A DNA stretch of 64,000 bases from assembly GCA_963169045.1 (NCBI GenBank), contig CAUJDF010000041.1, positions 66,872-130,871 of the forward strand. Reading direction: 5' to 3'. The stretch is from Myxococcota bacterium. GTDB lineage: Bacteria > Myxococcota_A > Bradymonadia > UBA7976 > UBA1532. The position numbers and the translations under genes are program-made. A model generated the notes under the pieces. That model was not told the DNA's origin, made no database searches, and saw nothing but the letters and a program-made list of their open reading frames with translations. Positions 1 through 64,000 of this stretch are shown piece by piece; within the stretch, counting starts at the first letter, position 1, and each line of letters starts with the position of its first letter.

Positions 1-825
1 GCCGCCGGCGATCACGCCGCCGGTGGCGAGAACGACGCCGTCCACCGTGGTGACGCCGTCGGCGGTCTCCACGCGGCCGGCGCCGGCGTCGACGCGGCGC
101 ACCCGGGCGCGGCGCACCGGCACGTTCAGCCGCTCGAGCCAGCGACCGAGGGCGCCGGCGAGGCGCAGGCCGGGCGTCGACGGCAGCGTGCCGAGGGCCT
201 CGGCGACGGGGATGCCGAGCGCCTGCTCGACGGTCCGGCGCAGCGCAGGCGTCCCGCGGAGGCCCAGCACCGGCGGCAGCAGGAGGCCCGCGGGCTTCGC
301 CGCCTCGACCGCCCGGCGCAGCGCCGCCACGAGGCGACCCACCTCGTCGGGCTCGGCGTCGAGGCGGGCGGCGACCGCGGCGAACGACCGGCCGAAGGCG
401 CCCGGCCAGGTCGGGAAGTCGACCGCGAGCGCCTCGCTCCCCCGCTGCATCGACGCGAACGGGTGGCCGAGCGGCGCGAGGTCGGCCACGGCGAACCCGA
501 GCGGCAGCGACGCGGCGGCGGCGTGGATGGCGGGCGCGAGGTCCACGAGGCGGGGCGTCCCCTCCTCGTCCGTCAGCGCGAACGGGCCGTCGACGAGCTC
601 GAGCTCGGGCAGCCCGCCGCAGACGAACTCGATCGCATCGCCGAACGCGGCGGCGGCCCCTTCGAAGAGCGTCGACAAACGCTGCACGCCGAGGTACCAG
701 CCGCCGCCGTGCAGGCTCGTCGCCCCGGGGCGGTCGTCGAAGACCACCACCGGCACGCCCCGGGTGGCGAGCCGCGCCGCCGCCACCGTGCCGGCGAGGC
801 CGGCGCCGATCACGGCGACCGTCAC
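1..825 (-). CDS. glpB: Anaerobic glycerol-3-phosphate dehydrogenase subunit B (partial, C-terminus beyond left edge)
   Basis: Read on the minus strand, an open frame starts at GTG 825 and reaches the window edge without a stop (275 codons). It opens with an FAD/NAD-binding turn, VIGAGLAGTVAA, followed by a run toward HGGGWYLGVQRL. Further on it has AGLLLPPVLGL, a sequence typical of GlpB. GlpB is the flavoprotein partner of GlpA and passes electrons from glycerol-3-phosphate oxidation towards the membrane iron-sulfur subunit GlpC. The start overlaps the glpA stop by 4 nt (GTGA), so the two are translationally coupled, as expected for glpAB. A glpC gene would lie further left, outside the window. 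A generic FAD-dependent oxidoreductase is the only real alternative; the neighbour makes GlpB much more likely. Confidence 0.85.
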   Translation of the reverse strand, partial: MTVAVIGAGLAGTVAAARLATRGVPVVVFDDRPGATSLHGGGWYLGVQRLSTLFEGAAAAFGDAIEFVCGGLPELELVDGPFALTDEEGTPRLVDLAPAIHAAAASLPLGFAVADLAPLGHPFASMQRGSEALAVDFPTWPGAFGRSFAAVAARLDAEPDEVGRLVAALRRAVEAAKPAGLLLPPVLGLRGTPALRRTVEQALGIPVAEALGTLPSTPGLRLAGALGRWLERLNVPVRRARVRRVDAGAGRVETADGVTTVDGVVLATGGVIAGG

Positions 826-2443
826 GACTCGCTCCGGCGCAGGGCCCAGCGCACGAGCTCGAGCTGCGGCAGGCCGCCGTGGGACAGGGTGGGCGACATC
901 TCGCGCCAGCGGGCGGTGACGAAGCGCGCGAGGTGCTCCTCGGCGAGCTTCTCGCCCCCGCCCTGGTACGCGGCGAGCAGCCAGGCCGCCTGCCGGGCGC
1001 AGCGCGCCCCCTGGCATGGACCGTTCCCGCAGGACGTGCGGCGGCGCAGGTCCTCGAGCGTGTGCACCCACTCGTTCTCGATGGCGTACCGCGCCTCGGC
1101 CTCGGTCACCGGCTCGCAGGTGCACAACAGGCGCCGCTCGCGCGGGCTGCGCCGGATGCGCTCGACCACCTCGAGCGCGCGCGCGCCCTGGCGATGCACC
1201 AGCCGCGCCGCCGCATAGTGGTCGATGCCCGCCTGCTCGGCGACCTGCTTCGGATCGAGCTGGGCCTCGCCGCCGGGCAGCGGCGTGCTGTGCGTGCGGC
1301 ACTTCGCGGCGACGCCCAGCCGCGCGGCGATGAGGTCGGTCGCCTCTTCGGACATCTGCCGGTAGGCCGCCAGCTTACCGCCGCCCATGCTCATCAGGCC
1401 CGGCGCGCCCTCGGCGGCGTGATCGTAGATCCGGTGGGCCCGGCTGAGGTCGTCTTCGTAGGGGCCGTAGCGGTGCAGCGTGGGCCGGACGCCGGCGAAC
1501 GCGCGGACGACGCGGTGCCGCCGGATCGCCGGGAACACGGTCTCGGCGGCCTCGACGAGGTAGCTGACCTCGTCGTGGTTCGCCTGCACCTCGCCCGGAT
1601 CGCCGTAGTAGTCGTCGTCGGTCGTGCCGATCCACGTCTCCTGCCCGTAGGGCTCGACGAAGACCTGCCGCCCGTCGACCGCGGTGGCGATAATCGCGTA
1701 GTTGACGATGCGCCGGTCGAGCACGAGGTGGATGCCCTTGCCCGGCCGCAGCTTGACCTCGGCGCCGGCCAGCTTCGCCACCCGCCCGGCCCACGGACCG
1801 GTCGCGTTGAAGACGAGCCGGGCGTGCACCTCACGGGCGTGCCCGTCGCGCAGGTCGCGCACGCGCACCCCCACGACACGCTGCTTCTCGTCGCGAAGGA
1901 ACTGCTCGACCCGGTGGCGCAGGTGGATCTGCGCCCCGTGCCTCGCCGCGTCGAGCGCGTTCAGCGTGCACAGCCGGAAGGCGTTGATGGCCCACTCGTC
2001 GGTCGTGACCGCGCCGACGGTGTCCGGGTGCAGGCCTGGCTCGAGCCGGAACACCTCGTCGCGGTCCAGCTTCGCCGCCCGCTTGCCCCGCTTCAGCGGC
2101 TGGAACTCGTCGTATGCCTGGAAGTAGACGTAGGCGAGCTCGTGGAGCCGCCGCGCGCCGGGCGTCCACTTGAGCACCGGGAAGAGGAACGGAATGCGGA
2201 AGAGCAGGTGCGGCGCGATCTGCTGGATGTAGCCCGAGTCCTGGCAGGAGAGCCGGGTGACGTCGCGGTCCTTCTCGAGGTACCGGATGCCGCCGTGGAT
2301 CATGCCGCTGGACGCGCCGGTGGTGCCGGCGCCCAGGTCCTTCTGCTCGAACAGGGCGACCTTCAGCCCGCGCTGGGCGGCGTCGCGCGCGATGCCGACG
2401 CCGTTGACGCCGCCCCCGATGACGATCAGGTCGAACGTGGCGT

Positions 2444-2447
<4 letters not shown>
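822..2447 (-). CDS. glpA: Glycerol-3-phosphate dehydrogenase, GlpA type (FAD, with BFD-like 2Fe-2S domain)
   Basis: This 541-residue flavoprotein should oxidise sn-glycerol-3-phosphate to dihydroxyacetone phosphate. Residues 11-18 form the dinucleotide-binding turn GGGVNGVG, followed by the DAAQRG and [16 protein letters not shown] blocks of the GlpA/GlpD family. The C-terminal part carries a BFD-like iron-sulfur motif with C442, C444, C473 and C478 (LLCTCEP then SCGNGPCQG). GlpD lacks this motif and GlpA has it, and the length is close to that of E. coli GlpA. The GTG start at 2447 overlaps the aspS stop in GTGA, and the 3' end overlaps glpB the same way. This makes an aspS-glpA-glpB string. 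The nearby phospholipid gene plsB, about 25 kb away, uses the same metabolite, but no direct link is visible. Confidence 0.9.
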
Positions 2448-4216
<1,769 letters not shown>

Positions 4217-4290
4217 GGACGACGGTTCTCCGTCACGAAATCGCGGCATCGTATGCGCGGGGCGCGCCGCTTTCAACCGGGCGGGGGGTT

Positions 4291-4920
4291 CTACTTCAGC
4301 GGGCGCCCGTCGATGGAGGCCATCGCCGCGTGGATCGCCTTCTCGGCCTCCTCGATGTCGGCCTCGTAGCCGCCGAGGTACAGCCGGCCGTAGGCGCCGA
4401 AACTCACCATCTCGAGCAGGCGCACGTCGGCGGCCTTCTCCGCCTCGTTGGCGGCGATGCAGGCGTAGCCCGCCGGCTCGCACTCGAAGACGTAGAGCGT
4501 CTGTCCCTGGCCGATCATGTCGCCGTGACGCATGCGGTTGATCAGCATGGCCTGGTGACCGTCGAGGCCGGTGATGCGCTCGCTCGTGCGGACGGCGGGC
4601 TTGAGGCGGTCGTTCTCGGTGAGGCCGTAGTGGTCGAGGATCGCCTTGCCCGCGGCCCGGATCTGGCCCTGGTCGAACGAGTGCAGCTCGAGCACGCCGA
4701 AGGCGCGCTCGACGATCTGCATGCCGGGGATGGCACCGGTGCGCTTGAGCGCGATGTCCGTCACCGAGTTGATCGAGAGGCCCGGGGCCACTTCGACGAA
4801 GAGCGCCGCCTGCCCCTCGAGCGGGAGGAAGCCCGACGCCACCGTCTGCAGGAAGCCCGTCAGCTGGGGCTGCAGGATGTCGATGTACGTGAAGGTCCGC
4901 AGATCGATGCGATCGGCCAC
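4291..4920 (-). CDS. Tandem BMC-domain (BMC-T-like) shell protein
   Basis: A 209-residue protein built of two similar halves that resemble the bacterial microcompartment shell fold. In the first half, [20 protein letters not shown] is followed by a beta-rich stretch and [12 protein letters not shown]. In the second half, [18 protein letters not shown] is followed by [19 protein letters not shown] and EKAIHAAM. Both fit the BMC pattern of an 'AxxxAEKxADV' helix, a strand, a Gly-rich turn and an 'xxVxxAxxA' helix. The total length matches tandem BMC-T proteins such as EutL (about 220 residues). BMC-T proteins form pseudohexameric trimers in microcompartment facets and can carry a gated pore. 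No other shell, vertex or cargo gene is in this window. The start is GTG 4920 with GGAG upstream. The fold assignment rests on my reading of the motif and needs a profile search. Confidence 0.65.
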
Positions 4921-5112
4921 GATGCGCTCCGGACGGAAGTCGCCGCGACGTTAACCCCGCGGCGCAACGGGAGCAACCCCCCGCGCATCTGTCGGCGAGC
5001 GCCCGCCGCCGCCGGTGGGCCTTTACTCATCGAGACGTCGCGTGCACCATACGCCGCCAGCAACCCGGCGGCCGATCGCGGCCGTCGCCGACCGTCGTCG
5101 TGGAGAGGGGAC
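4921..5112. other. Divergent intergenic region between the BMC-T gene and the peroxiredoxin gene
   Basis: About 190 nt between two divergent starts, so both promoters should lie here. A GC-rich inverted repeat, CGCCGCG at 4941-4947 and CGCGGCG at 4958-4964 around a 10-nt AT-containing loop, is the most visible structure and could be an operator. I found no convincing -35/-10 pair. A strong ribosome-binding stretch, GGAGAGGGG at 5102-5110, precedes the peroxiredoxin ATG. Confidence 0.4.
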
Positions 5113-5700
5113 ATGAGCATCCAGGTTAAGCAGAAGGCGCCGAACTTCACCGCCGACGCGGTGGTCAAGGGAGAGTTCAAGAGGATCAGCCTGTCCGACT
5201 ACGAAGGGAAGTGGGTGGTCCTGTTCTTCTATCCGCTCGACTTCACCTTCGTCTGCCCGACGGAGATCACCGCCTTCAGCGACGCCATCGACCAGTTCCA
5301 CGCGCTCAACGCCGAGGTGCTCGGCGCGTCGGTCGACAGCAAGTTCAGCCACCTCGCCTGGGTCAACACGCCGCGCAACAAGGGCGGCCTCGGCGAGCTG
5401 CGCTACCCGCTCGTCGCCGACATCAACAAGAGCATCAGCCGCTCCTACGGCGTGCTGCTCGAGAACGACGGCATCGCGCTGCGCGGCCTGTTCCTCATCG
5501 ATCCGAAGGGCACGCTGCGCTACCAGGTCGTCCACGATCTGGGCGTGGGCCGCTCGGTCGACGAGACGGTCCGCGTGCTCAAGGCCTTCCAGCACGTCGA
5601 CGAGACCGGCGAGGTCTGCCCCGCCGGCTGGACGCAGGGCGGCGACACCATCCGCCCCGAGCCGACCGCCTCGCAGACCTACTTCTCCAAGCGCACCTGA
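5113..5700 (+). CDS. Typical 2-Cys peroxiredoxin
   Basis: A 195-residue thiol peroxidase that reduces hydrogen peroxide and organic peroxides. The peroxidatic cysteine is C48 in FTFVCPTEI. The resolving cysteine is C169 in GEVCPAGW. The protein also carries GGLG at 91-94 and a C-terminal YF pair at 190-191. In eukaryotic Prx1/2-type enzymes these two features mark sensitivity to over-oxidation; many bacterial AhpC proteins lack them. No dedicated reductase (AhpF, thioredoxin) is next to it; the next genes are folB and a Rieske ferredoxin. It starts at ATG 5113 behind a clear ribosome-binding site. The name ahpC is often used for such genes, but the subtype here is closer to Prx1. Confidence 0.93.
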
Positions 5701-5716
5701 GGCTTCCTTCCGCCCG

Positions 5717-6079
5717 ATGACCGACCGCATCTTCGTCGAGGGGCTCGAGCTCGTCGCCCGCCACGGGGTGTTCGAGCACGAGCGCCGCGAAGGCTGCCGC
5801 TTCCGGATCGACCTCGAGCTCCACCTCGATCTCGCCCGCGCCGGCGCCAGCGACCGGCTGCGCGACACCGTCGACTACGCCGCCGTGACGCGGCGCGTGC
5901 TCGCCGTCGCGCACGGACCGAGCTTCCACCTGCTCGAGCGGCTCGCGACGGCCATCGGCGACGCGCTGCTGGACGAGTTCCCCCTGACCGAGGTGGCGGT
6001 CACCCTGCGCAAGCTCGCCCCGGCCATCGACGGCGCGCCCTCGGCGGTCGGCGTCCACGTCCGCCGGCGACGGTCGTGA
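5717..6079 (+). CDS. folB: Dihydroneopterin aldolase
   Basis: A 120-residue enzyme of folate synthesis that converts dihydroneopterin to 6-hydroxymethyl-dihydropterin and glycolaldehyde. The family signature is clear: IFVEGLELVARHGVFEHER at the N-terminus, DTVDYAAVTRRV in the middle, LLERLATAIGDALL, then a strand of the V-x-V-x-K-L-A-P type. The length is standard for FolB. It lies 16 nt after the peroxiredoxin stop and overlaps the next gene by 4 nt (GTGA), so the three genes probably share a transcript. No other folate genes are in the window. Confidence 0.9.
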   Translation: MTDRIFVEGLELVARHGVFEHERREGCRFRIDLELHLDLARAGASDRLRDTVDYAAVTRRVLAVAHGPSFHLLERLATAIGDALLDEFPLTEVAVTLRKLAPAIDGAPSAVGVHVRRRRS

Positions 6080-6414
6080 CCGACGGCGGCGACTGGCGTC
6101 CGGTCGGCCGCCTCGAGGCGTTCCCCGACGGGCGGGTGACGGGGATCGAGGTCGACGGCCGGCGGCTGGCGATCTGCCGCGAAGGCGATCGTCTGTTCGC
6201 CGTCGTCGACCAGTGCCCGCACCGCGGCGCGCCGTTCAGCGAGCTGGGGCACGTGCGCGACGGCCGGCTCACGTGCGAGTGGCACTACTGGCAGTTCGAT
6301 CTGGCGAGCGGCACCCACTGTCAGGTGCCATCGATCTGCGTCGAGCGGTGGCGCGTCCGCGTCGTCGGCGACGCGGTCGAGGTCGACGTGTCGGGCCCCA
6401 TGCCGCCGGGCTGA
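6076..6414 (+). CDS. Rieske-type [2Fe-2S] ferredoxin
   Basis: A 112-residue soluble protein that is essentially one Rieske domain. The cluster ligands are visible as CPHRGAPFSELG (Cys and His) and CEWHYWQFDLASG (Cys and His), the two-ligand-pair arrangement of Rieske proteins. It has no signal peptide or transmembrane anchor, which points to a cytoplasmic electron carrier of the dioxygenase/nitrite-reductase-small-subunit type rather than a bc1 complex subunit. The GTG start overlaps the folB stop. Its redox partner is not evident; the peroxiredoxin two genes upstream is a possible but unproven associate. Confidence 0.9.
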   Translation: MTDGGDWRPVGRLEAFPDGRVTGIEVDGRRLAICREGDRLFAVVDQCPHRGAPFSELGHVRDGRLTCEWHYWQFDLASGTHCQVPSICVERWRVRVVGDAVEVDVSGPMPPG

Positions 6415-6432
6415 ACCCGGCTCATCCCTCCG

Positions 6433-6462
6433 TTGCGGTCGCCCGGAGGGCCGGGGTATACC
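6433..6462 (+). promoter_or_regulatory. Possible sigma-70-type promoter for the large repeat lipoprotein
   Basis: TTGCGG at 6433-6438 is separated by 18 nt from TATACC at 6457-6462, upstream of the ATG at 6488. A 7-bp inverted repeat (CCCTCCG 6426-6432, CGGAGGG 6444-6450) overlaps the spacer and could be an operator or a weak terminator of the preceding genes. The match is only moderate. Confidence 0.3.
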
Positions 6463-6487
6463 CTCGGTGCTCTCTTCGGGGTGGATC

Positions 6488-9400
6488 ATGGCCGGTCGGT
6501 GGCTTCGTCTCGGCGCGACGTTCGCGTCTCTGTTCGTGCTCGCGTGCGGCGAGGAGGGAGGCGGCGACGACGACGGGACGCAGGACGCTGCTCCGCCGGA
6601 CGCCGCGATGCCCGACGCCGCGCCCGCGCCGGACCTCGGTCCCGACGCGGCCGAGCCCGACGCCGCCCCGGACGCCGCCCCGCCCGACGCCGCCCCGCCC
6701 GCCGACGGCGCGCCGCCCGACGCGGCCGTCCCCGACGCCGCTGCGGACGCGGCGCCCGACGCCGCGCCCCCGGCCGCCTGCGCCAACGGCGCCGACGACG
6801 ACGAGGACGGCGCGACCGACTACCCGGCGGACCCCGGCTGCGAGGGCCCAGGCGACCTCGACGAGGCCGATCCCGAGACGCCGGCCTGCGCCAACGGCGC
6901 CGACGACGACGCGGACGGCCTGACCGACGCCGACGACCCGGGCTGCGCCGGCCCCGAGGATCCCAGCGAGGCCGACGCTTGCGGCGAAGCGCAGCGCTTC
7001 CGTGACGTGAGCGCGACCGGGCGCGCCGAGGGCGACACCCGCGGCTCGCCCGCGGTCTTCTCGGCCGGTTGCCGGGAGAACGCGGCGCCCGAGGCCGTGT
7101 TCCTCTTCACGCTGCGGACGCCGGTGGCGCGGCTCGTCTTCGACTCCGAGGGCAGCGCGTTCGACACGGTGCTCTCGCTGCGGACGGACTGCGCCGATCC
7201 CGCGACCGAGCGCGCCTGCAACGACGACGCGTGTCCCGACGGTCAGGTCGAGCCCGACTGTCACGTCGCCACGCCGGCCCGCCGCCGGACGAGCCGCCTG
7301 GTCGTCGACGCCCCGGCGCTCGGCGACCACTACGTCCTGCTCGACGGCTTCCAGGAGCAGGCCGGCCCTTACGTGCTCACCGTGCGCGCCGAGCTCGACG
7401 ACGGTGTCCCGTGCCCGCCCGAGGGCGGCCGCTTCACCTGCGGCGGGGCGTCGGTCTGCCGCGAGGGCGTCTGCGCGCGCGCCGCCTGCAGCAACGGCGC
7501 CGACGACGACATGGACGGCGTCACCGACTTCCCGAACGAGCCGGGCTGCGAGCGCCCCGACGACGACGACGAGGCGGACCCGCCCTCCCTGCCCGAGTGC
7601 TTCGACCGCAGCGACAACGACTTCGACGGCCGCGTCGACTTCCCGCAGGACGGCGACTGCGACAGTGCCGGCGACCCCTCCGAGGATCCGCCCCCGCAGT
7701 GCAGCGACGGCCTCGACAACGACGGCGACGGCTTCGTCGACCGCGCCGATCCCGGCTGCACCGATCCTGCCGACGGCGTGGAGTTCAACCCCGCGGCCTG
7801 CCTCGACCGCGTCGACAACGACGGCGACGGCGCCATCGACTGGCCGGCGGATCCCGGCTGCGCCGTGGCCAGCGACACCGACGAGGCGGACCCCGTCGAG
7901 GCGCCCGCCTGCGCCAACGGCGCCGACGACGACGGCGACGGCGAGACCGACTTCCCGGGGGACGCCGACGGCTGCCAGTTCGCCGCCGATCCGACCGAGG
8001 CCGATCCCTGCGCGAACCTCCAGCCGATCGACATCTCCGGGCGACCGCTGGCCCGCGGCAACCTGCGCGAGGGGCGCAACGAGTTCGGCGCCTCGTGCGC
8101 GCCGAACAGCGGCAACGAGTTCGTCCTGCGCTGGCGCGTCGCCGACGAGCGCCCGCTGGCGTCGATGCGCCTGACGACGCGCGGCACCGAAGTCCCCGTG
8201 ATCATTTATGTGCGCGACCGCTGCGACGCCGACGTCGAGCTCGGCTGCGCGGTCAACCGGAGCTACCCGTACGAGACCGCGCTCGACCTCGGCCCGCAGG
8301 CGGGCGGCACCGAGCTGCTCTTGTTCGTCGACGGGGCCGATGGGCTCACCCAGGGCAACTACCGCCTCAACGTCGACGCGCGCGTCGCCGAGGGCGGACG
8401 CTGCGACGGCGGTTCCTGGCGCTGCGCCGAGGGCCTCGCCTGCCGCCGCGACGGCGCGGTGTCGCGCTGCCAGGCCGCCGCATGCAGCAACGGCGCCGAC
8501 GACGACGACGACGGCCTGACCGACTTCCCCGAAGAGCCGGGCTGCGCCACCCCCGAGGACGACGACGAGCGCGATCCCGCCGACCTGCCGCAGTGCAGCA
8601 ACCTGATCGACGACGACGAGGACGGCCTGGCCGACTTCGGTGAGGACCTCCGCTGCCTCTCGGCGGGCGACGACTTCGAGGGGCCGGACTGCGCCGACGG
8701 CCTCGACAACGACGGCGACGGCGCCGCCGACTACGACCGCAACGGCGACGGCTTCCCCGACTTCGGGATGATGGACGAGCAGTGCGCCTGCGAGACCGAC
8801 GAGAGCGAGGACGCGCAGCCGCAGTGCGCCGACCAGTGCGACAACGACGGCGACGGCCTCGTCGACCTGGCTGATCCCGGCTGCGCCTCGCCCGAGGGCA
8901 ACCGCGAGTTCAACGTGCCGCACTGCCGCGACGGCGCGGACAACGACGGCGACGGCCGCATCGACTTCCCGATCGAGCCCGGCTGCGCCAACGCCGACGA
9001 CCCGTCCGAGGTCGATCCCGAGGTGCTCCCGGCCTGCGCCGACGGCGTCGACAACGACGAGGACGGCCGCATCGACTACCCCGGCCTCGGCGGCCCGGAG
9101 GTCCTCCCCGACGAAGGGTGCGCCGCCGCCGCCGACAACAGCGAGGAGGGCCCCTGCGACCTGCCCCAGGCCCCGCTCCCGTTCGAGGGCGTGGCGCGCG
9201 GCAACACGGCGGCGCTCACCCACGAGCACACCGGCACCTGCCGCGGCGGCCAGGCCCCCGAGGCCGTGTTCGTGGCGACGGTGCCCTTCCCCGCCCACGT
9301 CGTCGCCACCACCGAGGACAGCGACTACGACACCGTCCTCTACGCGCGCTCGAGCTGCTCGCCGAACGCGACGTGCGGCCCCGACGACCCGGAGTGCGTG

Positions 9401-9664
9401 CCGGGCGCGAGCACGGAGCTCGCCTGCAACGACGACGCGGTCGGCGTCCAGAGCACCGTCGAGCTCGACTGGGCCGGCGGCGACCTCTTCTTGTTCGTCG
9501 ATGGCTTCGGCAGCTCGTCGGGCCCCTACGTCCTGACCGTGCGCGCCACCTATCCCGTCGGCGGACGCTGCGCCCCTGACGGTCCGGCCTGGGCCACCTG
9601 CGAGCCCGGCACCGCCTGCGTCGCCGGCGAGGTCGAGGGCGAGTTCACCTGCCAGGTGCAGTGA
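6488..9664 (+). CDS. Large lipoprotein with 13 Asp/Cys repeats interleaved with three PPC-like domains
   Basis: A 1058-residue exported lipoprotein. The signal ends in SLFVLAC with lipid cysteine C20, then an Asp/Ala/Pro-rich linker. The rest alternates two modules. One is a repeat of about 35 residues starting CxNGxDDDxDGxxD, continuing with xxPGC and an acidic tail; its D-x-D-x-D-G spacing resembles calcium-binding loops. The other looks like a pre-peptidase C-terminal (PPC) beta-sandwich, with FDTVLSLRTDC, LLDGFQEQAGPYVLTV, YDTVLYARSSC and FVDGFGSSSGPYVLTV. The order is 2 repeats, PPC, 5 repeats, PPC, 6 repeats, PPC. No enzymatic domain is seen; a surface binding or structural role is inferred. 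ATG 6488 is preferred because it starts the signal peptide directly. The stop overlaps the kinase gene (GTGA). Confidence 0.8.
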   Translation: MAGRWLRLGATFASLFVLACGEEGGGDDDGTQDAAPPDAAMPDAAPAPDLGPDAAEPDAAPDAAPPDAAPPADGAPPDAAVPDAAADAAPDAAPPAACANGADDDEDGATDYPADPGCEGPGDLDEADPETPACANGADDDADGLTDADDPGCAGPEDPSEADACGEAQRFRDVSATGRAEGDTRGSPAVFSAGCRENAAPEAVFLFTLRTPVARLVFDSEGSAFDTVLSLRTDCADPATERACNDDACPDGQVEPDCHVATPARRRTSRLVVDAPALGDHYVLLDGFQEQAGPYVLTVRAELDDGVPCPPEGGRFTCGGASVCREGVCARAACSNGADDDMDGVTDFPNEPGCERPDDDDEADPPSLPECFDRSDNDFDGRVDFPQDGDCDSAGDPSEDPPPQCSDGLDNDGDGFVDRADPGCTDPADGVEFNPAACLDRVDNDGDGAIDWPADPGCAVASDTDEADPVEAPACANGADDDGDGETDFPGDADGCQFAADPTEADPCANLQPIDISGRPLARGNLREGRNEFGASCAPNSGNEFVLRWRVADERPLASMRLTTRGTEVPVIIYVRDRCDADVELGCAVNRSYPYETALDLGPQAGGTELLLFVDGADGLTQGNYRLNVDARVAEGGRCDGGSWRCAEGLACRRDGAVSRCQAAACSNGADDDDDGLTDFPEEPGCATPEDDDERDPADLPQCSNLIDDDEDGLADFGEDLRCLSAGDDFEGPDCADGLDNDGDGAADYDRNGDGFPDFGMMDEQCACETDESEDAQPQCADQCDNDGDGLVDLADPGCASPEGNREFNVPHCRDGADNDGDGRIDFPIEPGCANADDPSEVDPEVLPACADGVDNDEDGRIDYPGLGGPEVLPDEGCAAAADNSEEGPCDLPQAPLPFEGVARGNTAALTHEHTGTCRGGQAPEAVFVATVPFPAHVVATTEDSDYDTVLYARSSCSPNATCGPDDPECVPGASTELACNDDAVGVQSTVELDWAGGDLFLFVDGFGSSSGPYVLTVRATYPVGGRCAPDGPAWATCEPGTACVAGEVEGEFTCQVQ

Positions 9665-10284
9665 TCGTGGCCGGACCGCGCAAGTACATCGCCATCGCCG
9701 GCAACATCGGCGCCGGCAAGTCGACGCTGGTCGACTTCCTCCGCTACCGGTTCCAGCTCACGCCGTTCTTCGAGCCGAACGCCGACAACCCGTTCCTCGT
9801 GCCGTTCTACGACGACATGGAGCGGTGGGCCTTCCACAGCCAGATCTTCTTCCTGACGCACAAGTTCCGCCTGCACCAGCAGCTCACGGACCACCCCGGC
9901 ACCGTCGTCCAGGACCGCACGATCTACGAGGACGCCGAGGTGTTCGCGGAGCTGCTGTTCCGCATGAAGAAGATGTCGCGGTCGGAATACGAGGCCTACC
10001 GGTCGCTGTACGAGGCGATCGTCCGCACGCTACGGCCGCCGGACCTCATGATCTACCTGCGCGCCGAGGTGCGCACCGTCCGTCGCCGCATCAAGCTGCG
10101 CGGGCGTCCCGAGGAGCAGTCGCTGCCCCTCGCCTACCTGAAACGGCTGCACGGGCTGTACGAGGACTGGTTCACGCGCTACGACCGGTCGCCCACCCTC
10201 GTCATCGAGGTCGACCGCCTCGACTACATCCAAGACCTCGTCGACCGCATCGAGGTCATCCGCACGATCGAAAAGTATCTCTGA
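9661..10284 (+). CDS. Deoxynucleoside kinase (dNK/dGK/dCK family)
   Basis: A 207-residue kinase that should phosphorylate a deoxynucleoside for dNTP salvage. It has the P-loop GNIGAGKST near the N-terminus, the VQDRTIYEDAEVF segment with the DR pair typical of the family, and the arginine-rich lid RRRIKLRGRPEEQS. Length and motifs fit the bacterial deoxyadenosine/deoxyguanosine/deoxycytidine kinases; the preferred base cannot be told from motifs alone. The GTG start overlaps the stop of the giant lipoprotein, so a cytoplasmic salvage enzyme is translationally coupled to a surface protein. That probably reflects genome compaction rather than shared function. Confidence 0.9.
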   Translation: MIVAGPRKYIAIAGNIGAGKSTLVDFLRYRFQLTPFFEPNADNPFLVPFYDDMERWAFHSQIFFLTHKFRLHQQLTDHPGTVVQDRTIYEDAEVFAELLFRMKKMSRSEYEAYRSLYEAIVRTLRPPDLMIYLRAEVRTVRRRIKLRGRPEEQSLPLAYLKRLHGLYEDWFTRYDRSPTLVIEVDRLDYIQDLVDRIEVIRTIEKYL

Positions 10285-10309
10285 CCCGTCGTTCTCGCGG
10301 GTTTCCCTT
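10284..10309 (+). terminator. Weak possible intrinsic terminator after the kinase gene
   Basis: ACCCG at 10284-10288 can pair with CGGGT at 10298-10302, followed by a pyrimidine tract TTTCCCTT. The stem is short and begins within the stop codon, so termination here is only a suggestion. It would separate the kinase from the MerR/sigma operon. Confidence 0.3.
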
Positions 10310-10332
10310 GACGCTCGGAATTGCGTGTCCAA

Positions 10333-10358
10333 CCTTGACGTTGACGTAAACGTCAGGG
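10333..10358. promoter_or_regulatory. 26-bp dyad, probable MerR operator
   Basis: CCTTGACGTTGACG (10333-10346) followed by TAAACGTCAGGG (10347-10358) forms a near-perfect palindrome: CCTTGACGTT and AACGTCAGGG arms around an ACGT core. This TTGACGTT-n-ACGT-n-AACGTCA type of dyad is what MerR-family regulators bind. It ends only 6 nt before the merR ATG, and its last bases AGGG serve as the ribosome-binding site. A second CCTTGACG occurs upstream at 10306-10313 and could be the -35 element; with that promoter the dyad would sit over and downstream of the -10 region, which favours autorepression over classical MerR activation. Confidence 0.6.
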
Positions 10359-10364
10359 TTGCGC

Positions 10365-10889
10365 ATGTCCGACGACGATCGCCTCTTCACGATCGGAGAG
10401 CTCGCGTGCCAGGCGGGCAAGACGCCGCGGGCGCTCCGGCTCTACGAGGAGCTCGGCCTCCTCGAGCCGCGAGGGCGCACCGACGGCGGCTTTCGCCTCT
10501 ATGGGTGCGAGTCGCTCGTGCGCCTGCAGTGGATCCAGCAGCTGTCGGACCTCGGCCTGCCGCTCAACGAGATCCAGGGGCTGCTGATGCGCGTGAAGGC
10601 CGCCCCCACCGGCGGCGACGCCATGGCTGAGGCCCGCGCCGGCTTTCGCGACCGCCTGGCCGAGGTGGAGGGGCAGATCGCCCGGCTCTGCGCCCTGCGT
10701 GAAGGGCTGCGTGCGAGCCTCGCGTACCTCGAGAAGTGCGACGGCTGCATGCAGACCGCGCTGCCGAGGTGCTGCGGCGGCTGTACGCGCCACGAAGGCG
10801 AGCACGCCCCCGATCTGGTCGTCGGCATGCGCGCCTGCCCCGACGGGTCACGAATCGCCCTTTCCAGCAAGCGAGAACAGGAAACATGA
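10365..10889 (+). CDS. MerR-family transcriptional regulator with Cys-rich C-terminus
   Basis: A 174-residue regulator. Residues 7-75 are a MerR DNA-binding domain: FTIGELACQAGKTPRALRLYEELGLL, then GGFRLYGCESLVRLQWIQQL. A coiled region follows (about 95-125), which in this family dimerises the protein. The C-terminal tail is unusually rich in cysteine, with CDGC, CCGGC and further Cys/His residues, suggesting a metal or redox input. The ATG at 10365 sits right behind the dyad at 10333-10358. The stop overlaps the sigma-factor start in ATGA, so the regulator and sigma factor are translationally coupled. The ligand is unknown. A TTG 6 nt upstream is a less likely start. Confidence 0.88.
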   Translation: MSDDDRLFTIGELACQAGKTPRALRLYEELGLLEPRGRTDGGFRLYGCESLVRLQWIQQLSDLGLPLNEIQGLLMRVKAAPTGGDAMAEARAGFRDRLAEVEGQIARLCALREGLRASLAYLEKCDGCMQTALPRCCGGCTRHEGEHAPDLVVGMRACPDGSRIALSSKREQET

Positions 10890-11482
10890 ACGCCTACGTC
10901 CACCCCAACGAGAGCATCACGCCCGAGAACGAGCAGGCGCTCGTCGAGCTGGCGCAGGCCGGTGATCGCGAGGCGATGGAGACGCTGCTGACCCGTCACT
11001 ATCAGCAGATGTACCACCTCGCCCTCAAGATGACGCGCGACCCGGTCAAGGCCCAGGACGTGACGCAGGAGAGCTGCATGCAGGTCCTGCGGCGCATCGA
11101 CCAGTTCCGGTCGGAGTCGCGGTTCTCTTCGTGGCTGTGCCGCATCGTCGTCAACACCGCCCTGCTGCGCCACCGACGCGAGAAGCGCCTCGTCCCGACC
11201 GCCGAGATCTTCTCGCCGCTGGCGGCCTCGAGCGATCCGGTACCGGAGCAGCTCGCCGCCGACAGGGAAGTCCTCATCATGACGGACGAATTCCTGTCGG
11301 CGCTCCGCGACGGCGACCGCGAGCTCTTCCTGCGCCGCTTCGTCGATGGCCTGTCGCTGCAGACGATCTCCGAGGAGACCGGGCTGTCGCTGCCGGCGCT
11401 CAAGAGCCGCTTCCACCGTGCCCGACTACGCCTGAAGGAGGAGATGGAGAAGGGCGACTGGGGCTACGACATGGCGGCCTGA
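10886..11482 (+). CDS. ECF-type RNA polymerase sigma factor
   Basis: A 198-residue sigma factor of the extracytoplasmic-function group. Region 2 spans about residues 20-90 (LLTRHYQQMYHLALKMTRD, AQDVTQESCMQVLRRIDQF, SSWLCRIVVNTALLRHRR). Region 4 is at about 130-185 (LFLRRFVDGLSLQTISEETG, LSLPALKSRFHRARLRLKEE). There is no extended C-terminal domain. It is the second gene of a two-gene operon with the MerR regulator, with an ATGA overlap. No anti-sigma factor follows: the next gene is convergent, 7 nt away. Control may therefore run through the MerR protein, which would be an uncommon arrangement. The target promoter cannot be deduced here. Confidence 0.9.
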   Translation: MNAYVHPNESITPENEQALVELAQAGDREAMETLLTRHYQQMYHLALKMTRDPVKAQDVTQESCMQVLRRIDQFRSESRFSSWLCRIVVNTALLRHRREKRLVPTAEIFSPLAASSDPVPEQLAADREVLIMTDEFLSALRDGDRELFLRRFVDGLSLQTISEETGLSLPALKSRFHRARLRLKEEMEKGDWGYDMAA

Positions 11483-11489
11483 GCCCCGC

Positions 11490-12578
11490 TCAGAGCGAGC
11501 AGAGGGCGTGGGCCGTGCCGGTGCACTCCGGTCGGTCGACGAAGGCGGTCGTCCCCTCGAGCGGCAGCCTCACCACGAGGCTGCACCCCGTCGCCGTCGA
11601 CACCCACAGCGGCTTGCGCTGCAGCTCCTCGGGCAGCACGTCGAGCAGGGCCTCGAGGCGCTCGACGTCGTCCGGCGCGCCGTCGCCGTTCGAGTCGAGA
11701 TCGGCGAGGTCGGCGAGGCGTCCCCCTTCGGCCGCGCATCGCGCCGCGGCGGCGCTGCCCGACTCGGCGGCGAAGCACGCGGCGAGGTGGGCGCCGTCGG
11801 CGGCCCGGCCGAGCGCCACGCAGGGCGCGCAGTACTCGACCTCCCCGGCGCCGGCGCCGCCCGGGACCGCGTCCGCGCGTACCCCGGGCAGCGCCTGGGC
11901 CCGCTCGTCGGCGTCGGCGCAGCGGGAGTCGACGTCGGCGGCGGCCCGGCACCGCCGGCCGTCGCCCGCCGTCACGCACAGCAGGCCGGGCGGGCACGGC
12001 GCCTGCGGTCCGCAGGCCCGCGACGCCTCGCCCGGCGGCCCGACGTCGCCGGAGCACACCGGGAAGTCGAGATCGAAGGGGAGCGCGCACGTCGACCCGG
12101 CCGGGCAGTTCGCGAGCAGCACGGTCGGATCGTCGCTCTCCACCGGCTCGGTCACGGCGGGGTTGCAGTGGAACACGCAGGCGCCGATGTCCGGTCGATC
12201 GGGGAGGACGCTCAGGCAGCGCCCCCGCAGGCGATCGCCGCCGAGCGGCGAGTCGACCTCGCACTGGGCTTCGAGATCGAAGCGATCGGGATCGGCGCCG
12301 CAGAAAGGCAGGCACCGCGCCACGCCATACAGCGAGAGGCAGCCGTTGCCGGCCCCACCGCACGCGTTGGGGCCGTCGCAGACCGCCCCCAGCGGCAGGC
12401 CGGCCTCGCCCGGGTCGTCGGCGCACTCCGGGATGCCGTCCTGGTCGACGATGCAGTGCTCTCCGGCGCCGCAGCCCGACGCGTCGCCGAGCTCGGGCGA
12501 GCAGGCGCGCCGGCGGCTGCCCTCGCCGCAGGAGGCGAGGAGCGCGGCCACCACACACAGAAGTCGGGTCGCTGACAC
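11490..12578 (-). CDS. Cys-rich lipoprotein of unknown function
   Basis: A 362-residue predicted lipoprotein. The signal ends in AALLASC with C17 as the lipid anchor. The mature part has many cysteines in short loops (GCGAGEHCIVDQDGIPEC, GAGNGCLSLYG, CPPGLLCVTAGDGRRC), probably disulfide-bonded, and one EF-hand-like segment DLDSNGDGAPDDVE near residue 290. It does not match a family I recognise; similar cysteine-rich 'GxxCxxxxGxPxC' lipoproteins are common in Myxococcota. It starts at GTG 12578, divergent from queG with only 27 nt between them, and converges on the sigma gene. Confidence 0.75.
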   Translation of the reverse strand: MSATRLLCVVAALLASCGEGSRRRACSPELGDASGCGAGEHCIVDQDGIPECADDPGEAGLPLGAVCDGPNACGGAGNGCLSLYGVARCLPFCGADPDRFDLEAQCEVDSPLGGDRLRGRCLSVLPDRPDIGACVFHCNPAVTEPVESDDPTVLLANCPAGSTCALPFDLDFPVCSGDVGPPGEASRACGPQAPCPPGLLCVTAGDGRRCRAAADVDSRCADADERAQALPGVRADAVPGGAGAGEVEYCAPCVALGRAADGAHLAACFAAESGSAAAARCAAEGGRLADLADLDSNGDGAPDDVERLEALLDVLPEELQRKPLWVSTATGCSLVVRLPLEGTTAFVDRPECTGTAHALCSL

Positions 12579-12605
12579 GCGCAGAACCTAACACGAGATG
12601 GCAAG

Positions 12606-13784
12606 ATGGCGCCGATGACCTCCCCCGCCACCCTCCTCGCCGAGCTCGAACGCGAAGCGAAGCGGCAGGGCTTCGAGCTGACGGGCGTCGCGCCGGTCGA
12701 GCCGCTCGGCGGCGGCTGGTTCGCCCCGCACGCGGCGCGCCTCGAGGCGTGGCTCGCGGCCGGGCGCCACGCCGACATGGAGTGGATGGTCCGTCGCGCC
12801 GAGGAGCGCACGGTGCCGTCGCTCCTGCTCCCCGGCGTGAAGAGCGCCGTCGTCCTCTGGATGGCGAACCGCACGCCGACGCCGCCGCGCCCGGCGGGGG
12901 CCCGCGGGCGCGTCGCCTCGTACGCCTGGGGCCGCGACTACCACAACGTCACCGGCAAGGCCCTGAAACGACTGCGGAACTGGCTCATCGAGCGCTGGCC
13001 CGGCGTCGGCACCTACGTCAGCGTCGACACCGGCGCCGTCCTCGAGCGGGCCTTCGCGGAACGGGCCGGCATCGCCTGGATCGGGCGATCCTCCATGGCC
13101 ATCCACCCGCGCCTCGGCACGTACGGCACGCTGGCGGTCCTCTTCTGCGACGTGGAGCTGCCCGCCGCGCCGGCCTCCCACCCCGGCCGCTGCGGCACGT
13201 GCACCGCGTGCGTCGACGCGTGCCCCACCGGCGCCATCGGCCCGGACGGCGTGGTCGACGCCCGCAAGTGCATCTCCTACTGGACGATCGAGCACCGCGG
13301 CCTCATCCCCGCCGAGATCCGCCCCGGCCTCGGCGAGTGGGTCTTCGGTTGCGACGTCTGCCAGGACGTCTGTCCATGGAACCACAAGGCCCCGGCCGCC
13401 GATCCGGCGCTGTGGAGACCGGTGCCGGCGCGCGCCTGGCCCGACCTCGTCGATTGGCTGACGGCCGCGGACCTGGACGCGCAGCTCGATGGCAGCCCGC
13501 TGCGGCGCGCGAAGGTCGAGGGACTGCGCCGCAACGCGTTGATCGCATTGGCGAATCGGCGAGATCACGCGGCGCTTCCCGCCGTGGAGCGCGCGCTCCG
13601 CGAGGACCCGGATCCGGTCGTGCGGGCGACCGCGGCGTGGGCGGCGCGGTGCCTCGGCAGCGCGACGGCGGCGGCGATGGCCGCCGCCGATCCCGACCCG
13701 CTCGTGCGCGCCGAGGCCAACTCGCCGTTGCCTCCCGTGGCGGGGTGCGATACGTCGCAGTCCGCAACTGAAGGAGGCCGCTGA
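12606..13784 (+). CDS. queG: Epoxyqueuosine reductase
   Basis: A 392-residue cobalamin- and iron-sulfur-dependent enzyme that makes the last step of queuosine, reducing epoxyqueuosine in the anticodon of GUN tRNAs. It has two 4Fe-4S motifs of ferredoxin type: CGTCTACVDACPTGAI and CDVCQDVCPWN. Upstream are the conserved YAWGRDYHNV and IGRSSMAIHPRLGTYGTLAVL blocks. The C-terminal 90 residues form HEAT-like helical repeats (LPAVERALREDPDPVVRATA), as in longer QueG proteins. ATG 12606 is taken as the start; a second ATG three codons later is possible. No other queuosine genes are adjacent. Confidence 0.93.
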   Translation: MAPMTSPATLLAELEREAKRQGFELTGVAPVEPLGGGWFAPHAARLEAWLAAGRHADMEWMVRRAEERTVPSLLLPGVKSAVVLWMANRTPTPPRPAGARGRVASYAWGRDYHNVTGKALKRLRNWLIERWPGVGTYVSVDTGAVLERAFAERAGIAWIGRSSMAIHPRLGTYGTLAVLFCDVELPAAPASHPGRCGTCTACVDACPTGAIGPDGVVDARKCISYWTIEHRGLIPAEIRPGLGEWVFGCDVCQDVCPWNHKAPAADPALWRPVPARAWPDLVDWLTAADLDAQLDGSPLRRAKVEGLRRNALIALANRRDHAALPAVERALREDPDPVVRATAAWAARCLGSATAAAMAAADPDPLVRAEANSPLPPVAGCDTSQSATEGGR

Positions 13785-13785
13785 G

Positions 13786-14628
13786 ATGGAGCTGGATCTG
13801 ACGGTCGTGGGTCGCACCCTCGAGCCCCCGCCCTTCGCGTATGACTGGAAGCAGTGCGCCCTCTACGCCCTCGGGATCGGCGCCGGCCCCGACGAGCTCG
13901 ACTACGTCTGGGAAGGGTCGAAGACGTTCAAAGTGGCGCCGAGCTTCGCGGTGGTGCCCACGTTCCCCATCGTCGTCGACGCCCTGATGAAGGTGCGCGC
14001 CGACATGCGCACGGTCGTGCACGGCGAGCAGGCGATCCGGCTCCACGCGCCCATCCCGCGCGAGGGCACGCTGCACAGCACGGGTCGCATCGCGGCGGTC
14101 TACGACAAGGGCAAGGCGGCGCTCGTCCTCATCGAGACCGAGACGAAGGACGCCGCTGGCAGCCGTCTGTTCGACACGACCTGGTCGATCTTCTGCCGCG
14201 GGCAGGGCGGCTTCGGCGGGGACCGCGGCCCGACGCCCGCGCTGCCCGAGGCGGCGGAGGGCGCGGCGCCGCAGATCGACGTGGAGATGGCGACGGCGCC
14301 CAACCAGGCGATGCTGTACCGCCTCGGCGGCGGCGACCTGAACCCGCTGCACATCGACCCGGCGCTGGCGACGAAGGTCGGTTTCAAGGCGCCCATCCTG
14401 CACGGCCTGGCCACGTTCGGCTTCGCGACGCGCGCCGTCCTGCGCGACCTGTGCGGCGGCGATCCGGCGCGGCTCCGGGCGATCTCGGTGCGCTTCAGCC
14501 GCGAGGTCTACCCCGGCGAGACGCTGCGGGTGCGGGCCGTCCCGAGCACCGCGGCGGGCACGAGCCTGCTCGAGGCGTCGGTGGACGACCGCGTCGTCCT
14601 CTCGCACGGTGTCGTCGAGATCGGATGA
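13786..14628 (+). CDS. MaoC-like (R)-specific enoyl-CoA hydratase 2-type protein
   Basis: A 280-residue double hot-dog protein resembling hydratase 2 of peroxisomal multifunctional enzyme type 2. The N-terminal half has KQCALYALGIGAG and DYVWEGSKTFKVAPSFAVVPTF. The C-terminal half has the catalytic motif GGDLNPLHIDPALATKVGF followed by PILHGLATFGFATRAVL. The Asp and His in DLNPLHID are the expected catalytic pair for adding water to trans-2-enoyl-CoA. It follows queG at once with a GGAGG ribosome-binding site. The 3' end overlaps a small membrane-protein gene. The true substrate is uncertain; beta-oxidation or polyester-type metabolism are both possible. Confidence 0.88.
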   Translation: MELDLTVVGRTLEPPPFAYDWKQCALYALGIGAGPDELDYVWEGSKTFKVAPSFAVVPTFPIVVDALMKVRADMRTVVHGEQAIRLHAPIPREGTLHSTGRIAAVYDKGKAALVLIETETKDAAGSRLFDTTWSIFCRGQGGFGGDRGPTPALPEAAEGAAPQIDVEMATAPNQAMLYRLGGGDLNPLHIDPALATKVGFKAPILHGLATFGFATRAVLRDLCGGDPARLRAISVRFSREVYPGETLRVRAVPSTAAGTSLLEASVDDRVVLSHGVVEIG

Positions 14629-15086
14629 GCGCCGCCGATCCGCGCGTGTACCGGTTCGACGGGGGGCGCCTCGCGCGCAACCTGTTCGCCGTGCTGCCGC
14701 TGGCCGGGTTCCCGGTGGCGCTCGCGCTGACCGGGCGGCGCGATCCGCTGCTGATGGCGTTGTTCGGCGCCGCGGTGCTGGCCGTGCTCGTCGCCGTGGC
14801 GTACTCGGCGGCGCGCTTCCGGCTGGTCGTCGAGGCCCAGGGCATCGACGTGCGCGGCCGCGTGCAGCGGCGGCGGCTGCCCTGGACCGAGGTGCGCGCC
14901 GTCAAGGTGCGCCGCCGGCGCGACGGCGCCCCGCGCCTGGTGGGTCCCGGTCCCTACCGCGAGCTCGTGCTCATCACCGACGACCGACGCCTGGTGGTGT
15001 CCAGCCTGCCGCTCGGCGACGAGAAGTTCGACGACCTGATCCGGCAGATCCACCACCGCTTCCCCGACGCGCCCTTCACCGGCTGA
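14625..15086 (+). CDS. Small membrane protein with PH-like domain, unknown function
   Basis: A 153-residue protein. Two hydrophobic segments lie at about residues 20-36 (LFAVLPLAGFPVALAL) and 43-64 (LMALFGAAVLAVLVAVAYSA). A soluble beta-rich tail follows (FRLVVEAQGIDVRGRVQRRR, LPWTEVRAVKVRR, RELVLITDDRRLVVSS). The layout of two membrane spans, then a strand-rich domain with an IPW/LPW-type turn and a closing helix, is that of bacterial PH-like membrane proteins. This is a fold guess only. The ATG overlaps the hydratase stop (ATGA). Confidence 0.6.
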   Translation: MSAADPRVYRFDGGRLARNLFAVLPLAGFPVALALTGRRDPLLMALFGAAVLAVLVAVAYSAARFRLVVEAQGIDVRGRVQRRRLPWTEVRAVKVRRRRDGAPRLVGPGPYRELVLITDDRRLVVSSLPLGDEKFDDLIRQIHHRFPDAPFTG

Positions 15087-15093
15087 TCCGGAA

Positions 15094-15123
15094 TCGACAC
15101 ACCCTCGCGGTGCGGGGTATCCT
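15094..15123 (+). promoter_or_regulatory. Possible promoter of the surface-protein cluster
   Basis: TCGACA (15094-15099), an 18-nt spacer and TATCCT (15118-15123) lie in the 76-nt gap before the first giant repeat gene at 15163. Five of six bases match the -35 consensus and four of six the -10. If real, it would drive the first gene and perhaps the downstream plus-strand genes. Confidence 0.3.
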
Positions 15124-15162
15124 GCAGCCCGTCTGGATGATTCCGTCTGCAGCGGAGCATGG

Positions 15163-18100
15163 ATGCGCACGCGTGCGACTCGAGGGGGGGCGAGCCCGCT
15201 CCTGGTCTGTCTTCTGTGGGCCGTCGCCGGGACGGCCTTCGTGGCCGCCGAAGCCGCGGCCCAGTGTCAGCCTGATCGCGAGCGCTGCGACGCACTGGAC
15301 AACGACTGCGACGGCCAGATCGACGAGGGCAACCCCGACGGCGGCGACGAGTGCAACACCGGTCAGGACGGAATCTGCGCCGCCGGCACGCTGACGTGCG
15401 TGTTCGGCGACCTCGTCTGCCAGCGTGACGTCGCGCCCCAGGCCGAGCGCTGCGACGGCGTCGACCAGAACTGCGACGGCCGGATCGACGAGCAGAACCC
15501 CGGCGGGTTCCGGCCGTGCGAGACCGGCGAGGCCGGCGCCTGCAACGAGGGCGCGACGCGCTGCGTCGACGCCGAGATCGTGTGTGTCCGCGTCGAAGAT
15601 CCCGGCGACGAGCGCTGCGACCGCGTGGACAACGACTGCGACGGCATCGCCGACGAAGGCAACCCGGAGGGCGGGTCCGCCTGCAGCACCGGCGGCACGG
15701 GCGTCTGCAGCGAGGGCCGGACGACGTGCGTCCGCGGCAACCTCGCCTGTGTCCCCGTGCAGGCCGCCGGCGACGAGCTCTGCGACAACCTCGACAACGA
15801 CTGCGACGGTCGCATGGACGAGGGCGATCCGCAGGGCGGCGCCGGCTGCGACACCGGCGGCGTCGGGCGTTGCGGCCAGGGGCGGACGCGCTGCGACGGC
15901 GGCCGGCTCGCCTGCGACGCGGTGAACGAGCCCGCCGCCGAGGTCTGCGACAACCACGACAACGACTGCGACGGCCGCGTCGACGAAGAGGTGCCCGGCC
16001 TCGGCGAGGTGTGCGAGGGCGGCGCCTGCGGCGAGGGCCGCACCGTCTGCAGCTTCGGGCAGATGGTCTGCCGCGGCAGCGGGCGCGGCCGTCCGGAGAC
16101 GTGCAACGGCCAGGACGACGACTGCGACGGCCTGGCGGACGAGGAGTCGCCGGGCGTGGGCCTCGAGTGCCAGACGGGCCAGCCCGGCGAGTGCGCCGTC
16201 GGCGCGACGGCCTGCCGCGACGGCGCGATCGCGTGCGTGACGCGCGCCGACCCGGCGGACGAGGACTGCAACGCGCTCGACGACGACTGCGACGGCCGCA
16301 TCGACGAGGGCGATCCCGGGGTCGGCGAGGACTGCAACAGCGGCGGCGCCGGCGTGTGCGAGGCGGGCCGGTCGGTCTGCCGCAACGGGCTCGTGGTCTG
16401 TCGGGCCGTCGTCGAGCCCTCCGCCGAGACCTGCGACGGCGAGGACGACGACTGCGACGGCCGCGCCGACGAGGGCAACCCGGGCGGCGACGTGGCCTGC
16501 GACAGCGGGCTGCAGGGCGAGTGCCGCGCCGGCGTGCTCGCGTGCCGCGGCGCGATGCTCGAGTGCGTCGCCCAGCACCAGCCCCAGGGCGAGATCTGCG
16601 ACGCGCTCGACAACGACTGCGACGGGAACGCCGACGAGGGCGATCCGGGCGGCGGCGGCCGATGCGCGACGGGCCTCGCCGGGATTTGCGGCCAGGGCAT
16701 CCTGCGCTGCACCGGGGGCGCGGTGACCTGCGTCCCCCGCGACGCCGGCCAGGACGAGGTCTGCGACGGCGCCGACAACGACTGCGACGGTCGCGTCGAC
16801 GAGTCCGATCCCCGCGACGGCGAGGCCTGCGAGACGGGTCGCCCCGGCGTCTGCGCCATCGGCGAGCAGGCCTGCGTGGACGGCGATCTCGTCTGCACCC
16901 TGTCCGTGCAGCCCTCGGGGGAGCGCTGCAACGGCCGGGACGACGACTGCGACGGCGAGCCCGACGACAACGACCCGGAGGGTGGCGTCGTCTGCGAGAT
17001 CCCCGGCGCCCGCGGCGCGTGCGCCCGAGGCGTCACCCGCTGCGTGGACGCCGCGGTGGTCTGCGCCGACGTCCCCGAGCCGATGGCCGAGCGCTGCGAT
17101 GCGATCGACAACGACTGCGACGGCCGCACGGACGAGGATCTGCCGGGCATCGGCGAGCCTTGCGACACGGGGCTCGAGGGCGTGTGCGCGGTCGGCGTCC
17201 AGGGCTGCGAGGCCGGCACGCCCACCTGCGCGGCGGAGGTCCAGGCCGGCGACGAGCAGTGCGACGGCGAGGACAACGACTGCGATGGCCAGACCGACGA
17301 GGGCCAGCTCGGCGGCGCCCGGTGCGCCACCGGCCGTCCCGGCCTCTGCGCCGGCGGCGTGACGTCGTGCCGCGCCGGCAGCCTCTCCTGCCTCGCCGAC
17401 GAGCAGCCCGGCGCCGAGACCTGTGACGAGGTCGACGAGGACTGTGACGGCGTCGTCGACGAACAGCAGCGCAACGCCTGCGGATTCTGCGGGCGCACCG
17501 TCGCCGAGACGTGCAATGGCCGAGACGACGACTGCAACGGCGTGGCGGACGACGGCGAGATCTGCGGCGAGGGCCTGGTGTGCGCCGTCGGCCGCTGCGT
17601 GGAGCCCTGCCAGGGCAACGAGTGCCCGACCGCCGGCCTGGTCTGCGTCCAGGGCGGTTGCGTCGAACCCTGCCATGCGCTGGTCTGTCCCGCCGGCTTC
17701 GGGTGTGAGAACGGCGTGTGCGTCGATCCATGCCGGTCCGTGAGCTGCGGTCCCGGGACGGTCTGCCGCGCCGGCCAGTGTGTCGACGACACGTGTTACG
17801 TCGCCGGTTGCGCCGAGGGCGAGCGGTGTGTGGGCGGCCGCTGCGAGGCCGATCCCTGCGCCGCCACCGAGTGTGAGCCCGACGAGGTGTGTCGCGAAGG
17901 CGAGTGCGTGGCGAGCTGCGGCCCGGTGAGCTGCAACCTCGACCAGATGTGCGTCGACGGCGAGTGCGTCGCCGATCCGTGCTTCGGCGTGGCGTGCCGC
18001 GAGGGCCGCGTGTGCGTCCCCGGACCCGAAGGGCCGGTGTGCGAGCCCGACGCCTGCGTCAACGTGGAGTGCGGCCCCGGACAGCGCTGCTGGCGCGGGA

Positions 18101-18534
18101 CGTGCGGCGACGACCCCTGTCGGTTGCTGGTCTGCCCCCACGGAGAGGTCTGCGTCGCGCAGTACGACCAGGGCCGCTGCGCGCCCGACTGGCTGCGGGA
18201 TCCGGGCGCCGGAGACGGCGGCGTGGACGCCGGTCCGCCCGCGGACGCCGCGGTCGACGGCGGCGCGGCGGACATGGGCGCAGGGGGGGCCGATGGGGCG
18301 GTCGACGGAGGCCCGGCCCACGACATGGACATTCCCGATGCCAGACCCCTCGACATGAGCCGTCCAACCGTAGACACTGGTGAAACCGACACCGAACCGG
18401 GCGCGGGGGAGACCGGCTCCGGCGGTGGCGGCGGGGGTTGCAGTTGCCAGACTGGTGTTCCGAGTGAAGGCGCGGCGCTCGCCGCGATCCTGCTCGGATT
18501 GTCCGGCCTCCGTCGTCGTCGTCGCCGGCACTGA
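15163..18534 (+). CDS. Secreted MopE-type repeat protein with MYXO-CTERM-like anchor
   Basis: An 1123-residue surface protein. After a signal peptide (about 1-35, ending AAEAAAQC) come 15 repeats of roughly 50 residues at about 42-803. Each starts CDxxDNDCDGxxDEGxP and adds four more cysteines (CxTG, GxC, C, C). This is the MopE-type putative metal-binding motif, named after a Methylococcus copper-binding surface protein. Next is an EGF-like Cys-rich region to about 1010 (VCPAGFGCENGVC, VSCGPGTVCRAGQC), a Gly/Asp linker, and a tail with GGCSCQTG, a hydrophobic span and RRRRRRH. That tail fits MYXO-CTERM, a sorting signal that leads to surface anchoring. No enzyme domain is seen. It lacks the toroid found in the next two genes. 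Confidence 0.88.
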   Translation: MRTRATRGGASPLLVCLLWAVAGTAFVAAEAAAQCQPDRERCDALDNDCDGQIDEGNPDGGDECNTGQDGICAAGTLTCVFGDLVCQRDVAPQAERCDGVDQNCDGRIDEQNPGGFRPCETGEAGACNEGATRCVDAEIVCVRVEDPGDERCDRVDNDCDGIADEGNPEGGSACSTGGTGVCSEGRTTCVRGNLACVPVQAAGDELCDNLDNDCDGRMDEGDPQGGAGCDTGGVGRCGQGRTRCDGGRLACDAVNEPAAEVCDNHDNDCDGRVDEEVPGLGEVCEGGACGEGRTVCSFGQMVCRGSGRGRPETCNGQDDDCDGLADEESPGVGLECQTGQPGECAVGATACRDGAIACVTRADPADEDCNALDDDCDGRIDEGDPGVGEDCNSGGAGVCEAGRSVCRNGLVVCRAVVEPSAETCDGEDDDCDGRADEGNPGGDVACDSGLQGECRAGVLACRGAMLECVAQHQPQGEICDALDNDCDGNADEGDPGGGGRCATGLAGICGQGILRCTGGAVTCVPRDAGQDEVCDGADNDCDGRVDESDPRDGEACETGRPGVCAIGEQACVDGDLVCTLSVQPSGERCNGRDDDCDGEPDDNDPEGGVVCEIPGARGACARGVTRCVDAAVVCADVPEPMAERCDAIDNDCDGRTDEDLPGIGEPCDTGLEGVCAVGVQGCEAGTPTCAAEVQAGDEQCDGEDNDCDGQTDEGQLGGARCATGRPGLCAGGVTSCRAGSLSCLADEQPGAETCDEVDEDCDGVVDEQQRNACGFCGRTVAETCNGRDDDCNGVADDGEICGEGLVCAVGRCVEPCQGNECPTAGLVCVQGGCVEPCHALVCPAGFGCENGVCVDPCRSVSCGPGTVCRAGQCVDDTCYVAGCAEGERCVGGRCEADPCAATECEPDEVCREGECVASCGPVSCNLDQMCVDGECVADPCFGVACREGRVCVPGPEGPVCEPDACVNVECGPGQRCWRGTCGDDPCRLLVCPHGEVCVAQYDQGRCAPDWLRDPGAGDGGVDAGPPADAAVDGGAADMGAGGADGAVDGGPAHDMDIPDARPLDMSRPTVDTGETDTEPGAGETGSGGGGGGCSCQTGVPSEGAALAAILLGLSGLRRRRRRH
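15286..17571 (+). repeat. MopE-type repeat array, 15 units
   Basis: Fifteen in-frame degenerate units of about 150 nt encode the CDxxDNDCDG repeats. Most have six cysteines. The fifth unit ends with an atypical FGQMVCR segment and the eleventh has an IPG insertion in place of the usual TG; the same two oddities recur at the same positions in the next gene. Confidence 0.9.
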
Positions 18535-18591
18535 GGAGCGCGCACAGTAAGGTCGCTCGGCCGCCCGTGACCGAACCGCTACGGAGGCCTC

Positions 18592-21500
18592 ATGCGATCC
18601 GACGGACGACTGCGAACGTCCGCTGTCCTGCTCCTCGTCCTGTTCACCGCGACGCCGGCCGCGGCGTTCCGCACCCCGTTCGGCGATCGGGTCAATCAAT
18701 CGATCGAACGCGGCCTGCAATACCTGCGCGGGCAGGAGGCCAACGGCAACATCGGCGGCTGGGCCACGGGCCTCGCCGTGCTGGCCTTCCTCGAGAAGCG
18801 GGCGAGCGCCGACTGGCAGGCGCCCCACCTCGGCTACCGCAACTCGTCGGCGAACGACCAGGCGCTCATGCGCCGCGCCGCGCGATACATGATCACGCTC
18901 GACGGATCGCTGCGGAACCCGAACGCGACGCCGTACAGCTACGGCACCGGCGCCTCGCTGATGGCGCTGTCGCTGTACCGCATCACCGGGGGTCCCAACG
19001 ACGTCGGCGCCGCCGTCGGCGTCGAACAGGCGATCACCAACGGTGCCCAGGCCCTCCGGCGCACCCAGGGCAACGTCGGGCACAACCGCGGCGGCTGGAA
19101 CTACGACAACCCCAGCAGCGACGGCGACATGTCGACCACGCAGTTCGCGATGGCCGGCCTGTCGGCGGCCTCGGCGGTCTGGCCGCCCGCCGACGACACG
19201 CTGCCCAACGCGGTGGGTTTCTGCGGCAACGCGCAGCGGCCCGACGGCGGCAGCACCTACCGCGGCAACGGCGGCGGCTGGAACGGCCTCCCGCCGTGGG
19301 GCTCGAGCCACTCGATGACCGCGTCGGGCCTGTGGACGTGGCGGCTCGCCGGCGTGGCGCAGCACGACGGCCGTGTGCAGAACACCATCCGCTGGCTGCG
19401 CGACCGCTGGGCGTATCAGAACGGCGTCTCGGGCGCCTACTACTACTACATGTGGGCCGCGGCGAAGGGCCTCGAGGTGTCCGTCGCCAACGGACAGGCG
19501 GGCGTCTTCGAGAACAACGTCGGCGGCCACCGCAACATGGCGGCGCTCGGCTACCCCGAGGAGCCGCGCAACTGGTACTCGGATCTGGCGTACACGCTCG
19601 TGACCACGCAGGGCGGCGCCGGCCAGTGGTCGGCGAACTGGTCCACGGTGGCCGACACCTCCTTCGCGCTGCTGGTGCTCGAGCGTTCGCTCGGCGGTGT
19701 CTGCGGCGATGCATTCGGCGACCAGGACGGCATCTGTCAGGGCGACGACAACTGTCCGAACGTGCCGAACCCCGACCAGGCCGACGGCGACCGCGATCAC
19801 ATCGGCGACGCCTGCGACAACTGCCCCAACGCGCCGAACCCGGATCAGGCCGACGGCGACGGCGACGGCGTCGGGGACGCGTGCGACCCCTACCAGTGCC
19901 GCCCCACCGGACGGGAGATCTGCGACGGCCGCGACAATGACTGCGACCGGCAGATCGACGAGGAGGATCCGAACGCGGGCAGCGCGTGCGACAGCGGCCA
20001 GCCCGGCATCTGCCGCGACGGCGTCCGCCAGTGCATCAACGGCGGCCTCGTGTGCGTCCGCCTGCGCAACCCGCAGGCCGAGGTCTGCGACAGCGTCGAC
20101 AACAACTGCAACGGCGCCATCGACGAAGGGAACCCGGACGGCGGCGCCGCCTGCAACACCGGGCGGCGGGGCGTGTGCGCCGACGGCGTCGAGATGTGTC
20201 GCGCCGGCCGCGTGGTCTGCGAGCAGCGCGACCAGGCCCGCGACGAGCTGTGCGACGGCCGCGACGACGACTGCGACGGCAACGTCGACGAGGGCGGGCC
20301 CGGCGGCGGCCAGCAGTGCGAGACGGGGCAGATCGGCCTGTGCGCCCGCGGCACCAGCCAGTGCTTCAACGGGCGCCTGCGCTGCGTGCGCGACAACGAC
20401 CCGGGCATCGAGCTGTGCAACGGCGCCGACGACGACTGCGACGGTCGCACCGACGAGGGCGATCCCGGCGCCGGCCAGCAGTGCGATCCGGGGCCGGGCG
20501 CGCAGTGCCGCAACGGCCGCACGGTGTGTCAGGGCGGCCAGGTGCAGTGCGTCGCCGCCGCGCAGCCCTCCCCCGAGGTCTGCAACGGCGCCGACGACGA
20601 CTGCGATGGCCGGGTGGACGAGCAGGTGCCCGACGCAGGCAACGCCTGCCAGACGGGCAACCCCGGCGTCTGCGGCGATGGCACGCTGCGCTGCGCCTTC
20701 GGACAGATGGTCTGCCGCTCCGATGCGCGCGGCTCGCCCGAGATCTGCGACGGCGTCGACAACGACTGCGACGGCCAGATCGACGACGGCGTCCCGGGCG
20801 TCGGCGCCGACTGCCAGACGGGCGGGCTCGGCGCCTGCGCCGCCGGCAGTCTGGCCTGCGTGGACGGCGGCATCGTCTGCGTCCCTCGCGGCGAGGCCGT
20901 CGACGAGATCTGCAACGGCGAGGACGACGACTGCGACGGCGAGATCGACGAGGGCAACCCCGAGGGCGACCTCGCCTGCGACACCGGCAACCTCGGTGTC
21001 TGCGCCGACGGCATCACGCTCTGCCGCAACGGCGGCGTGCAGTGCCGGCAGCAGCACGAGGCCGCGCCCGAGATCTGCAACGGCCTCGACGACAACTGCG
21101 ACGGCGTCGTGGACGAGAACAACCCGGGCGGGGACGCCGCGTGCAACGCCGGCGGCCTCGGTCGGTGCGCCGACGGCGTGCTGCGCTGCGCCGACGGCGA
21201 GGTGCTCTGCGAGGCCCGCTTCGTGGCCCAGCCGGAGGTCTGCGACGGCCAGGACAACGACTGCGACGGCGACGCCGACGAGGAGAACCCGGGCGGCGGC
21301 GTCGACTGCGACACGGGCCGGCGCGGCGCCTGCGCGGCGGGCGTCCTACAGTGCGCCGACGGCGACCTCCGCTGCGTCGCGCGCAACGACGCCGTCGCCG
21401 AGTTCTGCGACGGCAGCGACAACGACTGCGACGGGCAGGTCGACGAGGACGATCCCGACGTCGGCCAGCGGTGCGAGACCGGAGAGCCCGGCCAGTGCAT

Positions 21501-23226
21501 CGCCGGCGTCCAGCGCTGCATCGACGGCGTGCTGATCTGCGAGGCGGCCAACGAGCCCCGCGAGGAGGAGTGCAACGGCCTCGACGACGACTGCGACGGC
21601 ACCGCCGACGAAGGCGAGCCCGGCGGCGGCCTCGCGTGCGACATCCCGGGCCGCCGCGGCGCCTGCGCGGTGGGCCGGACGTCCTGCGTCGGCGGCATCG
21701 TCGTGTGCGGCGAGGGGCCCGACCCCCAGGTCGAGGTGTGCGACGCGCTCGACAACGACTGCGACGGCACCGCCGACGAGGGCGATCCGGGCGGCGGCGC
21801 CGCGTGCGACTCGGGCCTGCTCGGCGCCTGCGCGTCGGGTCGCATGGCCTGCGACGGCGGCGCGCTGATCTGCGTGGTCATCGTCCAGCCGGTCGCGGAG
21901 ATCTGCGACGGCCTCGACAACGACTGCAACGGCGAGATCGACGACGGCGAGCCCGAGGGCGACGCGGCGTGCGCCACCGGCGAGCCCGGTCGCTGCGCCG
22001 AGGGCCGCCGCTCCTGCCTCGCCGGCGCGGCGGGCTGCGTCGCGCTCGAGGAGCCCGAAGACGAGGTGTGCGACCTGGTCGACAACGACTGCGATGGCGC
22101 CATCGACGAGGGTCTGCGCAACGCCTGCGGGCGCTGCGGCGAGCTGCCGGTCGAGATCTGCAACGACCACGACGACGACTGCGACGGCGCCGTCGACGAA
22201 GGGGAGCTGTGCGACGACGGGCAGGTCTGCGGCCACGGGCGCTGCGCCGACCCCTGCGCCGGCAACGAGTGCACCGGCGACGACGAGGTCTGTGTCGACG
22301 GCGTCTGCCTCGACCGCTGCGAGGCCCTGGTCTGCCCGGACGGCTGGGGCTGCCGCGACGGCCGGTGCCTCGACCCGTGCATGGGCGTGCAGTGCGGCGC
22401 GGGCCTCGTCTGCCGCGCGGGTCGCTGCGTCGGCGACAACTGCTACGAGGCGGGCTGCCCCGAGGGCGAACGCTGCGTCCAGGGGCAGTGCGAGGCCGAT
22501 CCCTGCGCCGCGGTCGACTGCTTGCCGGGTGAGTTCTGCCGCGGCGGCGCGTGCATCCCCAGCTGCGCGCCCGTGAGCTGCGCCCTCGACCAGGCGTGCG
22601 TCGACGGCCGCTGCGAGGACGACGCCTGCTTCGGTGTCGAGTGCGAGGGCGGCGCCGAGTGCGTCGTCATCGACGGCCTGGCGGTCTGCGAGCGCAATCA
22701 GTGCGCCGGCGTGCAGTGCGGCGTCGGCCGCGCGTGCGTCCGCGGCAACTGCATGGACGACGAGTGCGCCCACATCCGCTGCCCCGACGGCGAGATCTGC
22801 ACCTTCGAGAACGGCCGCGCCGACTGCGTCGGTCACTGGGTCGAGCGGCCCGCCGGCGACGGCGGGGTGCCCGACGGCGACGCGGGTCCCGACGCCGGGG
22901 CCGGCGGCGGCGCGGGCGGTGGTGCCGGCGGCGGCGCCGGTGGCGGTGGCGGCGGCGCGGGCGGTGGCGGTGGCGCCGGCGGCGGCGCAGGCGGCGCCGG
23001 TGGGGCCGGCGGGACCGGCGGCGAGGGCCTCGACGCCGGCGCGGACGCCTTCCCCGTCCCGCCGGGCGCCGACGCCGGCGGCCCCCCTGCCAACGATCCG
23101 GAGCCGGTCACCGATGGCTGCGCGTGCGACGTCTCGGGTGGCCCCGGCGCCGCCCTGTGGCTCGGCCTCCTGGCGCTGGCGGCCCCGCTCCGCCGCCGTC
23201 GCGACCGGAACGCCGACCGCTCCTGA
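18592..23226 (+). CDS. Giant secreted protein: alpha/alpha-toroid, TSP3, MopE repeats, MYXO-CTERM-like anchor
   Basis: A 1544-residue protein. Signal peptide about 1-25. Residues 30-375 look like a prenyltransferase/squalene-cyclase-type alpha/alpha toroid: [62 protein letters not shown] and [14 protein letters not shown]. The catalytic DxDD of triterpene cyclases was not seen, so an enzymatic role is doubtful. Then two thrombospondin type 3 calcium repeats ([21 protein letters not shown]), 15 MopE-type repeats (about 444-1207), an EGF-like Cys-rich region, a long Gly/Ala linker and a tail with CACD, a hydrophobic span and RRRRDR. ATG 18592 follows an ACGGAGG site. It is flanked by two relatives in the same orientation. 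Confidence 0.85.
19921..22211 (+). repeat. MopE-type repeat array, 15 units
   Basis: Fifteen in-frame units of the same type as in the preceding gene. Unit 5 again carries FGQMVCR and unit 11 again carries an IPG segment, so units appear to correspond one to one with those of the upstream array. Confidence 0.88.
22900..23027 (+). repeat. Gly/Ala low-complexity linker tract
   Basis: A GGC/GGT/GCC-rich stretch inside the giant gene at 18592 codes for about 40 residues of nearly pure Gly with Ala spacers. It joins the Cys-rich region to the C-terminal anchor and is probably a flexible surface spacer. Such tracts change length easily between strains. Confidence 0.85.
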
Positions 23227-23300
23227 ACCTGCGCGACATCCGCTGCCCCGGGCGCGCCGTGTCGCGCGGCCGGCTTGTTGCGAGAAAGGCTCGTCCCCTC

Positions 23301-26300
23301 ATGCGAACGCCATCGTTCCCTCGGCGCCTCCTCCTGCTGGCCGCGGTGCTGGGCACGAGCCCGGCGGCGGCGCAGCTCTCCCCTTTCCGGCAGCGCGTCA
23401 ACCAGTCGATCGATCGTGGCCTCGCCTACCTGCGCGGCGTCGAGAACGGCGGCGGCAGTATCGGCGGCCCGGCGACCGGGCTCGCGGCGCTGACCTTCCT
23501 CGAGAAGCGCGAAGCGCCGGTGCCCAACGCTCCGCCGATCGGCTACCGCGGGATGCTGGCCGCCGACCAGCAGCTGCTGCAGCGCGCCGTGCGCTACATG
23601 ATCAACAACGACGCGGGGTTGCGGCCGGGAGGCACCGCCTACGTCTACCAGACCGGCGGCTCGCTGATGGCCCTCGGCGTCTACCTCGCCACCGGCGGGC
23701 CCGACGACGTCGGGGCGGCGCGCGGCGCCCAGGCGGCCCTGCAGGCCGGCGTCGACGCGCTGCTGCGCCAGCAGAACGGGATGGGCGGCTGGAACTACAC
23801 CGTCGACGAGGGCGACAACGACCTCTCGACCACCCAGTTCGCGCTCGCCGGCCTCTCGGCGGCGTCGGCGGTCGTCAACGTCGACCGCAACGCCATCCGG
23901 CGCGCCGCCAACAGCATCGACGGACACCACGAGGGCGGCGGCTGCTACGCCTACCGCACGAGCGGCTGGGCCGGCTGCAGCAGCAGCATGACCGCGTCGT
24001 CCCTGTGGGTCGGCCGCATCGCCGAGCGCGCCGTGGACCACAACCAGATCCAGGGCACCCTGCGCTGGCTCCGCGCCAACTGGCAGTATGACGGCCACAT
24101 CGCCGCGCCCCAGGCCGGCTGGGGTCCCAACAGCTACTACTACTACCTGTGGGCGGCCGCGAAGGGTCTCGAGGTCAGCGAGAGCAACCGCGCCGACATC
24201 GTGCGCGCCCGCGACATCGGCGGCGCGCGCGTCCCCGCCAACGACGGTTTCCCCGAAGAGGACCGCTCCTGGTACTACGACATCGCGTGGAGCCTGACGC
24301 AGCGCCAGAACGCCGACGGCTCGTGGGGCATCGCCGGCAATCGCGGCTGCTGGGGCGCCGGCAACAGCGGGGACGGCATCTCCTGCAACGCCTTCGCCAT
24401 CCTCGTGCTCGAGCGCTCCCTCGGCGGCGCCTGCGTCGACCGCGACGGCGACGGCGTGGAGCGCCGCGCCGGCGCCGACCGTTGCGAGCCCGACAACTGC
24501 CCCGACGTCCCGAACGTCGACCAGGCCGACGCGGACGGCGACGGCGTCGGCGACGCCTGCGACAACTGCCCCGACGATCCCAACGCGGACCAGGCGGACG
24601 GCGACGGCGACGGCCGCGGCGACGTCTGCGCCTGCCGGGCGAGCCCCGAAGTCTGCGACGGCGCCGACAACGACTGCGACGGCGTCGCCGACGAGGGCGA
24701 TCCGGGCGCCGGCGCCGAGTGCCAGAGCGGCGCCCCCGGGCTCTGCGCCCGCGGCGCCACCGCCTGCGTCGGCGGCCGCCTCGTGTGCAACCCGCGGAAC
24801 GATCCGCGGGCCGAGATCTGCGACGGGCAGGACGACGACTGCGATGGCCAGGTCGACGAGAACAACCCCCAGGGCGGCCAGGACTGCGAGGTCGGCCGCC
24901 CCGGCATCTGCAACCGCGGCGTGACCCTGTGCGCCGACGGCGCGCTGCAGTGCCGCCCGATCAACGACCCGCGCGCCGAGGTCTGCGACGGGCAGGACGA
25001 CGACTGCGACGGCCAGATCGACGAGGGCCAGCCCCAGGCGGGCGAGCCCTGCGCGGCCGACGGCATCGGCGTCTGCGGCGTCGGCAGCACGCTGTGCGCC
25101 GACGGCCAGGTCCTCTGCCAGCCGATCGCCGGGCCGGGCGACGAGATCTGCAACGGGCAGGACGACGACTGTGACGGCCAGACGGACGAGGGCGATCCGG
25201 GCGGTGGCGTGGCCTGCGCGGCGGGCGCCCTCGGGGAGTGCGGCCAGGGCACGACCGCCTGCCGCGAGGGCGAGGTGCGCTGCATCCCGGACGTCGAGGG
25301 CGGCTCGCCCGAGATCTGTGACGCCCGCGACAACGACTGCGACGGCTTCGCCGACGAGGATGTGCCGGGCGCCGGCGAGCCCTGCGCCGCCGATGCCCTG
25401 GGCGCCTGCGCCGACGGCCGCCGCGCTTGCGTCGGGGGCGAGATGGTCTGCCAGCCCGAGGTGCAGGTCAGCGACGAGGTCTGCGATGGCCTCGACAACG
25501 ACTGCGACGGCACCCCCGACGATGACGTGGCCGGCGCCGGCGACCGCTGCGCCTCCGGCCAGCCCGGCGCGTGCCGCGTCGGGCTTCGCGTCTGCGCCGA
25601 CGGGCGATTCTCGTGCCAGCCCGAGGCCGAGCCGACGCAGGAGGTCTGCAACGCGCGGGACGACGATTGCGACGGTCACGTCGACGAGGGCCTGCGCAAC
25701 GCGTGCGGGACGTGCGGCGAAGTCCCCGTCGAGACGTGCAACGGCGCCGACGACGACTGCGACGGCGAGGTCGACGACGGCGCCGAGTGTCCCGACGGCC
25801 AGAGCTGCCGCTGGGGCCGCTGCGCCGACGCCTGCCGCAACAACGAGTGCTCCGGCGCCGAGGTCTGCGTGCAGGGGGTCTGCGCCGAGCCCTGCGACCT
25901 GCTCGAGTGCGGCGACGGCCACGTCTGCCGCGACGGGCAGTGCGTCGATCCCTGCGCCGCGGTGGACTGCACGCCGGGCGAGGCCTGTGTCGGTGGCCGC
26001 TGCGTCGCGAACAATTGCTACGAGGCCGGCTGTTTGGACGGAGAGCGCTGCGTCGACTTCATCTGCGAGCCCGATCCGTGCCACGACCTGTTCTGCAACG
26101 AGGGCGAGTTCTGCCGCGACGGGCGGTGCGTGTCGAGCTGCGCCACGGTGAGCTGCCCGCTCGGCGAGTCGTGCCGCGACGGCGTCTGCGTGACGGATCC
26201 GTGCGAGGAGCTGGGCTGCCCCGATGGCCAGATCTGCCGCGCGGGCGAGTGCGCCGCCGACATCTGCGCGGGCGTGCAGTGCGCGACGGGGCAGCGGTGC

Positions 26301-26687
26301 GACGAGGGCGCCTGCGTCCACGACCCCTGCCAGGACGTGCGCTGTCCGCCGGCGGAGCGCTGCGTCGTCCTCGATGGTCAGCCGCAGTGTCAGGCCGATT
26401 GGCCGCCGGTCGACGAGCCCGGCTTCGTGCCCGACCCGGACGCCGGCGTCCCGGCGGACGTGGGCCCGCCGACCGGCCGTCCCGACACGGGCGGCCCCGC
26501 GCCGAACTTCGACGCCGCCCCGCGCCCGAGCGGCGACGGGGGCCTCGACGACGCGGACGCGGGACGCTCCGGCGACGACCCCGTCAGCGAGGGCTGCGCC
26601 TGCGACGCCGCCGGCGGCGGCTCGGCCCTGCCGTGGCTCCTCGCCCTCCTCGCCGCGCCGCCCGTCCTGCGCCGCCGCCGCCGGTGA
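23301..26687 (+). CDS. Paralogous toroid/TSP3/MopE surface protein with MYXO-CTERM-like anchor
   Basis: An 1128-residue relative of the preceding protein. Signal peptide about 1-25 (TSPAAAQ). The toroid (about 28-378) shows the same landmarks: [66 protein letters not shown] and [13 protein letters not shown]. Two TSP3-type repeats follow ([18 protein letters not shown]), then only 8 MopE units (about 452-830), an EGF-like Cys-rich region, an Asp/Pro linker and a tail with CACDAAGG, a hydrophobic span and RRRRR. ATG 23301 begins the signal peptide and is preceded by GAGAAAGG. The stop overlaps the next lipoprotein gene (GTGA). A duplication of the preceding gene with repeat loss explains it best. 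Confidence 0.85.
24653..25790 (+). repeat. MopE-type repeat array, 8 units
   Basis: Eight in-frame units. The last two match the final two of the 15-unit arrays (xLRNACGxCG unit, then a short unit ending in C), and the fourth resembles unit 5 of the long arrays (GGSPE ending). The missing units therefore appear to come from inside the array. Confidence 0.85.
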
Positions 26688-27730
26688 CCGCAGGCGCCCG
26701 CCTCTCCCTGCTCCTCGGTCTCCTCGCCCTCGCGGGCTGCGACGGCGCCTCTGCGGATCCCGACGCCGGGGCGCCCGTCCCTGGCGACCTGCGACCGCTC
26801 GACGGCGCGCTCGGGCCGGTCGTCCTCGGCGTCTTCGGGACGGCGGCCGACGACGTCTGGTTCGTCGGCGGACTGCTGGCGCCCGGCGCCCGCGGCCGCT
26901 TCATCGCCCACTTCGACGGCCGCGAGGTGCGCGCCGAGGCGGTCCCCGACGGGCCGGCCCTGTGGTGGGTCTTCGGCGACGGGGCCGGCCGCGTCCGGGC
27001 CGCTGGCGAGGAAGGGCAGATCTTGGTACGAGAGGCCGATGTCTGGCGTGAGGAACAGACCGGCCTCGATGAGAAGGCGGTGCTCTGGGGTCTCTGGGGC
27101 GCGGCCCCCGACGACCTGTGGGCGGTGGGCGGCTCGGTGCGCCGCGGCGGCCCAAAGGGCGTCGTGCTGCGCTCCGCCGGCGACGGCGCGTGGCGGCGCG
27201 TCGACGATCCGGCGCTCCCGGACGACCTCAACCTCTACAAGGTCTGGGGCCGCGCGCCGGGCGACGTGCACCTGGTCGGCGAGGGCGGCGTGACGGTGCG
27301 CTGGGACGGCGAGACCTTCACGCGCCATGTTGCGCCCGTGCCCGACCTGCTCTTCACCGTCCACGGTCGCGCCGCCGGCCCGGTGCTGGCGGTCGGCGGC
27401 CTCGACGAGGGCCGCGTCGTGCGCTGGACGGGCGAGGCGTGGGTCGACGACGGCCTGACGGGCGCGGCGCCGCTCAACGGCGTGTTCGTCCACGCCGATG
27501 GCACCGCCCGCGCCGTCGGCGCGACGGGCGCCGTCTTCGATCGCGACCGGGACGGCACGTGGCGCGCCGTCCGCGCGGAGCGTGCCCTCGCGCCCTTCAC
27601 CCTGCACGCCGTCTGGGGCGCGACGCCCGGCGAGACGTGGGCCGTCGGCGGCGACCTGAACGCCGGCCGCGGCGGCCTCATCGCCACTGCGCGCCGTCCC
27701 CTCCCTCCGGTCGTCGTGGAGACCCCGTGA
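26684..27730 (+). CDS. Lipoprotein with propeller-like WG repeats
   Basis: A 348-residue predicted lipoprotein: [10 protein letters not shown] places the lipid cysteine at C19. The mature part has about six repeats of the type VWGxxPxDVWxVGxxG ([57 protein letters not shown]) with a strand-rich 'xxxRWDGExFT' part between. This looks like a beta-propeller; such proteins are common and poorly understood in Myxococcota. The GTG start overlaps the preceding surface-protein stop, and its own stop overlaps plsB, both GTGA. Binding to neighbouring surface proteins is possible but not shown. Confidence 0.75.
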
Positions 27731-30687
27731 GCGCCCTGGTCCCGTCCCGCTTCCGCAGCGCCATGCTCGAAGCCCGCACCGGCTTCCTGGGCTGGCTCGG
27801 CCGGCGCCTGTTCGACCACATCGAGCCCGATCCCGAGGCCGCCGCCCGCCTGCGCGCCCTGGCCGAGCAGGGCCACATCGTCTACGTCATGCGGACGCGG
27901 TCGCTGCTCGACTACCTGTTCTTCAACTCCCTCTTCCTGAAGTTCGCGCTGCCGCTGGCCCGCTTCGCCAACGGCGTGAACATGATGGCCTTCCGCGGGG
28001 CCGGCGAGTGGCTGCGCGACGTCTGGGGCCGCATCCTCGGTCGCACGCCGCCGGACCCCGCCCCGCAGGACCAGCTCGAGCGCGCGGTGCGCGCCGGCGA
28101 CGCGGCGCTGCTCTTCATGAAGGTGCGGCAGCTGACGGCCGAGCGGGAGTCGAACGGCGGCTTCATCGAGCGGCTCGTCGCCCTCCAGCGCCGCATCGAC
28201 AAGCCGATCCTGCTCGTCCCGCAGGTCATCGTGTGGCCGCGCAAGCCGCCGTCCACGCGCCGGACCTGGTTCGACATCCTCTTCGGCGAGCAGGAGGCCT
28301 CGGGCCGCCTGCGCAAGCTCGGCCACTTCATCCGCCACCGGCGATCGGCCAGCGTGCAGCTCGGCGAGCCCGTCGACCTGCAGAAGGTCATCGCCGAGCA
28401 CGAGGGCTGGAGCGACGTCCGGGTGGCGCGCCTGGTGCGCCGCGTCGTCTACATCCACCTCGCCCACGAGGCGATGGCCGTGCGCGGCCCGAGCGTCAAG
28501 CCGGGGCGCGACATCCGGCGCGAGGTGCTCGAGGGCGCCCGCTTTCGCCGGGCCCTGAAGAGTGAAGCGGCTTCGATCGGCGTCCCCTTCTCGCAGGCGA
28601 TGGACCAGTCGAAGGCCTACCTGCGCGAGATCTCCGCCTCGATGGTCTTCGAGGTCGTGCTCGGCTTCTCGCGCTTCCTCGACTTCCTGTTCAACCGCAT
28701 CTACGAGGGCGTCGAGGTCGACCTCGAGGGCATGCGGCGCGTCAAGGAGGCGGCGAAGCTCTCCCGACGCGCGCCGCTCATCCTGCTCCCGTCGCACAAG
28801 AGCCACATCGACTACCTCGTCATCTCGTGGGTCTTCCTGCGCAACGAGTTCATCCCTCCGCACATCGCGGCGGGCGCGAACCTCTCGTTCTTCCCCGTCG
28901 GCAGCCTGTTCCGGCACTCGGGTGCGTTCTTCCTACGCCGCAGCTTCAAGGGCATGCCCCTCTACTCCCTGGTCTTCAAGCACTACCTCTGGAAGCTGGT
29001 GCGCGAGGGCTATCCCGTCGAGTTCTATCCCGAGGGCGGCCGCAGCCGGACCGGGAAGCTGCTGCCGCCGAAGCTCGGCATGCTCTCGATGCTCATGGAG
29101 GGCGTGCGTCAGGGCGAGTTCAAGGACCTGCAGTTCGTCCCCATCAACATCAGCTACGAGCGCGTGCTCGAGACGGGCGCGTACAAGCGGGAGCTGCAGG
29201 GCGGCGAGAAGAAGAGCGAGGGCGTGACCGACGTGGTCAAGGCCGGCAAGGTGCTCGCCCACCGCTACGGCCGCGTCTACGTCAGCTTCGAAGAGCCCGT
29301 GCGCCTGACGGACTGGCTCCAGCGCTTCCAGGTCGGCGATCCGATGCAGATCGGCGAGGCCGCCTGGCGCGCCGCCATCAAGCGCCTCGGCTACGACCTC
29401 ATGCGCCGCATCCAGGAGGCCACCGTCGTCACCCCGAGCGCGCTCGTGTCGACGGTGCTGCTCAGCGACGACCGGCGCGGCATGTCCTCGGCGCGGCTGC
29501 GCGAGCTTGCGGGCTACCTGGTCGAGGTGCTGACGCACCGCGGCGCCCGCATGTCGAAGTCGGTGGAGCACAACCTGGTCGCGCGCGCCGACCACCTGGC
29601 GCAGGCGTCGGCGCAGGGCTGGCGCGAGGGCGCCCGGGCCCGCGGCGAGGTGCTGCGGCCGCTGCTCGACGAGGCGTTGTACCTGCTGCAGAAGGGCAAG
29701 CTGCTCGAGCGCGTCGACCGGGGCGGCGAGAGCCTCTACACCGTGCCCGAGAAGGCGCGCCTCGAGCTCGACTACTACCGCAACGCGGTGCTCGGCATCC
29801 TCGCCCCCGACGCGTTCGTCGCCACCGCGCTGCGCGCCACGGACCACCCGCTCACCCGCGAGCAGCTCGCGAAGGACGTGCGCCGCCTGAGCTATTGGTT
29901 CCGGCTCGAGTTCGTCTACAAGGCCGGCACCACCTTCGACGAGAACCTGACCGAGACGCTGGACCGCCTCATCGCCGAGGGGCTGGTGTCGGTCGGCGCC
30001 GACGGTCGCTACGTGGCCCAGGCGCCGCGGACGCTCGACTTCCTGCGCGGGACGCTGCTGCACCTCGTCGAGGGCTACTGGGTCGCCGCCGACGCGCTGC
30101 GCGGGCTGGCGCAGGGACCGATGGAGGTCAAGCGCTGGCTGGCCCATGCGCGCGAGCACGGCGAGCGCGAGTTCCTCGAGGGCGACGTGCGGCGCGCCGA
30201 GGCGATGTCTTCTGCGGTGCTGCGCAACGCGCTCGAGCTGTTCCGCGAGGAGGGCCTCGTCGTCTTCGAGCGGCGCTCTGCGGGGAAGAAGTCGGTGGAG
30301 TTCTGCGCGTTGGCCGGCGACACGCGCCTCGAAGCGGTCGCCGCGCGGCGCGACGACCTCGGCCTGTTCCTCGTGACGCACCGGGAGGACCCAATCCCGC
30401 GCCCCGCGGACGACCCGGCGCCGACGCCCGCGCCGGAGGCGGCGGTCGACCCGCCCGCCACCGCTCCGCCCGGCGCGCCGGCGGCTTCGTCCGCGGTCGC
30501 CGTGCCCGCGCCTGGGCCGGCCGCCGCGACCCCCGCAGCCACGCCCGCGCCGGCAGCGGCGGCCCCGCCCTCCACCCCGCCCGCGCCCGCCGTGCCCGCG
30601 CCCGAGTCGGCGCCGCCCGCGCCTGGCGCCGAGATCGCCGCCCACCTGGACGACGAGCAAGACCGCGCCGGGGATCGCGACGCCTGA
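27727..30687 (+). CDS. plsB: Glycerol-3-phosphate acyltransferase, PlsB type
   Basis: A 986-residue enzyme that acylates sn-glycerol-3-phosphate at position 1, the first step of phospholipid synthesis. The acyltransferase motifs are clear: HKSHID with H357 and D362, FRHSGAFFLRRSF, FYPEGGRSRTGK at about 433-444, and FVPINISYE. The N-terminal 300 residues and the C-terminal extension correspond to the long PlsB form rather than PlsY. The last 100 residues are a Pro/Ala-rich tail that looks disordered and is not part of the enzyme. The GTG start overlaps the upstream lipoprotein (GTGA). PlsB is a membrane-associated enzyme using acyl-ACP or acyl-CoA. Confidence 0.93.
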   Translation: MSALVPSRFRSAMLEARTGFLGWLGRRLFDHIEPDPEAAARLRALAEQGHIVYVMRTRSLLDYLFFNSLFLKFALPLARFANGVNMMAFRGAGEWLRDVWGRILGRTPPDPAPQDQLERAVRAGDAALLFMKVRQLTAERESNGGFIERLVALQRRIDKPILLVPQVIVWPRKPPSTRRTWFDILFGEQEASGRLRKLGHFIRHRRSASVQLGEPVDLQKVIAEHEGWSDVRVARLVRRVVYIHLAHEAMAVRGPSVKPGRDIRREVLEGARFRRALKSEAASIGVPFSQAMDQSKAYLREISASMVFEVVLGFSRFLDFLFNRIYEGVEVDLEGMRRVKEAAKLSRRAPLILLPSHKSHIDYLVISWVFLRNEFIPPHIAAGANLSFFPVGSLFRHSGAFFLRRSFKGMPLYSLVFKHYLWKLVREGYPVEFYPEGGRSRTGKLLPPKLGMLSMLMEGVRQGEFKDLQFVPINISYERVLETGAYKRELQGGEKKSEGVTDVVKAGKVLAHRYGRVYVSFEEPVRLTDWLQRFQVGDPMQIGEAAWRAAIKRLGYDLMRRIQEATVVTPSALVSTVLLSDDRRGMSSARLRELAGYLVEVLTHRGARMSKSVEHNLVARADHLAQASAQGWREGARARGEVLRPLLDEALYLLQKGKLLERVDRGGESLYTVPEKARLELDYYRNAVLGILAPDAFVATALRATDHPLTREQLAKDVRRLSYWFRLEFVYKAGTTFDENLTETLDRLIAEGLVSVGADGRYVAQAPRTLDFLRGTLLHLVEGYWVAADALRGLAQGPMEVKRWLAHAREHGEREFLEGDVRRAEAMSSAVLRNALELFREEGLVVFERRSAGKKSVEFCALAGDTRLEAVAARRDDLGLFLVTHREDPIPRPADDPAPTPAPEAAVDPPATAPPGAPAASSAVAVPAPGPAAATPAATPAPAAAAPPSTPPAPAVPAPESAPPAPGAEIAAHLDDEQDRAGDRDA

Positions 30688-30767
30688 GCACCGACGCGCC
30701 GGCGGGACCCGTGTCGGTCCGGCACCCGACCGAAGGGCGGCGACCGTCGCGCGGCCACGAGCGACGA

Positions 30768-30955
30768 CCGCCCTCCGGTGGTCGCGCGAGGTCCAGGCCT
30801 CGCCGCACCACCGCCCCCCGGTGGTCACGCGAGGTCCAGACCTCGCCGCACCACCGCCCCCCGGTCGTCGCGCGAGGTCCAGACCTCGTCGCACCACCGC
30901 CCCCCGGTGGTCACGCGAGGTCCAGACCTCGCCGCACCACCGCCCCCCGGTGGTC
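30768..30955. repeat. 43-bp tandem repeat array of alternating hairpins (4 units plus a partial)
   Basis: Units start at 30768, 30811, 30854 and 30897, with a partial fifth from 30940. Each unit holds CGAGGTC-CA-GACCTCG (7-bp stem, 2-nt loop). The unit junctions form ACCACCG-CCCCC-CGGTGGT (7-bp stem, 5-nt loop). So two different hairpins alternate along the array. The first unit reads CCAGGCCTCG instead of CCAGACCTCG, a change that would keep pairing as G-U in RNA of the plus strand. The array lies between convergent plsB and rimI and may end transcription from both sides or bind a protein. It is not a CRISPR array: there are no unique spacers. Confidence 0.9.
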
Positions 30956-30961
30956 GGTGAT

Positions 30962-31480
30962 TCAGGGGCGCATCCGGCCGGCAACGGCCCATCGCGGACC
31001 GCCGAAGGCCGCCCGCGCACCGAGCCGAGGCGCCGCCCGCGCCATCAGCACCGCGTCCTCGCCGTCGGCGTAATAGCGGCGGCGGCGCCCCACATCGGCG
31101 AAGCCCGTCGCGGCATAGAGTGAGCGCGCGGCCGCGTTGTCCGCGCGCACCTCGAGGAGCACCCGCCGCGCCCCCGCCCGCGCCGCCGCGATGAGCAGCG
31201 CCCGCACCAGCCACCGCCCGTGCCCGGCCCGCCGGCACGCGCCGCTCACCGCCACGTTCTGCAGGTGCGCCTCGTCGAGCACCCGCCACCACACGAGGAA
31301 GCCGACGACGCGCCGCCGCCCGTCCTCGAGCACGCACGGCCGCGACTGCGCCACCGACAGCTCGTGCGCGAACGCTTCCCGGCTCCACGACGGGGGCGGC
31401 GTCGCCGCGTCGATCGCCACGAGCGCGTCGAGGTCGGCTTCGGCCATGCGCCGCAGCCGCCGAACGACGCGGCCCTTCAC
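30962..31480 (-). CDS. rimI: Ribosomal-protein-alanine N-acetyltransferase
   Basis: A 172-residue GNAT acetyltransferase. It has SWSREAFAHELSV in the acceptor region, EAHLQNVAVSGACRRAGHG with the R/Q-x-x-G-x-G/A acetyl-CoA loop, and ARRVLLEVRADNAAARSLY followed by GFADVGRRRRYY, the block that marks RimI among GNAT proteins. The start GTG 31480 overlaps the engB stop (GTGA). RimI acetylates the N-terminal alanine of ribosomal protein S18 in E. coli; other N-terminal substrates are possible. The last 20 residues extend beyond the usual domain end. Confidence 0.88.
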   Translation of the reverse strand: MKGRVVRRLRRMAEADLDALVAIDAATPPPSWSREAFAHELSVAQSRPCVLEDGRRRVVGFLVWWRVLDEAHLQNVAVSGACRRAGHGRWLVRALLIAAARAGARRVLLEVRADNAAARSLYAATGFADVGRRRRYYADGEDAVLMARAAPRLGARAAFGGPRWAVAGRMRP

Positions 31481-32082
31481 GCGGAAGGCGCGGTGAGGCG
31501 GGCGACGCGCGCCCAGAGGTCCTCGAGGCCCTCGCCGGTCTCGGCGGACCAGCCGACGACGCTCTTCGCCGGCAGCCCGAGCGTGCCGGCGATCCGCTGG
31601 ATGGCGGCGGCGCGGCGCGTCGGGGGCAGCTTGTCGACCTTCGTCACCACCGGCACGATCGCCCGCCCGTGGTGCGTGCACCACGCGATCAGGTCGACCT
31701 CCCAGTCGCCGGGATCGCGCCGCACGTCCATCAGCAGCAGCAGCCCCTTCAGGTTGCGGCGCTGCGTCAGGTAGCGCTCGACCATCGGGCCCCACGCGCG
31801 CCGGACCTCCTCGGGCACCTTGGCGTAGCCATAACCCGGCAGGTCGCAGAGGACGAAGGCGTCGTTGATGCGGAAGAAGTTCAGGAGCTGGGTGCGGCCC
31901 GGCGTGCGGCTGACCTTCGCCAGGTGGCGCCGATTGCAGAGCTTGTTGATGAGGCTCGACTTGCCGACGTTGGACCGCCCGGCGATCGCGATCTCGGGCC
32001 GCTCGCCCTCGTCGGGGTAGTCGGGCACCTTCACCGCGCTCTTGATGAACTCGACCTTGGTGACGTGCGGGTTCTCGCTCAT
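31477..32082 (-). CDS. engB: Ribosome-assembly GTPase EngB/YsxC
   Basis: A 201-residue GTPase of the TrmE-Era-EngA-YihA group needed for large-subunit assembly. G1 is GRSNVGKSSLI, G2 lies in SRTPGRTQLLNFF, G3 is DLPGYGYAKV, G4 is TKVDKL and G5 is SAETGEG. The length is right for EngB. ATG 32082 overlaps the stop of the upstream membrane-protein gene (ATGA), and the stop overlaps rimI. It therefore belongs to the 34323-30962 minus-strand operon that begins with a cytochrome. Confidence 0.95.
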   Translation of the reverse strand: MSENPHVTKVEFIKSAVKVPDYPDEGERPEIAIAGRSNVGKSSLINKLCNRRHLAKVSRTPGRTQLLNFFRINDAFVLCDLPGYGYAKVPEEVRRAWGPMVERYLTQRRNLKGLLLLMDVRRDPGDWEVDLIAWCTHHGRAIVPVVTKVDKLPPTRRAAAIQRIAGTLGLPAKSVVGWSAETGEGLEDLWARVARLTAPSA

Positions 32083-32921
32083 GCGGCCACCACCAGGGCC
32101 AGCGCCGCGAGCGCCAGGCCCGTCCCGGCGAACATCGCGCGCCGCGCCGCCGACGCGCGCTCGAGCGCCGCGCCGGCCACGAGCAGGGCCGCCGCCCAGA
32201 CCGCGCCCTCGGCGGGACGCCACGGCAGCCCATCCACGGCGAAGATGCGGGCGAGCACGCCCAGGGCGGCGACGACCGCGCCCGCCGCGACGACCGCGCC
32301 CGCAGGCGCCGCCACCGACTTCGTGCCGTCGCCACGCGCCAGCGCCAGCAGCGCGGTGGCGAGCGCCACCGCCAGCGCGATCACCCCCGGCGTGCCGTAG
32401 GACCAGCCCCCCTCCGGCAGCGTGAAGCTCGCGATGCGCCCCCCGAGCGCGGCGACGTCGACGCGCTCGAGCGCGGCGCGCACGCCGGGCTCTCCGGCCG
32501 CGGAGCCGCCCACGGTCCACATGACGCCGAGGGCGACGGCGGCGCCGGCCGCGGGCAGCACGGCCGCCCCGCGCCGCCGCGCGCCGGCCACCCCGAGCGC
32601 GCCGAGCGCGCCCATCGCCGCCAGCGCCCAGGGCGCCGCCGGCGCGGGCCTGCGCAAGGGCATGCGGCGCACCTCGCGGCGGCCCTCCGCCGCCTCGACG
32701 ACGACCGTCGTCTCCACGGGCCGGCCCTGCGCGTCGCGGGCCGTCAGCGCGACCGGCGCGCCGTCGGCGAACAGCAGCCAACCGGCGCCGGCGGCCACCC
32801 ATAGCACCGTCAGCGCCGCGCCCAGGCGCCACCAGCGCCCCTCGCCGCCCGCCGACGTCCACAGGCCGCCCACGAAGGCCAGGGCCGCGCCGACGAGCAC
32901 CACGGCGACCGCGGCGCTCAC
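32079..32921 (-). CDS. Polytopic membrane protein, unknown
   Basis: A 280-residue protein that is mostly hydrophobic, with about eight predicted membrane spans (for example near residues 3-20, 33-51, 97-115, 120-136 and several from 175 to the end). One soluble loop at about 52-95 contains RDAQGRPVETTVVVEAAEGR. Its place right after a ResB-like gene suggests a role in cytochrome c maturation, where a CcsA/ResC partner would be expected. However, I did not find the WWD signature (tryptophan-rich WGxxWxWD) of that family, so the function remains open. GTG 32921 overlaps the upstream stop. Confidence 0.6.
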   Translation of the reverse strand: MSAAVAVVLVGAALAFVGGLWTSAGGEGRWWRLGAALTVLWVAAGAGWLLFADGAPVALTARDAQGRPVETTVVVEAAEGRREVRRMPLRRPAPAAPWALAAMGALGALGVAGARRRGAAVLPAAGAAVALGVMWTVGGSAAGEPGVRAALERVDVAALGGRIASFTLPEGGWSYGTPGVIALAVALATALLALARGDGTKSVAAPAGAVVAAGAVVAALGVLARIFAVDGLPWRPAEGAVWAAALLVAGAALERASAARRAMFAGTGLALAALALVVAA

Positions 32922-33874
32922 GTCGCGCCCCCGTCACGGCCACGGAACGCCGCCAGACCCGCCAGCCCGGCGGCCATGAGCCCCCAGCCCGCGACGGCCA
33001 CCCACGGCGTGCCGGGGTGCCGGACCGCCAGCACCAGCGCGGGATCGGCCAGCAGCTCGACGGGCTCGATGATCCAGGGCGCGGTGCCCACGCGCACGTC
33101 GAGATCGGCGTGATCGACGAAGTGCCACGCGGCCTCCCGCCCCTCCGGCCACTCGACCTGCAGCTGGGCCGCGGCGCCGAGCGCGCCGCCGAAGTCGCCC
33201 GAGAGCCGGAGCGCGGTGACGCGGACGTCCTGCGCCAGCGCCACCGTCTGCCCCGCGCCGACCACGCCCTCCACCGGCTCGCCCCCGGCCCGCGGCCGCG
33301 CCCGGAAGCGGAGCCGCGTCGGCGCGCCGCCGGGCTCGACCTCCACCAGCGACACGGCCCACGGTCCGAGCCGCACCTCGCGATCGCCCTCGAGCGGCAG
33401 CGTCGCCCGCCCGAGCTCGACCTCCTGGACGCCGAGCCACAGGTTGGCCGCCCCGTCGGCGAGCTCGACGGCCAGCTGGCCGCCGAGATGATGCGGCGTC
33501 GCGCGCCCCGCGCGCTCGCGCACGAAGCGCTCCGTCACCTCACCCGGCCGCACGCGAGCGGTGCCCGCGCCGCCGCCGGCCACGAGGCCCCCGAGGACCG
33601 CCACGGCGAGCCCCGCCGCCCACAGCACCCGGGGCACGAGCCGCGCCCGGGGCAGGCCGATCGCGCGCGCCGCCACCGAGAACGGCAGGAGCGCCGCGGG
33701 GACCGCCACCAGGAACGTCGTCGCCGGGTGCTCCCCCGCGCCGTGCTGCAGGCCCACGATCGCCGCCAGGGCGAGCACCAGCAAGAGCACCAGGGGCGTC
33801 ACCGGCGCCGCGAGGATGGACCACCAGAAGGCCCAGAAGCCCGTCGGCGCGGGGATGTCGTCGTTGGCCGCCAT
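32918..33874 (-). CDS. ResB-like cytochrome c biogenesis membrane protein
   Basis: A 318-residue protein with N-terminal spans (WWSILAAPVTPLVLLLVLAL, FLVAVPAALLPFSVAA, VLWAAGLAVAVLGGLVAGG), a periplasmic beta-rich region of about 180 residues, and a final span. The C-terminus reads VLAVRHPGTPWVAVAGWGLM, close to the 'DPGxPxVYxGxxLL' end of ResB proteins. The periplasmic part has VRLGPWAVSLVEVEPGG and VGAGQTVALAQDVRV, like ResB domains. ResB holds apocytochrome and haem in system II maturation. It is directly downstream of a tetraheme cytochrome gene (ATGA overlap), which supports the call. It is shorter than canonical ResB. Confidence 0.6.
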   Translation of the reverse strand: MAANDDIPAPTGFWAFWWSILAAPVTPLVLLLVLALAAIVGLQHGAGEHPATTFLVAVPAALLPFSVAARAIGLPRARLVPRVLWAAGLAVAVLGGLVAGGGAGTARVRPGEVTERFVRERAGRATPHHLGGQLAVELADGAANLWLGVQEVELGRATLPLEGDREVRLGPWAVSLVEVEPGGAPTRLRFRARPRAGGEPVEGVVGAGQTVALAQDVRVTALRLSGDFGGALGAAAQLQVEWPEGREAAWHFVDHADLDVRVGTAPWIIEPVELLADPALVLAVRHPGTPWVAVAGWGLMAAGLAGLAAFRGRDGGAT

Positions 33875-34323
33875 CACCCCTTCTCCGCCGGCCGGTGCCG
33901 GACCTTCTCGAGGGCCTTCTTGCGGTCGAACGGCGTCACGCGGGGGGTCTCGGCGGTGTGACACCGATCGCAGGCCGCGGGCTCCGTGCCCTGCAGCAGG
34001 CCGACGGCCTTCGCCAGCTCCGCGTCCTTCATCACGTTCTCGGGCCAGTAGTGCCGACCGGGACCGTGGCACGACTCGCACTGCACCCCGTACAGCCCGT
34101 CCTCGGCGGAGGTGGCGTGGCACACCGTGCAGCGGCGGTCGCGGCGCTGCGCCTCGGTGAGGCGGGCGGTCGCCTGTGCGTGCGGCGTCTGCTTCCAGTG
34201 CTCGTACTCGGCGACGTGACAGCTCTTGCAGCGTCGCGCCCCGACGTAGTCGCTCGCCGCGGCCGTGCCGCCCGCCAGCGCGAGCAGCGCCGCGGCGACG
34301 AGGCGCCGTGTGGTCCCGTGCAT
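33874..34323 (-). CDS. Tetraheme cytochrome c (c554-like)
   Basis: A 149-residue exported protein. The signal peptide is about 1-23 (LLALAGGTAAAS). Four haem-binding motifs follow: CKSCH, CTVCH, CESCH and CDRCH. The spacing and the GARRCKSCHVAEYEHWKQTPH start resemble small members of the cytochrome c554 / multiheme family, which shuttle electrons in the periplasm. It heads an operon with a ResB-like protein, an unknown membrane protein, engB and rimI, all with 4-nt overlaps. On the minus strand TTATAC is seen about 12-17 nt upstream of the ATG and could be part of a -10 element. Confidence 0.88.
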   Translation of the reverse strand: MHGTTRRLVAAALLALAGGTAAASDYVGARRCKSCHVAEYEHWKQTPHAQATARLTEAQRRDRRCTVCHATSAEDGLYGVQCESCHGPGRHYWPENVMKDAELAKAVGLLQGTEPAACDRCHTAETPRVTPFDRKKALEKVRHRPAEKG

Positions 34324-34351
34324 CGCGGGGGGTATAACAGACGCGCCGCGG

Positions 34352-34957
34352 TCAGGCCACCACCGCGTAGACCAGCAGCTTCACGTACTCGAGGAAGAGC
34401 GGCCGGAAGAGCTCCTCGGAGTCGAGGAACGTCGTCGCCGCGTAGACGGTCACCTCGACGTCGGCGGGCAGCGTCCGCCGGAACGCGAGCAGCGTGCGGC
34501 GCGTGTGGGGCGCCGAGGTCACGAGCACGAGCCGACGCGCGCCGGCCGCGTGGTCCCGCACGAGGCGCGCCTCCGCCAGCGTCCCGAGGCCGCCGTCCGC
34601 CGGCGGGAGGACGCGCACGCGGTCGCGCGGCACGCCGAGCCACTCGAGGTACCCGAGCGCCCACTCGGTCGCCGACCAGTTGCGGCCGGCGGGGAAGAAC
34701 GTCCCGTCGTCGCGCCGGACGTCCATCAGCAGGATCTGCGGCACGCGACCCAGGTGATAGAGGTCCGAGGCGGCCCGCAGGCGCTCCCAGATCGCGTGGC
34801 CGCCGGCGAGGACGTAGGCCGCGTCGCCGCGCGCCGCGCGGTCGTCGACGACCAGCGGCGCCGCCACCACGTCGCGCACGCCGGGCAGGCTGGGGACACC
34901 GACGAGGAGCGTCCAGGCGGCGAGCAGGAAGAGCGCGGGTCGGACGAGGCGGCGCAT
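34352..34957 (-). CDS. DUF218 / YdcF-SanA-like membrane-anchored protein
   Basis: A 201-residue protein with one N-terminal membrane span (LVRPALFLLAAWTLLVGV). The rest fits the DUF218 family: AYVLAGGHAIWERLRAASDLYHLG, ILLMDVRRDDG, TLAEARLVRDHA and LVLVTSAPHTRRTLLAF. Members such as SanA and YdcF affect the cell envelope in E. coli, but the chemical activity is not settled. ATG 34957 places the span at the very start. It lies 28 nt upstream of the cytochrome gene in the same direction and may be co-transcribed. Confidence 0.8.
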   Translation of the reverse strand: MRRLVRPALFLLAAWTLLVGVPSLPGVRDVVAAPLVVDDRAARGDAAYVLAGGHAIWERLRAASDLYHLGRVPQILLMDVRRDDGTFFPAGRNWSATEWALGYLEWLGVPRDRVRVLPPADGGLGTLAEARLVRDHAAGARRLVLVTSAPHTRRTLLAFRRTLPADVEVTVYAATTFLDSEELFRPLFLEYVKLLVYAVVA

Positions 34958-35089
34958 CGACCGGCGAGGCTGGCAGAGACGACCCGACCCGCACAAGCGC
35001 GCCGTCGACGTCGGCCGACCCGCGCGCCGCCGGCGACGCCCACCGTTGGTGCTTTCGTGAGGCGGTGCGCGGGTGTAACGTGCGGCACC

Positions 35090-35692
35090 ATGTTGGTCGG
35101 CCTCACCGGCGGCATCGCCTGCGGCAAGTCGACGGTCGCGCGCCTGCTCGCCGAGCGCGGCGCCGTGGTGATCGACGCCGATCGCATCGCGCGCGACGTC
35201 GTCGAGCCCGGCACCGACGGCCTGGCCGCGGTCGTCGCCGCGTTCGGCGACGGCATGCTCGACGCCGATGGGCGCCTCGACCGCGCCGCCCTCGGCGCGC
35301 GCGTCTTCGGCGACGCCGAGGCGCGCCGGCGGCTCGAGGCCCTCCTGCACCCGCGCATCGCCGCCGAGAGCCTGCGCCGGATCCAGCAGGCCCTGGCCGA
35401 CGGGCCGCCGCTCGTCGTGTACGACGCCGCCCTGCTCGTCGAGGCCGGCCGCGCGGACGCGTTCCGGCCGCTGATCGTCGTCACCGCGCCGGCGGCGACG
35501 CAGGTCGCGCGCCTCGTCGCCCGCGACGGCCTCGCCCCCGCCGAGGCGGAGCAGCGCATCGCCGCGCAGATGCCCGTCGCGCAGAAGGCCGCTCTGGCCG
35601 ACCACGTCATCGACAACGGCGGCGACCTGTCCGACACGGCGCGGCAGGTCGACGCCCTCTGGCGCCGTCTCGTGACCCACGATGCTCGCTGA
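35090..35692 (+). CDS. coaE: Dephospho-CoA kinase
   Basis: A 200-residue kinase that phosphorylates dephospho-CoA in the last step of coenzyme A synthesis. The N-terminus is MLVGLTGGIACGKSTVARLL (P-loop), then DADRIARDVVEPGTDG, HPRIAAE and VYDAALLVEAG, all family blocks. A short IDNGGD segment near the end matches the usual 'I-x-N-x-G' site. Length is standard. The 3' end overlaps the next gene by 11 nt. The 132-nt gap upstream, between divergent genes, holds no other feature I can support. Confidence 0.95.
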   Translation: MLVGLTGGIACGKSTVARLLAERGAVVIDADRIARDVVEPGTDGLAAVVAAFGDGMLDADGRLDRAALGARVFGDAEARRRLEALLHPRIAAESLRRIQQALADGPPLVVYDAALLVEAGRADAFRPLIVVTAPAATQVARLVARDGLAPAEAEQRIAAQMPVAQKAALADHVIDNGGDLSDTARQVDALWRRLVTHDAR

Positions 35693-36797
35693 GAACGCCC
35701 CCACCGTCGCGCTGGTGACCGGGTTCCCGCGCCTGCTGGCGCGCGGCCTGTGCCGCCGGCTGCTCAACCACGACCCCGAGGCGCGCGTGCGCATGCTCGT
35801 GCGCCCCGAAGACGCCGCGGCCGCCGAGGCGCTCGCCGCCGCGGAGCCGGCGGCCGACCGCCTCGAGATCCTGCGCGGCCGCCTGACCGACGTCGATCTC
35901 GGCCTCGCCGGACCCGACATCGTGCGGGTGCTCGAGTCGACGACGCACGTGTTCCACGCGTCGACGGAGCACACGGGATCGCGGCTGCACCTGCGGCGCG
36001 TCAACGTGGGCAAGCTGCTCTCGCTGCTGATGCTGGCCCGCGAGATGCCGCGCCTGCAGCGCTTCTGCTTCTTCTCGACGGCGTTCGTGAGCGGGAACCG
36101 GGCCGGCGTCATCCGCGAGGAGGACCTCGACGAGGGCCAGCGCCTGCGCACGCCCTTCGAGGCCACGATGTTCGAGGCCGAGAAGGTGGCGCGCGAGCTG
36201 ATGCCGCGGCTGCCGGTGACGGTGTTGCGGCCGGGCAGCATGATCGGCCACTCGCGCACCGGCGAGGCCGAGGACCTGAGCGAGGGGCCGAACTACCTCG
36301 TCCGCCTGCTCGTCAGCCTGCCGGCCGAGGTGCCGCTGCTGCTGCCGGGCAGCGGCGTCGTGCCGCTCAACATCGTGCCCATCGATTACGTCGTGCGCGC
36401 GGCCGTGGTCCTCGCGCACCGCCCCGAGGCCGTCGGGCGCACGTTCCACCTGACGGATCCGAACCCGCTCAGCGCGCGCCAGGCGTTCGAGATCCTGAGC
36501 GATCTGGTGAACCGGCGGCCGGTCCCCTTCACCGGCGGCCTGCCGGCGCGGGTCATCCGCCAGATGTTTCGCCTCCCCGGCGTCGCCCGCGTCGCGCCGC
36601 AGCAGATGGCGCTCTTCGAGAACCTGAACACGCACGTCGTCTACAACTGCGCCGGCACGCTCGAGCTCCTGACGGGCAGCGGCGTCGTCTGCCCGCCGTT
36701 CGAGTCCTACGCCGACCAGCTCGTGTCGTGGGTCGCCCGCTACGCCCGGGCCCAGCAGCGGCGCAGCGACGAGGCGACCGCCGCCGGCGACAACTGA
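35682..36797 (+). CDS. NAD(P)-binding, thioester-reductase-like SDR protein
   Basis: A 371-residue extended short-chain dehydrogenase-type protein of the 'male sterility' (NAD_binding_4) kind. The N-terminal Rossmann turn is TGFPRLLARGLCRRLL, an odd variant lacking the usual TGxxGxxG glycines. FFSTAFVSGN corresponds to the catalytic region, though a canonical YxxxK is not obvious: the segment reads FEATMFEAEKVARELM with the lysine present and the tyrosine replaced by phenylalanine. RPGSMIGHSRTGEAED and VPIDYVVRAAVVL follow. Relatives reduce fatty acyl thioesters. The missing tyrosine suggests changed chemistry or loss of activity. It overlaps coaE and a hot-dog protein. Confidence 0.75.
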   Translation: MLAENAPTVALVTGFPRLLARGLCRRLLNHDPEARVRMLVRPEDAAAAEALAAAEPAADRLEILRGRLTDVDLGLAGPDIVRVLESTTHVFHASTEHTGSRLHLRRVNVGKLLSLLMLAREMPRLQRFCFFSTAFVSGNRAGVIREEDLDEGQRLRTPFEATMFEAEKVARELMPRLPVTVLRPGSMIGHSRTGEAEDLSEGPNYLVRLLVSLPAEVPLLLPGSGVVPLNIVPIDYVVRAAVVLAHRPEAVGRTFHLTDPNPLSARQAFEILSDLVNRRPVPFTGGLPARVIRQMFRLPGVARVAPQQMALFENLNTHVVYNCAGTLELLTGSGVVCPPFESYADQLVSWVARYARAQQRRSDEATAAGDN

Positions 36798-37504
36798 TGC
36801 GGCGCCGCGTCGAGCGCGACCTGCCCGTCCGCTACGCGGGCGCCAGCCTCGACTTCAACCCCATCCACCTCTTCGACGACGCCGCGCGCGCCGCGGGGCT
36901 CGACGGCGTCGTGCTCCACGGGATGTGTACCCTGGCGTGGGTGGCGGCCACCGTCGAGCGCACGGCGGACGCCCCGCTCACGTCCCTCTCGGCCCGCTTC
37001 GCGCGCCCCGTCCGGCCGGGCGACGTCGTGGAGGTCGACGTCCGACGCGCCGAGGATGTCTGGACGGCCACGGTGCGGACGGACGGCGAGGACGTGCTGC
37101 GCAGCGTGCGGGCGACGACGACGCCGCAGGCGCTCGACGCGGCGGTCGCCGCCGGCGCCTCCTTCCGCTACGCCGTCGCCCGCGAGAAGATCGCCGAGTT
37201 CCGCGCGGCGGTCGACGACTCCGGGCCCGCCGACGTCGCGCCGCCGACCTTTGTTGCCGTCGTCGCGCGCGCCGCGGTCTTCGCCGCGCTCGGCGCGCCG
37301 GTGGACGGCACCGTCCACGCCGCCCAGCACCTGACGCTCGCCCGCCCGTTCCGCGACGGCGACACCGTCGACACCGTCGCCGCCGTCGTCGACGACCGCA
37401 CGCGCGCCGGCCTGCGCCGCCTGGTGGTGCGCGCCGTCAGCCGTGACGCCGCGGGCGCCCCGATCGCCGTGTCCGACTGGACGCTGCTGCGCCGCGTGCC
37501 CTGA
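36797..37504 (+). CDS. Double hot-dog protein, MaoC/HadB-like half first
   Basis: A 235-residue protein with two hot-dog-type halves. The first (1-110) has YAGASLDFNPIHLFDDAARA, GVVLHGMCTLAWVA and LTSLSARFARPVRPGD, the MaoC/HadB pattern with the Asp and His of the DFNPIH site. The second (120-235) has SFRYAVAREKIAEFRAAVDD, PPTFVAVVARAAVFAALG and HAAQHLTLARPFRDGDTV, the MaoC N-terminal (HadA-like) pattern. In most two-domain hydratases the HadA-like half comes first, so the order here is reversed. It likely hydrates or dehydrates an acyl-CoA/ACP. The ATG overlaps the upstream stop (TGATG). Confidence 0.75.
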   Translation: MRRRVERDLPVRYAGASLDFNPIHLFDDAARAAGLDGVVLHGMCTLAWVAATVERTADAPLTSLSARFARPVRPGDVVEVDVRRAEDVWTATVRTDGEDVLRSVRATTTPQALDAAVAAGASFRYAVAREKIAEFRAAVDDSGPADVAPPTFVAVVARAAVFAALGAPVDGTVHAAQHLTLARPFRDGDTVDTVAAVVDDRTRAGLRRLVVRAVSRDAAGAPIAVSDWTLLRRVP

Positions 37505-37507
37505 CGA

Positions 37508-39241
37508 TCAGCCGACGACGCGCTGCTCGACGAGGCGGGCGAGGATGCGGGTCGTCTCGAGCTCGGGCATGCCGCAGATGTCGATGATCTCCTGGTAGCT
37601 CGTCATGCCGTCGCACTGGCTCATGACGTACCCGGCGCGGTGGTCGAGCGACTGCCAGATGATCTGCTGCGGCTTCATGCGCACGCGCGGGCGCTGGGTC
37701 AGCGCCCCGATGCGCGAGCGGTACATGGCGAGGAGACGGTCGGTGTTCTCCTCCATGTAGGCGCGGGCCTCGGCGTGGTCGGGATCGGCCAACAGCACCT
37801 GCTCGACGAGCTCGAGGGAGCCGCTGAAGTCGCCGGCCTGCTTGCGGCGGCGCGCCGTGGCCACGAGCGCGTCGAGATCGGTGCCCGGCGGCGGCGGCTC
37901 GAGCGGCGGCCGCAGGGGCGGCTCGGGCGGCGGCGTGCCCTCGAAGTTGATCTCCTCGAGGTCGGCGAGGCCGGCCCGAATGATCGACTCGAGATCGCTG
38001 ACCTTCGACGGCTTCACGCTCATCGGTGGCACGACGGCGGCGCCCGGCGCGCTCGACGGGCGCGTCGACTCGGCGGCCGCGGGCGGCCGCCCGGTCGACG
38101 GCGGGATCGGGCGCGAGGTCGGCGTGGGTGCGGCCTCGACGACGCCGCGCTGCGGGCGCGCGCCCGTCGGCGGATCGACGGCCCGGGGCGGCGGGGACGC
38201 GAGGGGGCGCGTCACCGGCCGGGGCGGTCCGCTCGTCGGTGCCGCGCGCGGCGGCTCGACGCGGGGCGGCGCGGCCGAGGGCGCCCGCGCGGCCTCGGCG
38301 GTCGCCGGACGCGCCGGCGTGCCGCGCGGCGGCACGGGCGGGGGCGCCGTCGGCGTGCGCCGCGGCGGCGACGGATCGGCGCCCGCGCTCGCGTCGGCGG
38401 CGGCCCCGTCGCCGAAGAGCTCGTCGCTGTCCCAGGCCTTGAAGTCGGCGTCCAGCATCGCGTCGATGCTGTCGTCGCTCATCTCGGTCAGGTCGCGGGA
38501 CTCGGGCTCGATCTCCACGGACGCGGACGGGATGGGTCCCTCGTCCCGGCCGCGCTGCAGGACCTCCATCCCGCTCGTGCGCCGCCGCAGACGGGTGCCG
38601 ACCGGGATCTCCTTGCTGACGCTGCCGCGATCGGCGCTCGCCGGCTGCCGGAAGGGCGCCGAGAAGTGCCCGATGGGCATCGCCAGCGGATCGGCGGCCG
38701 GCTCGTCGTCGTCGATGACCAGCGGCTCGAGGCCGCCGATGCCGCCGGCGCTCGACTGCGCCGCGCCCCAGGCCGCCGCCTCGTCCCCGGGCGGGACCTG
38801 CAGGCTGCCCGGGTTGAGCTCGGCGAAGAACTCGTCGTCGGTGGTCGCCGGGGGCGGTCGTGTCTCGCTCGGCAGCGGCGGCGGCTCGCGCGGCGAGTCG
38901 GGCCCCTCTTCGAGGAGCTCCGACCAGTCGAGCTCGACGATCTCGTCGCTCTCGACGCGCGCCGGCGCGCCCCCCTCGAAGCTCGCCGCGTGCGCCGAGG
39001 CGACGGCGGACACGGGAGGCGGCGTCGCCTCGCGGTCGTGGTGCTCCAGGAAGGCGTCGACGCCGATCTGGAAGTTCTCTTCGATGAACCGAAGGTACTC
39101 GCCCGCGATCTCGTTCTCGGGATCGATCTGAAGGACCTGCTTCCAGCACGAGAGGGCCTCGTAGAGGCGACCCTCTTCGTACAGGCTCGCGCCGCGCTCG
39201 AGCAGCTCCTGGGCGCGCCCTTCGGCGCGAGGTTCCGGCAT
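37508..39241 (-). CDS. TPR-containing protein with long disordered middle and C-terminal winged-helix-like domain
   Basis: A 577-residue protein. Residues 1-55 form a TPR-like pair of helices (GASLYEEGRLYEALSCWKQV, LQIDPENEIA). The middle (about 60-430) is Pro/Ala/Asp-rich and probably disordered. A second TPR unit is near 470-505 (RRKQAGDFSGSLELVEQVLL). The C-terminal 60 residues (WQSLDHRAGYVMSQCDG, ILARLVEQRVVG) resemble the N-terminal domain of the J-domain protein two genes upstream. Function unknown; it is likely an adaptor for the neighbouring DnaK. It follows dnaK by 3 nt in the same operon. Confidence 0.75.
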   Translation of the reverse strand: MPEPRAEGRAQELLERGASLYEEGRLYEALSCWKQVLQIDPENEIAGEYLRFIEENFQIGVDAFLEHHDREATPPPVSAVASAHAASFEGGAPARVESDEIVELDWSELLEEGPDSPREPPPLPSETRPPPATTDDEFFAELNPGSLQVPPGDEAAAWGAAQSSAGGIGGLEPLVIDDDEPAADPLAMPIGHFSAPFRQPASADRGSVSKEIPVGTRLRRRTSGMEVLQRGRDEGPIPSASVEIEPESRDLTEMSDDSIDAMLDADFKAWDSDELFGDGAAADASAGADPSPPRRTPTAPPPVPPRGTPARPATAEAARAPSAAPPRVEPPRAAPTSGPPRPVTRPLASPPPRAVDPPTGARPQRGVVEAAPTPTSRPIPPSTGRPPAAAESTRPSSAPGAAVVPPMSVKPSKVSDLESIIRAGLADLEEINFEGTPPPEPPLRPPLEPPPPGTDLDALVATARRRKQAGDFSGSLELVEQVLLADPDHAEARAYMEENTDRLLAMYRSRIGALTQRPRVRMKPQQIIWQSLDHRAGYVMSQCDGMTSYQEIIDICGMPELETTRILARLVEQRVVG

Positions 39242-39244
39242 GGA

Positions 39245-41071
<1,827 letters not shown>

Positions 41072-41086
41072 CCCGAGTGGCTCCCC

Positions 41087-42571
41087 TTACATGCGCTTGA
41101 GGGCCTTGATGGCCTTCTTCGCGATCTCGTTGCCCGAGTCGTATTTCAAGACTTTTTCGAACACGGCGAGCGCCCGCTTCACCTGGTTCGTCTTCTGGTA
41201 GATCCGCCCCAGCGTCACCTGGAACTCGACGTTGTGGGGGTCTTTCTCGGTCGCCAGCCGCGCGAGCTCCGCGGCTTTGTGCAGATCCTGCTCGTTCTGC
41301 CACATGAGGTCGGCCACGTGGCCGAGGTGCTCCGGGCGAGGATAACATTCCACAGCTTCGATGTAGCTGGCGATGGCCTCGCGCGTGCGGCCGATCGACT
41401 CCTCCATGTAGCCGCGCTTCCACAGCTGGTCGGCGCGCGTCTGTTTCGCCAGCTCGTTGACCCGCGTGAACGCCGGGCCGTAGCGCTCGTTCTTCGGGTC
41501 GAAGGTCATCGCCAGCTTGAGCGAGCTGGCCGCCGCGACGAAGTTGCCGGCGTCGTACTGCGCCATGCCCTCTACGTAGTGGCGCTCGGCGCGCTTGAGC
41601 TGATCGACCATCGGGTTGGTCAGGCCGCTCTCGCGCCGGGCACGCGTGCGGTCGGCGAGGCGCGCCTCGAGCTGCCTCTTGCGATCGTCGGCCTCGCGCG
41701 CCTCTGCCTCGCGCGCCTCGGCGTCACGCGCGGCGCGCTCGGCGTCCTTGGCGGCGCGCTCGGCCTCGAGGCGGGCCCGGAAGGCGTTGTTGCGCGCGAG
41801 CACGACGCGGCAGTAGGTCTCGCGCAGCCGCTGGTCGGCCCGTAGCGCCTCGTAGATCTGGGAGCCCGTCCGGTGGACGCGCTCCACCTTCTCGGCGAAG
41901 GTGCCGAGCTCCTTGCCGAAGAAGGTGTCGGGGTGGAAGCGCTTGCTGAACGCGTAGTAGGCGGCGCGCAGCGCTTTCAGGTCCTCGGTGGGATCGCACG
42001 AGAACAGCTCGTAGTGGTCCATGCGCTCGAGCCCGTAGAACCGGAACAGCACTTCCTTGCGCTGCTCGACGGTCAGCTCGCTGCGCTCGAGCAGCTCGCG
42101 GCTGTCGAAGACGAAGTCGCCGAAGATGGGGTCCTTCCCGCCGGGCTTCAGCATCGGCTCGAGCGGCACGAAACCGAGGCGGCCCTTGGCGCGGAGGAAG
42201 TCGAGGTCGCCGCGGGAGATGCCCTCGGGCAGGGGCGGCGCCGAAGGACGGGCGTGCACCGCGGGTCGGGCGTCGATGGGGCGGCCCTGCGCCGCGGCGG
42301 ACCAACCGGCCTCCATCGCGCGGTCTCGGCGGGGCTGGGCGACGGCCCGTTCGACACGCACGAGGCCGAGCTGCACGAGGCGCTCGATCGCGCGGACGGC
42401 GTCGTCGCTGCTGAGGCCGCTCATCTCGCACACCTCGGCGATGCTCGACGTCCCGTCGATGCGCGTGAGCACGAACGCCTCGCGATGATCGAGCCGGGCG
42501 CCGATGACGTCGACGTCCGTGTTGCGGCGCGGGCGGTCTTCCCAATCGCCGAGCGCGCCGGGTCGCTCCAT
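41087..42571 (-). CDS. J-domain protein with N-terminal winged-helix-like domain and TPRs
   Basis: A 494-residue cochaperone. Residues 20-75 form a small domain (ARLDHREAFVLTRIDGTSS, AVRAIERLVQLGLVRVE). A J-domain lies at about 180-255: RMDHYELFSCDP, then AYYAFSKRFHPDTFFGKELG with the HPD tripeptide that stimulates Hsp70 ATPase. A charged coiled coil follows (RAAKDAERAARDAEAREAE), then about five TPR-like repeats to the end (HYVEGMAQYDAGNFVAAASS, IYQKTNQVKRALAVFEKVL). It precedes the DnaK gene by 15 nt, so the two form a dedicated chaperone pair. ATG 42571 is used; longer in-frame extensions lack a matching ribosome-binding site. Confidence 0.85.
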   Translation of the reverse strand: MERPGALGDWEDRPRRNTDVDVIGARLDHREAFVLTRIDGTSSIAEVCEMSGLSSDDAVRAIERLVQLGLVRVERAVAQPRRDRAMEAGWSAAAQGRPIDARPAVHARPSAPPLPEGISRGDLDFLRAKGRLGFVPLEPMLKPGGKDPIFGDFVFDSRELLERSELTVEQRKEVLFRFYGLERMDHYELFSCDPTEDLKALRAAYYAFSKRFHPDTFFGKELGTFAEKVERVHRTGSQIYEALRADQRLRETYCRVVLARNNAFRARLEAERAAKDAERAARDAEAREAEAREADDRKRQLEARLADRTRARRESGLTNPMVDQLKRAERHYVEGMAQYDAGNFVAAASSLKLAMTFDPKNERYGPAFTRVNELAKQTRADQLWKRGYMEESIGRTREAIASYIEAVECYPRPEHLGHVADLMWQNEQDLHKAAELARLATEKDPHNVEFQVTLGRIYQKTNQVKRALAVFEKVLKYDSGNEIAKKAIKALKRM

Positions 42572-42608
42572 CGGTCGCTTCCCTGGTGAGTCTCCGCGTA
42601 CAGCGAAG

Positions 42609-42637
42609 AACCTATCGGACCCCCGTGCCGCGCGCAA
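42609..42637 (-). promoter_or_regulatory. Possible promoter of the J-domain/DnaK operon
   Basis: On the minus strand TTGCGC (plus-strand 42632-42637), a 17-nt spacer, and TAGGTT (42609-42614), about 40 nt upstream of the J-domain ATG. The match to consensus is moderate and the spacing exact. Confidence 0.35.
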
Positions 42638-42685
42638 TATCGGCCGAATGGCGCCGAAGGGCGCCGCGTGAGCGGACCCCCAGGG

Positions 42686-42714
42686 TTGTGGCGCCACGGA
42701 CGATCCCGTAGAGT
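42686..42714 (+). promoter_or_regulatory. Possible promoter of the polytopic GT-C-like gene
   Basis: TTGTGG (42686-42691), a 17-nt spacer and TAGAGT (42709-42714), about 30 nt upstream of the start codon. It is back to back with the putative J-domain operon promoter, which supports both. A GGCGCC-GAAG-GGCGCC hairpin at 42650-42665 lies between them. Confidence 0.35.
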
Positions 42715-42744
42715 TTCGCGTCCTTCGGCCCCCCGGAGATGTCG

Positions 42745-45519
42745 ATGTTCGTTCGGGCTCGGCTGCTGCTCGCGCTCTTCTCGTCCCTCTTGCCGTTGCT
42801 CGCCGCCCTCGCGCCGGCGCCGTCCGCCGCCCAGGCGCCGGCCTCCGCCGCCCCGGCCCCGGCCTCCGCCGCCTCGGCCCCGGCCTCCGCCTCCCCGGCC
42901 TCCGCCACCGAGGTCGCGTGCCCCGAGGGCAACCTGCTGGCGGGCAAGCGCCCGATGAAGTGGGACGACACCGAGAACGCGATCCGCGCCAGCGACGGGA
43001 CCGCCCCACAGGAGGGCGACGCCTGGGACGGCATCGGGACGGCCCGGCTGATGACCGCCAGCTCCCAGATCATCTGGGACCTCGGCCGCGAGACGACGGT
43101 CCGCGCGCTGGCGCTCCAGGGAGACAACAACGACACCTACACCGTCGGCGCGTCGCTCGACGGGAAGACGTGGACGCCCGCATGGGTCGCGCCGCCCATC
43201 GACGGCGCCGGCATGCGGCTGCGCACCACCGACGGCCTCGACGTCAAGGCCCGCTTCCTGCGCATCGCCGACATGACCGGCGACGGCGCGTACTCCATCG
43301 GCGAGTTCCAGGCCTGGTGCGCCAAGCCGTCGACGTGGCCGCCGGAGATCACCCGCAAGGCGGGCAAGGCCCCCGATCCCGGCAAGGACCGGCTCGTCGT
43401 GATGGCCTACCGCAAGATCCTGTTCGGGATCGCAGGGTTCGCCGTCTTCTGCTTCCTGCTCGCCGACGCCCGGCGCTCGCGCTGGACGCGCTTCGGGCCG
43501 GCGGTCGCCGCGTCGCTGCTGTGGCTCTACGGCGCCGTCAACCTGCTCAACACCTGGGGGTTCATCGGCGCGGCGGTGGCCGTCGTCGGCGCGGCCTTCT
43601 GGCTCTCGGGCCTGGCGAAGGCCGGCGAGGACTGGACGGTCAAGGCCGACGCGATCGGCCTCGTCGCCATCGGTCTGCTCATCGGCTACGCCGGTGATCG
43701 CTACGGTGATGGCAAGGTGCCCCTGGCGGTGCTGCACTCGCTCGCGGTGGGCGGCGCCGCGCTGCTGGCGATGACGCTCGCCCTGCGCAATGCGGGGCGC
43801 GCCTGGACGGCCTGGGCGCCGCCGGCCATCGCGCTCGCCTACGGCACGTTCGCCGGTTGGCTGACGTTCGGGATGGACACGGGCATCGCCGTCGGCGTCG
43901 TCAGCGCCGTGGCGGCGCTCGGCGCGCAGCTGCTGACGAAGGACGCCGAGGCGCGGCGCAAGTGGCTCGAGCGCCTCGCGCTGCTGCTGCTCGTCGGGTG
44001 CGGGCCGCTGGTGTGGACGAACTTCGGCACCTTCCACGGCGGCCGTGCGGTCCACTTCCACGACTCCTACCACTACTACATGGGCGCGAAGTACTTCCCC
44101 GAGACGCGTTACACCCACATGTACCACTGCGCCGCCATCGCCGAGGCCGACGAGGGCCTGGGCGAGAAGGTGGCCAAGCGCAAGATCCGCAACCTCACCA
44201 CGAACCACCTCGAGCCGATGGCCGCCACGCTCGCCGACGTCGAGGCGTGCAAGAAGGCGTTCACGCCCGAGCGCTGGGTGGCCTTCCAGCAGGACGTGCG
44301 GCTCTTCCGCAACTTCTTCGGCGCGCAGTACTGGGAGCGCCTCTTCCACGACCACGGTTACAACGCCAGCCCCGTCTGGAACGCCTTGGGACGCGCGATC
44401 GCCAACCAGGGCTGGGAGCGGTGGGCCGCCGGCGTGCCGGTCGGCGGTCCCGAACAGAACACCGACGCGCGGCGCGCCTTCTTCAAGGCGAACACGAAGG
44501 AGTTCGCGTCGCTCGCCAAGGCCTTCAACGAGCGCATGGGCCACATCGCGCTGATCGACGCGGGGCTGTATGCGGGCATCTTCCTGCTGATCGGCTGGGC
44601 GTTCGGCCTGCGGGCCATGGCCCTCGCCTGCGTGGTCTGGGGCGCCGGCTACCCGTGGGCCTACTTCTGGACGGGCGGCGCGTTCGGCCGCGTGCTGTGG
44701 CTGTTCCTCGCCACCGCCGGCGTCTGCCTGCTCAAGAAGGCGAAGCCACTGCTCGGCGGCATGGGCCTGATGGGCGGCCTGCTGGACCGTGTGTTTCCGG
44801 GCGCGCTGTTCGCGGGCGTGGGCATGAAGGTGGCGTGGGGCCTCTACAAGGAGCGCCGCATCTCGAAGACCCACCAGCGCTTCATCGTGGGCGCCCTGCT
44901 GGCGGTGGCGATCGCCGTGCCGGCGAGCCTGCCCGCCGCCGGCGGATCGGGCGTGGGCATCTTCCGCGAGTTCATCGAGAACTCGATGAAGCACAAGCAG
45001 ACGCCGCTCACCAACCACATGGGCCTGCCGACGCTGCTGTCGTGGCACCCGAGCTACATCGCGTCCAAGGTGAAGAACGACAAGCTCGAGGACCCGTACG
45101 AGCCGTGGAAGGAGCACCGCCGCTCGACGCTGAAGTCGCGCAGCGTGGTGTTCTACGCCTCGGTGCTGGGCCTGCTGCTGCTCGTGGGGGCGGCGGCGCG
45201 GCGCATGGAGGACTGGGAGGCCAGCGCCGCCAGCGTCCTGATGATCATCGCCGTCTTCGAGCTCACCTGTTACTACTACAATTTCTGCCTGTTGCTGGCG
45301 CCGCTGGCGTTGAAACGCCTCCGGCACGTGGTGACGCTCGTCGGCATGACGCTCGCCGGCCAATACGTGCAGCTGCGCATCGGCTGGTACGACCAGCAGT
45401 ACACGGTCGAGTCGCTCGTGGCGCTCGGGGCCGTGCTGTTCATCGTCGTCGATCGGCTGCTCGAGGCGAAGCGCGCCGAGGCGGCGGCCGCCGCCGCCCC
45501 GGCCGAGGTGGTGAACTAG
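42745..45519 (+). CDS. Large polytopic membrane protein with discoidin-like N-terminal domain (GT-C-like)
   Basis: A 924-residue protein. A signal-like segment (LLALFSSLLPLLAAL) is followed by an Ala/Pro/Ser linker and a beta-sandwich of the F5/8 type C kind (ASSQIIWDLGRETTVRALAL, DTYTVGASLDGKTWTPAW, ARFLRIADMTGDG). From about residue 220 there are many membrane spans. A large loop has HFHDSYHYYMGAKYFPET, an acidic His/Asp-rich motif early in the sequence that recalls GT-C glycosyltransferases, which use lipid-linked sugars. This is a suggestion only. ATG 42745 fits GGAG six bases upstream better than the ATG at 42739. The stop shares CTAG with argF. Confidence 0.65.
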   Translation: MFVRARLLLALFSSLLPLLAALAPAPSAAQAPASAAPAPASAASAPASASPASATEVACPEGNLLAGKRPMKWDDTENAIRASDGTAPQEGDAWDGIGTARLMTASSQIIWDLGRETTVRALALQGDNNDTYTVGASLDGKTWTPAWVAPPIDGAGMRLRTTDGLDVKARFLRIADMTGDGAYSIGEFQAWCAKPSTWPPEITRKAGKAPDPGKDRLVVMAYRKILFGIAGFAVFCFLLADARRSRWTRFGPAVAASLLWLYGAVNLLNTWGFIGAAVAVVGAAFWLSGLAKAGEDWTVKADAIGLVAIGLLIGYAGDRYGDGKVPLAVLHSLAVGGAALLAMTLALRNAGRAWTAWAPPAIALAYGTFAGWLTFGMDTGIAVGVVSAVAALGAQLLTKDAEARRKWLERLALLLLVGCGPLVWTNFGTFHGGRAVHFHDSYHYYMGAKYFPETRYTHMYHCAAIAEADEGLGEKVAKRKIRNLTTNHLEPMAATLADVEACKKAFTPERWVAFQQDVRLFRNFFGAQYWERLFHDHGYNASPVWNALGRAIANQGWERWAAGVPVGGPEQNTDARRAFFKANTKEFASLAKAFNERMGHIALIDAGLYAGIFLLIGWAFGLRAMALACVVWGAGYPWAYFWTGGAFGRVLWLFLATAGVCLLKKAKPLLGGMGLMGGLLDRVFPGALFAGVGMKVAWGLYKERRISKTHQRFIVGALLAVAIAVPASLPAAGGSGVGIFREFIENSMKHKQTPLTNHMGLPTLLSWHPSYIASKVKNDKLEDPYEPWKEHRRSTLKSRSVVFYASVLGLLLLVGAAARRMEDWEASAASVLMIIAVFELTCYYYNFCLLLAPLALKRLRHVVTLVGMTLAGQYVQLRIGWYDQQYTVESLVALGAVLFIVVDRLLEAKRAEAAAAAAPAEVVN

Positions 45520-46439
45520 CGCAGCGGGCGGCCGCCCATGATCCACTCCAGCAGCGCCTTCTGCGCGTGGAGTCGGTTCTCGGCCTGATCGAAGACGCGA
45601 CTCTGCGGGCCGTCGATGACCTCGGCGGCCACCTCCTCGCCGCGGTGCGCCGGAAGGCAGTGCAGGAAGATGGCCTCGGGCCGCGCCGCCTTCATCACGC
45701 GACGGTCGACGATGTAGCCCTGGAAGGCGGCCAGACGCTTCTGCGTCTCCTCCTCCTGGCCCATGCTCGTCCAGACGTCGGTGTTGACCACGTGGGCGCC
45801 GTCGGCGGCGGCGGCGGGATCGCGCCCCACCGACACCTTCACCCCCTCGGCCTTCGCCGCCGCCAGGTACTCGGCGTCGGGCTCGTAGCCCTCGGGGCAC
45901 GCCAGCGACAGCTCGAAGCCGAGGCGCCGCGCGGCGTTGATCCACGAGTTGGCCATGTTGTTGCCGTCGCCGATGTACGCGATACGCAGCTGCCCGGGAT
46001 CGCCGAGGTTCTCCTGCACGGTGAGCAGGTCGGCGAGCACCTGGCAGGGGTGGGTGCGGTCGGTGAGGCCGTTGATGACCGGCACGTCGGCGTTGCGGGC
46101 GAGCTCCTCGACGACGGCGTGGTGGTCGGCGCGCATCATGATGCCGTCGACGTAGCGCGACAGGACGCGCGCCGTGTCGGACACGGGCTCGCCCCGGCCG
46201 ATCTGTAGATCCCGCCGCAACATGACGATGGCGTGGCCGCCGAGCTGGTGCATGCCGACGTCGAAGCTGACGCGGGTGCGGGTGCTGGCCTTCTCGAAGA
46301 TCATCGCCAGCGTGCGCCCGCGCAGCGAGTCGGTATGGCCGCCGGCGCGGCGGATCGCCTTGAGCTCGGCGGCACGGTTCAGGAGCGCGCGCAGCTCGTG
46401 CGACGTGAGGTCGGCCAGGGTGAGCAGATCGCGCTTCAT
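45516..46439 (-). CDS. argF: Ornithine carbamoyltransferase
   Basis: A 307-residue enzyme joining ornithine and carbamoyl phosphate to citrulline in arginine synthesis. Carbamoyl-phosphate binding is seen in FEKASTRTRVSF and DRTHPCQVLADL; the ornithine loop has VNTDVWTSMGQEEE; HCLPAHRGEEV carries the catalytic Cys. ATG 46439 overlaps the argD stop (ATGA). Together with argD and argB in the same run this makes an arginine operon; argC, argG and argH are not in the window. The stop codon overlaps the stop of the convergent membrane-protein gene. Confidence 0.97.
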   Translation of the reverse strand: MKRDLLTLADLTSHELRALLNRAAELKAIRRAGGHTDSLRGRTLAMIFEKASTRTRVSFDVGMHQLGGHAIVMLRRDLQIGRGEPVSDTARVLSRYVDGIMMRADHHAVVEELARNADVPVINGLTDRTHPCQVLADLLTVQENLGDPGQLRIAYIGDGNNMANSWINAARRLGFELSLACPEGYEPDAEYLAAAKAEGVKVSVGRDPAAAADGAHVVNTDVWTSMGQEEETQKRLAAFQGYIVDRRVMKAARPEAIFLHCLPAHRGEEVAAEVIDGPQSRVFDQAENRLHAQKALLEWIMGGRPLR

Positions 46440-47671
46440 GCCTTCTTCGACTCCTGCACCTCGCGCAGCGACCGCTCGAAGCGCTCGAGCGCGTCGTCGA
46501 CGTGGCTGCGGCCGGCGATCAGCGGCGGCGTGAAGCGGAAGGCGTCCTCGCCGGCGGTGCTCAGCAGCAGGCCGTTCTCGCGGCAACGCGCGATCACCGC
46601 GTTGCGGTCGATGACCTTCGGGTCGACGCCGAGGCCCGCGAGCAGGCCGCGCCCGCGGGCGCCGGTGACGCCCTCGTAGCGGCCGACGAGCGACTGCAGG
46701 CCGGCGAGCAGGTACTCGCCGACGGCCGCGGCATGGCCGCACAGTCCCTCCTGCTCGATGATGCGCATCACGGTGAAGCCCACGCGGCAGGCGAACGGGT
46801 TGCCGCCGAACGTGGTGGCGTGGGCGCCCGGCTCGAAGCCCTTGCCCGCCTCGGCCGTGCAGAGCATGGCGCCGATGGGGATGCCGCCGCCGAGGCCCTT
46901 GGCGAGCGTCATGATGTCGGGCGTGACGCCCTCGTGGTCGTGGCCCCACCACTTGCCGGTGCGGCCGACGCCGGTCTGGACCTCGTCGAAGATCAGCAGA
47001 ATCCCCTTCTCGTCCGCGATCTTGCGCAGGCCCGCCAGGAAGCCGGGCGACGGCACGCGCACGCCGCCCTCGCCCTGGATCGGCTCGACGAGGATCGCGC
47101 AGGTCTGGTCGTCGACGGCGTTCGCCACCGCGTCGAGGTCGTCGTAGGGCACGTGCACGATGCCGGGCAGCATCGGCTCGAAGCCGTCGTGGTACTTGGG
47201 CTGCCCCGTCGCGCTCACCGCGCCGTAGGTGCGGCCGTGGAAGCTGTCGCGGAAGCAGACGAACTTGAAGCGGTCCTCCTTGCGGACCTTGCGCATGTAG
47301 CGACGGGCCAGCTTCATGGCCCCTTCGTTCGCCTCGGCGCCGCTGTTGCCGAAGAACACCTGGTCGGCGAAGGACAGGTCGGTGAGCTTCTCGGCGAGGT
47401 CGAGGAACGGCTCGGTGAAGTAGAGGTTGCTGACGTGCAGGATCTGCCGCGCCTGGTCGGCGATGGCGGCGCTCAGCGTCGGGTGGTTGTGGCCGAGGCA
47501 GTTGACCGCGATGCCGGCGACGAAGTCGAGGTAGCGCTTGTTCTCGCGGTCGACGAGCCACACGCCCTCGCCGTGGGTGAAGATCACCGGGGCCTGGCGG
47601 TAGTTGGGGGTGAGGTGGCGCTTCTGGCGCGCGATCTTGTCGGCGGTGGTCTCAGTGATCTGGGTGATCAT
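46436..47671 (-). CDS. argD: Acetylornithine aminotransferase
   Basis: A 411-residue PLP-dependent class III aminotransferase. FGNSGAEANEGAMKLAR, FHGRTYGAVSATGQPKYH, LIFDEVQTGVGRTGKWWGH and the PLP lysine in TLAKGLGGGIPIGAML are all present. It converts N-acetylglutamate semialdehyde to N-acetylornithine; some ArgD proteins also act in lysine synthesis. Overlaps (ATGA) join it to argF downstream and to a small unknown gene upstream. Confidence 0.96.
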   Translation of the reverse strand: MITQITETTADKIARQKRHLTPNYRQAPVIFTHGEGVWLVDRENKRYLDFVAGIAVNCLGHNHPTLSAAIADQARQILHVSNLYFTEPFLDLAEKLTDLSFADQVFFGNSGAEANEGAMKLARRYMRKVRKEDRFKFVCFRDSFHGRTYGAVSATGQPKYHDGFEPMLPGIVHVPYDDLDAVANAVDDQTCAILVEPIQGEGGVRVPSPGFLAGLRKIADEKGILLIFDEVQTGVGRTGKWWGHDHEGVTPDIMTLAKGLGGGIPIGAMLCTAEAGKGFEPGAHATTFGGNPFACRVGFTVMRIIEQEGLCGHAAAVGEYLLAGLQSLVGRYEGVTGARGRGLLAGLGVDPKVIDRNAVIARCRENGLLLSTAGEDAFRFTPPLIAGRSHVDDALERFERSLREVQESKKA

Positions 47672-48225
47672 CCCGGCGTCCCTTTCGCGACCCACTTGAC
47701 GTCGATTCCGTGCCTGGCGGCGAAGCCCTCGACCGTCGTCAGCCGCGTCGCGGCCTCGTCCAGGTCGACGTCCTGCGGCCACACGTACAGGAAGGCGGCG
47801 TGGCCCCACAAGCGTTGCGGACGGGCGGCCTCGCCGACGAGCGCGCGCATCGCGGCGGCCTCGGCCACGGCGCGCACGAGCGGCGCTTCGCGGCCCGTGG
47901 GGTCCGCCAGCGCGAGGAACTCCACGTCGGGCACCAGCGTCGGCAGCAGCCGCCAGACCGCCAGGCCGTGGACCCCGCCGTCGGCGACGCTCTCGAACGT
48001 GGCCGCCGGCGCCACCTCGATCTGCGCCTTCAGCCGCCGCCGCAACATCGGGGCGATGTAGGCGTTCCACTTGCGCACGCGCTCAGCGACGTCGTCCTTC
48101 GGGCGCGCGGCGCCGCGCAGCACGGGCCACGATCGCCAGAGCACGAGCGCCGTGCCCGCGAGGATGGCGACGCCGAGCACCGCCAGCAGGCCGGGGAGCA
48201 TCTCGGCGAGGACGTCTCTGGTCAC
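47668..48225 (-). CDS. Membrane-anchored protein of unknown function inside the arginine operon
   Basis: A 185-residue protein with one N-terminal membrane span (LPGLLAVLGVAILAGTALVLW) and a soluble part (VAERVRKWNAYIAPMLRRRL, VHGLAVWRLLPTLVPDVEFL, RLWGHAAFLYVWPQDVDLDE). No motif I can assign. It sits between argB and argD with 4-nt overlaps on both sides (GTGA and ATGA), so it is made together with the arginine enzymes. GTG 48225 is the start; an in-frame ATG nine codons later is an alternative. Confidence 0.65.
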   Translation of the reverse strand: MTRDVLAEMLPGLLAVLGVAILAGTALVLWRSWPVLRGAARPKDDVAERVRKWNAYIAPMLRRRLKAQIEVAPAATFESVADGGVHGLAVWRLLPTLVPDVEFLALADPTGREAPLVRAVAEAAAMRALVGEAARPQRLWGHAAFLYVWPQDVDLDEAATRLTTVEGFAARHGIDVKWVAKGTPG

Positions 48226-49073
48226 ACCACTTCGGTCCCGATGCCGTGGTCGGTGAAGATCTCGAGGAGGAGCGCGTGGCGCACGCGCCCGTCGATGATG
48301 TGGACCTTCTTGACGCCCGCCTGCAGCGCCGACAGCGCGCACTCGAGCTTGGGGATCATGCCCCCCTCGGCGACGCGCTCCTCGATGAGGCGCGTCACGT
48401 CGTCGCGCTCGATCGTGCGCAGGACGGCGCCGTCCCTGCCACGGACGCCGTCGACGTCGGTCATCAGGAGCAGCTTGCGCGCGCCCACGTGCGCGGCGAC
48501 GGCGCTGGCGGCGAGGTCGGCGTTGACGTTGAGCGGCCGGCAGTCAACGTCGACGGCCACCGGCGCGATCACCGGAATGAAGCCGCCACCCGTGAGCAGC
48601 TGGATCTGCTGCTGATCGACCCGGTCGATCTTGCCCACGCGGCCGACGTCCTCGCCCTTGACGCGCATCTTGCGTCCGACGAGCAGGTTGCCGTCGGCGC
48701 CGGAGAGGCCCATCGCCCGGCCGCCGGCCTGGTTGATCAGCGAGACGATCTCCTGGTTCACCTGCCCGACGAGCACCATGCGCACCACGTCCATGGTGGC
48801 GTCGTCGGTCACGCGCATGCCGCCCTTGAACGTGCTCTTGATGTCGAGCTTCGTCAGGACCTGCTCGATCTGCGGCCCGCCGCCGTGCACGACCACCGGC
48901 AGCACGCCGATCGACTGCAGGAGCACCACGTCGCGGGCGAAGCTGCGCGCCGCGTCAGGGTCGGTCATCGCGTGGCCGCCGTACTTGACGACGAAGATGG
49001 CGCCGCGGAAGCGCTGGATGTAGGGCAGCGCCTCGATGAGGACGCCGGCCTTGTCCTGCAGGGCCTTCATCAT
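48222..49073 (-). CDS. argB: Acetylglutamate kinase
   Basis: A 283-residue amino-acid kinase that phosphorylates N-acetylglutamate. VVKYGGHAM binds the phosphates, VVVHGGGPQIEQVL is the second glycine loop, and NVNADLAASAVAAHVGARKLLLMTDVDG, split here as NVNADLAASAVA and LLLMTDVDGV, is typical. No long N-terminal helix of the arginine-inhibited hexameric type stands out beyond the MMKALQDKAGVLIEALPYI helix, which may serve that role. It follows hslU by 19 nt, linking the hslVU and arginine gene blocks. Confidence 0.96.
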   Translation of the reverse strand: MMKALQDKAGVLIEALPYIQRFRGAIFVVKYGGHAMTDPDAARSFARDVVLLQSIGVLPVVVHGGGPQIEQVLTKLDIKSTFKGGMRVTDDATMDVVRMVLVGQVNQEIVSLINQAGGRAMGLSGADGNLLVGRKMRVKGEDVGRVGKIDRVDQQQIQLLTGGGFIPVIAPVAVDVDCRPLNVNADLAASAVAAHVGARKLLLMTDVDGVRGRDGAVLRTIERDDVTRLIEERVAEGGMIPKLECALSALQAGVKKVHIIDGRVRHALLLEIFTDHGIGTEVV

Positions 49074-49092
49074 TTCGGAAAACGCCTGTGAA

Positions 49093-50508
<1,416 letters not shown>

Positions 50509-50517
50509 GGCGGGGTC

Positions 50518-51048
50518 TCAGCCGAGGGACTGAACGACGAGCTGGTCGTTGGTGTAGACGTCGAGCCCCGCGGCGATGCGGAGCGCCTCGCGGGCGATGG
50601 TCTCGGCGTCGAGCTCGGTGTGCGCCAGCAACGCGCGGGCGGCGGCGAGCGCGAAGTTGCCGCCGCTGCCGACCGCGATGGCGTCGCCGTCGGGCTCGAT
50701 GACGTCGCCGGTGCCGCTGATCAACAGCGTGCGCTCGCGATCGGCGACGAGCAGCAGCGCCTCGAGGCGGCGCAGGTAGCGGTCGGTGCGCCACTCCTTG
50801 GCCAGCTCGACGGCGGCGCGCACCAGCTGCTTGTTGTGGGCCTTGAGCTTGGCCTCGAACTTCTCGAAGAGCGTGAAGGCATCGGCCGTGGCGCCGGCGA
50901 AGCCGGTCAGCACGTCGCCTTCGAGCAGCGTGCGCACCTTGATCGCGGTGCCCTTGAGGATGGTGTTGCCCTGCGACACCTGCCCGTCGCCGCATATGAC
51001 CACCCGGCCAGCGCGTCGGACGGCGATGATCGTGGTGCCCTGGAACAT
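50518..51048 (-). CDS. hslV: ATP-dependent protease peptidase subunit HslV
   Basis: A 176-residue threonine peptidase. The start [20 protein letters not shown] means four residues must be removed to free the catalytic Thr5; many relatives start directly with TT after Met. Downstream blocks are [39 protein letters not shown], and [17 protein letters not shown] in the form AVGSGGNF. It forms the two-ring core of HslUV. It lies beside hslU, with xerC two genes upstream. Confidence 0.95.
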
Positions 51049-51095
51049 GGCGGGACCGTATGCGCCGGGGCCCGCAATGTCAATGCACGGCGGGG

Positions 51096-51659
51096 TCAGT
51101 GCGGGAGCATCATCGGCGCGCGGACGTCCTCGGTCCGCGCCTCGCCGATGAGACGACGAAGGAGCGTCAGCGCGAAGAGCAGCGCGCTGCCCGGGCCCTG
51201 GGCCGTGACGAGGTTGGCGTCCTCGACGACGGGGCCCGGGGCCATGCGGCCGTGGGGCTCCACGTCCTTGACGACCGACGGGTGGCAGGTCATCTGCCGG
51301 CCGGCGAAGACGTCGTGGGCGGCGAGCGCCACGGGGGCGGCGCACAGGGCCGCCACGAGCCGGCCGTCGGCCTCGAAGGCGCGCAGGAGGCGGCCGACCG
51401 CGGCGTCGGCGGCCAGGCGGCGGGCGCCCTCGGCCCCACCGGGCAGCGCCAGCAGGTCGAAGCGGCCCGAGACCTCGAGCAGCGGCGCGTCGGGGACGAG
51501 GACGACGCCGCGGCTGCAGCGGACGGGCCGGCTGCCCGCAACGCCGGCGAGCGTCACTTCGACGTCGCCGCGACGCAGCACGTCGACGATGGTGACGGTC
51601 TCGATCTCCTCGGCACCCTCGGCCAGCAGGACGAGGGCGCGCGGGCGGGATTCGTTCAT
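51096..51659 (-). CDS. DJ-1/PfpI family protein
   Basis: A 187-residue class I glutamine-amidotransferase-like protein. [19 protein letters not shown] at the N-terminus contains the conserved Glu, and [16 protein letters not shown] contains the nucleophile-elbow cysteine equivalent to Cys106 of DJ-1. Relatives are deglycases, chaperones or oxidative-stress proteins; the role here is not determined. It lies 47 nt upstream of hslV in the same direction, so it may belong to a stress-related group. Confidence 0.88.
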
Positions 51660-51709
51660 GGCGCAGCCTCCATGAGAGGGATTCCCCGGCGCCGCGCGGC
51701 GTCGCCGCT

Positions 51710-52408
51710 TCAGTCCTCGTCGGCGCGGTCGTCGTCGTCGCCGCCGGGCTGGTCGCCGAGGTACTCGACGATGCGGTCGAGATCGGCATCGGTCAGCTCG
51801 TCGCGGGACCACGCCGGCATGTACTCGCCCTGATCGCCGTACCGGTCGCCGCCCTCGCCCTCGCGGACCTGCTCGTGGACGTCGTCGAGCTCGTCGGTGA
51901 TGCGCACGCCCACGCGGCCGCCGTCGCCGCCCGCCCCGTGGCAGTTGCGGCAGTACATCTCGTAGAGGCCTTCGCCGTCGGCCGGCTTGGGGAAGCTGCG
52001 CAGCCACTCGATCAGGCCATCGAGCGCCGACTCGGGCAGCACCTCGGCCGAAAAGGAAGGCATCGCCGCGGGGAAGCCTGTCGGCTCGCGGCCGTTGCGG
52101 ATCACCCACTCGGCGAATCCGGCGACCGGACGCCGGATCTGCGGCGCGGCCGCGGTCCCCTCGGCCTCGGCGCCGTGGCAGCTCGCGCAGACGGTGGTGA
52201 AGGTGGTGCGCCAGTCGAGCGGCGGCGGGGGCTCGTCGGTGCCGCCCCGCGCGTGGCCCCCGCCGCCGCCCGCGTCTGCGCCGTCGCCGCCGAGCCACGC
52301 ACCCGCGCCGCCGCCCAAGCCGGGGTCGTCGGCGCCCGGGGGGCCCTCCTCGCAGCCGGCCATCCACAGCGCCAGCGGCACCGCCAGCATCCACCTCGTC
52401 GCATCCAT
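51710..52408 (-). CDS. Diheme cytochrome c lipoprotein
   Basis: A 232-residue predicted lipoprotein: LALWMAGC with lipid cysteine C19, then a Gly/Asp-rich linker. Two cytochrome c domains follow, with haem motifs [11 protein letters not shown] and [11 protein letters not shown]. Each has a downstream Met (AAMPSFS, EYMPAWS) likely to be the sixth haem ligand. The C-terminus is acidic. It should carry electrons at the outer face of the inner or inner face of the outer membrane. It sits between xerC and the DJ-1 gene. ATG 52408 starts the signal peptide; an upstream in-frame start would add ten Arg-rich residues. Confidence 0.85.
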
Positions 52409-52518
52409 CCCCGGCCTCCTCGCGCGCCGTGCCAACGCGACGAATTAGACCGGATGGCCGATGCGAGGCACCAGCCGGCGGGCGGTGAATCCGTATGCCT
52501 CCAGAATACGGCGTGCGG

Positions 52519-53418
52519 TCAGTCTTCGACGGCGTGGGCGCGCGGATGCGCCGCATCGTAGACCTTCATCAGCGCCTCGACGCTGACGTGCGTATACCGC
52601 TGCGTCGTGGAGAGGCTGGCGTGTCCGAGCAGCTCCTGGATGCTGCGCAGATCGGCGCCGCTGCCGAGCATGTGGGTGGCGCAGGCGTGTCGCAGCCAGT
52701 GGGGCGTCGCGCCGCCCTCGCGGCACGCGGGGCGGTGCTTCTCGACGAGCCGCTGCACCGCGCGGGCGCTCAGCCGGCCGCCCTTCGTGTTGCGAAAGAG
52801 CGGGCGCGGATCGGCCTCGGGACCGCCGAGCTCCGGGCGGCGCAAGAGCCAGGCGCGCACGGCGGCGACGGCCATGCGGCCCATGGGCACGATGCGGGTC
52901 TTGTTGCCCTTGCCGAGCACGCGCACCGTCCCCTCGCCCAGGTCGACGGCGTCGCAGTCGAGGCCGACCACCTCGCTGACGCGCAGGCCGGCCCCGTACG
53001 TCAGCTCGAGGACGGCGGCGTCCCGGGCGGCGGCGGCGGTCTCGCCGCGCGGGGCCTCCACGAGGCGCGCCGCGTCGTCTGGCGACAGGAAGCGGGGCGA
53101 CGTCTTCGGCTTCTTCGGGTTGGCGACGTTGCCCACCGGGTCCTCGGCGAGGACGCCGGTGCGCACCAGGAACCGGAAGAACGCCCGAACGGCGGCCATG
53201 CGCCGCGCGATGGTGGCGGCGGCGAGGCCGTCGTCGTAGAGCGCCTTGAGATAGCGGCGGACGAGCAGCTTGTCGACGCGCGCCGGGTCGAAGCCGCCGC
53301 GGACCTCAGTGACGAAGGCGGAGAAGAAGCCGAGGTCCTGCAGGTAGCCGCGCACGGTCAGGCGGCTGCAGCGCTTCTCGGTGGCCAGGTAACGCTCGAA
53401 GGCGGCGACGGCGTCCAT
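52519..53418 (-). CDS. xerC: Tyrosine recombinase XerC
   Basis: A 299-residue site-specific recombinase that resolves chromosome dimers at dif. The catalytic residues are visible: Arg in YGAGLRVSEVVGLD, Lys in VLGKGNKTR, HWLRHACATHM (His and Arg), LGHASLSTTQRYTHVS (His and nucleophile Tyr). The N-terminal core-binding domain is LATEKRCSRLTVRGYLQDLG. Its place after topA-trmFO and near hslVU is the conserved position of xerC, so it is a housekeeping enzyme and not a mobile-element integrase. The 30 nt before the ATG include CTATG-GTCA-CATAG, a short palindrome. Confidence 0.93.
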   Translation of the reverse strand: MDAVAAFERYLATEKRCSRLTVRGYLQDLGFFSAFVTEVRGGFDPARVDKLLVRRYLKALYDDGLAAATIARRMAAVRAFFRFLVRTGVLAEDPVGNVANPKKPKTSPRFLSPDDAARLVEAPRGETAAAARDAAVLELTYGAGLRVSEVVGLDCDAVDLGEGTVRVLGKGNKTRIVPMGRMAVAAVRAWLLRRPELGGPEADPRPLFRNTKGGRLSARAVQRLVEKHRPACREGGATPHWLRHACATHMLGSGADLRSIQELLGHASLSTTQRYTHVSVEALMKVYDAAHPRAHAVED

Positions 53419-53448
53419 GGACCTATGGTCACATAGACCTACACCGGA

Positions 53449-54774
53449 TCACAAAATCCGCGCCGCCGCGTCCCACCAGCCCGCCAGGTCCACCTGGGCC
53501 CGGTCGACCAGACGGGCGCGCTTGTCGCCCTTCGACTCGCGGCGCGGTCCGCCCTCGATCGCCGGGAACAGGCTCCAGTTGATGTTGCTCGGCGCGTAGG
53601 CCCCGTACAGCCCGTCGCCGCGCAGGTGCCGCCGCACCGCGCCGAACGCCGTCGTGGGCGGCGGCGGCGGCAGCTCGACGCCCCGCAGACGCGCCAGGAC
53701 CTGCCAGGCCACGAGCAGCCCGCAGGCCGTCGACTCGACGTAGCCCTCGACGCCCGTGATCTGCCCGGCGAAGTACAGGTCGGGGTCGTCGTGCCAGTGC
53801 AGGTGCTCCGAGAGCAGGCTGGGCGCGTGCAGGTACGTGTTGCGGTGGACGCTGCCGAAGCGCAGGAACTCGGCGCGCCCGAGGCCGGGCATCGCCGAGA
53901 AGATCCGCTTCTGTTCCGGGTACTTGAGCCGCGTCTGGAAGCCGACCATGTTCCAGGCCGTGCCCTCGCGGTTCTCCATGCGCAGCTGCGCCACCGCGAA
54001 CGGGCGTCGTCCGGTGCGCGGATCGACGAGGCCCACCGGCTTCATCGGCCCGTGCGCCAGCGTGAGCGGCCCGCGCTCCACCATCACCTCGATCGGCAGG
54101 CAGCCCTCGAAGTACTTCGGCTCCTCGAACGCGTGCGGCACCAGCTTCTCGCCGCCGAGCACCGCCTCGACGAACGCGAAGTACTGCTCCCGGTCCATCG
54201 GGATGTTGGCGTAGTCGGCGCCCTCGCCCTTGTCGTAGCGGCTCTGGCGCCAGACCACGCTCCAGTCGACGCTCTCGCCGTCGAGGATCGGCGCGATGGC
54301 GTCGTAGAAGTAGAGGCTGTCGCGGCCGGCGCGCGCGGCGATCGCCTGCGCCAGCCCGGCGCCGGTGAGCGGCCCGGTGGCGATGACCGAGAGGCCGCGC
54401 GGGATCTCGTCGACGACCGAATTCACCCGCTCGATCGACGGGTGGCCCTCGATCTCGGCGGTGATCTGCGCCGCGAACGCGTCGCGGTCGACCGCCAGCG
54501 CGTCGCCGGCGGGCACCGCATGCGCGTCCGCCGCCGCCATCACCCGGCTGCCGACGCGCCGCATCTCCCACTTGAGCAGGCCGATGGCGTTCTGGACGTT
54601 GGCCGAGCGGAAGCTGTTGCTGCACACCAGCTCGGCGAGCGCGTCGCTCTTCTGCGCCGGTGTGCGCTGCAGCGGCTTCTGCTCGAACAGCCGCACCGGC
54701 ACGCCGCGCGCCGCGAGCTGGAGAGCGACCTCGCAGCCCGCGAGGCCACCCCCCACGACGTTGACCGGGATCAT
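53449..54774 (-). CDS. trmFO: Folate/FAD-dependent tRNA m5U54 methyltransferase TrmFO
   Basis: A 441-residue flavoprotein that makes ribothymidine-54 in tRNA using methylene-tetrahydrofolate. VNVVGGGLAGCEVALQLAAR is the FAD-binding start. ELVCSNSFRS contains the conserved cysteine, then VIATGPLTG, EVMVERGPLTLAHGPMKPVG, FAGQITGVEGYVESTACG and NINWSLFP follow, all family marks. ATG 54774 overlaps the topA stop (ATGA). TrmFO stands in for TrmA in Firmicutes, deltaproteobacteria and others. Confidence 0.97.
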   Translation of the reverse strand: MIPVNVVGGGLAGCEVALQLAARGVPVRLFEQKPLQRTPAQKSDALAELVCSNSFRSANVQNAIGLLKWEMRRVGSRVMAAADAHAVPAGDALAVDRDAFAAQITAEIEGHPSIERVNSVVDEIPRGLSVIATGPLTGAGLAQAIAARAGRDSLYFYDAIAPILDGESVDWSVVWRQSRYDKGEGADYANIPMDREQYFAFVEAVLGGEKLVPHAFEEPKYFEGCLPIEVMVERGPLTLAHGPMKPVGLVDPRTGRRPFAVAQLRMENREGTAWNMVGFQTRLKYPEQKRIFSAMPGLGRAEFLRFGSVHRNTYLHAPSLLSEHLHWHDDPDLYFAGQITGVEGYVESTACGLLVAWQVLARLRGVELPPPPPTTAFGAVRRHLRGDGLYGAYAPSNINWSLFPAIEGGPRRESKGDKRARLVDRAQVDLAGWWDAAARIL

Positions 54775-57047
54775 GCCTCGGCCTCGGCTGCGGCCGGGCC
54801 CTCCTTCACCCAGTTGCACTGGGGGCAGACGATCCCGAGCGGCGCGCCGCGGTTGCGGCGACCGGTGGCGGTGCGCTCTACGAGGAACGGGTGGTCGCAG
54901 CTCTCGCACTTCTCGGCGACGGGGCGGTCCCACAGCGCGTAGTCGCACTGCGGGTAGGTGTTGCAGGAGTAGAACACCTTGCCCTTGCGGCTCTGCTTCT
55001 CGACGAGGTGACCCGTGCTGCACTTCGGGCAGGTGACGCCGGTGTCGAGCGGCTGGGTCGTCTTGCAGTCCGGGTACTTCGAGCACGCGAGGAAGCGGCC
55101 GAAGCGCCCGTTGCGCACCACCATCGGGCTCTGGCAGGTCGGGCAGTCGACGCCGGCCTGCTCGTCCTTGACGACCTCGATCTGGCCCGCGTCGCCGGTG
55201 CGGTACTCCTTGGTGTTGCGGCACTCGGGGTAACCCGAACAGCCGAGGAACCGCCCGTTCTTGCCCCACTTGATGACCATCATCCGCCCGCACTTCTCGC
55301 AGGGGACGTCGGTGGGGATCTCCTCGCGCTTCACGTCGCGCATCTCGGTCTGCGCGGTCTCGAGCGTCTGCTTGAACGGCTGGTAGAACTCGTGGAGGAG
55401 CTTCTTCCAGTCGACGGCGCCCTCCTCGACCTCGTCGAGCCGGTTCTCCATGGCCGCGGTGAACTCGACGTCGAGGATCGACGGGAAGTGCTGCACCAGG
55501 AGCTCGGTCACGATCTCGCCGAGCTCGGTAGCGCGGAACCGGTTCTTGTCCTTCTCGCAGTAGCCCTTGTCCTGGATGGTCGCGATGATCGCGGCGTAGG
55601 TCGACGGGCGGCCGATGCCCTTCTCCTCGAGCTCCTTCACCAGCGTGGCCTCGGTGAACCGGGGCGGCGGCTTGGTGAAGCGCTGCTCGGTGTCGAGCTT
55701 GCGCAGGTCGAGCGCCTCGCCCTTCTCGAGCGCGGGCAGCCGATCGTTCCCCTCGGTCTCCTCGTCGTCGGTCAGCTCGCGGTACACGGCCTCGAAGCCG
55801 GGGTAGCGCAGCACCTGGCCGGTGGCGCGGAAAACGAAGCGCGGGCCCGCCTTGATGTCGACGGTCGTCGCCTCGTAGAGCGCCGGCTTCATCTGGCTGG
55901 CGACGAAGCGCCGCCAGATCAGGCCGTAGAGCTTCGCCTGCTCCGCGTTGAGGAACTGCGCCACCTTCTCGGGCGGGTAGTCCATCGACGTCGGGCGGAT
56001 GGCCTCGTGCGCCTCCTGGGCGCGGCCCTTGACCTTGTAGACGTTGGGCGCCTCGGGGACCTCGCCCTGGCCGTACTTCTCGGCGATGTACGCGCGCGCC
56101 ATGGTCAGCGCGTCGTCGGACAGGCGCGTCGAGTCGGTGCGCATGTAGGTGATGAGGCCGACGTGGCCCTCTTCACCGAGCTCCACGCCCTCGTAGAGCT
56201 TCTGCGCGACCTGCATCGTGCGCTTCGCCGTGAAGCCGAAGTGGCGCGAAGCCTCCTGCTGGAGCTTCGAGGTGGTGAACGGCGCGGTCGGGTGCCGGCG
56301 GCGGTCCTTCTTGGCCACCTCGTCGACGATCCACTGCGCGCCCTCGAGGCCGGCGCGGATCTCGGCCGCCTGCTCGCCGTTCGTGACGTCGGCCTTCTTG
56401 CCGTCGACGCGGAAGAGCTTCGCCGGGAACACCGGCGGCTCGCGCCCCTCGACATGCGCGGTGACGACCCAGTACTCCTCGGGCCGGAACGCGCGGATCT
56501 CGTGCTCGCGCTCGACGATCAGCCGCACGGCGACCGACTGCACGCGGCCCGCGGAGAGCCCGCGCCGCACTTTGTCCCAGAGGAGCGGGCTGATCTGGTA
56601 GCCCACCAGCCGGTCGAGGATGCGGCGCGCCTGCTGCGCGTCGTACAGGCGCAGGTTGAGCTCGCGCGGCTGGCTGATCGCCTCGTTCACCCCCCGCTTG
56701 GTGATCTCGTTGATCATCACGCGGTAGATGGGCTTCTTGACCTTGCCGGTGGCGATCTCTTCGTAGATGTGCCAGGCGATGGCCTCGCCTTCGCGGTCCG
56801 GGTCGGGCGCCAGGTAGATGACGTCCGCCTCCTTCGCCGCCTTGCGCAGCTCCTGCACGACCTTGTTCTTGCCGCTGATCACCTCGTACTGCGGCGCGAA
56901 ATCGTGCTCGAGGTCGACGCCCATCTTGGACTTCGGCAGGTCCTTGATGTGACCCACCGACGCCTTCACGTCGAAGCCCTTGCCCAGGTACTTCTTGATG
57001 GTCTTGGCCTTCGCCGGGGACTCGACGATGACGAGGGATTTGTTCAT
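54771..57047 (-). CDS. topA: DNA topoisomerase I
   Basis: A 758-residue type IA topoisomerase that relaxes negative supercoils. The Toprim domain begins KSLVIVESPAKAKTIKKYLG and has APDPDREGEAIAWHI. The catalytic tyrosine is Y301 in GLITYMRTDSTRLS, with RRGLSAGRVQSVAVRLIVER nearby. The C-terminus carries four cysteine clusters: CEKCGRMM with CSGYPEC, CPTCQSPM with CSKYPDC, CPKCSTGH with CNTYPQC, and CESCDHPF with CPQCNW. The first three look like complete zinc ribbons. The last is spaced differently and may be a degenerate extra. It overlaps dprA and trmFO by 4 nt. Confidence 0.97.
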   Translation of the reverse strand: MNKSLVIVESPAKAKTIKKYLGKGFDVKASVGHIKDLPKSKMGVDLEHDFAPQYEVISGKNKVVQELRKAAKEADVIYLAPDPDREGEAIAWHIYEEIATGKVKKPIYRVMINEITKRGVNEAISQPRELNLRLYDAQQARRILDRLVGYQISPLLWDKVRRGLSAGRVQSVAVRLIVEREHEIRAFRPEEYWVVTAHVEGREPPVFPAKLFRVDGKKADVTNGEQAAEIRAGLEGAQWIVDEVAKKDRRRHPTAPFTTSKLQQEASRHFGFTAKRTMQVAQKLYEGVELGEEGHVGLITYMRTDSTRLSDDALTMARAYIAEKYGQGEVPEAPNVYKVKGRAQEAHEAIRPTSMDYPPEKVAQFLNAEQAKLYGLIWRRFVASQMKPALYEATTVDIKAGPRFVFRATGQVLRYPGFEAVYRELTDDEETEGNDRLPALEKGEALDLRKLDTEQRFTKPPPRFTEATLVKELEEKGIGRPSTYAAIIATIQDKGYCEKDKNRFRATELGEIVTELLVQHFPSILDVEFTAAMENRLDEVEEGAVDWKKLLHEFYQPFKQTLETAQTEMRDVKREEIPTDVPCEKCGRMMVIKWGKNGRFLGCSGYPECRNTKEYRTGDAGQIEVVKDEQAGVDCPTCQSPMVVRNGRFGRFLACSKYPDCKTTQPLDTGVTCPKCSTGHLVEKQSRKGKVFYSCNTYPQCDYALWDRPVAEKCESCDHPFLVERTATGRRNRGAPLGIVCPQCNWVKEGPAAAEAEA

Positions 57048-58090
57048 CTGCCTTGATTCTGAGCTTTCTTGCGAGGCGTCGTGCGGGCGTACCGTCCGCC
57101 CGGCCAGGACCGCAACCAACCCTCGAGCTCGAGCAGGGTCGCCAGCGGCGCGGCTTCGCCGATGGCGAGGCCGGCCAGATCGGCCAACCGCGTCAGCGGG
57201 AGGGGCTCGACGCCCGCCGCGCGCCAGAGCACGGCGCCGATGCCGGGCTCGCGATGTTGGGGCACCTCCGGAGGGGATGCAACCCCGGCGGCTTCGGATT
57301 CGCCGGGGAACGATTCCCGCCACGCGTCGTCGCTGGCGAGCAGCGCCGCCCCGCTGCGGATGAGCGCGTGGCAGCCGGCGTGCAGGGGGCTGTCGACCGG
57401 TCCGGGCGCCGCCCACACGGGCCGGCCCAGCCGGCGCGCCGCGTTCGCCGTGTGCAGCGCGCCGCTCGTCGTCCCCGCCTGCACCACGACCACCGCCGCC
57501 GACAGCCCCGCGATCCAGGCGTTCCGCTTGGGGAACGTCCACTTGTCGGGCGGTTGCCGCGTCGGGAACGGGCTGACGACGGCCCCCCGCGCCGCCGCCT
57601 CGTCGAAGAGGCGCGCGTGTTGCCGGGGGGAGGGATGGGCGAGGCCGCTGCCGAGCACCACCACCGTCGTCCCGCCCGCCGCGATGGCCGCGCGGTGCGC
57701 CGCCGCGTCGACGCCCAGCGCGCCGCCCGACACGACCGCCACGCCACGGCTGGCCGCGACCGCGGCCACGCGCCCCGCCAGCTCGCGGCCGTAGCCGTCG
57801 GCCCGCCGCGCGCCCACGACCGCCAGCCGCGCCCCCACGGGGAGCCGGCCGCGCACGCGCAGCACGCCCTGCCGCGGCAGCTCCGCCGGCCACTCGTCGT
57901 CGATCGGCGTCAGCGCGCGCCCGCCGACGCGCCCGAGCGCCTCGAGCTCCGCGTCGACCGCCCGCCGCGCCGACCCGTCGGCCACGACCGCGGGCGGATC
58001 GCCGCCCGCGCGCCACGCGGCGACGTCGACGTCGCGCAGCAGCGACGCGGCGATCAGCAGCTCTCGTTCGGTGAGGCCCCACGTCGACAT
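57044..58090 (-). CDS. dprA: DNA-processing protein DprA
   Basis: A 348-residue protein that loads RecA on incoming single-stranded DNA during transformation. The Rossmann-like core shows AVVGARRADGYGRELAGRVA, VVSGGALGVDAAAHRAAIAA, VVVLGSGLAHPSP, FPKRNAWIAGLSAAVVVVQA and TSGALHTANAARRLGRPVW. A C-terminal winged-helix segment (LAGLAIGEAAPLATLLELEG) ends the protein. It precedes topA, the order found in many bacteria. It suggests at least some capacity for DNA uptake, though dprA occurs in many genomes not known to be competent. Confidence 0.94.
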   Translation of the reverse strand: MSTWGLTERELLIAASLLRDVDVAAWRAGGDPPAVVADGSARRAVDAELEALGRVGGRALTPIDDEWPAELPRQGVLRVRGRLPVGARLAVVGARRADGYGRELAGRVAAVAASRGVAVVSGGALGVDAAAHRAAIAAGGTTVVVLGSGLAHPSPRQHARLFDEAAARGAVVSPFPTRQPPDKWTFPKRNAWIAGLSAAVVVVQAGTTSGALHTANAARRLGRPVWAAPGPVDSPLHAGCHALIRSGAALLASDDAWRESFPGESEAAGVASPPEVPQHREPGIGAVLWRAAGVEPLPLTRLADLAGLAIGEAAPLATLLELEGWLRSWPGGRYARTTPRKKAQNQGR

Positions 58091-58138
58091 GTGGGGCGAG
58101 TCGGTAGCCGAGCGGCCCGCGCTTTGTCAACCGCGCGG

Positions 58139-59155
58139 TCAGTAGTGGCGCTGCATCTCCACGCGGTCGCCCACGTGAATCTCTTCGGTCGAGCGGGTGA
58201 TGATCGCGGTGCTGTTGCGGTCCTGCGTCTCGACGACGAGCACCTCGCCGATCTGCTCCCACGGCAGCTTCTCGGTGCGCTCCTCCTCGAGCTCGAGGAA
58301 GCCGTCGCCGCGCCGCATGACGAAGAAGCGGTTGCCGACCTGCACGCCGTCCTTGGCGCCCTTGTCGACGAACAGCAGGTGGAACTGCCCGAGCTCGCGC
58401 AGCTCGCGGAACGAGTCGACCACGCTGCCCGTGAGGTCGATGAGGTTCTGGCGCGGGCTGACCACGTGGTAGTGGTTCATCAGCGGCGTGACGCGCGCGC
58501 CCCGCTCGATCTCGCTGAACGAGCGCACGATGTTCGCGGTGGCCACGTGCTCGTCGACGCGCTTGACCTCGACGATGCCCAGCATCTGGATCTTGCGGCC
58601 GAGCACGTCGCCCGTCTCCGGGTGCACGATGTCGTTGAGCACCTTGTAGATCGAGAACTGGTCGCCGATGCGCGCCTTGTCGTGATGCTTCAGGTCGAGG
58701 TAGACGTCGTCGCCCTGCGCCACGTACTTCCGCGACACCCGAGACCAGCGGATCGTGCCCGACCGCTCCATGTCCTTCTCGGCGATGAAGCCCTCGTTCA
58801 TGCTGACGTGGCTCGCCTCGGTGGTGCCGACGGTGTAGCTGACCGCCGGCAGCGGCATCCCCGGCAGGGCCTGCTGCGGCCCTGACGGCAGCTTCAGGCG
58901 CAGCACGTCGCCCGGGTAGATCCAGTGGGGGTTGGTGACGTGCGGGTTGAGCGCCCACACCGTCGGCCAGGACCAGGGCTCCTCGAAGAACTCCTCGCAG
59001 ATGTCCCAGAGCGTGTCGCCCTGCTCGACGAGGTACTCGTCGGGGACCTGCTTGCCGGAGCTGTCGCTCATGATGATGCGCTGTTCCTGGGCGACCGCGG
59101 CCCCCGCGAACAGCGTGGCGGCCAGCGCCATCCCGACCGTGCGGCGAAACGCCAT
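58139..59155 (-). CDS. Secreted LysM-domain protein
   Basis: A 338-residue exported protein with a signal peptide (about 1-22, ATLFAGAAVA). A LysM peptidoglycan-binding domain spans about 41-90: YLVEQGDTLWDICEEFFEEP, WSWPTVWALNPHVTNPHWIY, PGDVLRL. The remaining 240 residues are beta-rich (YVAQGDDVYLDLKHHDKARI, GDQFSIYKVLNDIV, AKDGVQVGNRFFVMRRGDG) and of unknown function. LysM followed by this domain is seen in several deltaproteobacterial envelope proteins. It follows the CpoB-like gene by about 20 nt and precedes dprA by 48 nt. Confidence 0.85.
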   Translation of the reverse strand: MAFRRTVGMALAATLFAGAAVAQEQRIIMSDSSGKQVPDEYLVEQGDTLWDICEEFFEEPWSWPTVWALNPHVTNPHWIYPGDVLRLKLPSGPQQALPGMPLPAVSYTVGTTEASHVSMNEGFIAEKDMERSGTIRWSRVSRKYVAQGDDVYLDLKHHDKARIGDQFSIYKVLNDIVHPETGDVLGRKIQMLGIVEVKRVDEHVATANIVRSFSEIERGARVTPLMNHYHVVSPRQNLIDLTGSVVDSFRELRELGQFHLLFVDKGAKDGVQVGNRFFVMRRGDGFLELEEERTEKLPWEQIGEVLVVETQDRNSTAIITRSTEEIHVGDRVEMQRHY

Positions 59156-59175
59156 CGGTGACTTCCCCCTCCGCC

Positions 59176-60069
59176 TCAAAGCTTGCTCTCGGCCTGACCC
59201 AGCCGGGACGCGGCGCGGCGGCCCGCTTCGGTCTCCGGGAACAGGGCCACGAGCCGCGCCAGCGTCTCGCGCCCCTCGGCCGGCCGCCCCAGCTTCTCCT
59301 GGGTGAGGCCCACCATCAACAACGCATCGGGCACCTTGTTGCCGGCCGGGTGCTCGTCGACCACGCGCCGGAACAGCTGCAGCGCGGCGGCGAACTCGGC
59401 CCGCTGGAAGCGGCACTCGCCCATCCAGTAGAGCGCGTTGTCGGCGTAGTCGTGCTTGGGCCAGCGATCCAAGAAGCCCGAGAAGCCGGCCAGCGCCGCG
59501 CCCACGTCGCCCGACTTGTACAGGGCGTACGCGCGCTTGTAGGCGCCGATCGGGTCGTCGCCGGGGGGCGGCTCGGCCACCACGGGCTCGGCCTTCCTCG
59601 CGGCGCCGGGCATTGGGACCACGCCCAGGTTGTCGGCGAGGTGCGCGTTCTCGGGCGGCGGCACGGGCGCCCGCGGGCGGCCGCGGCGCGCGGGCTCGGC
59701 GTCGGTGGTGGCGTCGCCGCCGTCGTCGACGGCGATGCTGCGGCGGTCGTAGCGGTCGAGGTCGTCCTGAGTGATCTCGATCGGCGGCTGCTCGTCGCGG
59801 GCCGCCGCCGCCGACGGCGGCTTGACCCGCACCACCGGCAGCCCCGGCGGCAGCGCGTGCAGCTGTCGGGCCTCGAGCTTGTCTTCGAGCAGGTCGACGC
59901 GGTCCTGGAGCTTGGTGATGCGGCGCTGGTTCGCCTCGGCGGCGTCATTGAGCGACTGCATCTGCCGCTGCATGGCGTCGAGCTGCTTCTCGGTGCGCTC
60001 CTGCCCCGCCCCGCAGGCGCCGAGGAGCGCGCCGGCGCACACGAGCGCCGTCAGCCGGATCCCGACCAC
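59176..60069 (-). CDS. CpoB/YbgF-like TPR lipoprotein
   Basis: A 297-residue predicted lipoprotein: LVCAGALLGAC gives lipid cysteine C19. A coiled coil follows (KQLDAMQRQMQSLNDAAEAN, QRRITKLQDRVDLLEDKLEA), then a Pro-rich linker and a TPR domain (AYKRAYALYKSGDVGAALAG, DNALYWMGECRFQRAEFAAA, ALLMVGLTQEKLGRPAEGRE). The plan matches YbgF/CpoB, which links outer-membrane constriction by Tol-Pal to peptidoglycan synthesis. CpoB proper is usually a soluble periplasmic protein, whereas this one looks lipidated. GTG 60069 with GGAG upstream gives the signal peptide at once. tol or pal genes are not in the window. Confidence 0.8.
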   Translation of the reverse strand: MVGIRLTALVCAGALLGACGAGQERTEKQLDAMQRQMQSLNDAAEANQRRITKLQDRVDLLEDKLEARQLHALPPGLPVVRVKPPSAAAARDEQPPIEITQDDLDRYDRRSIAVDDGGDATTDAEPARRGRPRAPVPPPENAHLADNLGVVPMPGAARKAEPVVAEPPPGDDPIGAYKRAYALYKSGDVGAALAGFSGFLDRWPKHDYADNALYWMGECRFQRAEFAAALQLFRRVVDEHPAGNKVPDALLMVGLTQEKLGRPAEGRETLARLVALFPETEAGRRAASRLGQAESKL

Positions 60070-60166
60070 TTCGTCTCCAGGACGAACATTGCCAACGTGT
60101 CGATTCTTGGACGGGATTTCCCGCACTGTCAACTGAGCGCGGGGCGCGGGGTGGGTGCGCAGCGAC

Positions 60167-62026
60167 TTATGGGGCGAGCGAGCACTCCTCGGCGCACTCC
60201 TGGTCGCGGCAGCCGTTGAAGCAGCCGTCGAAGGGGATCGGCATCTCGCCGCCGAAGTCGATGCTGCCGTTCCAGATGCCGTTCGAGAGCGTGTCGATGG
60301 CGAGATCGCCGTCGGTGTCGAGCGGCTGCACCGTCCCGCGGAGCTGGAACTGGTCCACGTCGACGTCGAGCTGCACGAGCTGCTCGATGAGGATCTCGGT
60401 CAGCGCCGCCACGAGCACGTCCTCGCAGAGACCGCTCTGCGGGTCGCCGAAGAAGTCGTTGATGTCCTCGCAAGGCAGGAGCGTCGCGAGCACCTCGTCG
60501 AGCCCGATGCGCTGGCCGATGGGCTGGCCGAGGATCGCCGGGATGACCCAGGTCTCGGCGATGCCGAGCAGGATCACGCCGTACTTCACGTTCAGGCCGT
60601 GGGAATCGATGTTGAGGTCGAGGCCCTCGAGGCGACCGTTGAACACGCCGGCGATCGGGCGGCGGTCGACGTCGAGGTCGCCGATCGTGAACTCGCGCTG
60701 GCACATGCCCGGGTCGTTCATGGGGCAGCCGTTGCGCCACGTGAACCGGAACTTCTGCCACCGATTGTCGTTGCCGCTGAGCATGTTGTTCTCGTCGGGC
60801 ACCGACTGCGTGAACTCGATCTCGCCGACCACGGTCATCGTCTCGGCGATGCTGATCACGTCGCCGATGATGTTGAGGATGCGCAGCACCTCGGGCGGCA
60901 CGAAGTTCTCGATGGCGCGCTCGATGAGCGGCGCGCCGAGGCGGCTGATGATGTCGCAGAGGCCCTCGTTGTCGGTGGCGAAGCCGCAGATGAGGTCGAT
61001 GAGCGCCTCGCCGCGGGAGTCCTCGCCCTCCACCTCGCCGCCGCCGAGGACGCGCAGGATGTCGAGCACGCGCGCCGCCGTCTCGGCGATCGAGTTGCCC
61101 GAGTTCTCGAGCAGGTCGGTCATCTGAAGCTTGTTGACCGTGCGGAACCGGCCCTTGAAGTTCAGCGGCAGGTCGTTGGCCTGGATGGTGATCGTCTTGA
61201 CGGTGCCGCCCTCGACGGTGACGCCTTCGGTGCAGCCGAAGGCCACGACGCCGCCGTGGGTGCCGAAGACCTGGGCCGCCATGGCGAAGCGGGCGCTGTC
61301 GTCGAGGTCGTCGACGAGGATCTCGTTGTGGGTCGGGTCGAACGGCTGGATGGGCACCGCCAGGTAGGCGTTGCTCAGCATCGTCGCCGACTGACGCAGC
61401 GTCACGCAGCTCTCGCCGCCGTTGAACAGCGACACGTCGACCCGCTGGAACTGCCCGTAGGCGTAGCGGCCGGTCTGGTCGTCGTAGGTGACCTTGACCC
61501 GGACGCCGCCGGTGCCCTCGCGCTGGACGGAGACGCGCCAGAACACGGCCTCGGCGCCGTCGGCGGCCACCTGCAGCTCGAACTGAGTGGCGAGGTTGCC
61601 GGCCTGCACCTGGAAGGTGGCCCAGCCCATCGCGTCGGTGCGCACGGAGCGGACGCGCACGCCGCTCCCCTCGACGCTGTTGCCGGCCACCGGCATGTGC
61701 GTCTGCGCGTCGAGCAGCGAGGCTTCGAGCGAGCCGTTGGCGATGGGGCGCCCGTCGGCGGCCACGTACTGGACGCGGAAGTCGGCGGTCTGGCCGAAGT
61801 AGACGATGCGGTTGAGCGGCTCCTCGGGCTTCAGCTCGCGGCGGCCCGGGACGATCTGGCCGGCGTCGGGCTCGGGGGGCTCGACGCCCATGTCCGCTTC
61901 CGGCAGGACGCCCGTGTCGGAGCCCGGCCGGGGCTGGTCGTCATCGCCCGCGCTCCCGGCCGAATCGGAGCACGCGGCGAACAGCACCATGGCCAGGACC
62001 GGCCACGCACGACGGACGGAGAACAT
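60167..62026 (-). CDS. Large lipoprotein of unknown function with Ig-like N-terminal region
   Basis: A 619-residue predicted lipoprotein: VLFAAC gives lipid cysteine C19, followed by an Asp/Glu/Pro linker. About residues 70-170 are beta-rich (VYFGQTADFRVQYVAADGRP, RTDAMGWATFQVQAGNLA) like a bacterial Ig-like domain. The centre contains NKLQMTDLLENSGNSIAETA and helical parts. The end has Cys-rich loops (GCFNGCRDQECAEEC) and SIDFGGEMPIPFDGCF. No known family was recognised. It is a single gene with 96 nt upstream before hisC and 97 nt downstream, which hold nothing I can support. Confidence 0.7.
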   Translation of the reverse strand: MFSVRRAWPVLAMVLFAACSDSAGSAGDDDQPRPGSDTGVLPEADMGVEPPEPDAGQIVPGRRELKPEEPLNRIVYFGQTADFRVQYVAADGRPIANGSLEASLLDAQTHMPVAGNSVEGSGVRVRSVRTDAMGWATFQVQAGNLATQFELQVAADGAEAVFWRVSVQREGTGGVRVKVTYDDQTGRYAYGQFQRVDVSLFNGGESCVTLRQSATMLSNAYLAVPIQPFDPTHNEILVDDLDDSARFAMAAQVFGTHGGVVAFGCTEGVTVEGGTVKTITIQANDLPLNFKGRFRTVNKLQMTDLLENSGNSIAETAARVLDILRVLGGGEVEGEDSRGEALIDLICGFATDNEGLCDIISRLGAPLIERAIENFVPPEVLRILNIIGDVISIAETMTVVGEIEFTQSVPDENNMLSGNDNRWQKFRFTWRNGCPMNDPGMCQREFTIGDLDVDRRPIAGVFNGRLEGLDLNIDSHGLNVKYGVILLGIAETWVIPAILGQPIGQRIGLDEVLATLLPCEDINDFFGDPQSGLCEDVLVAALTEILIEQLVQLDVDVDQFQLRGTVQPLDTDGDLAIDTLSNGIWNGSIDFGGEMPIPFDGCFNGCRDQECAEECSLAP

Positions 62027-62122
62027 CGATTACCCCCTGGGACGGTCCGCGGCCGGGGCCTCGCCCGGAGCACGCGGTGCGCCAATTGTGGGGAATGCGG
62101 CGGTTCCAGGTCTATGAAATTT

Positions 62123-63274
62123 TCAACGGAGGCGGTCGAGGACGCTGCCGAGGATGTCGGTGACCTGCCGAGTCTGCTCGAGCGTGCCGATGGTGAAGCG
62201 GAGGTAGCCGTCGAGGTTGCGCTGTCCCGAGCGGTCGCGGACGTACACGCCGTGCTCGGCCAGCGTCTGGGCGACCCAGGGCGCGCGGTCGAACTTCGCC
62301 ATGTAGTAGTTGGCCGGCGTCAGGTGGAGCACGATGCCGCGAGCCTCGAACCACTCGCGCAGCGCCCGCTTGCTGGCGGCCACCTCGTCGAGGTACCAGC
62401 GCAGCCAGGCTTGGTCGTCGAGCGCCGCCATCGCGCCGATCTGCGCCAGCACGTTCACGCTCTTCGGATTGAAGACGCGCCGCATGTCGCGCACCACCTC
62501 GGGGTGGGCCAGCGCGTAGCCGATGCGCAGGCCGGCGATCCCGTACGCCTTCGAGAAGGTGCGGGTGACGACGAGGTTGGAGTACGTGTGCAGCAGCCCG
62601 ATGCAGGTGGACCCCGCGAATTCGGAGTACGCCTCATCCACGATGACGAGCGTCTCCGGCACCGCGGCGAGCAACGCGGCCACCTCGTCGGGCGTGTACA
62701 TCACGCCCGTCGGGTTGTTGGGGTTCACGAGGTACAGCAGCTTCGGGCGAACGCGCGTCGCCGCCTCGAGCAGCGCGTCGAAGGCCGGCTGGAACGGGTC
62801 CGCGCCGTAGAACGGCACGATGCGCGCGCCCCGCGTCTGGGCGAACACCAGGAAGTGCGTGTAGGTCGGCGACGGCACCAGCACCGGGTCGTCGGGGTTC
62901 AGGTACGTCGCGCAGATGGTGTCGAGCGCCTGGTCGCTGCCGTTCGTGATCAGCAGGCGATCGCCCTCGACGTCCCAGTGTCGGGCGAGGCGCTCGATCA
63001 GGTTGGTGCTGTTGAGCACCGGGTACCAGTTGAGGTGGTGCGTGTTGGTGAGGAACGCGCTGATCGCCTCGATGACCCGCGGCGACGGCGGCACCGTCGC
63101 CTCGTTCCAGTCGAGCTTGTGCGGCACCTGGTCCGGCCGAGCGCCGATCTGCTCGAGCGACGACACGGCCTGGTAGGGCTGCAGTTCGCGCACCGTCTCG
63201 GCCACCGCGAACGACGTCGCGCGCGCCGGGTGTGGGGGGTGAGCGACGCTCAATCCGGTGCTGGGCAAGCGCAT
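62123..63274 (-). CDS. hisC: HisC-type histidinol-phosphate/aromatic aminotransferase
   Basis: A 383-residue PLP-dependent class I/II aminotransferase. It has KLDWNEATVPPSPRVIEA, NGSDQALDTICATYLNP, PSPTYTHFLVFAQTRG, LVNPNNPTGVMYTPDEVAAL, IVDEAYSEFAG and TFSKAYGIAGLRIGYALAHP with the PLP lysine. These blocks are those of HisC, which transaminates imidazole-acetol phosphate in histidine synthesis. Some relatives act on aromatic acids. An N-terminal extension of about 35 residues precedes the usual start. AGGAGA six bases before ATG 63274 supports this start. No other his genes are close by. Confidence 0.85.
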   Translation of the reverse strand: MRLPSTGLSVAHPPHPARATSFAVAETVRELQPYQAVSSLEQIGARPDQVPHKLDWNEATVPPSPRVIEAISAFLTNTHHLNWYPVLNSTNLIERLARHWDVEGDRLLITNGSDQALDTICATYLNPDDPVLVPSPTYTHFLVFAQTRGARIVPFYGADPFQPAFDALLEAATRVRPKLLYLVNPNNPTGVMYTPDEVAALLAAVPETLVIVDEAYSEFAGSTCIGLLHTYSNLVVTRTFSKAYGIAGLRIGYALAHPEVVRDMRRVFNPKSVNVLAQIGAMAALDDQAWLRWYLDEVAASKRALREWFEARGIVLHLTPANYYMAKFDRAPWVAQTLAEHGVYVRDRSGQRNLDGYLRFTIGTLEQTRQVTDILGSVLDRLR

Positions 63275-63344
63275 GCCTGTCTCCTGCCGGTCCCGAGGGT
63301 CTTGCGGGTCGGCGATTCTACACGAACGAGGGTCTCGCTGAGCC

Positions 63345-63372
63345 TTTGCAATGCGCCGGGGGCCTCTATAAG
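63345..63372 (+). promoter_or_regulatory. Possible promoter of the PilZ gene
   Basis: TTTGCA (63345-63350), a 16-nt spacer and TATAAG (63367-63372) lie about 80 nt upstream of the PilZ start, in the 180-nt gap to hisC. TATAAG is one of the better -10 matches in this GC-rich window. On the minus strand TAGAAT (plus 63315-63320) could be a -10 for hisC. Confidence 0.45.
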
Positions 63373-63454
63373 TTGGACCCGATTTTCCGGACGCTCGCGG
63401 TGGCGCACGCTCGAACGAGCAAGTTCTGCGCCAGCGAGCACCGCGAGGGGATCC

Positions 63455-64000
63455 GTGGAGAACTTCCGTCGGTCGCAGCGCTACCGGTTCCAGCTCGAGG
63501 TCCGGTTCCGCGGCACGTTCCGCACGACGTCGTCGCTCACCGAGGACGTCAGCTTCCACGGCGTGTTCATCCGCACCGACGAAGTGCGCACGCCCAACCA
63601 GCTCATCAAGTTCGCGATCGTCGATCCGCACGAGCAGGAGGCGATCGAGCTCTTGGGCATCGTGGCGCGCTGCGTGTCGCCGGCCGACGCGGGGCCGGGC
63701 CGCCCGCCGGGCGTGGGCGTGTCGCTCTTCGGCAACGATCGCGCGACGGAGGCGCGCTGGGTGGCGCTCATCCGGCGGGTGCGCGGCTGGGCCGAGCGCG
63801 GGCTGGTGAAGGCGCCGCCGCCCGGGCAGCCCGAGGGGCCGATGGAGCTCAGGCGCGTGGGGGCGACGGGCCCGGAACCGGGACGACAGACGGTGACGCC
63901 GCCGGCGGTGAGGCCGGCGGCGCCGCCGATGGTGACCCCGCCGCCGATGGTCGGCGGTCCGCCCCCGCTGGTGACGCCGCCACGGCCGCCCCTCCCGAGC
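63455..64000 (+). CDS. PilZ-domain protein (partial, C-terminus beyond right edge)
   Basis: An open frame of 182 codons from GTG 63455 to the window edge, preceded by GAGGGG. The N-terminal 115 residues fit a PilZ domain, which binds cyclic di-GMP: RRSQRYRF gives the RxxxR part and TEDVSFHGVFI gives the DxSxxG part; GVGVSLFGNDR fits the later strand. After about residue 130 the sequence becomes Pro-rich (PPGQPEGPMELRR, PPAVRPAAPPMVTPPPM), a likely disordered linker to a domain outside the window. PilZ proteins of this size often act as effectors in motility or secretion. Confidence 0.75.
   Translation, partial: MENFRRSQRYRFQLEVRFRGTFRTTSSLTEDVSFHGVFIRTDEVRTPNQLIKFAIVDPHEQEAIELLGIVARCVSPADAGPGRPPGVGVSLFGNDRATEARWVALIRRVRGWAERGLVKAPPPGQPEGPMELRRVGATGPEPGRQTVTPPAVRPAAPPMVTPPPMVGGPPPLVTPPRPPLPS

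Follow-up and report, generated by a model that had tools for sequence, protein, structure and literature searches.

The gap between two convergent genes, plsB and a rimI-like gene, in the 64,000-nt stretch of myxococcotal DNA that we analysed (hereafter the window) contains a tandem array of a 43-bp unit in which two palindromes alternate. Several families of intergenic arrays in this genome have units of 40–43 bp, so the window array represents one of a number of small families with a common unit length, and its most novel aspect is this period, which is common to arrays of differing sequence. From the sequence features described below, we tentatively propose, at slightly less than even probability, that it is an amplified series of hairpins, lacking U-tracts and working in both directions, that would help to end, or to cap or protect, both the plsB and the rimI transcripts.

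The array occupies positions 30764–30954 (no strand assigned) and consists of four units of 43 bp followed by 19 nt of a fifth, i.e., 4.4 copies in an assembly that may have collapsed longer arrays. It is real, and the 43-bp repeat is well past chance: when the plsB-rimI gap is compared with itself at a shift of 43, 163 of 231 positions agree, against a best value of 117 at any lag of 10–119 in 1000 dinucleotide shuffles, and TRF called a period of 43 at 30767–30955 with 4.4 copies, 93% matches and 0 indels. With the domain matches of the two neighbours, these results confirmed the preliminary description of four full units and a partial one between convergent plsB and rimI. All units were read on the plus strand. 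Unit 0 (30764–30806), the most diverged among the full units, is followed by unit 1 (30807–30849), unit 2 (30850–30892), unit 3 (30893–30935), which has the same sequence as unit 1, and partial unit 4 (30936–30954), which amounts to one complete junction hairpin. A possible degenerate older unit lies in register with the array at 30721–30763 (plus strand), and the 86 nt from 30721, comprising this unit and unit 0, match the array at 62%. Position 21 of the unit is G in units 0 and 2 and A in units 1 and 3. This shared G and the identity of units 1 and 3 suggest that the array grew by duplication, perhaps by two units per step. Substitutions among units fall on the three codon phases in numbers of 4, 3 and 3, so no phase is favoured and the array does not look coding. 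A coding origin was rejected on this lack of bias and on a period that is not a multiple of 3, as had been said of it before.

The upstream gene, plsB (27727–30687, plus strand, start codon approximate, stop codon at 30685–30687), encodes a glycerol-3-phosphate acyltransferase with GPAT_C and Acyltransferase domains, whose best named relative is a Myxococcales bacterium protein (47% identical), a match that makes a myxococcotal host probable. Its convergent neighbour (30962–31447, minus strand, start codon approximate, stop codon at 30962–30964) encodes a GNAT acetyltransferase that fits RimI. The array begins 76 nt past the plsB stop codon and ends 7 nt short of the rimI stop codon on the opposite strand. 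Absence from close relatives had been named among the outcomes that would speak against the interpretation of the array, and in part this is what we found: it is missing at the orthologous junction in four same-family genomes (L048, L055, L052 and L053), where plsB and rimI are convergent yet abut or overlap. In three others (L049–L051) plsB faces another gene, likewise without a spacer. From their sequences, the proteins facing plsB are read as RimI in the former four genomes and as dihydroorotate dehydrogenase in the latter three. As no array occurs at the plsB junctions of relatives, this comparison indicates that it is an addition in this lineage.

Two palindromes alternate along the array. 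The junction hairpin, ACCACCG-CCCCC-CGGTGGT (7-bp stem, C5 loop; 30807–30825, no strand assigned), is exactly as previously claimed; it is perfect in three of its five occurrences (units 1, 3 and 4, starting at 30807, 30893 and 30936) and has a single stem mismatch in each of units 0 and 2 (starting at 30764 and 30850). The in-unit hairpin, GCGAGGTC-CA-GACCTCGC (30829–30846, no strand assigned, and again at 30786, 30872 and 30915), is present as described, with a stem of 8 bp and not 7 bp. As had been noted, its A-to-G variant in unit 0 does preserve G-U pairing in plus-strand RNA; in minus-strand RNA it gives an A-C mismatch. Two such stems per unit arise in only 0.055% of shuffled units. The plus-strand array RNA is predicted to fold at −122.8 kcal/mol, against a mean of −80.7 for dinucleotide shuffles (z = −9.7), an energy that is not unique in absolute terms, since about 10 of 639 windows across the G+C-rich 64-kb stretch fold as well or better (the genome has a G+C content of 73%). 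Because any repeat of a palindrome folds well anyway, we used a column-permutation control in which the columns of the unit are shuffled alike in all copies, so that the repeat is preserved. The array remained well below this control on both strands (z = −4.9 for plus and −3.2 for minus; 0 of 100 shuffles as low). A long nested stem spanning two units was also considered, and the pairing tested, which was possibly written one column off, was unsupported. Rfam gave no match above gathering score; its only hit, to an miRNA, was at chance level, scoring 24.7 where gathering is set at 100.

The array is not the single curiosity that it had seemed, being instead a member of a small dispersed family as well as of a wider set of arrays of near-equal period. 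A search of the genome with a covariance model built from its units retrieved three loci, ~77–82% alike: the window array, a two-unit array at C91:251903–252003, between convergent genes for a DUF4202 protein and a patatin-like protein, and a single unit at C38:191148–191208, whose flanking genes run in the same direction. The next matches (E of at least 0.06) appeared by eye to be ordinary sequence. At C91, an A-T pair of the in-unit stem has become T-A, and 89% of cells are paired, compared with 27–58% when the partner is slid. This covariation is modest support for the stem, as it amounts to one or two independent changes. The proposed search for other loci and relatives thus found diverged members at C91 and C38; the same model applied to 37 related genomes gave no member above chance level. 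A wider family in those relatives was considered and rejected, as the matches with E of 0.01–0.1 were at chance level, one (L035) lying in coding frame and the others being judged by eye. The junction hairpin pattern is found in the genome at the family loci and one other site only. A phage origin was among the candidates set aside; the 16-nt palindrome turned up a single time in each of 31 stretches of viral sequence. No similar DNA was found among plasmids, and a plasmid origin was rejected.

To survey intergenic arrays more widely, we compared every gap of 80 bp or more with itself at lags of 10–200 in 2.13 Mb of the 9.0-Mb genome (24%), with genes called by a home-made simple codon-score caller; the sample is not random because it was taken from contigs with matches. 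Ten arrays have periods not divisible by 3, namely 40, 41, 41, 43 (six arrays) and 164 bp. With one further array of period 42 (L200), ten arrays have periods of 40–43 bp, mostly with unrelated sequences. The codon-phase bias seen in clearly coding arrays is absent in these ten intergenic arrays, two of which have too few substitutions to reveal it. The L200 family has two additional matches, the L181 family two additional places and the 41-bp family one, ~68–82% alike. Some of the array families may share a distant common descent, with weak pairwise sequence scores. A literature search on 43-bp, helical-turn or minisatellite arrays found nothing close.

Several of these loci deserve individual description. 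The 42-bp array at L200:15305–15453 (G000:C44:555305–555453), in another convergent gap, is built like the window array from an unrelated sequence, with palindromes within the unit (GCAGGGTC-G-GACCCTGC) and at the junction (CCCCA...TGGGG). It has diverged matches on contigs C58 and C56. The arrays at L164:4496–4842 and L179:10583–10961 belong to one 41-bp family, with eight and nine units, 78% alike and both between genes of the same direction. Other 43-bp intergenic arrays, of differing sequence, are found at L181:10901–11121, L116:7965–8098, L157:7159–7300 and L212:1404–1496; at L157, degenerate in-register copies extend on both sides. At L169:16933–17329, a 1.08-kb convergent gap holds an array of 21-bp period together with a weak one of 40-bp period, whose unit is different.

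Five of the ten 40–43-bp arrays lie between convergent genes, against an expectation of 9–11% (p ~0.001–0.002), an enrichment computed on ten arrays only and tested after the data had been seen. Three of the five convergent arrays fold more stably, on either strand, than their column-shuffled controls: the window array, with the values above, the C91 array (z = −2.9 plus/−2.4 minus) and the L200 array (−3.5/−3.1); the remaining values are −1.6/−2.1 for L169 and −1.0/−0.5 for L157. Divergent and same-direction arrays have z values that are mostly positive or close to zero, with the exception of the same-direction 41-bp array L164 (−2.5/−1.9).

In the preferred reading, that the array serves the ends of both transcripts, a 43-bp unit of the small dispersed family would have been amplified by tandem duplication where the 3′ ends of the two genes meet, through a repeat-making process that would also yield arrays without hairpins. 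Nascent RNA from either gene, plsB or rimI, would then form a row of strong, U-tract-less hairpins, which might pause or release the RNA polymerase or block 3′ exonucleases, so that both transcripts would end within the gap, and copies in series would offset the weakness of each single hairpin. We count for this reading the hairpin excess on both strands, the closeness of the final hairpin to the rimI stop codon (7 nt), the share of 40–43-bp arrays found in convergent gaps, the paired change in the in-unit stem at C91, and the occurrence of the clearest two-strand hairpins in convergent arrays. A two-way transcription stop was already among the ideas offered in the preliminary description and is the best of them, with the two-strand excess in its favour and the lack of a T-run after the stems against it. 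Indeed, no T-run follows any stem, so the array does not qualify as a canonical intrinsic terminator. No terminator-like site was found at positions 30500–31200, and a separate scan found none at the locus either. Such terminators are rare in this genome: of the 74 convergent gaps that are 40 bp or longer, 4 contain a hairpin-plus-T site, and none of the five convergent array loci does; other kinds of transcript ends are therefore needed. Elsewhere in the genome, sequence just past stop codons shows slightly better folding than sequence inside genes, a weak effect (mean z ~−0.4). The rarity of T-run terminators and the folding after stop codons fit, without proving it, an important part for Rho or for U-tract-less hairpin ends. 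The weakness of this hairpin excess after stop codons counts against the transcript-end reading, as does the shortness of the sampled convergent gaps, 177 of 251 being under 40 bp. Also against it, plsB and rimI abut or overlap in relatives, so that no array is needed there.

The main rival is a neutral or selfish, REP-like minisatellite, whose 43-bp unit would spread, expand by slippage or unequal recombination and be tolerated in harmless gaps such as convergent ones, its hairpins aiding slippage without any function for the cell. We regard this as a serious contender, somewhat less probable than the preferred reading. It agrees with the absence of the array from the relatives' orthologous junction and from the 37 related genomes, with the pattern of units 1 and 3 being equal and units 0 and 2 different, as duplication steps predict, with the existence of arrays of equal period that have no hairpin excess, and with the finding that every family tested is present at two to four loci that are ~68–82% alike. 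However, a two-strand hairpin excess found mainly in convergent gaps is unexpected from neutral spread alone, as is a paired base kept through a double change between loci. Known bacterial minisatellites (VNTR, MIRU type) likewise consist of intergenic tandem units of tens of bp that expand and contract, but here each unit contains two palindromes, and unit length is near-constant genome-wide among differing sequences. A broader process, possible though doubtful, would be that intergenic tandem arrays arise in this lineage with their unit length held at ~40–43 bp, near four turns of the DNA helix, regardless of sequence, each family spreading to few loci and hairpins being kept in arrays between convergent genes.

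REP and BIME elements are short GC-rich intergenic palindromes, often at gene ends, between convergent genes and clustered in tandem (PMC3733652, PMC1525189). The window array resembles REP, BIME and REPIN elements as a set of extragenic palindromes at gene ends, since it lies between two stop codons, as does the C91 array, and by analogy it works like a BIME in some respects. It differs in that the covariance model finds its family at three loci only instead of in many copies, in that an alignment of its units has no conserved GTAG or CGTC tag flanking the stems, and in that all its units have one orientation. Moreover, a search for RAYT (Y1_Tnp, PF01797) gave no match in this 95% complete genome, while the control search was positive in five genomes, that of E. 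coli among them. We have not filed the array as REP/BIME because copy number, tag and RAYT all fail. It is improbable, in our estimate, that the palindromes act as a BIME-like binding site for gyrase, a nucleoid protein or some other factor, at a place where positive supercoils accumulate from convergent transcription. Tandem palindromic units between convergent genes are known for REP sequences (PMC1525189, PMC3733652), and with a period near four helical turns the units would face the same way; however, the other arrays of equal period do not share the unit sequence, which speaks against a single sequence-specific binder for the whole set. That a replication fork barrier or cruciform stalls replication between plsB and rimI is very improbable, as only the palindromes themselves speak for it, whereas the arrays lie on several contigs in differing gene contexts and show no link to origin or terminus.

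For the transcript-end reading, the closest known likeness is to I-shaped terminators, described in a review (PMC12288462): strong GC hairpins without a T-run near a stop codon in a high-G+C genome. According to that review, most mycobacterial genes rely on hairpins that lack a U-tail and lie at most 50 bp from the stop codon. The array lies within this distance on the rimI side (7 nt) and not on the plsB side (76 nt), and, as a putative terminator, it differs in having four to five copies of two hairpins in strict 43-bp tandem. The review also cites a study whose title states that the mycobacterial polymerase needs a U-tract, and whether U-tract-less hairpins terminate at all is disputed. Convergent arrays with several two-way hairpins would be natural test objects for how very G+C-rich bacteria end transcription without T-runs. 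The shared 40–43-bp period, if true of relatives and of the genome as a whole, would suggest a common generator or a physical constraint on unit length.

Further arrays were seen elsewhere. In the related genome G008, a 44-bp array lies between convergent genes (L228:17543–17624). Within the window itself, positions 15535–25800 contain long coding arrays of 165-bp units in which Cys, Asp and Gly codons are abundant.
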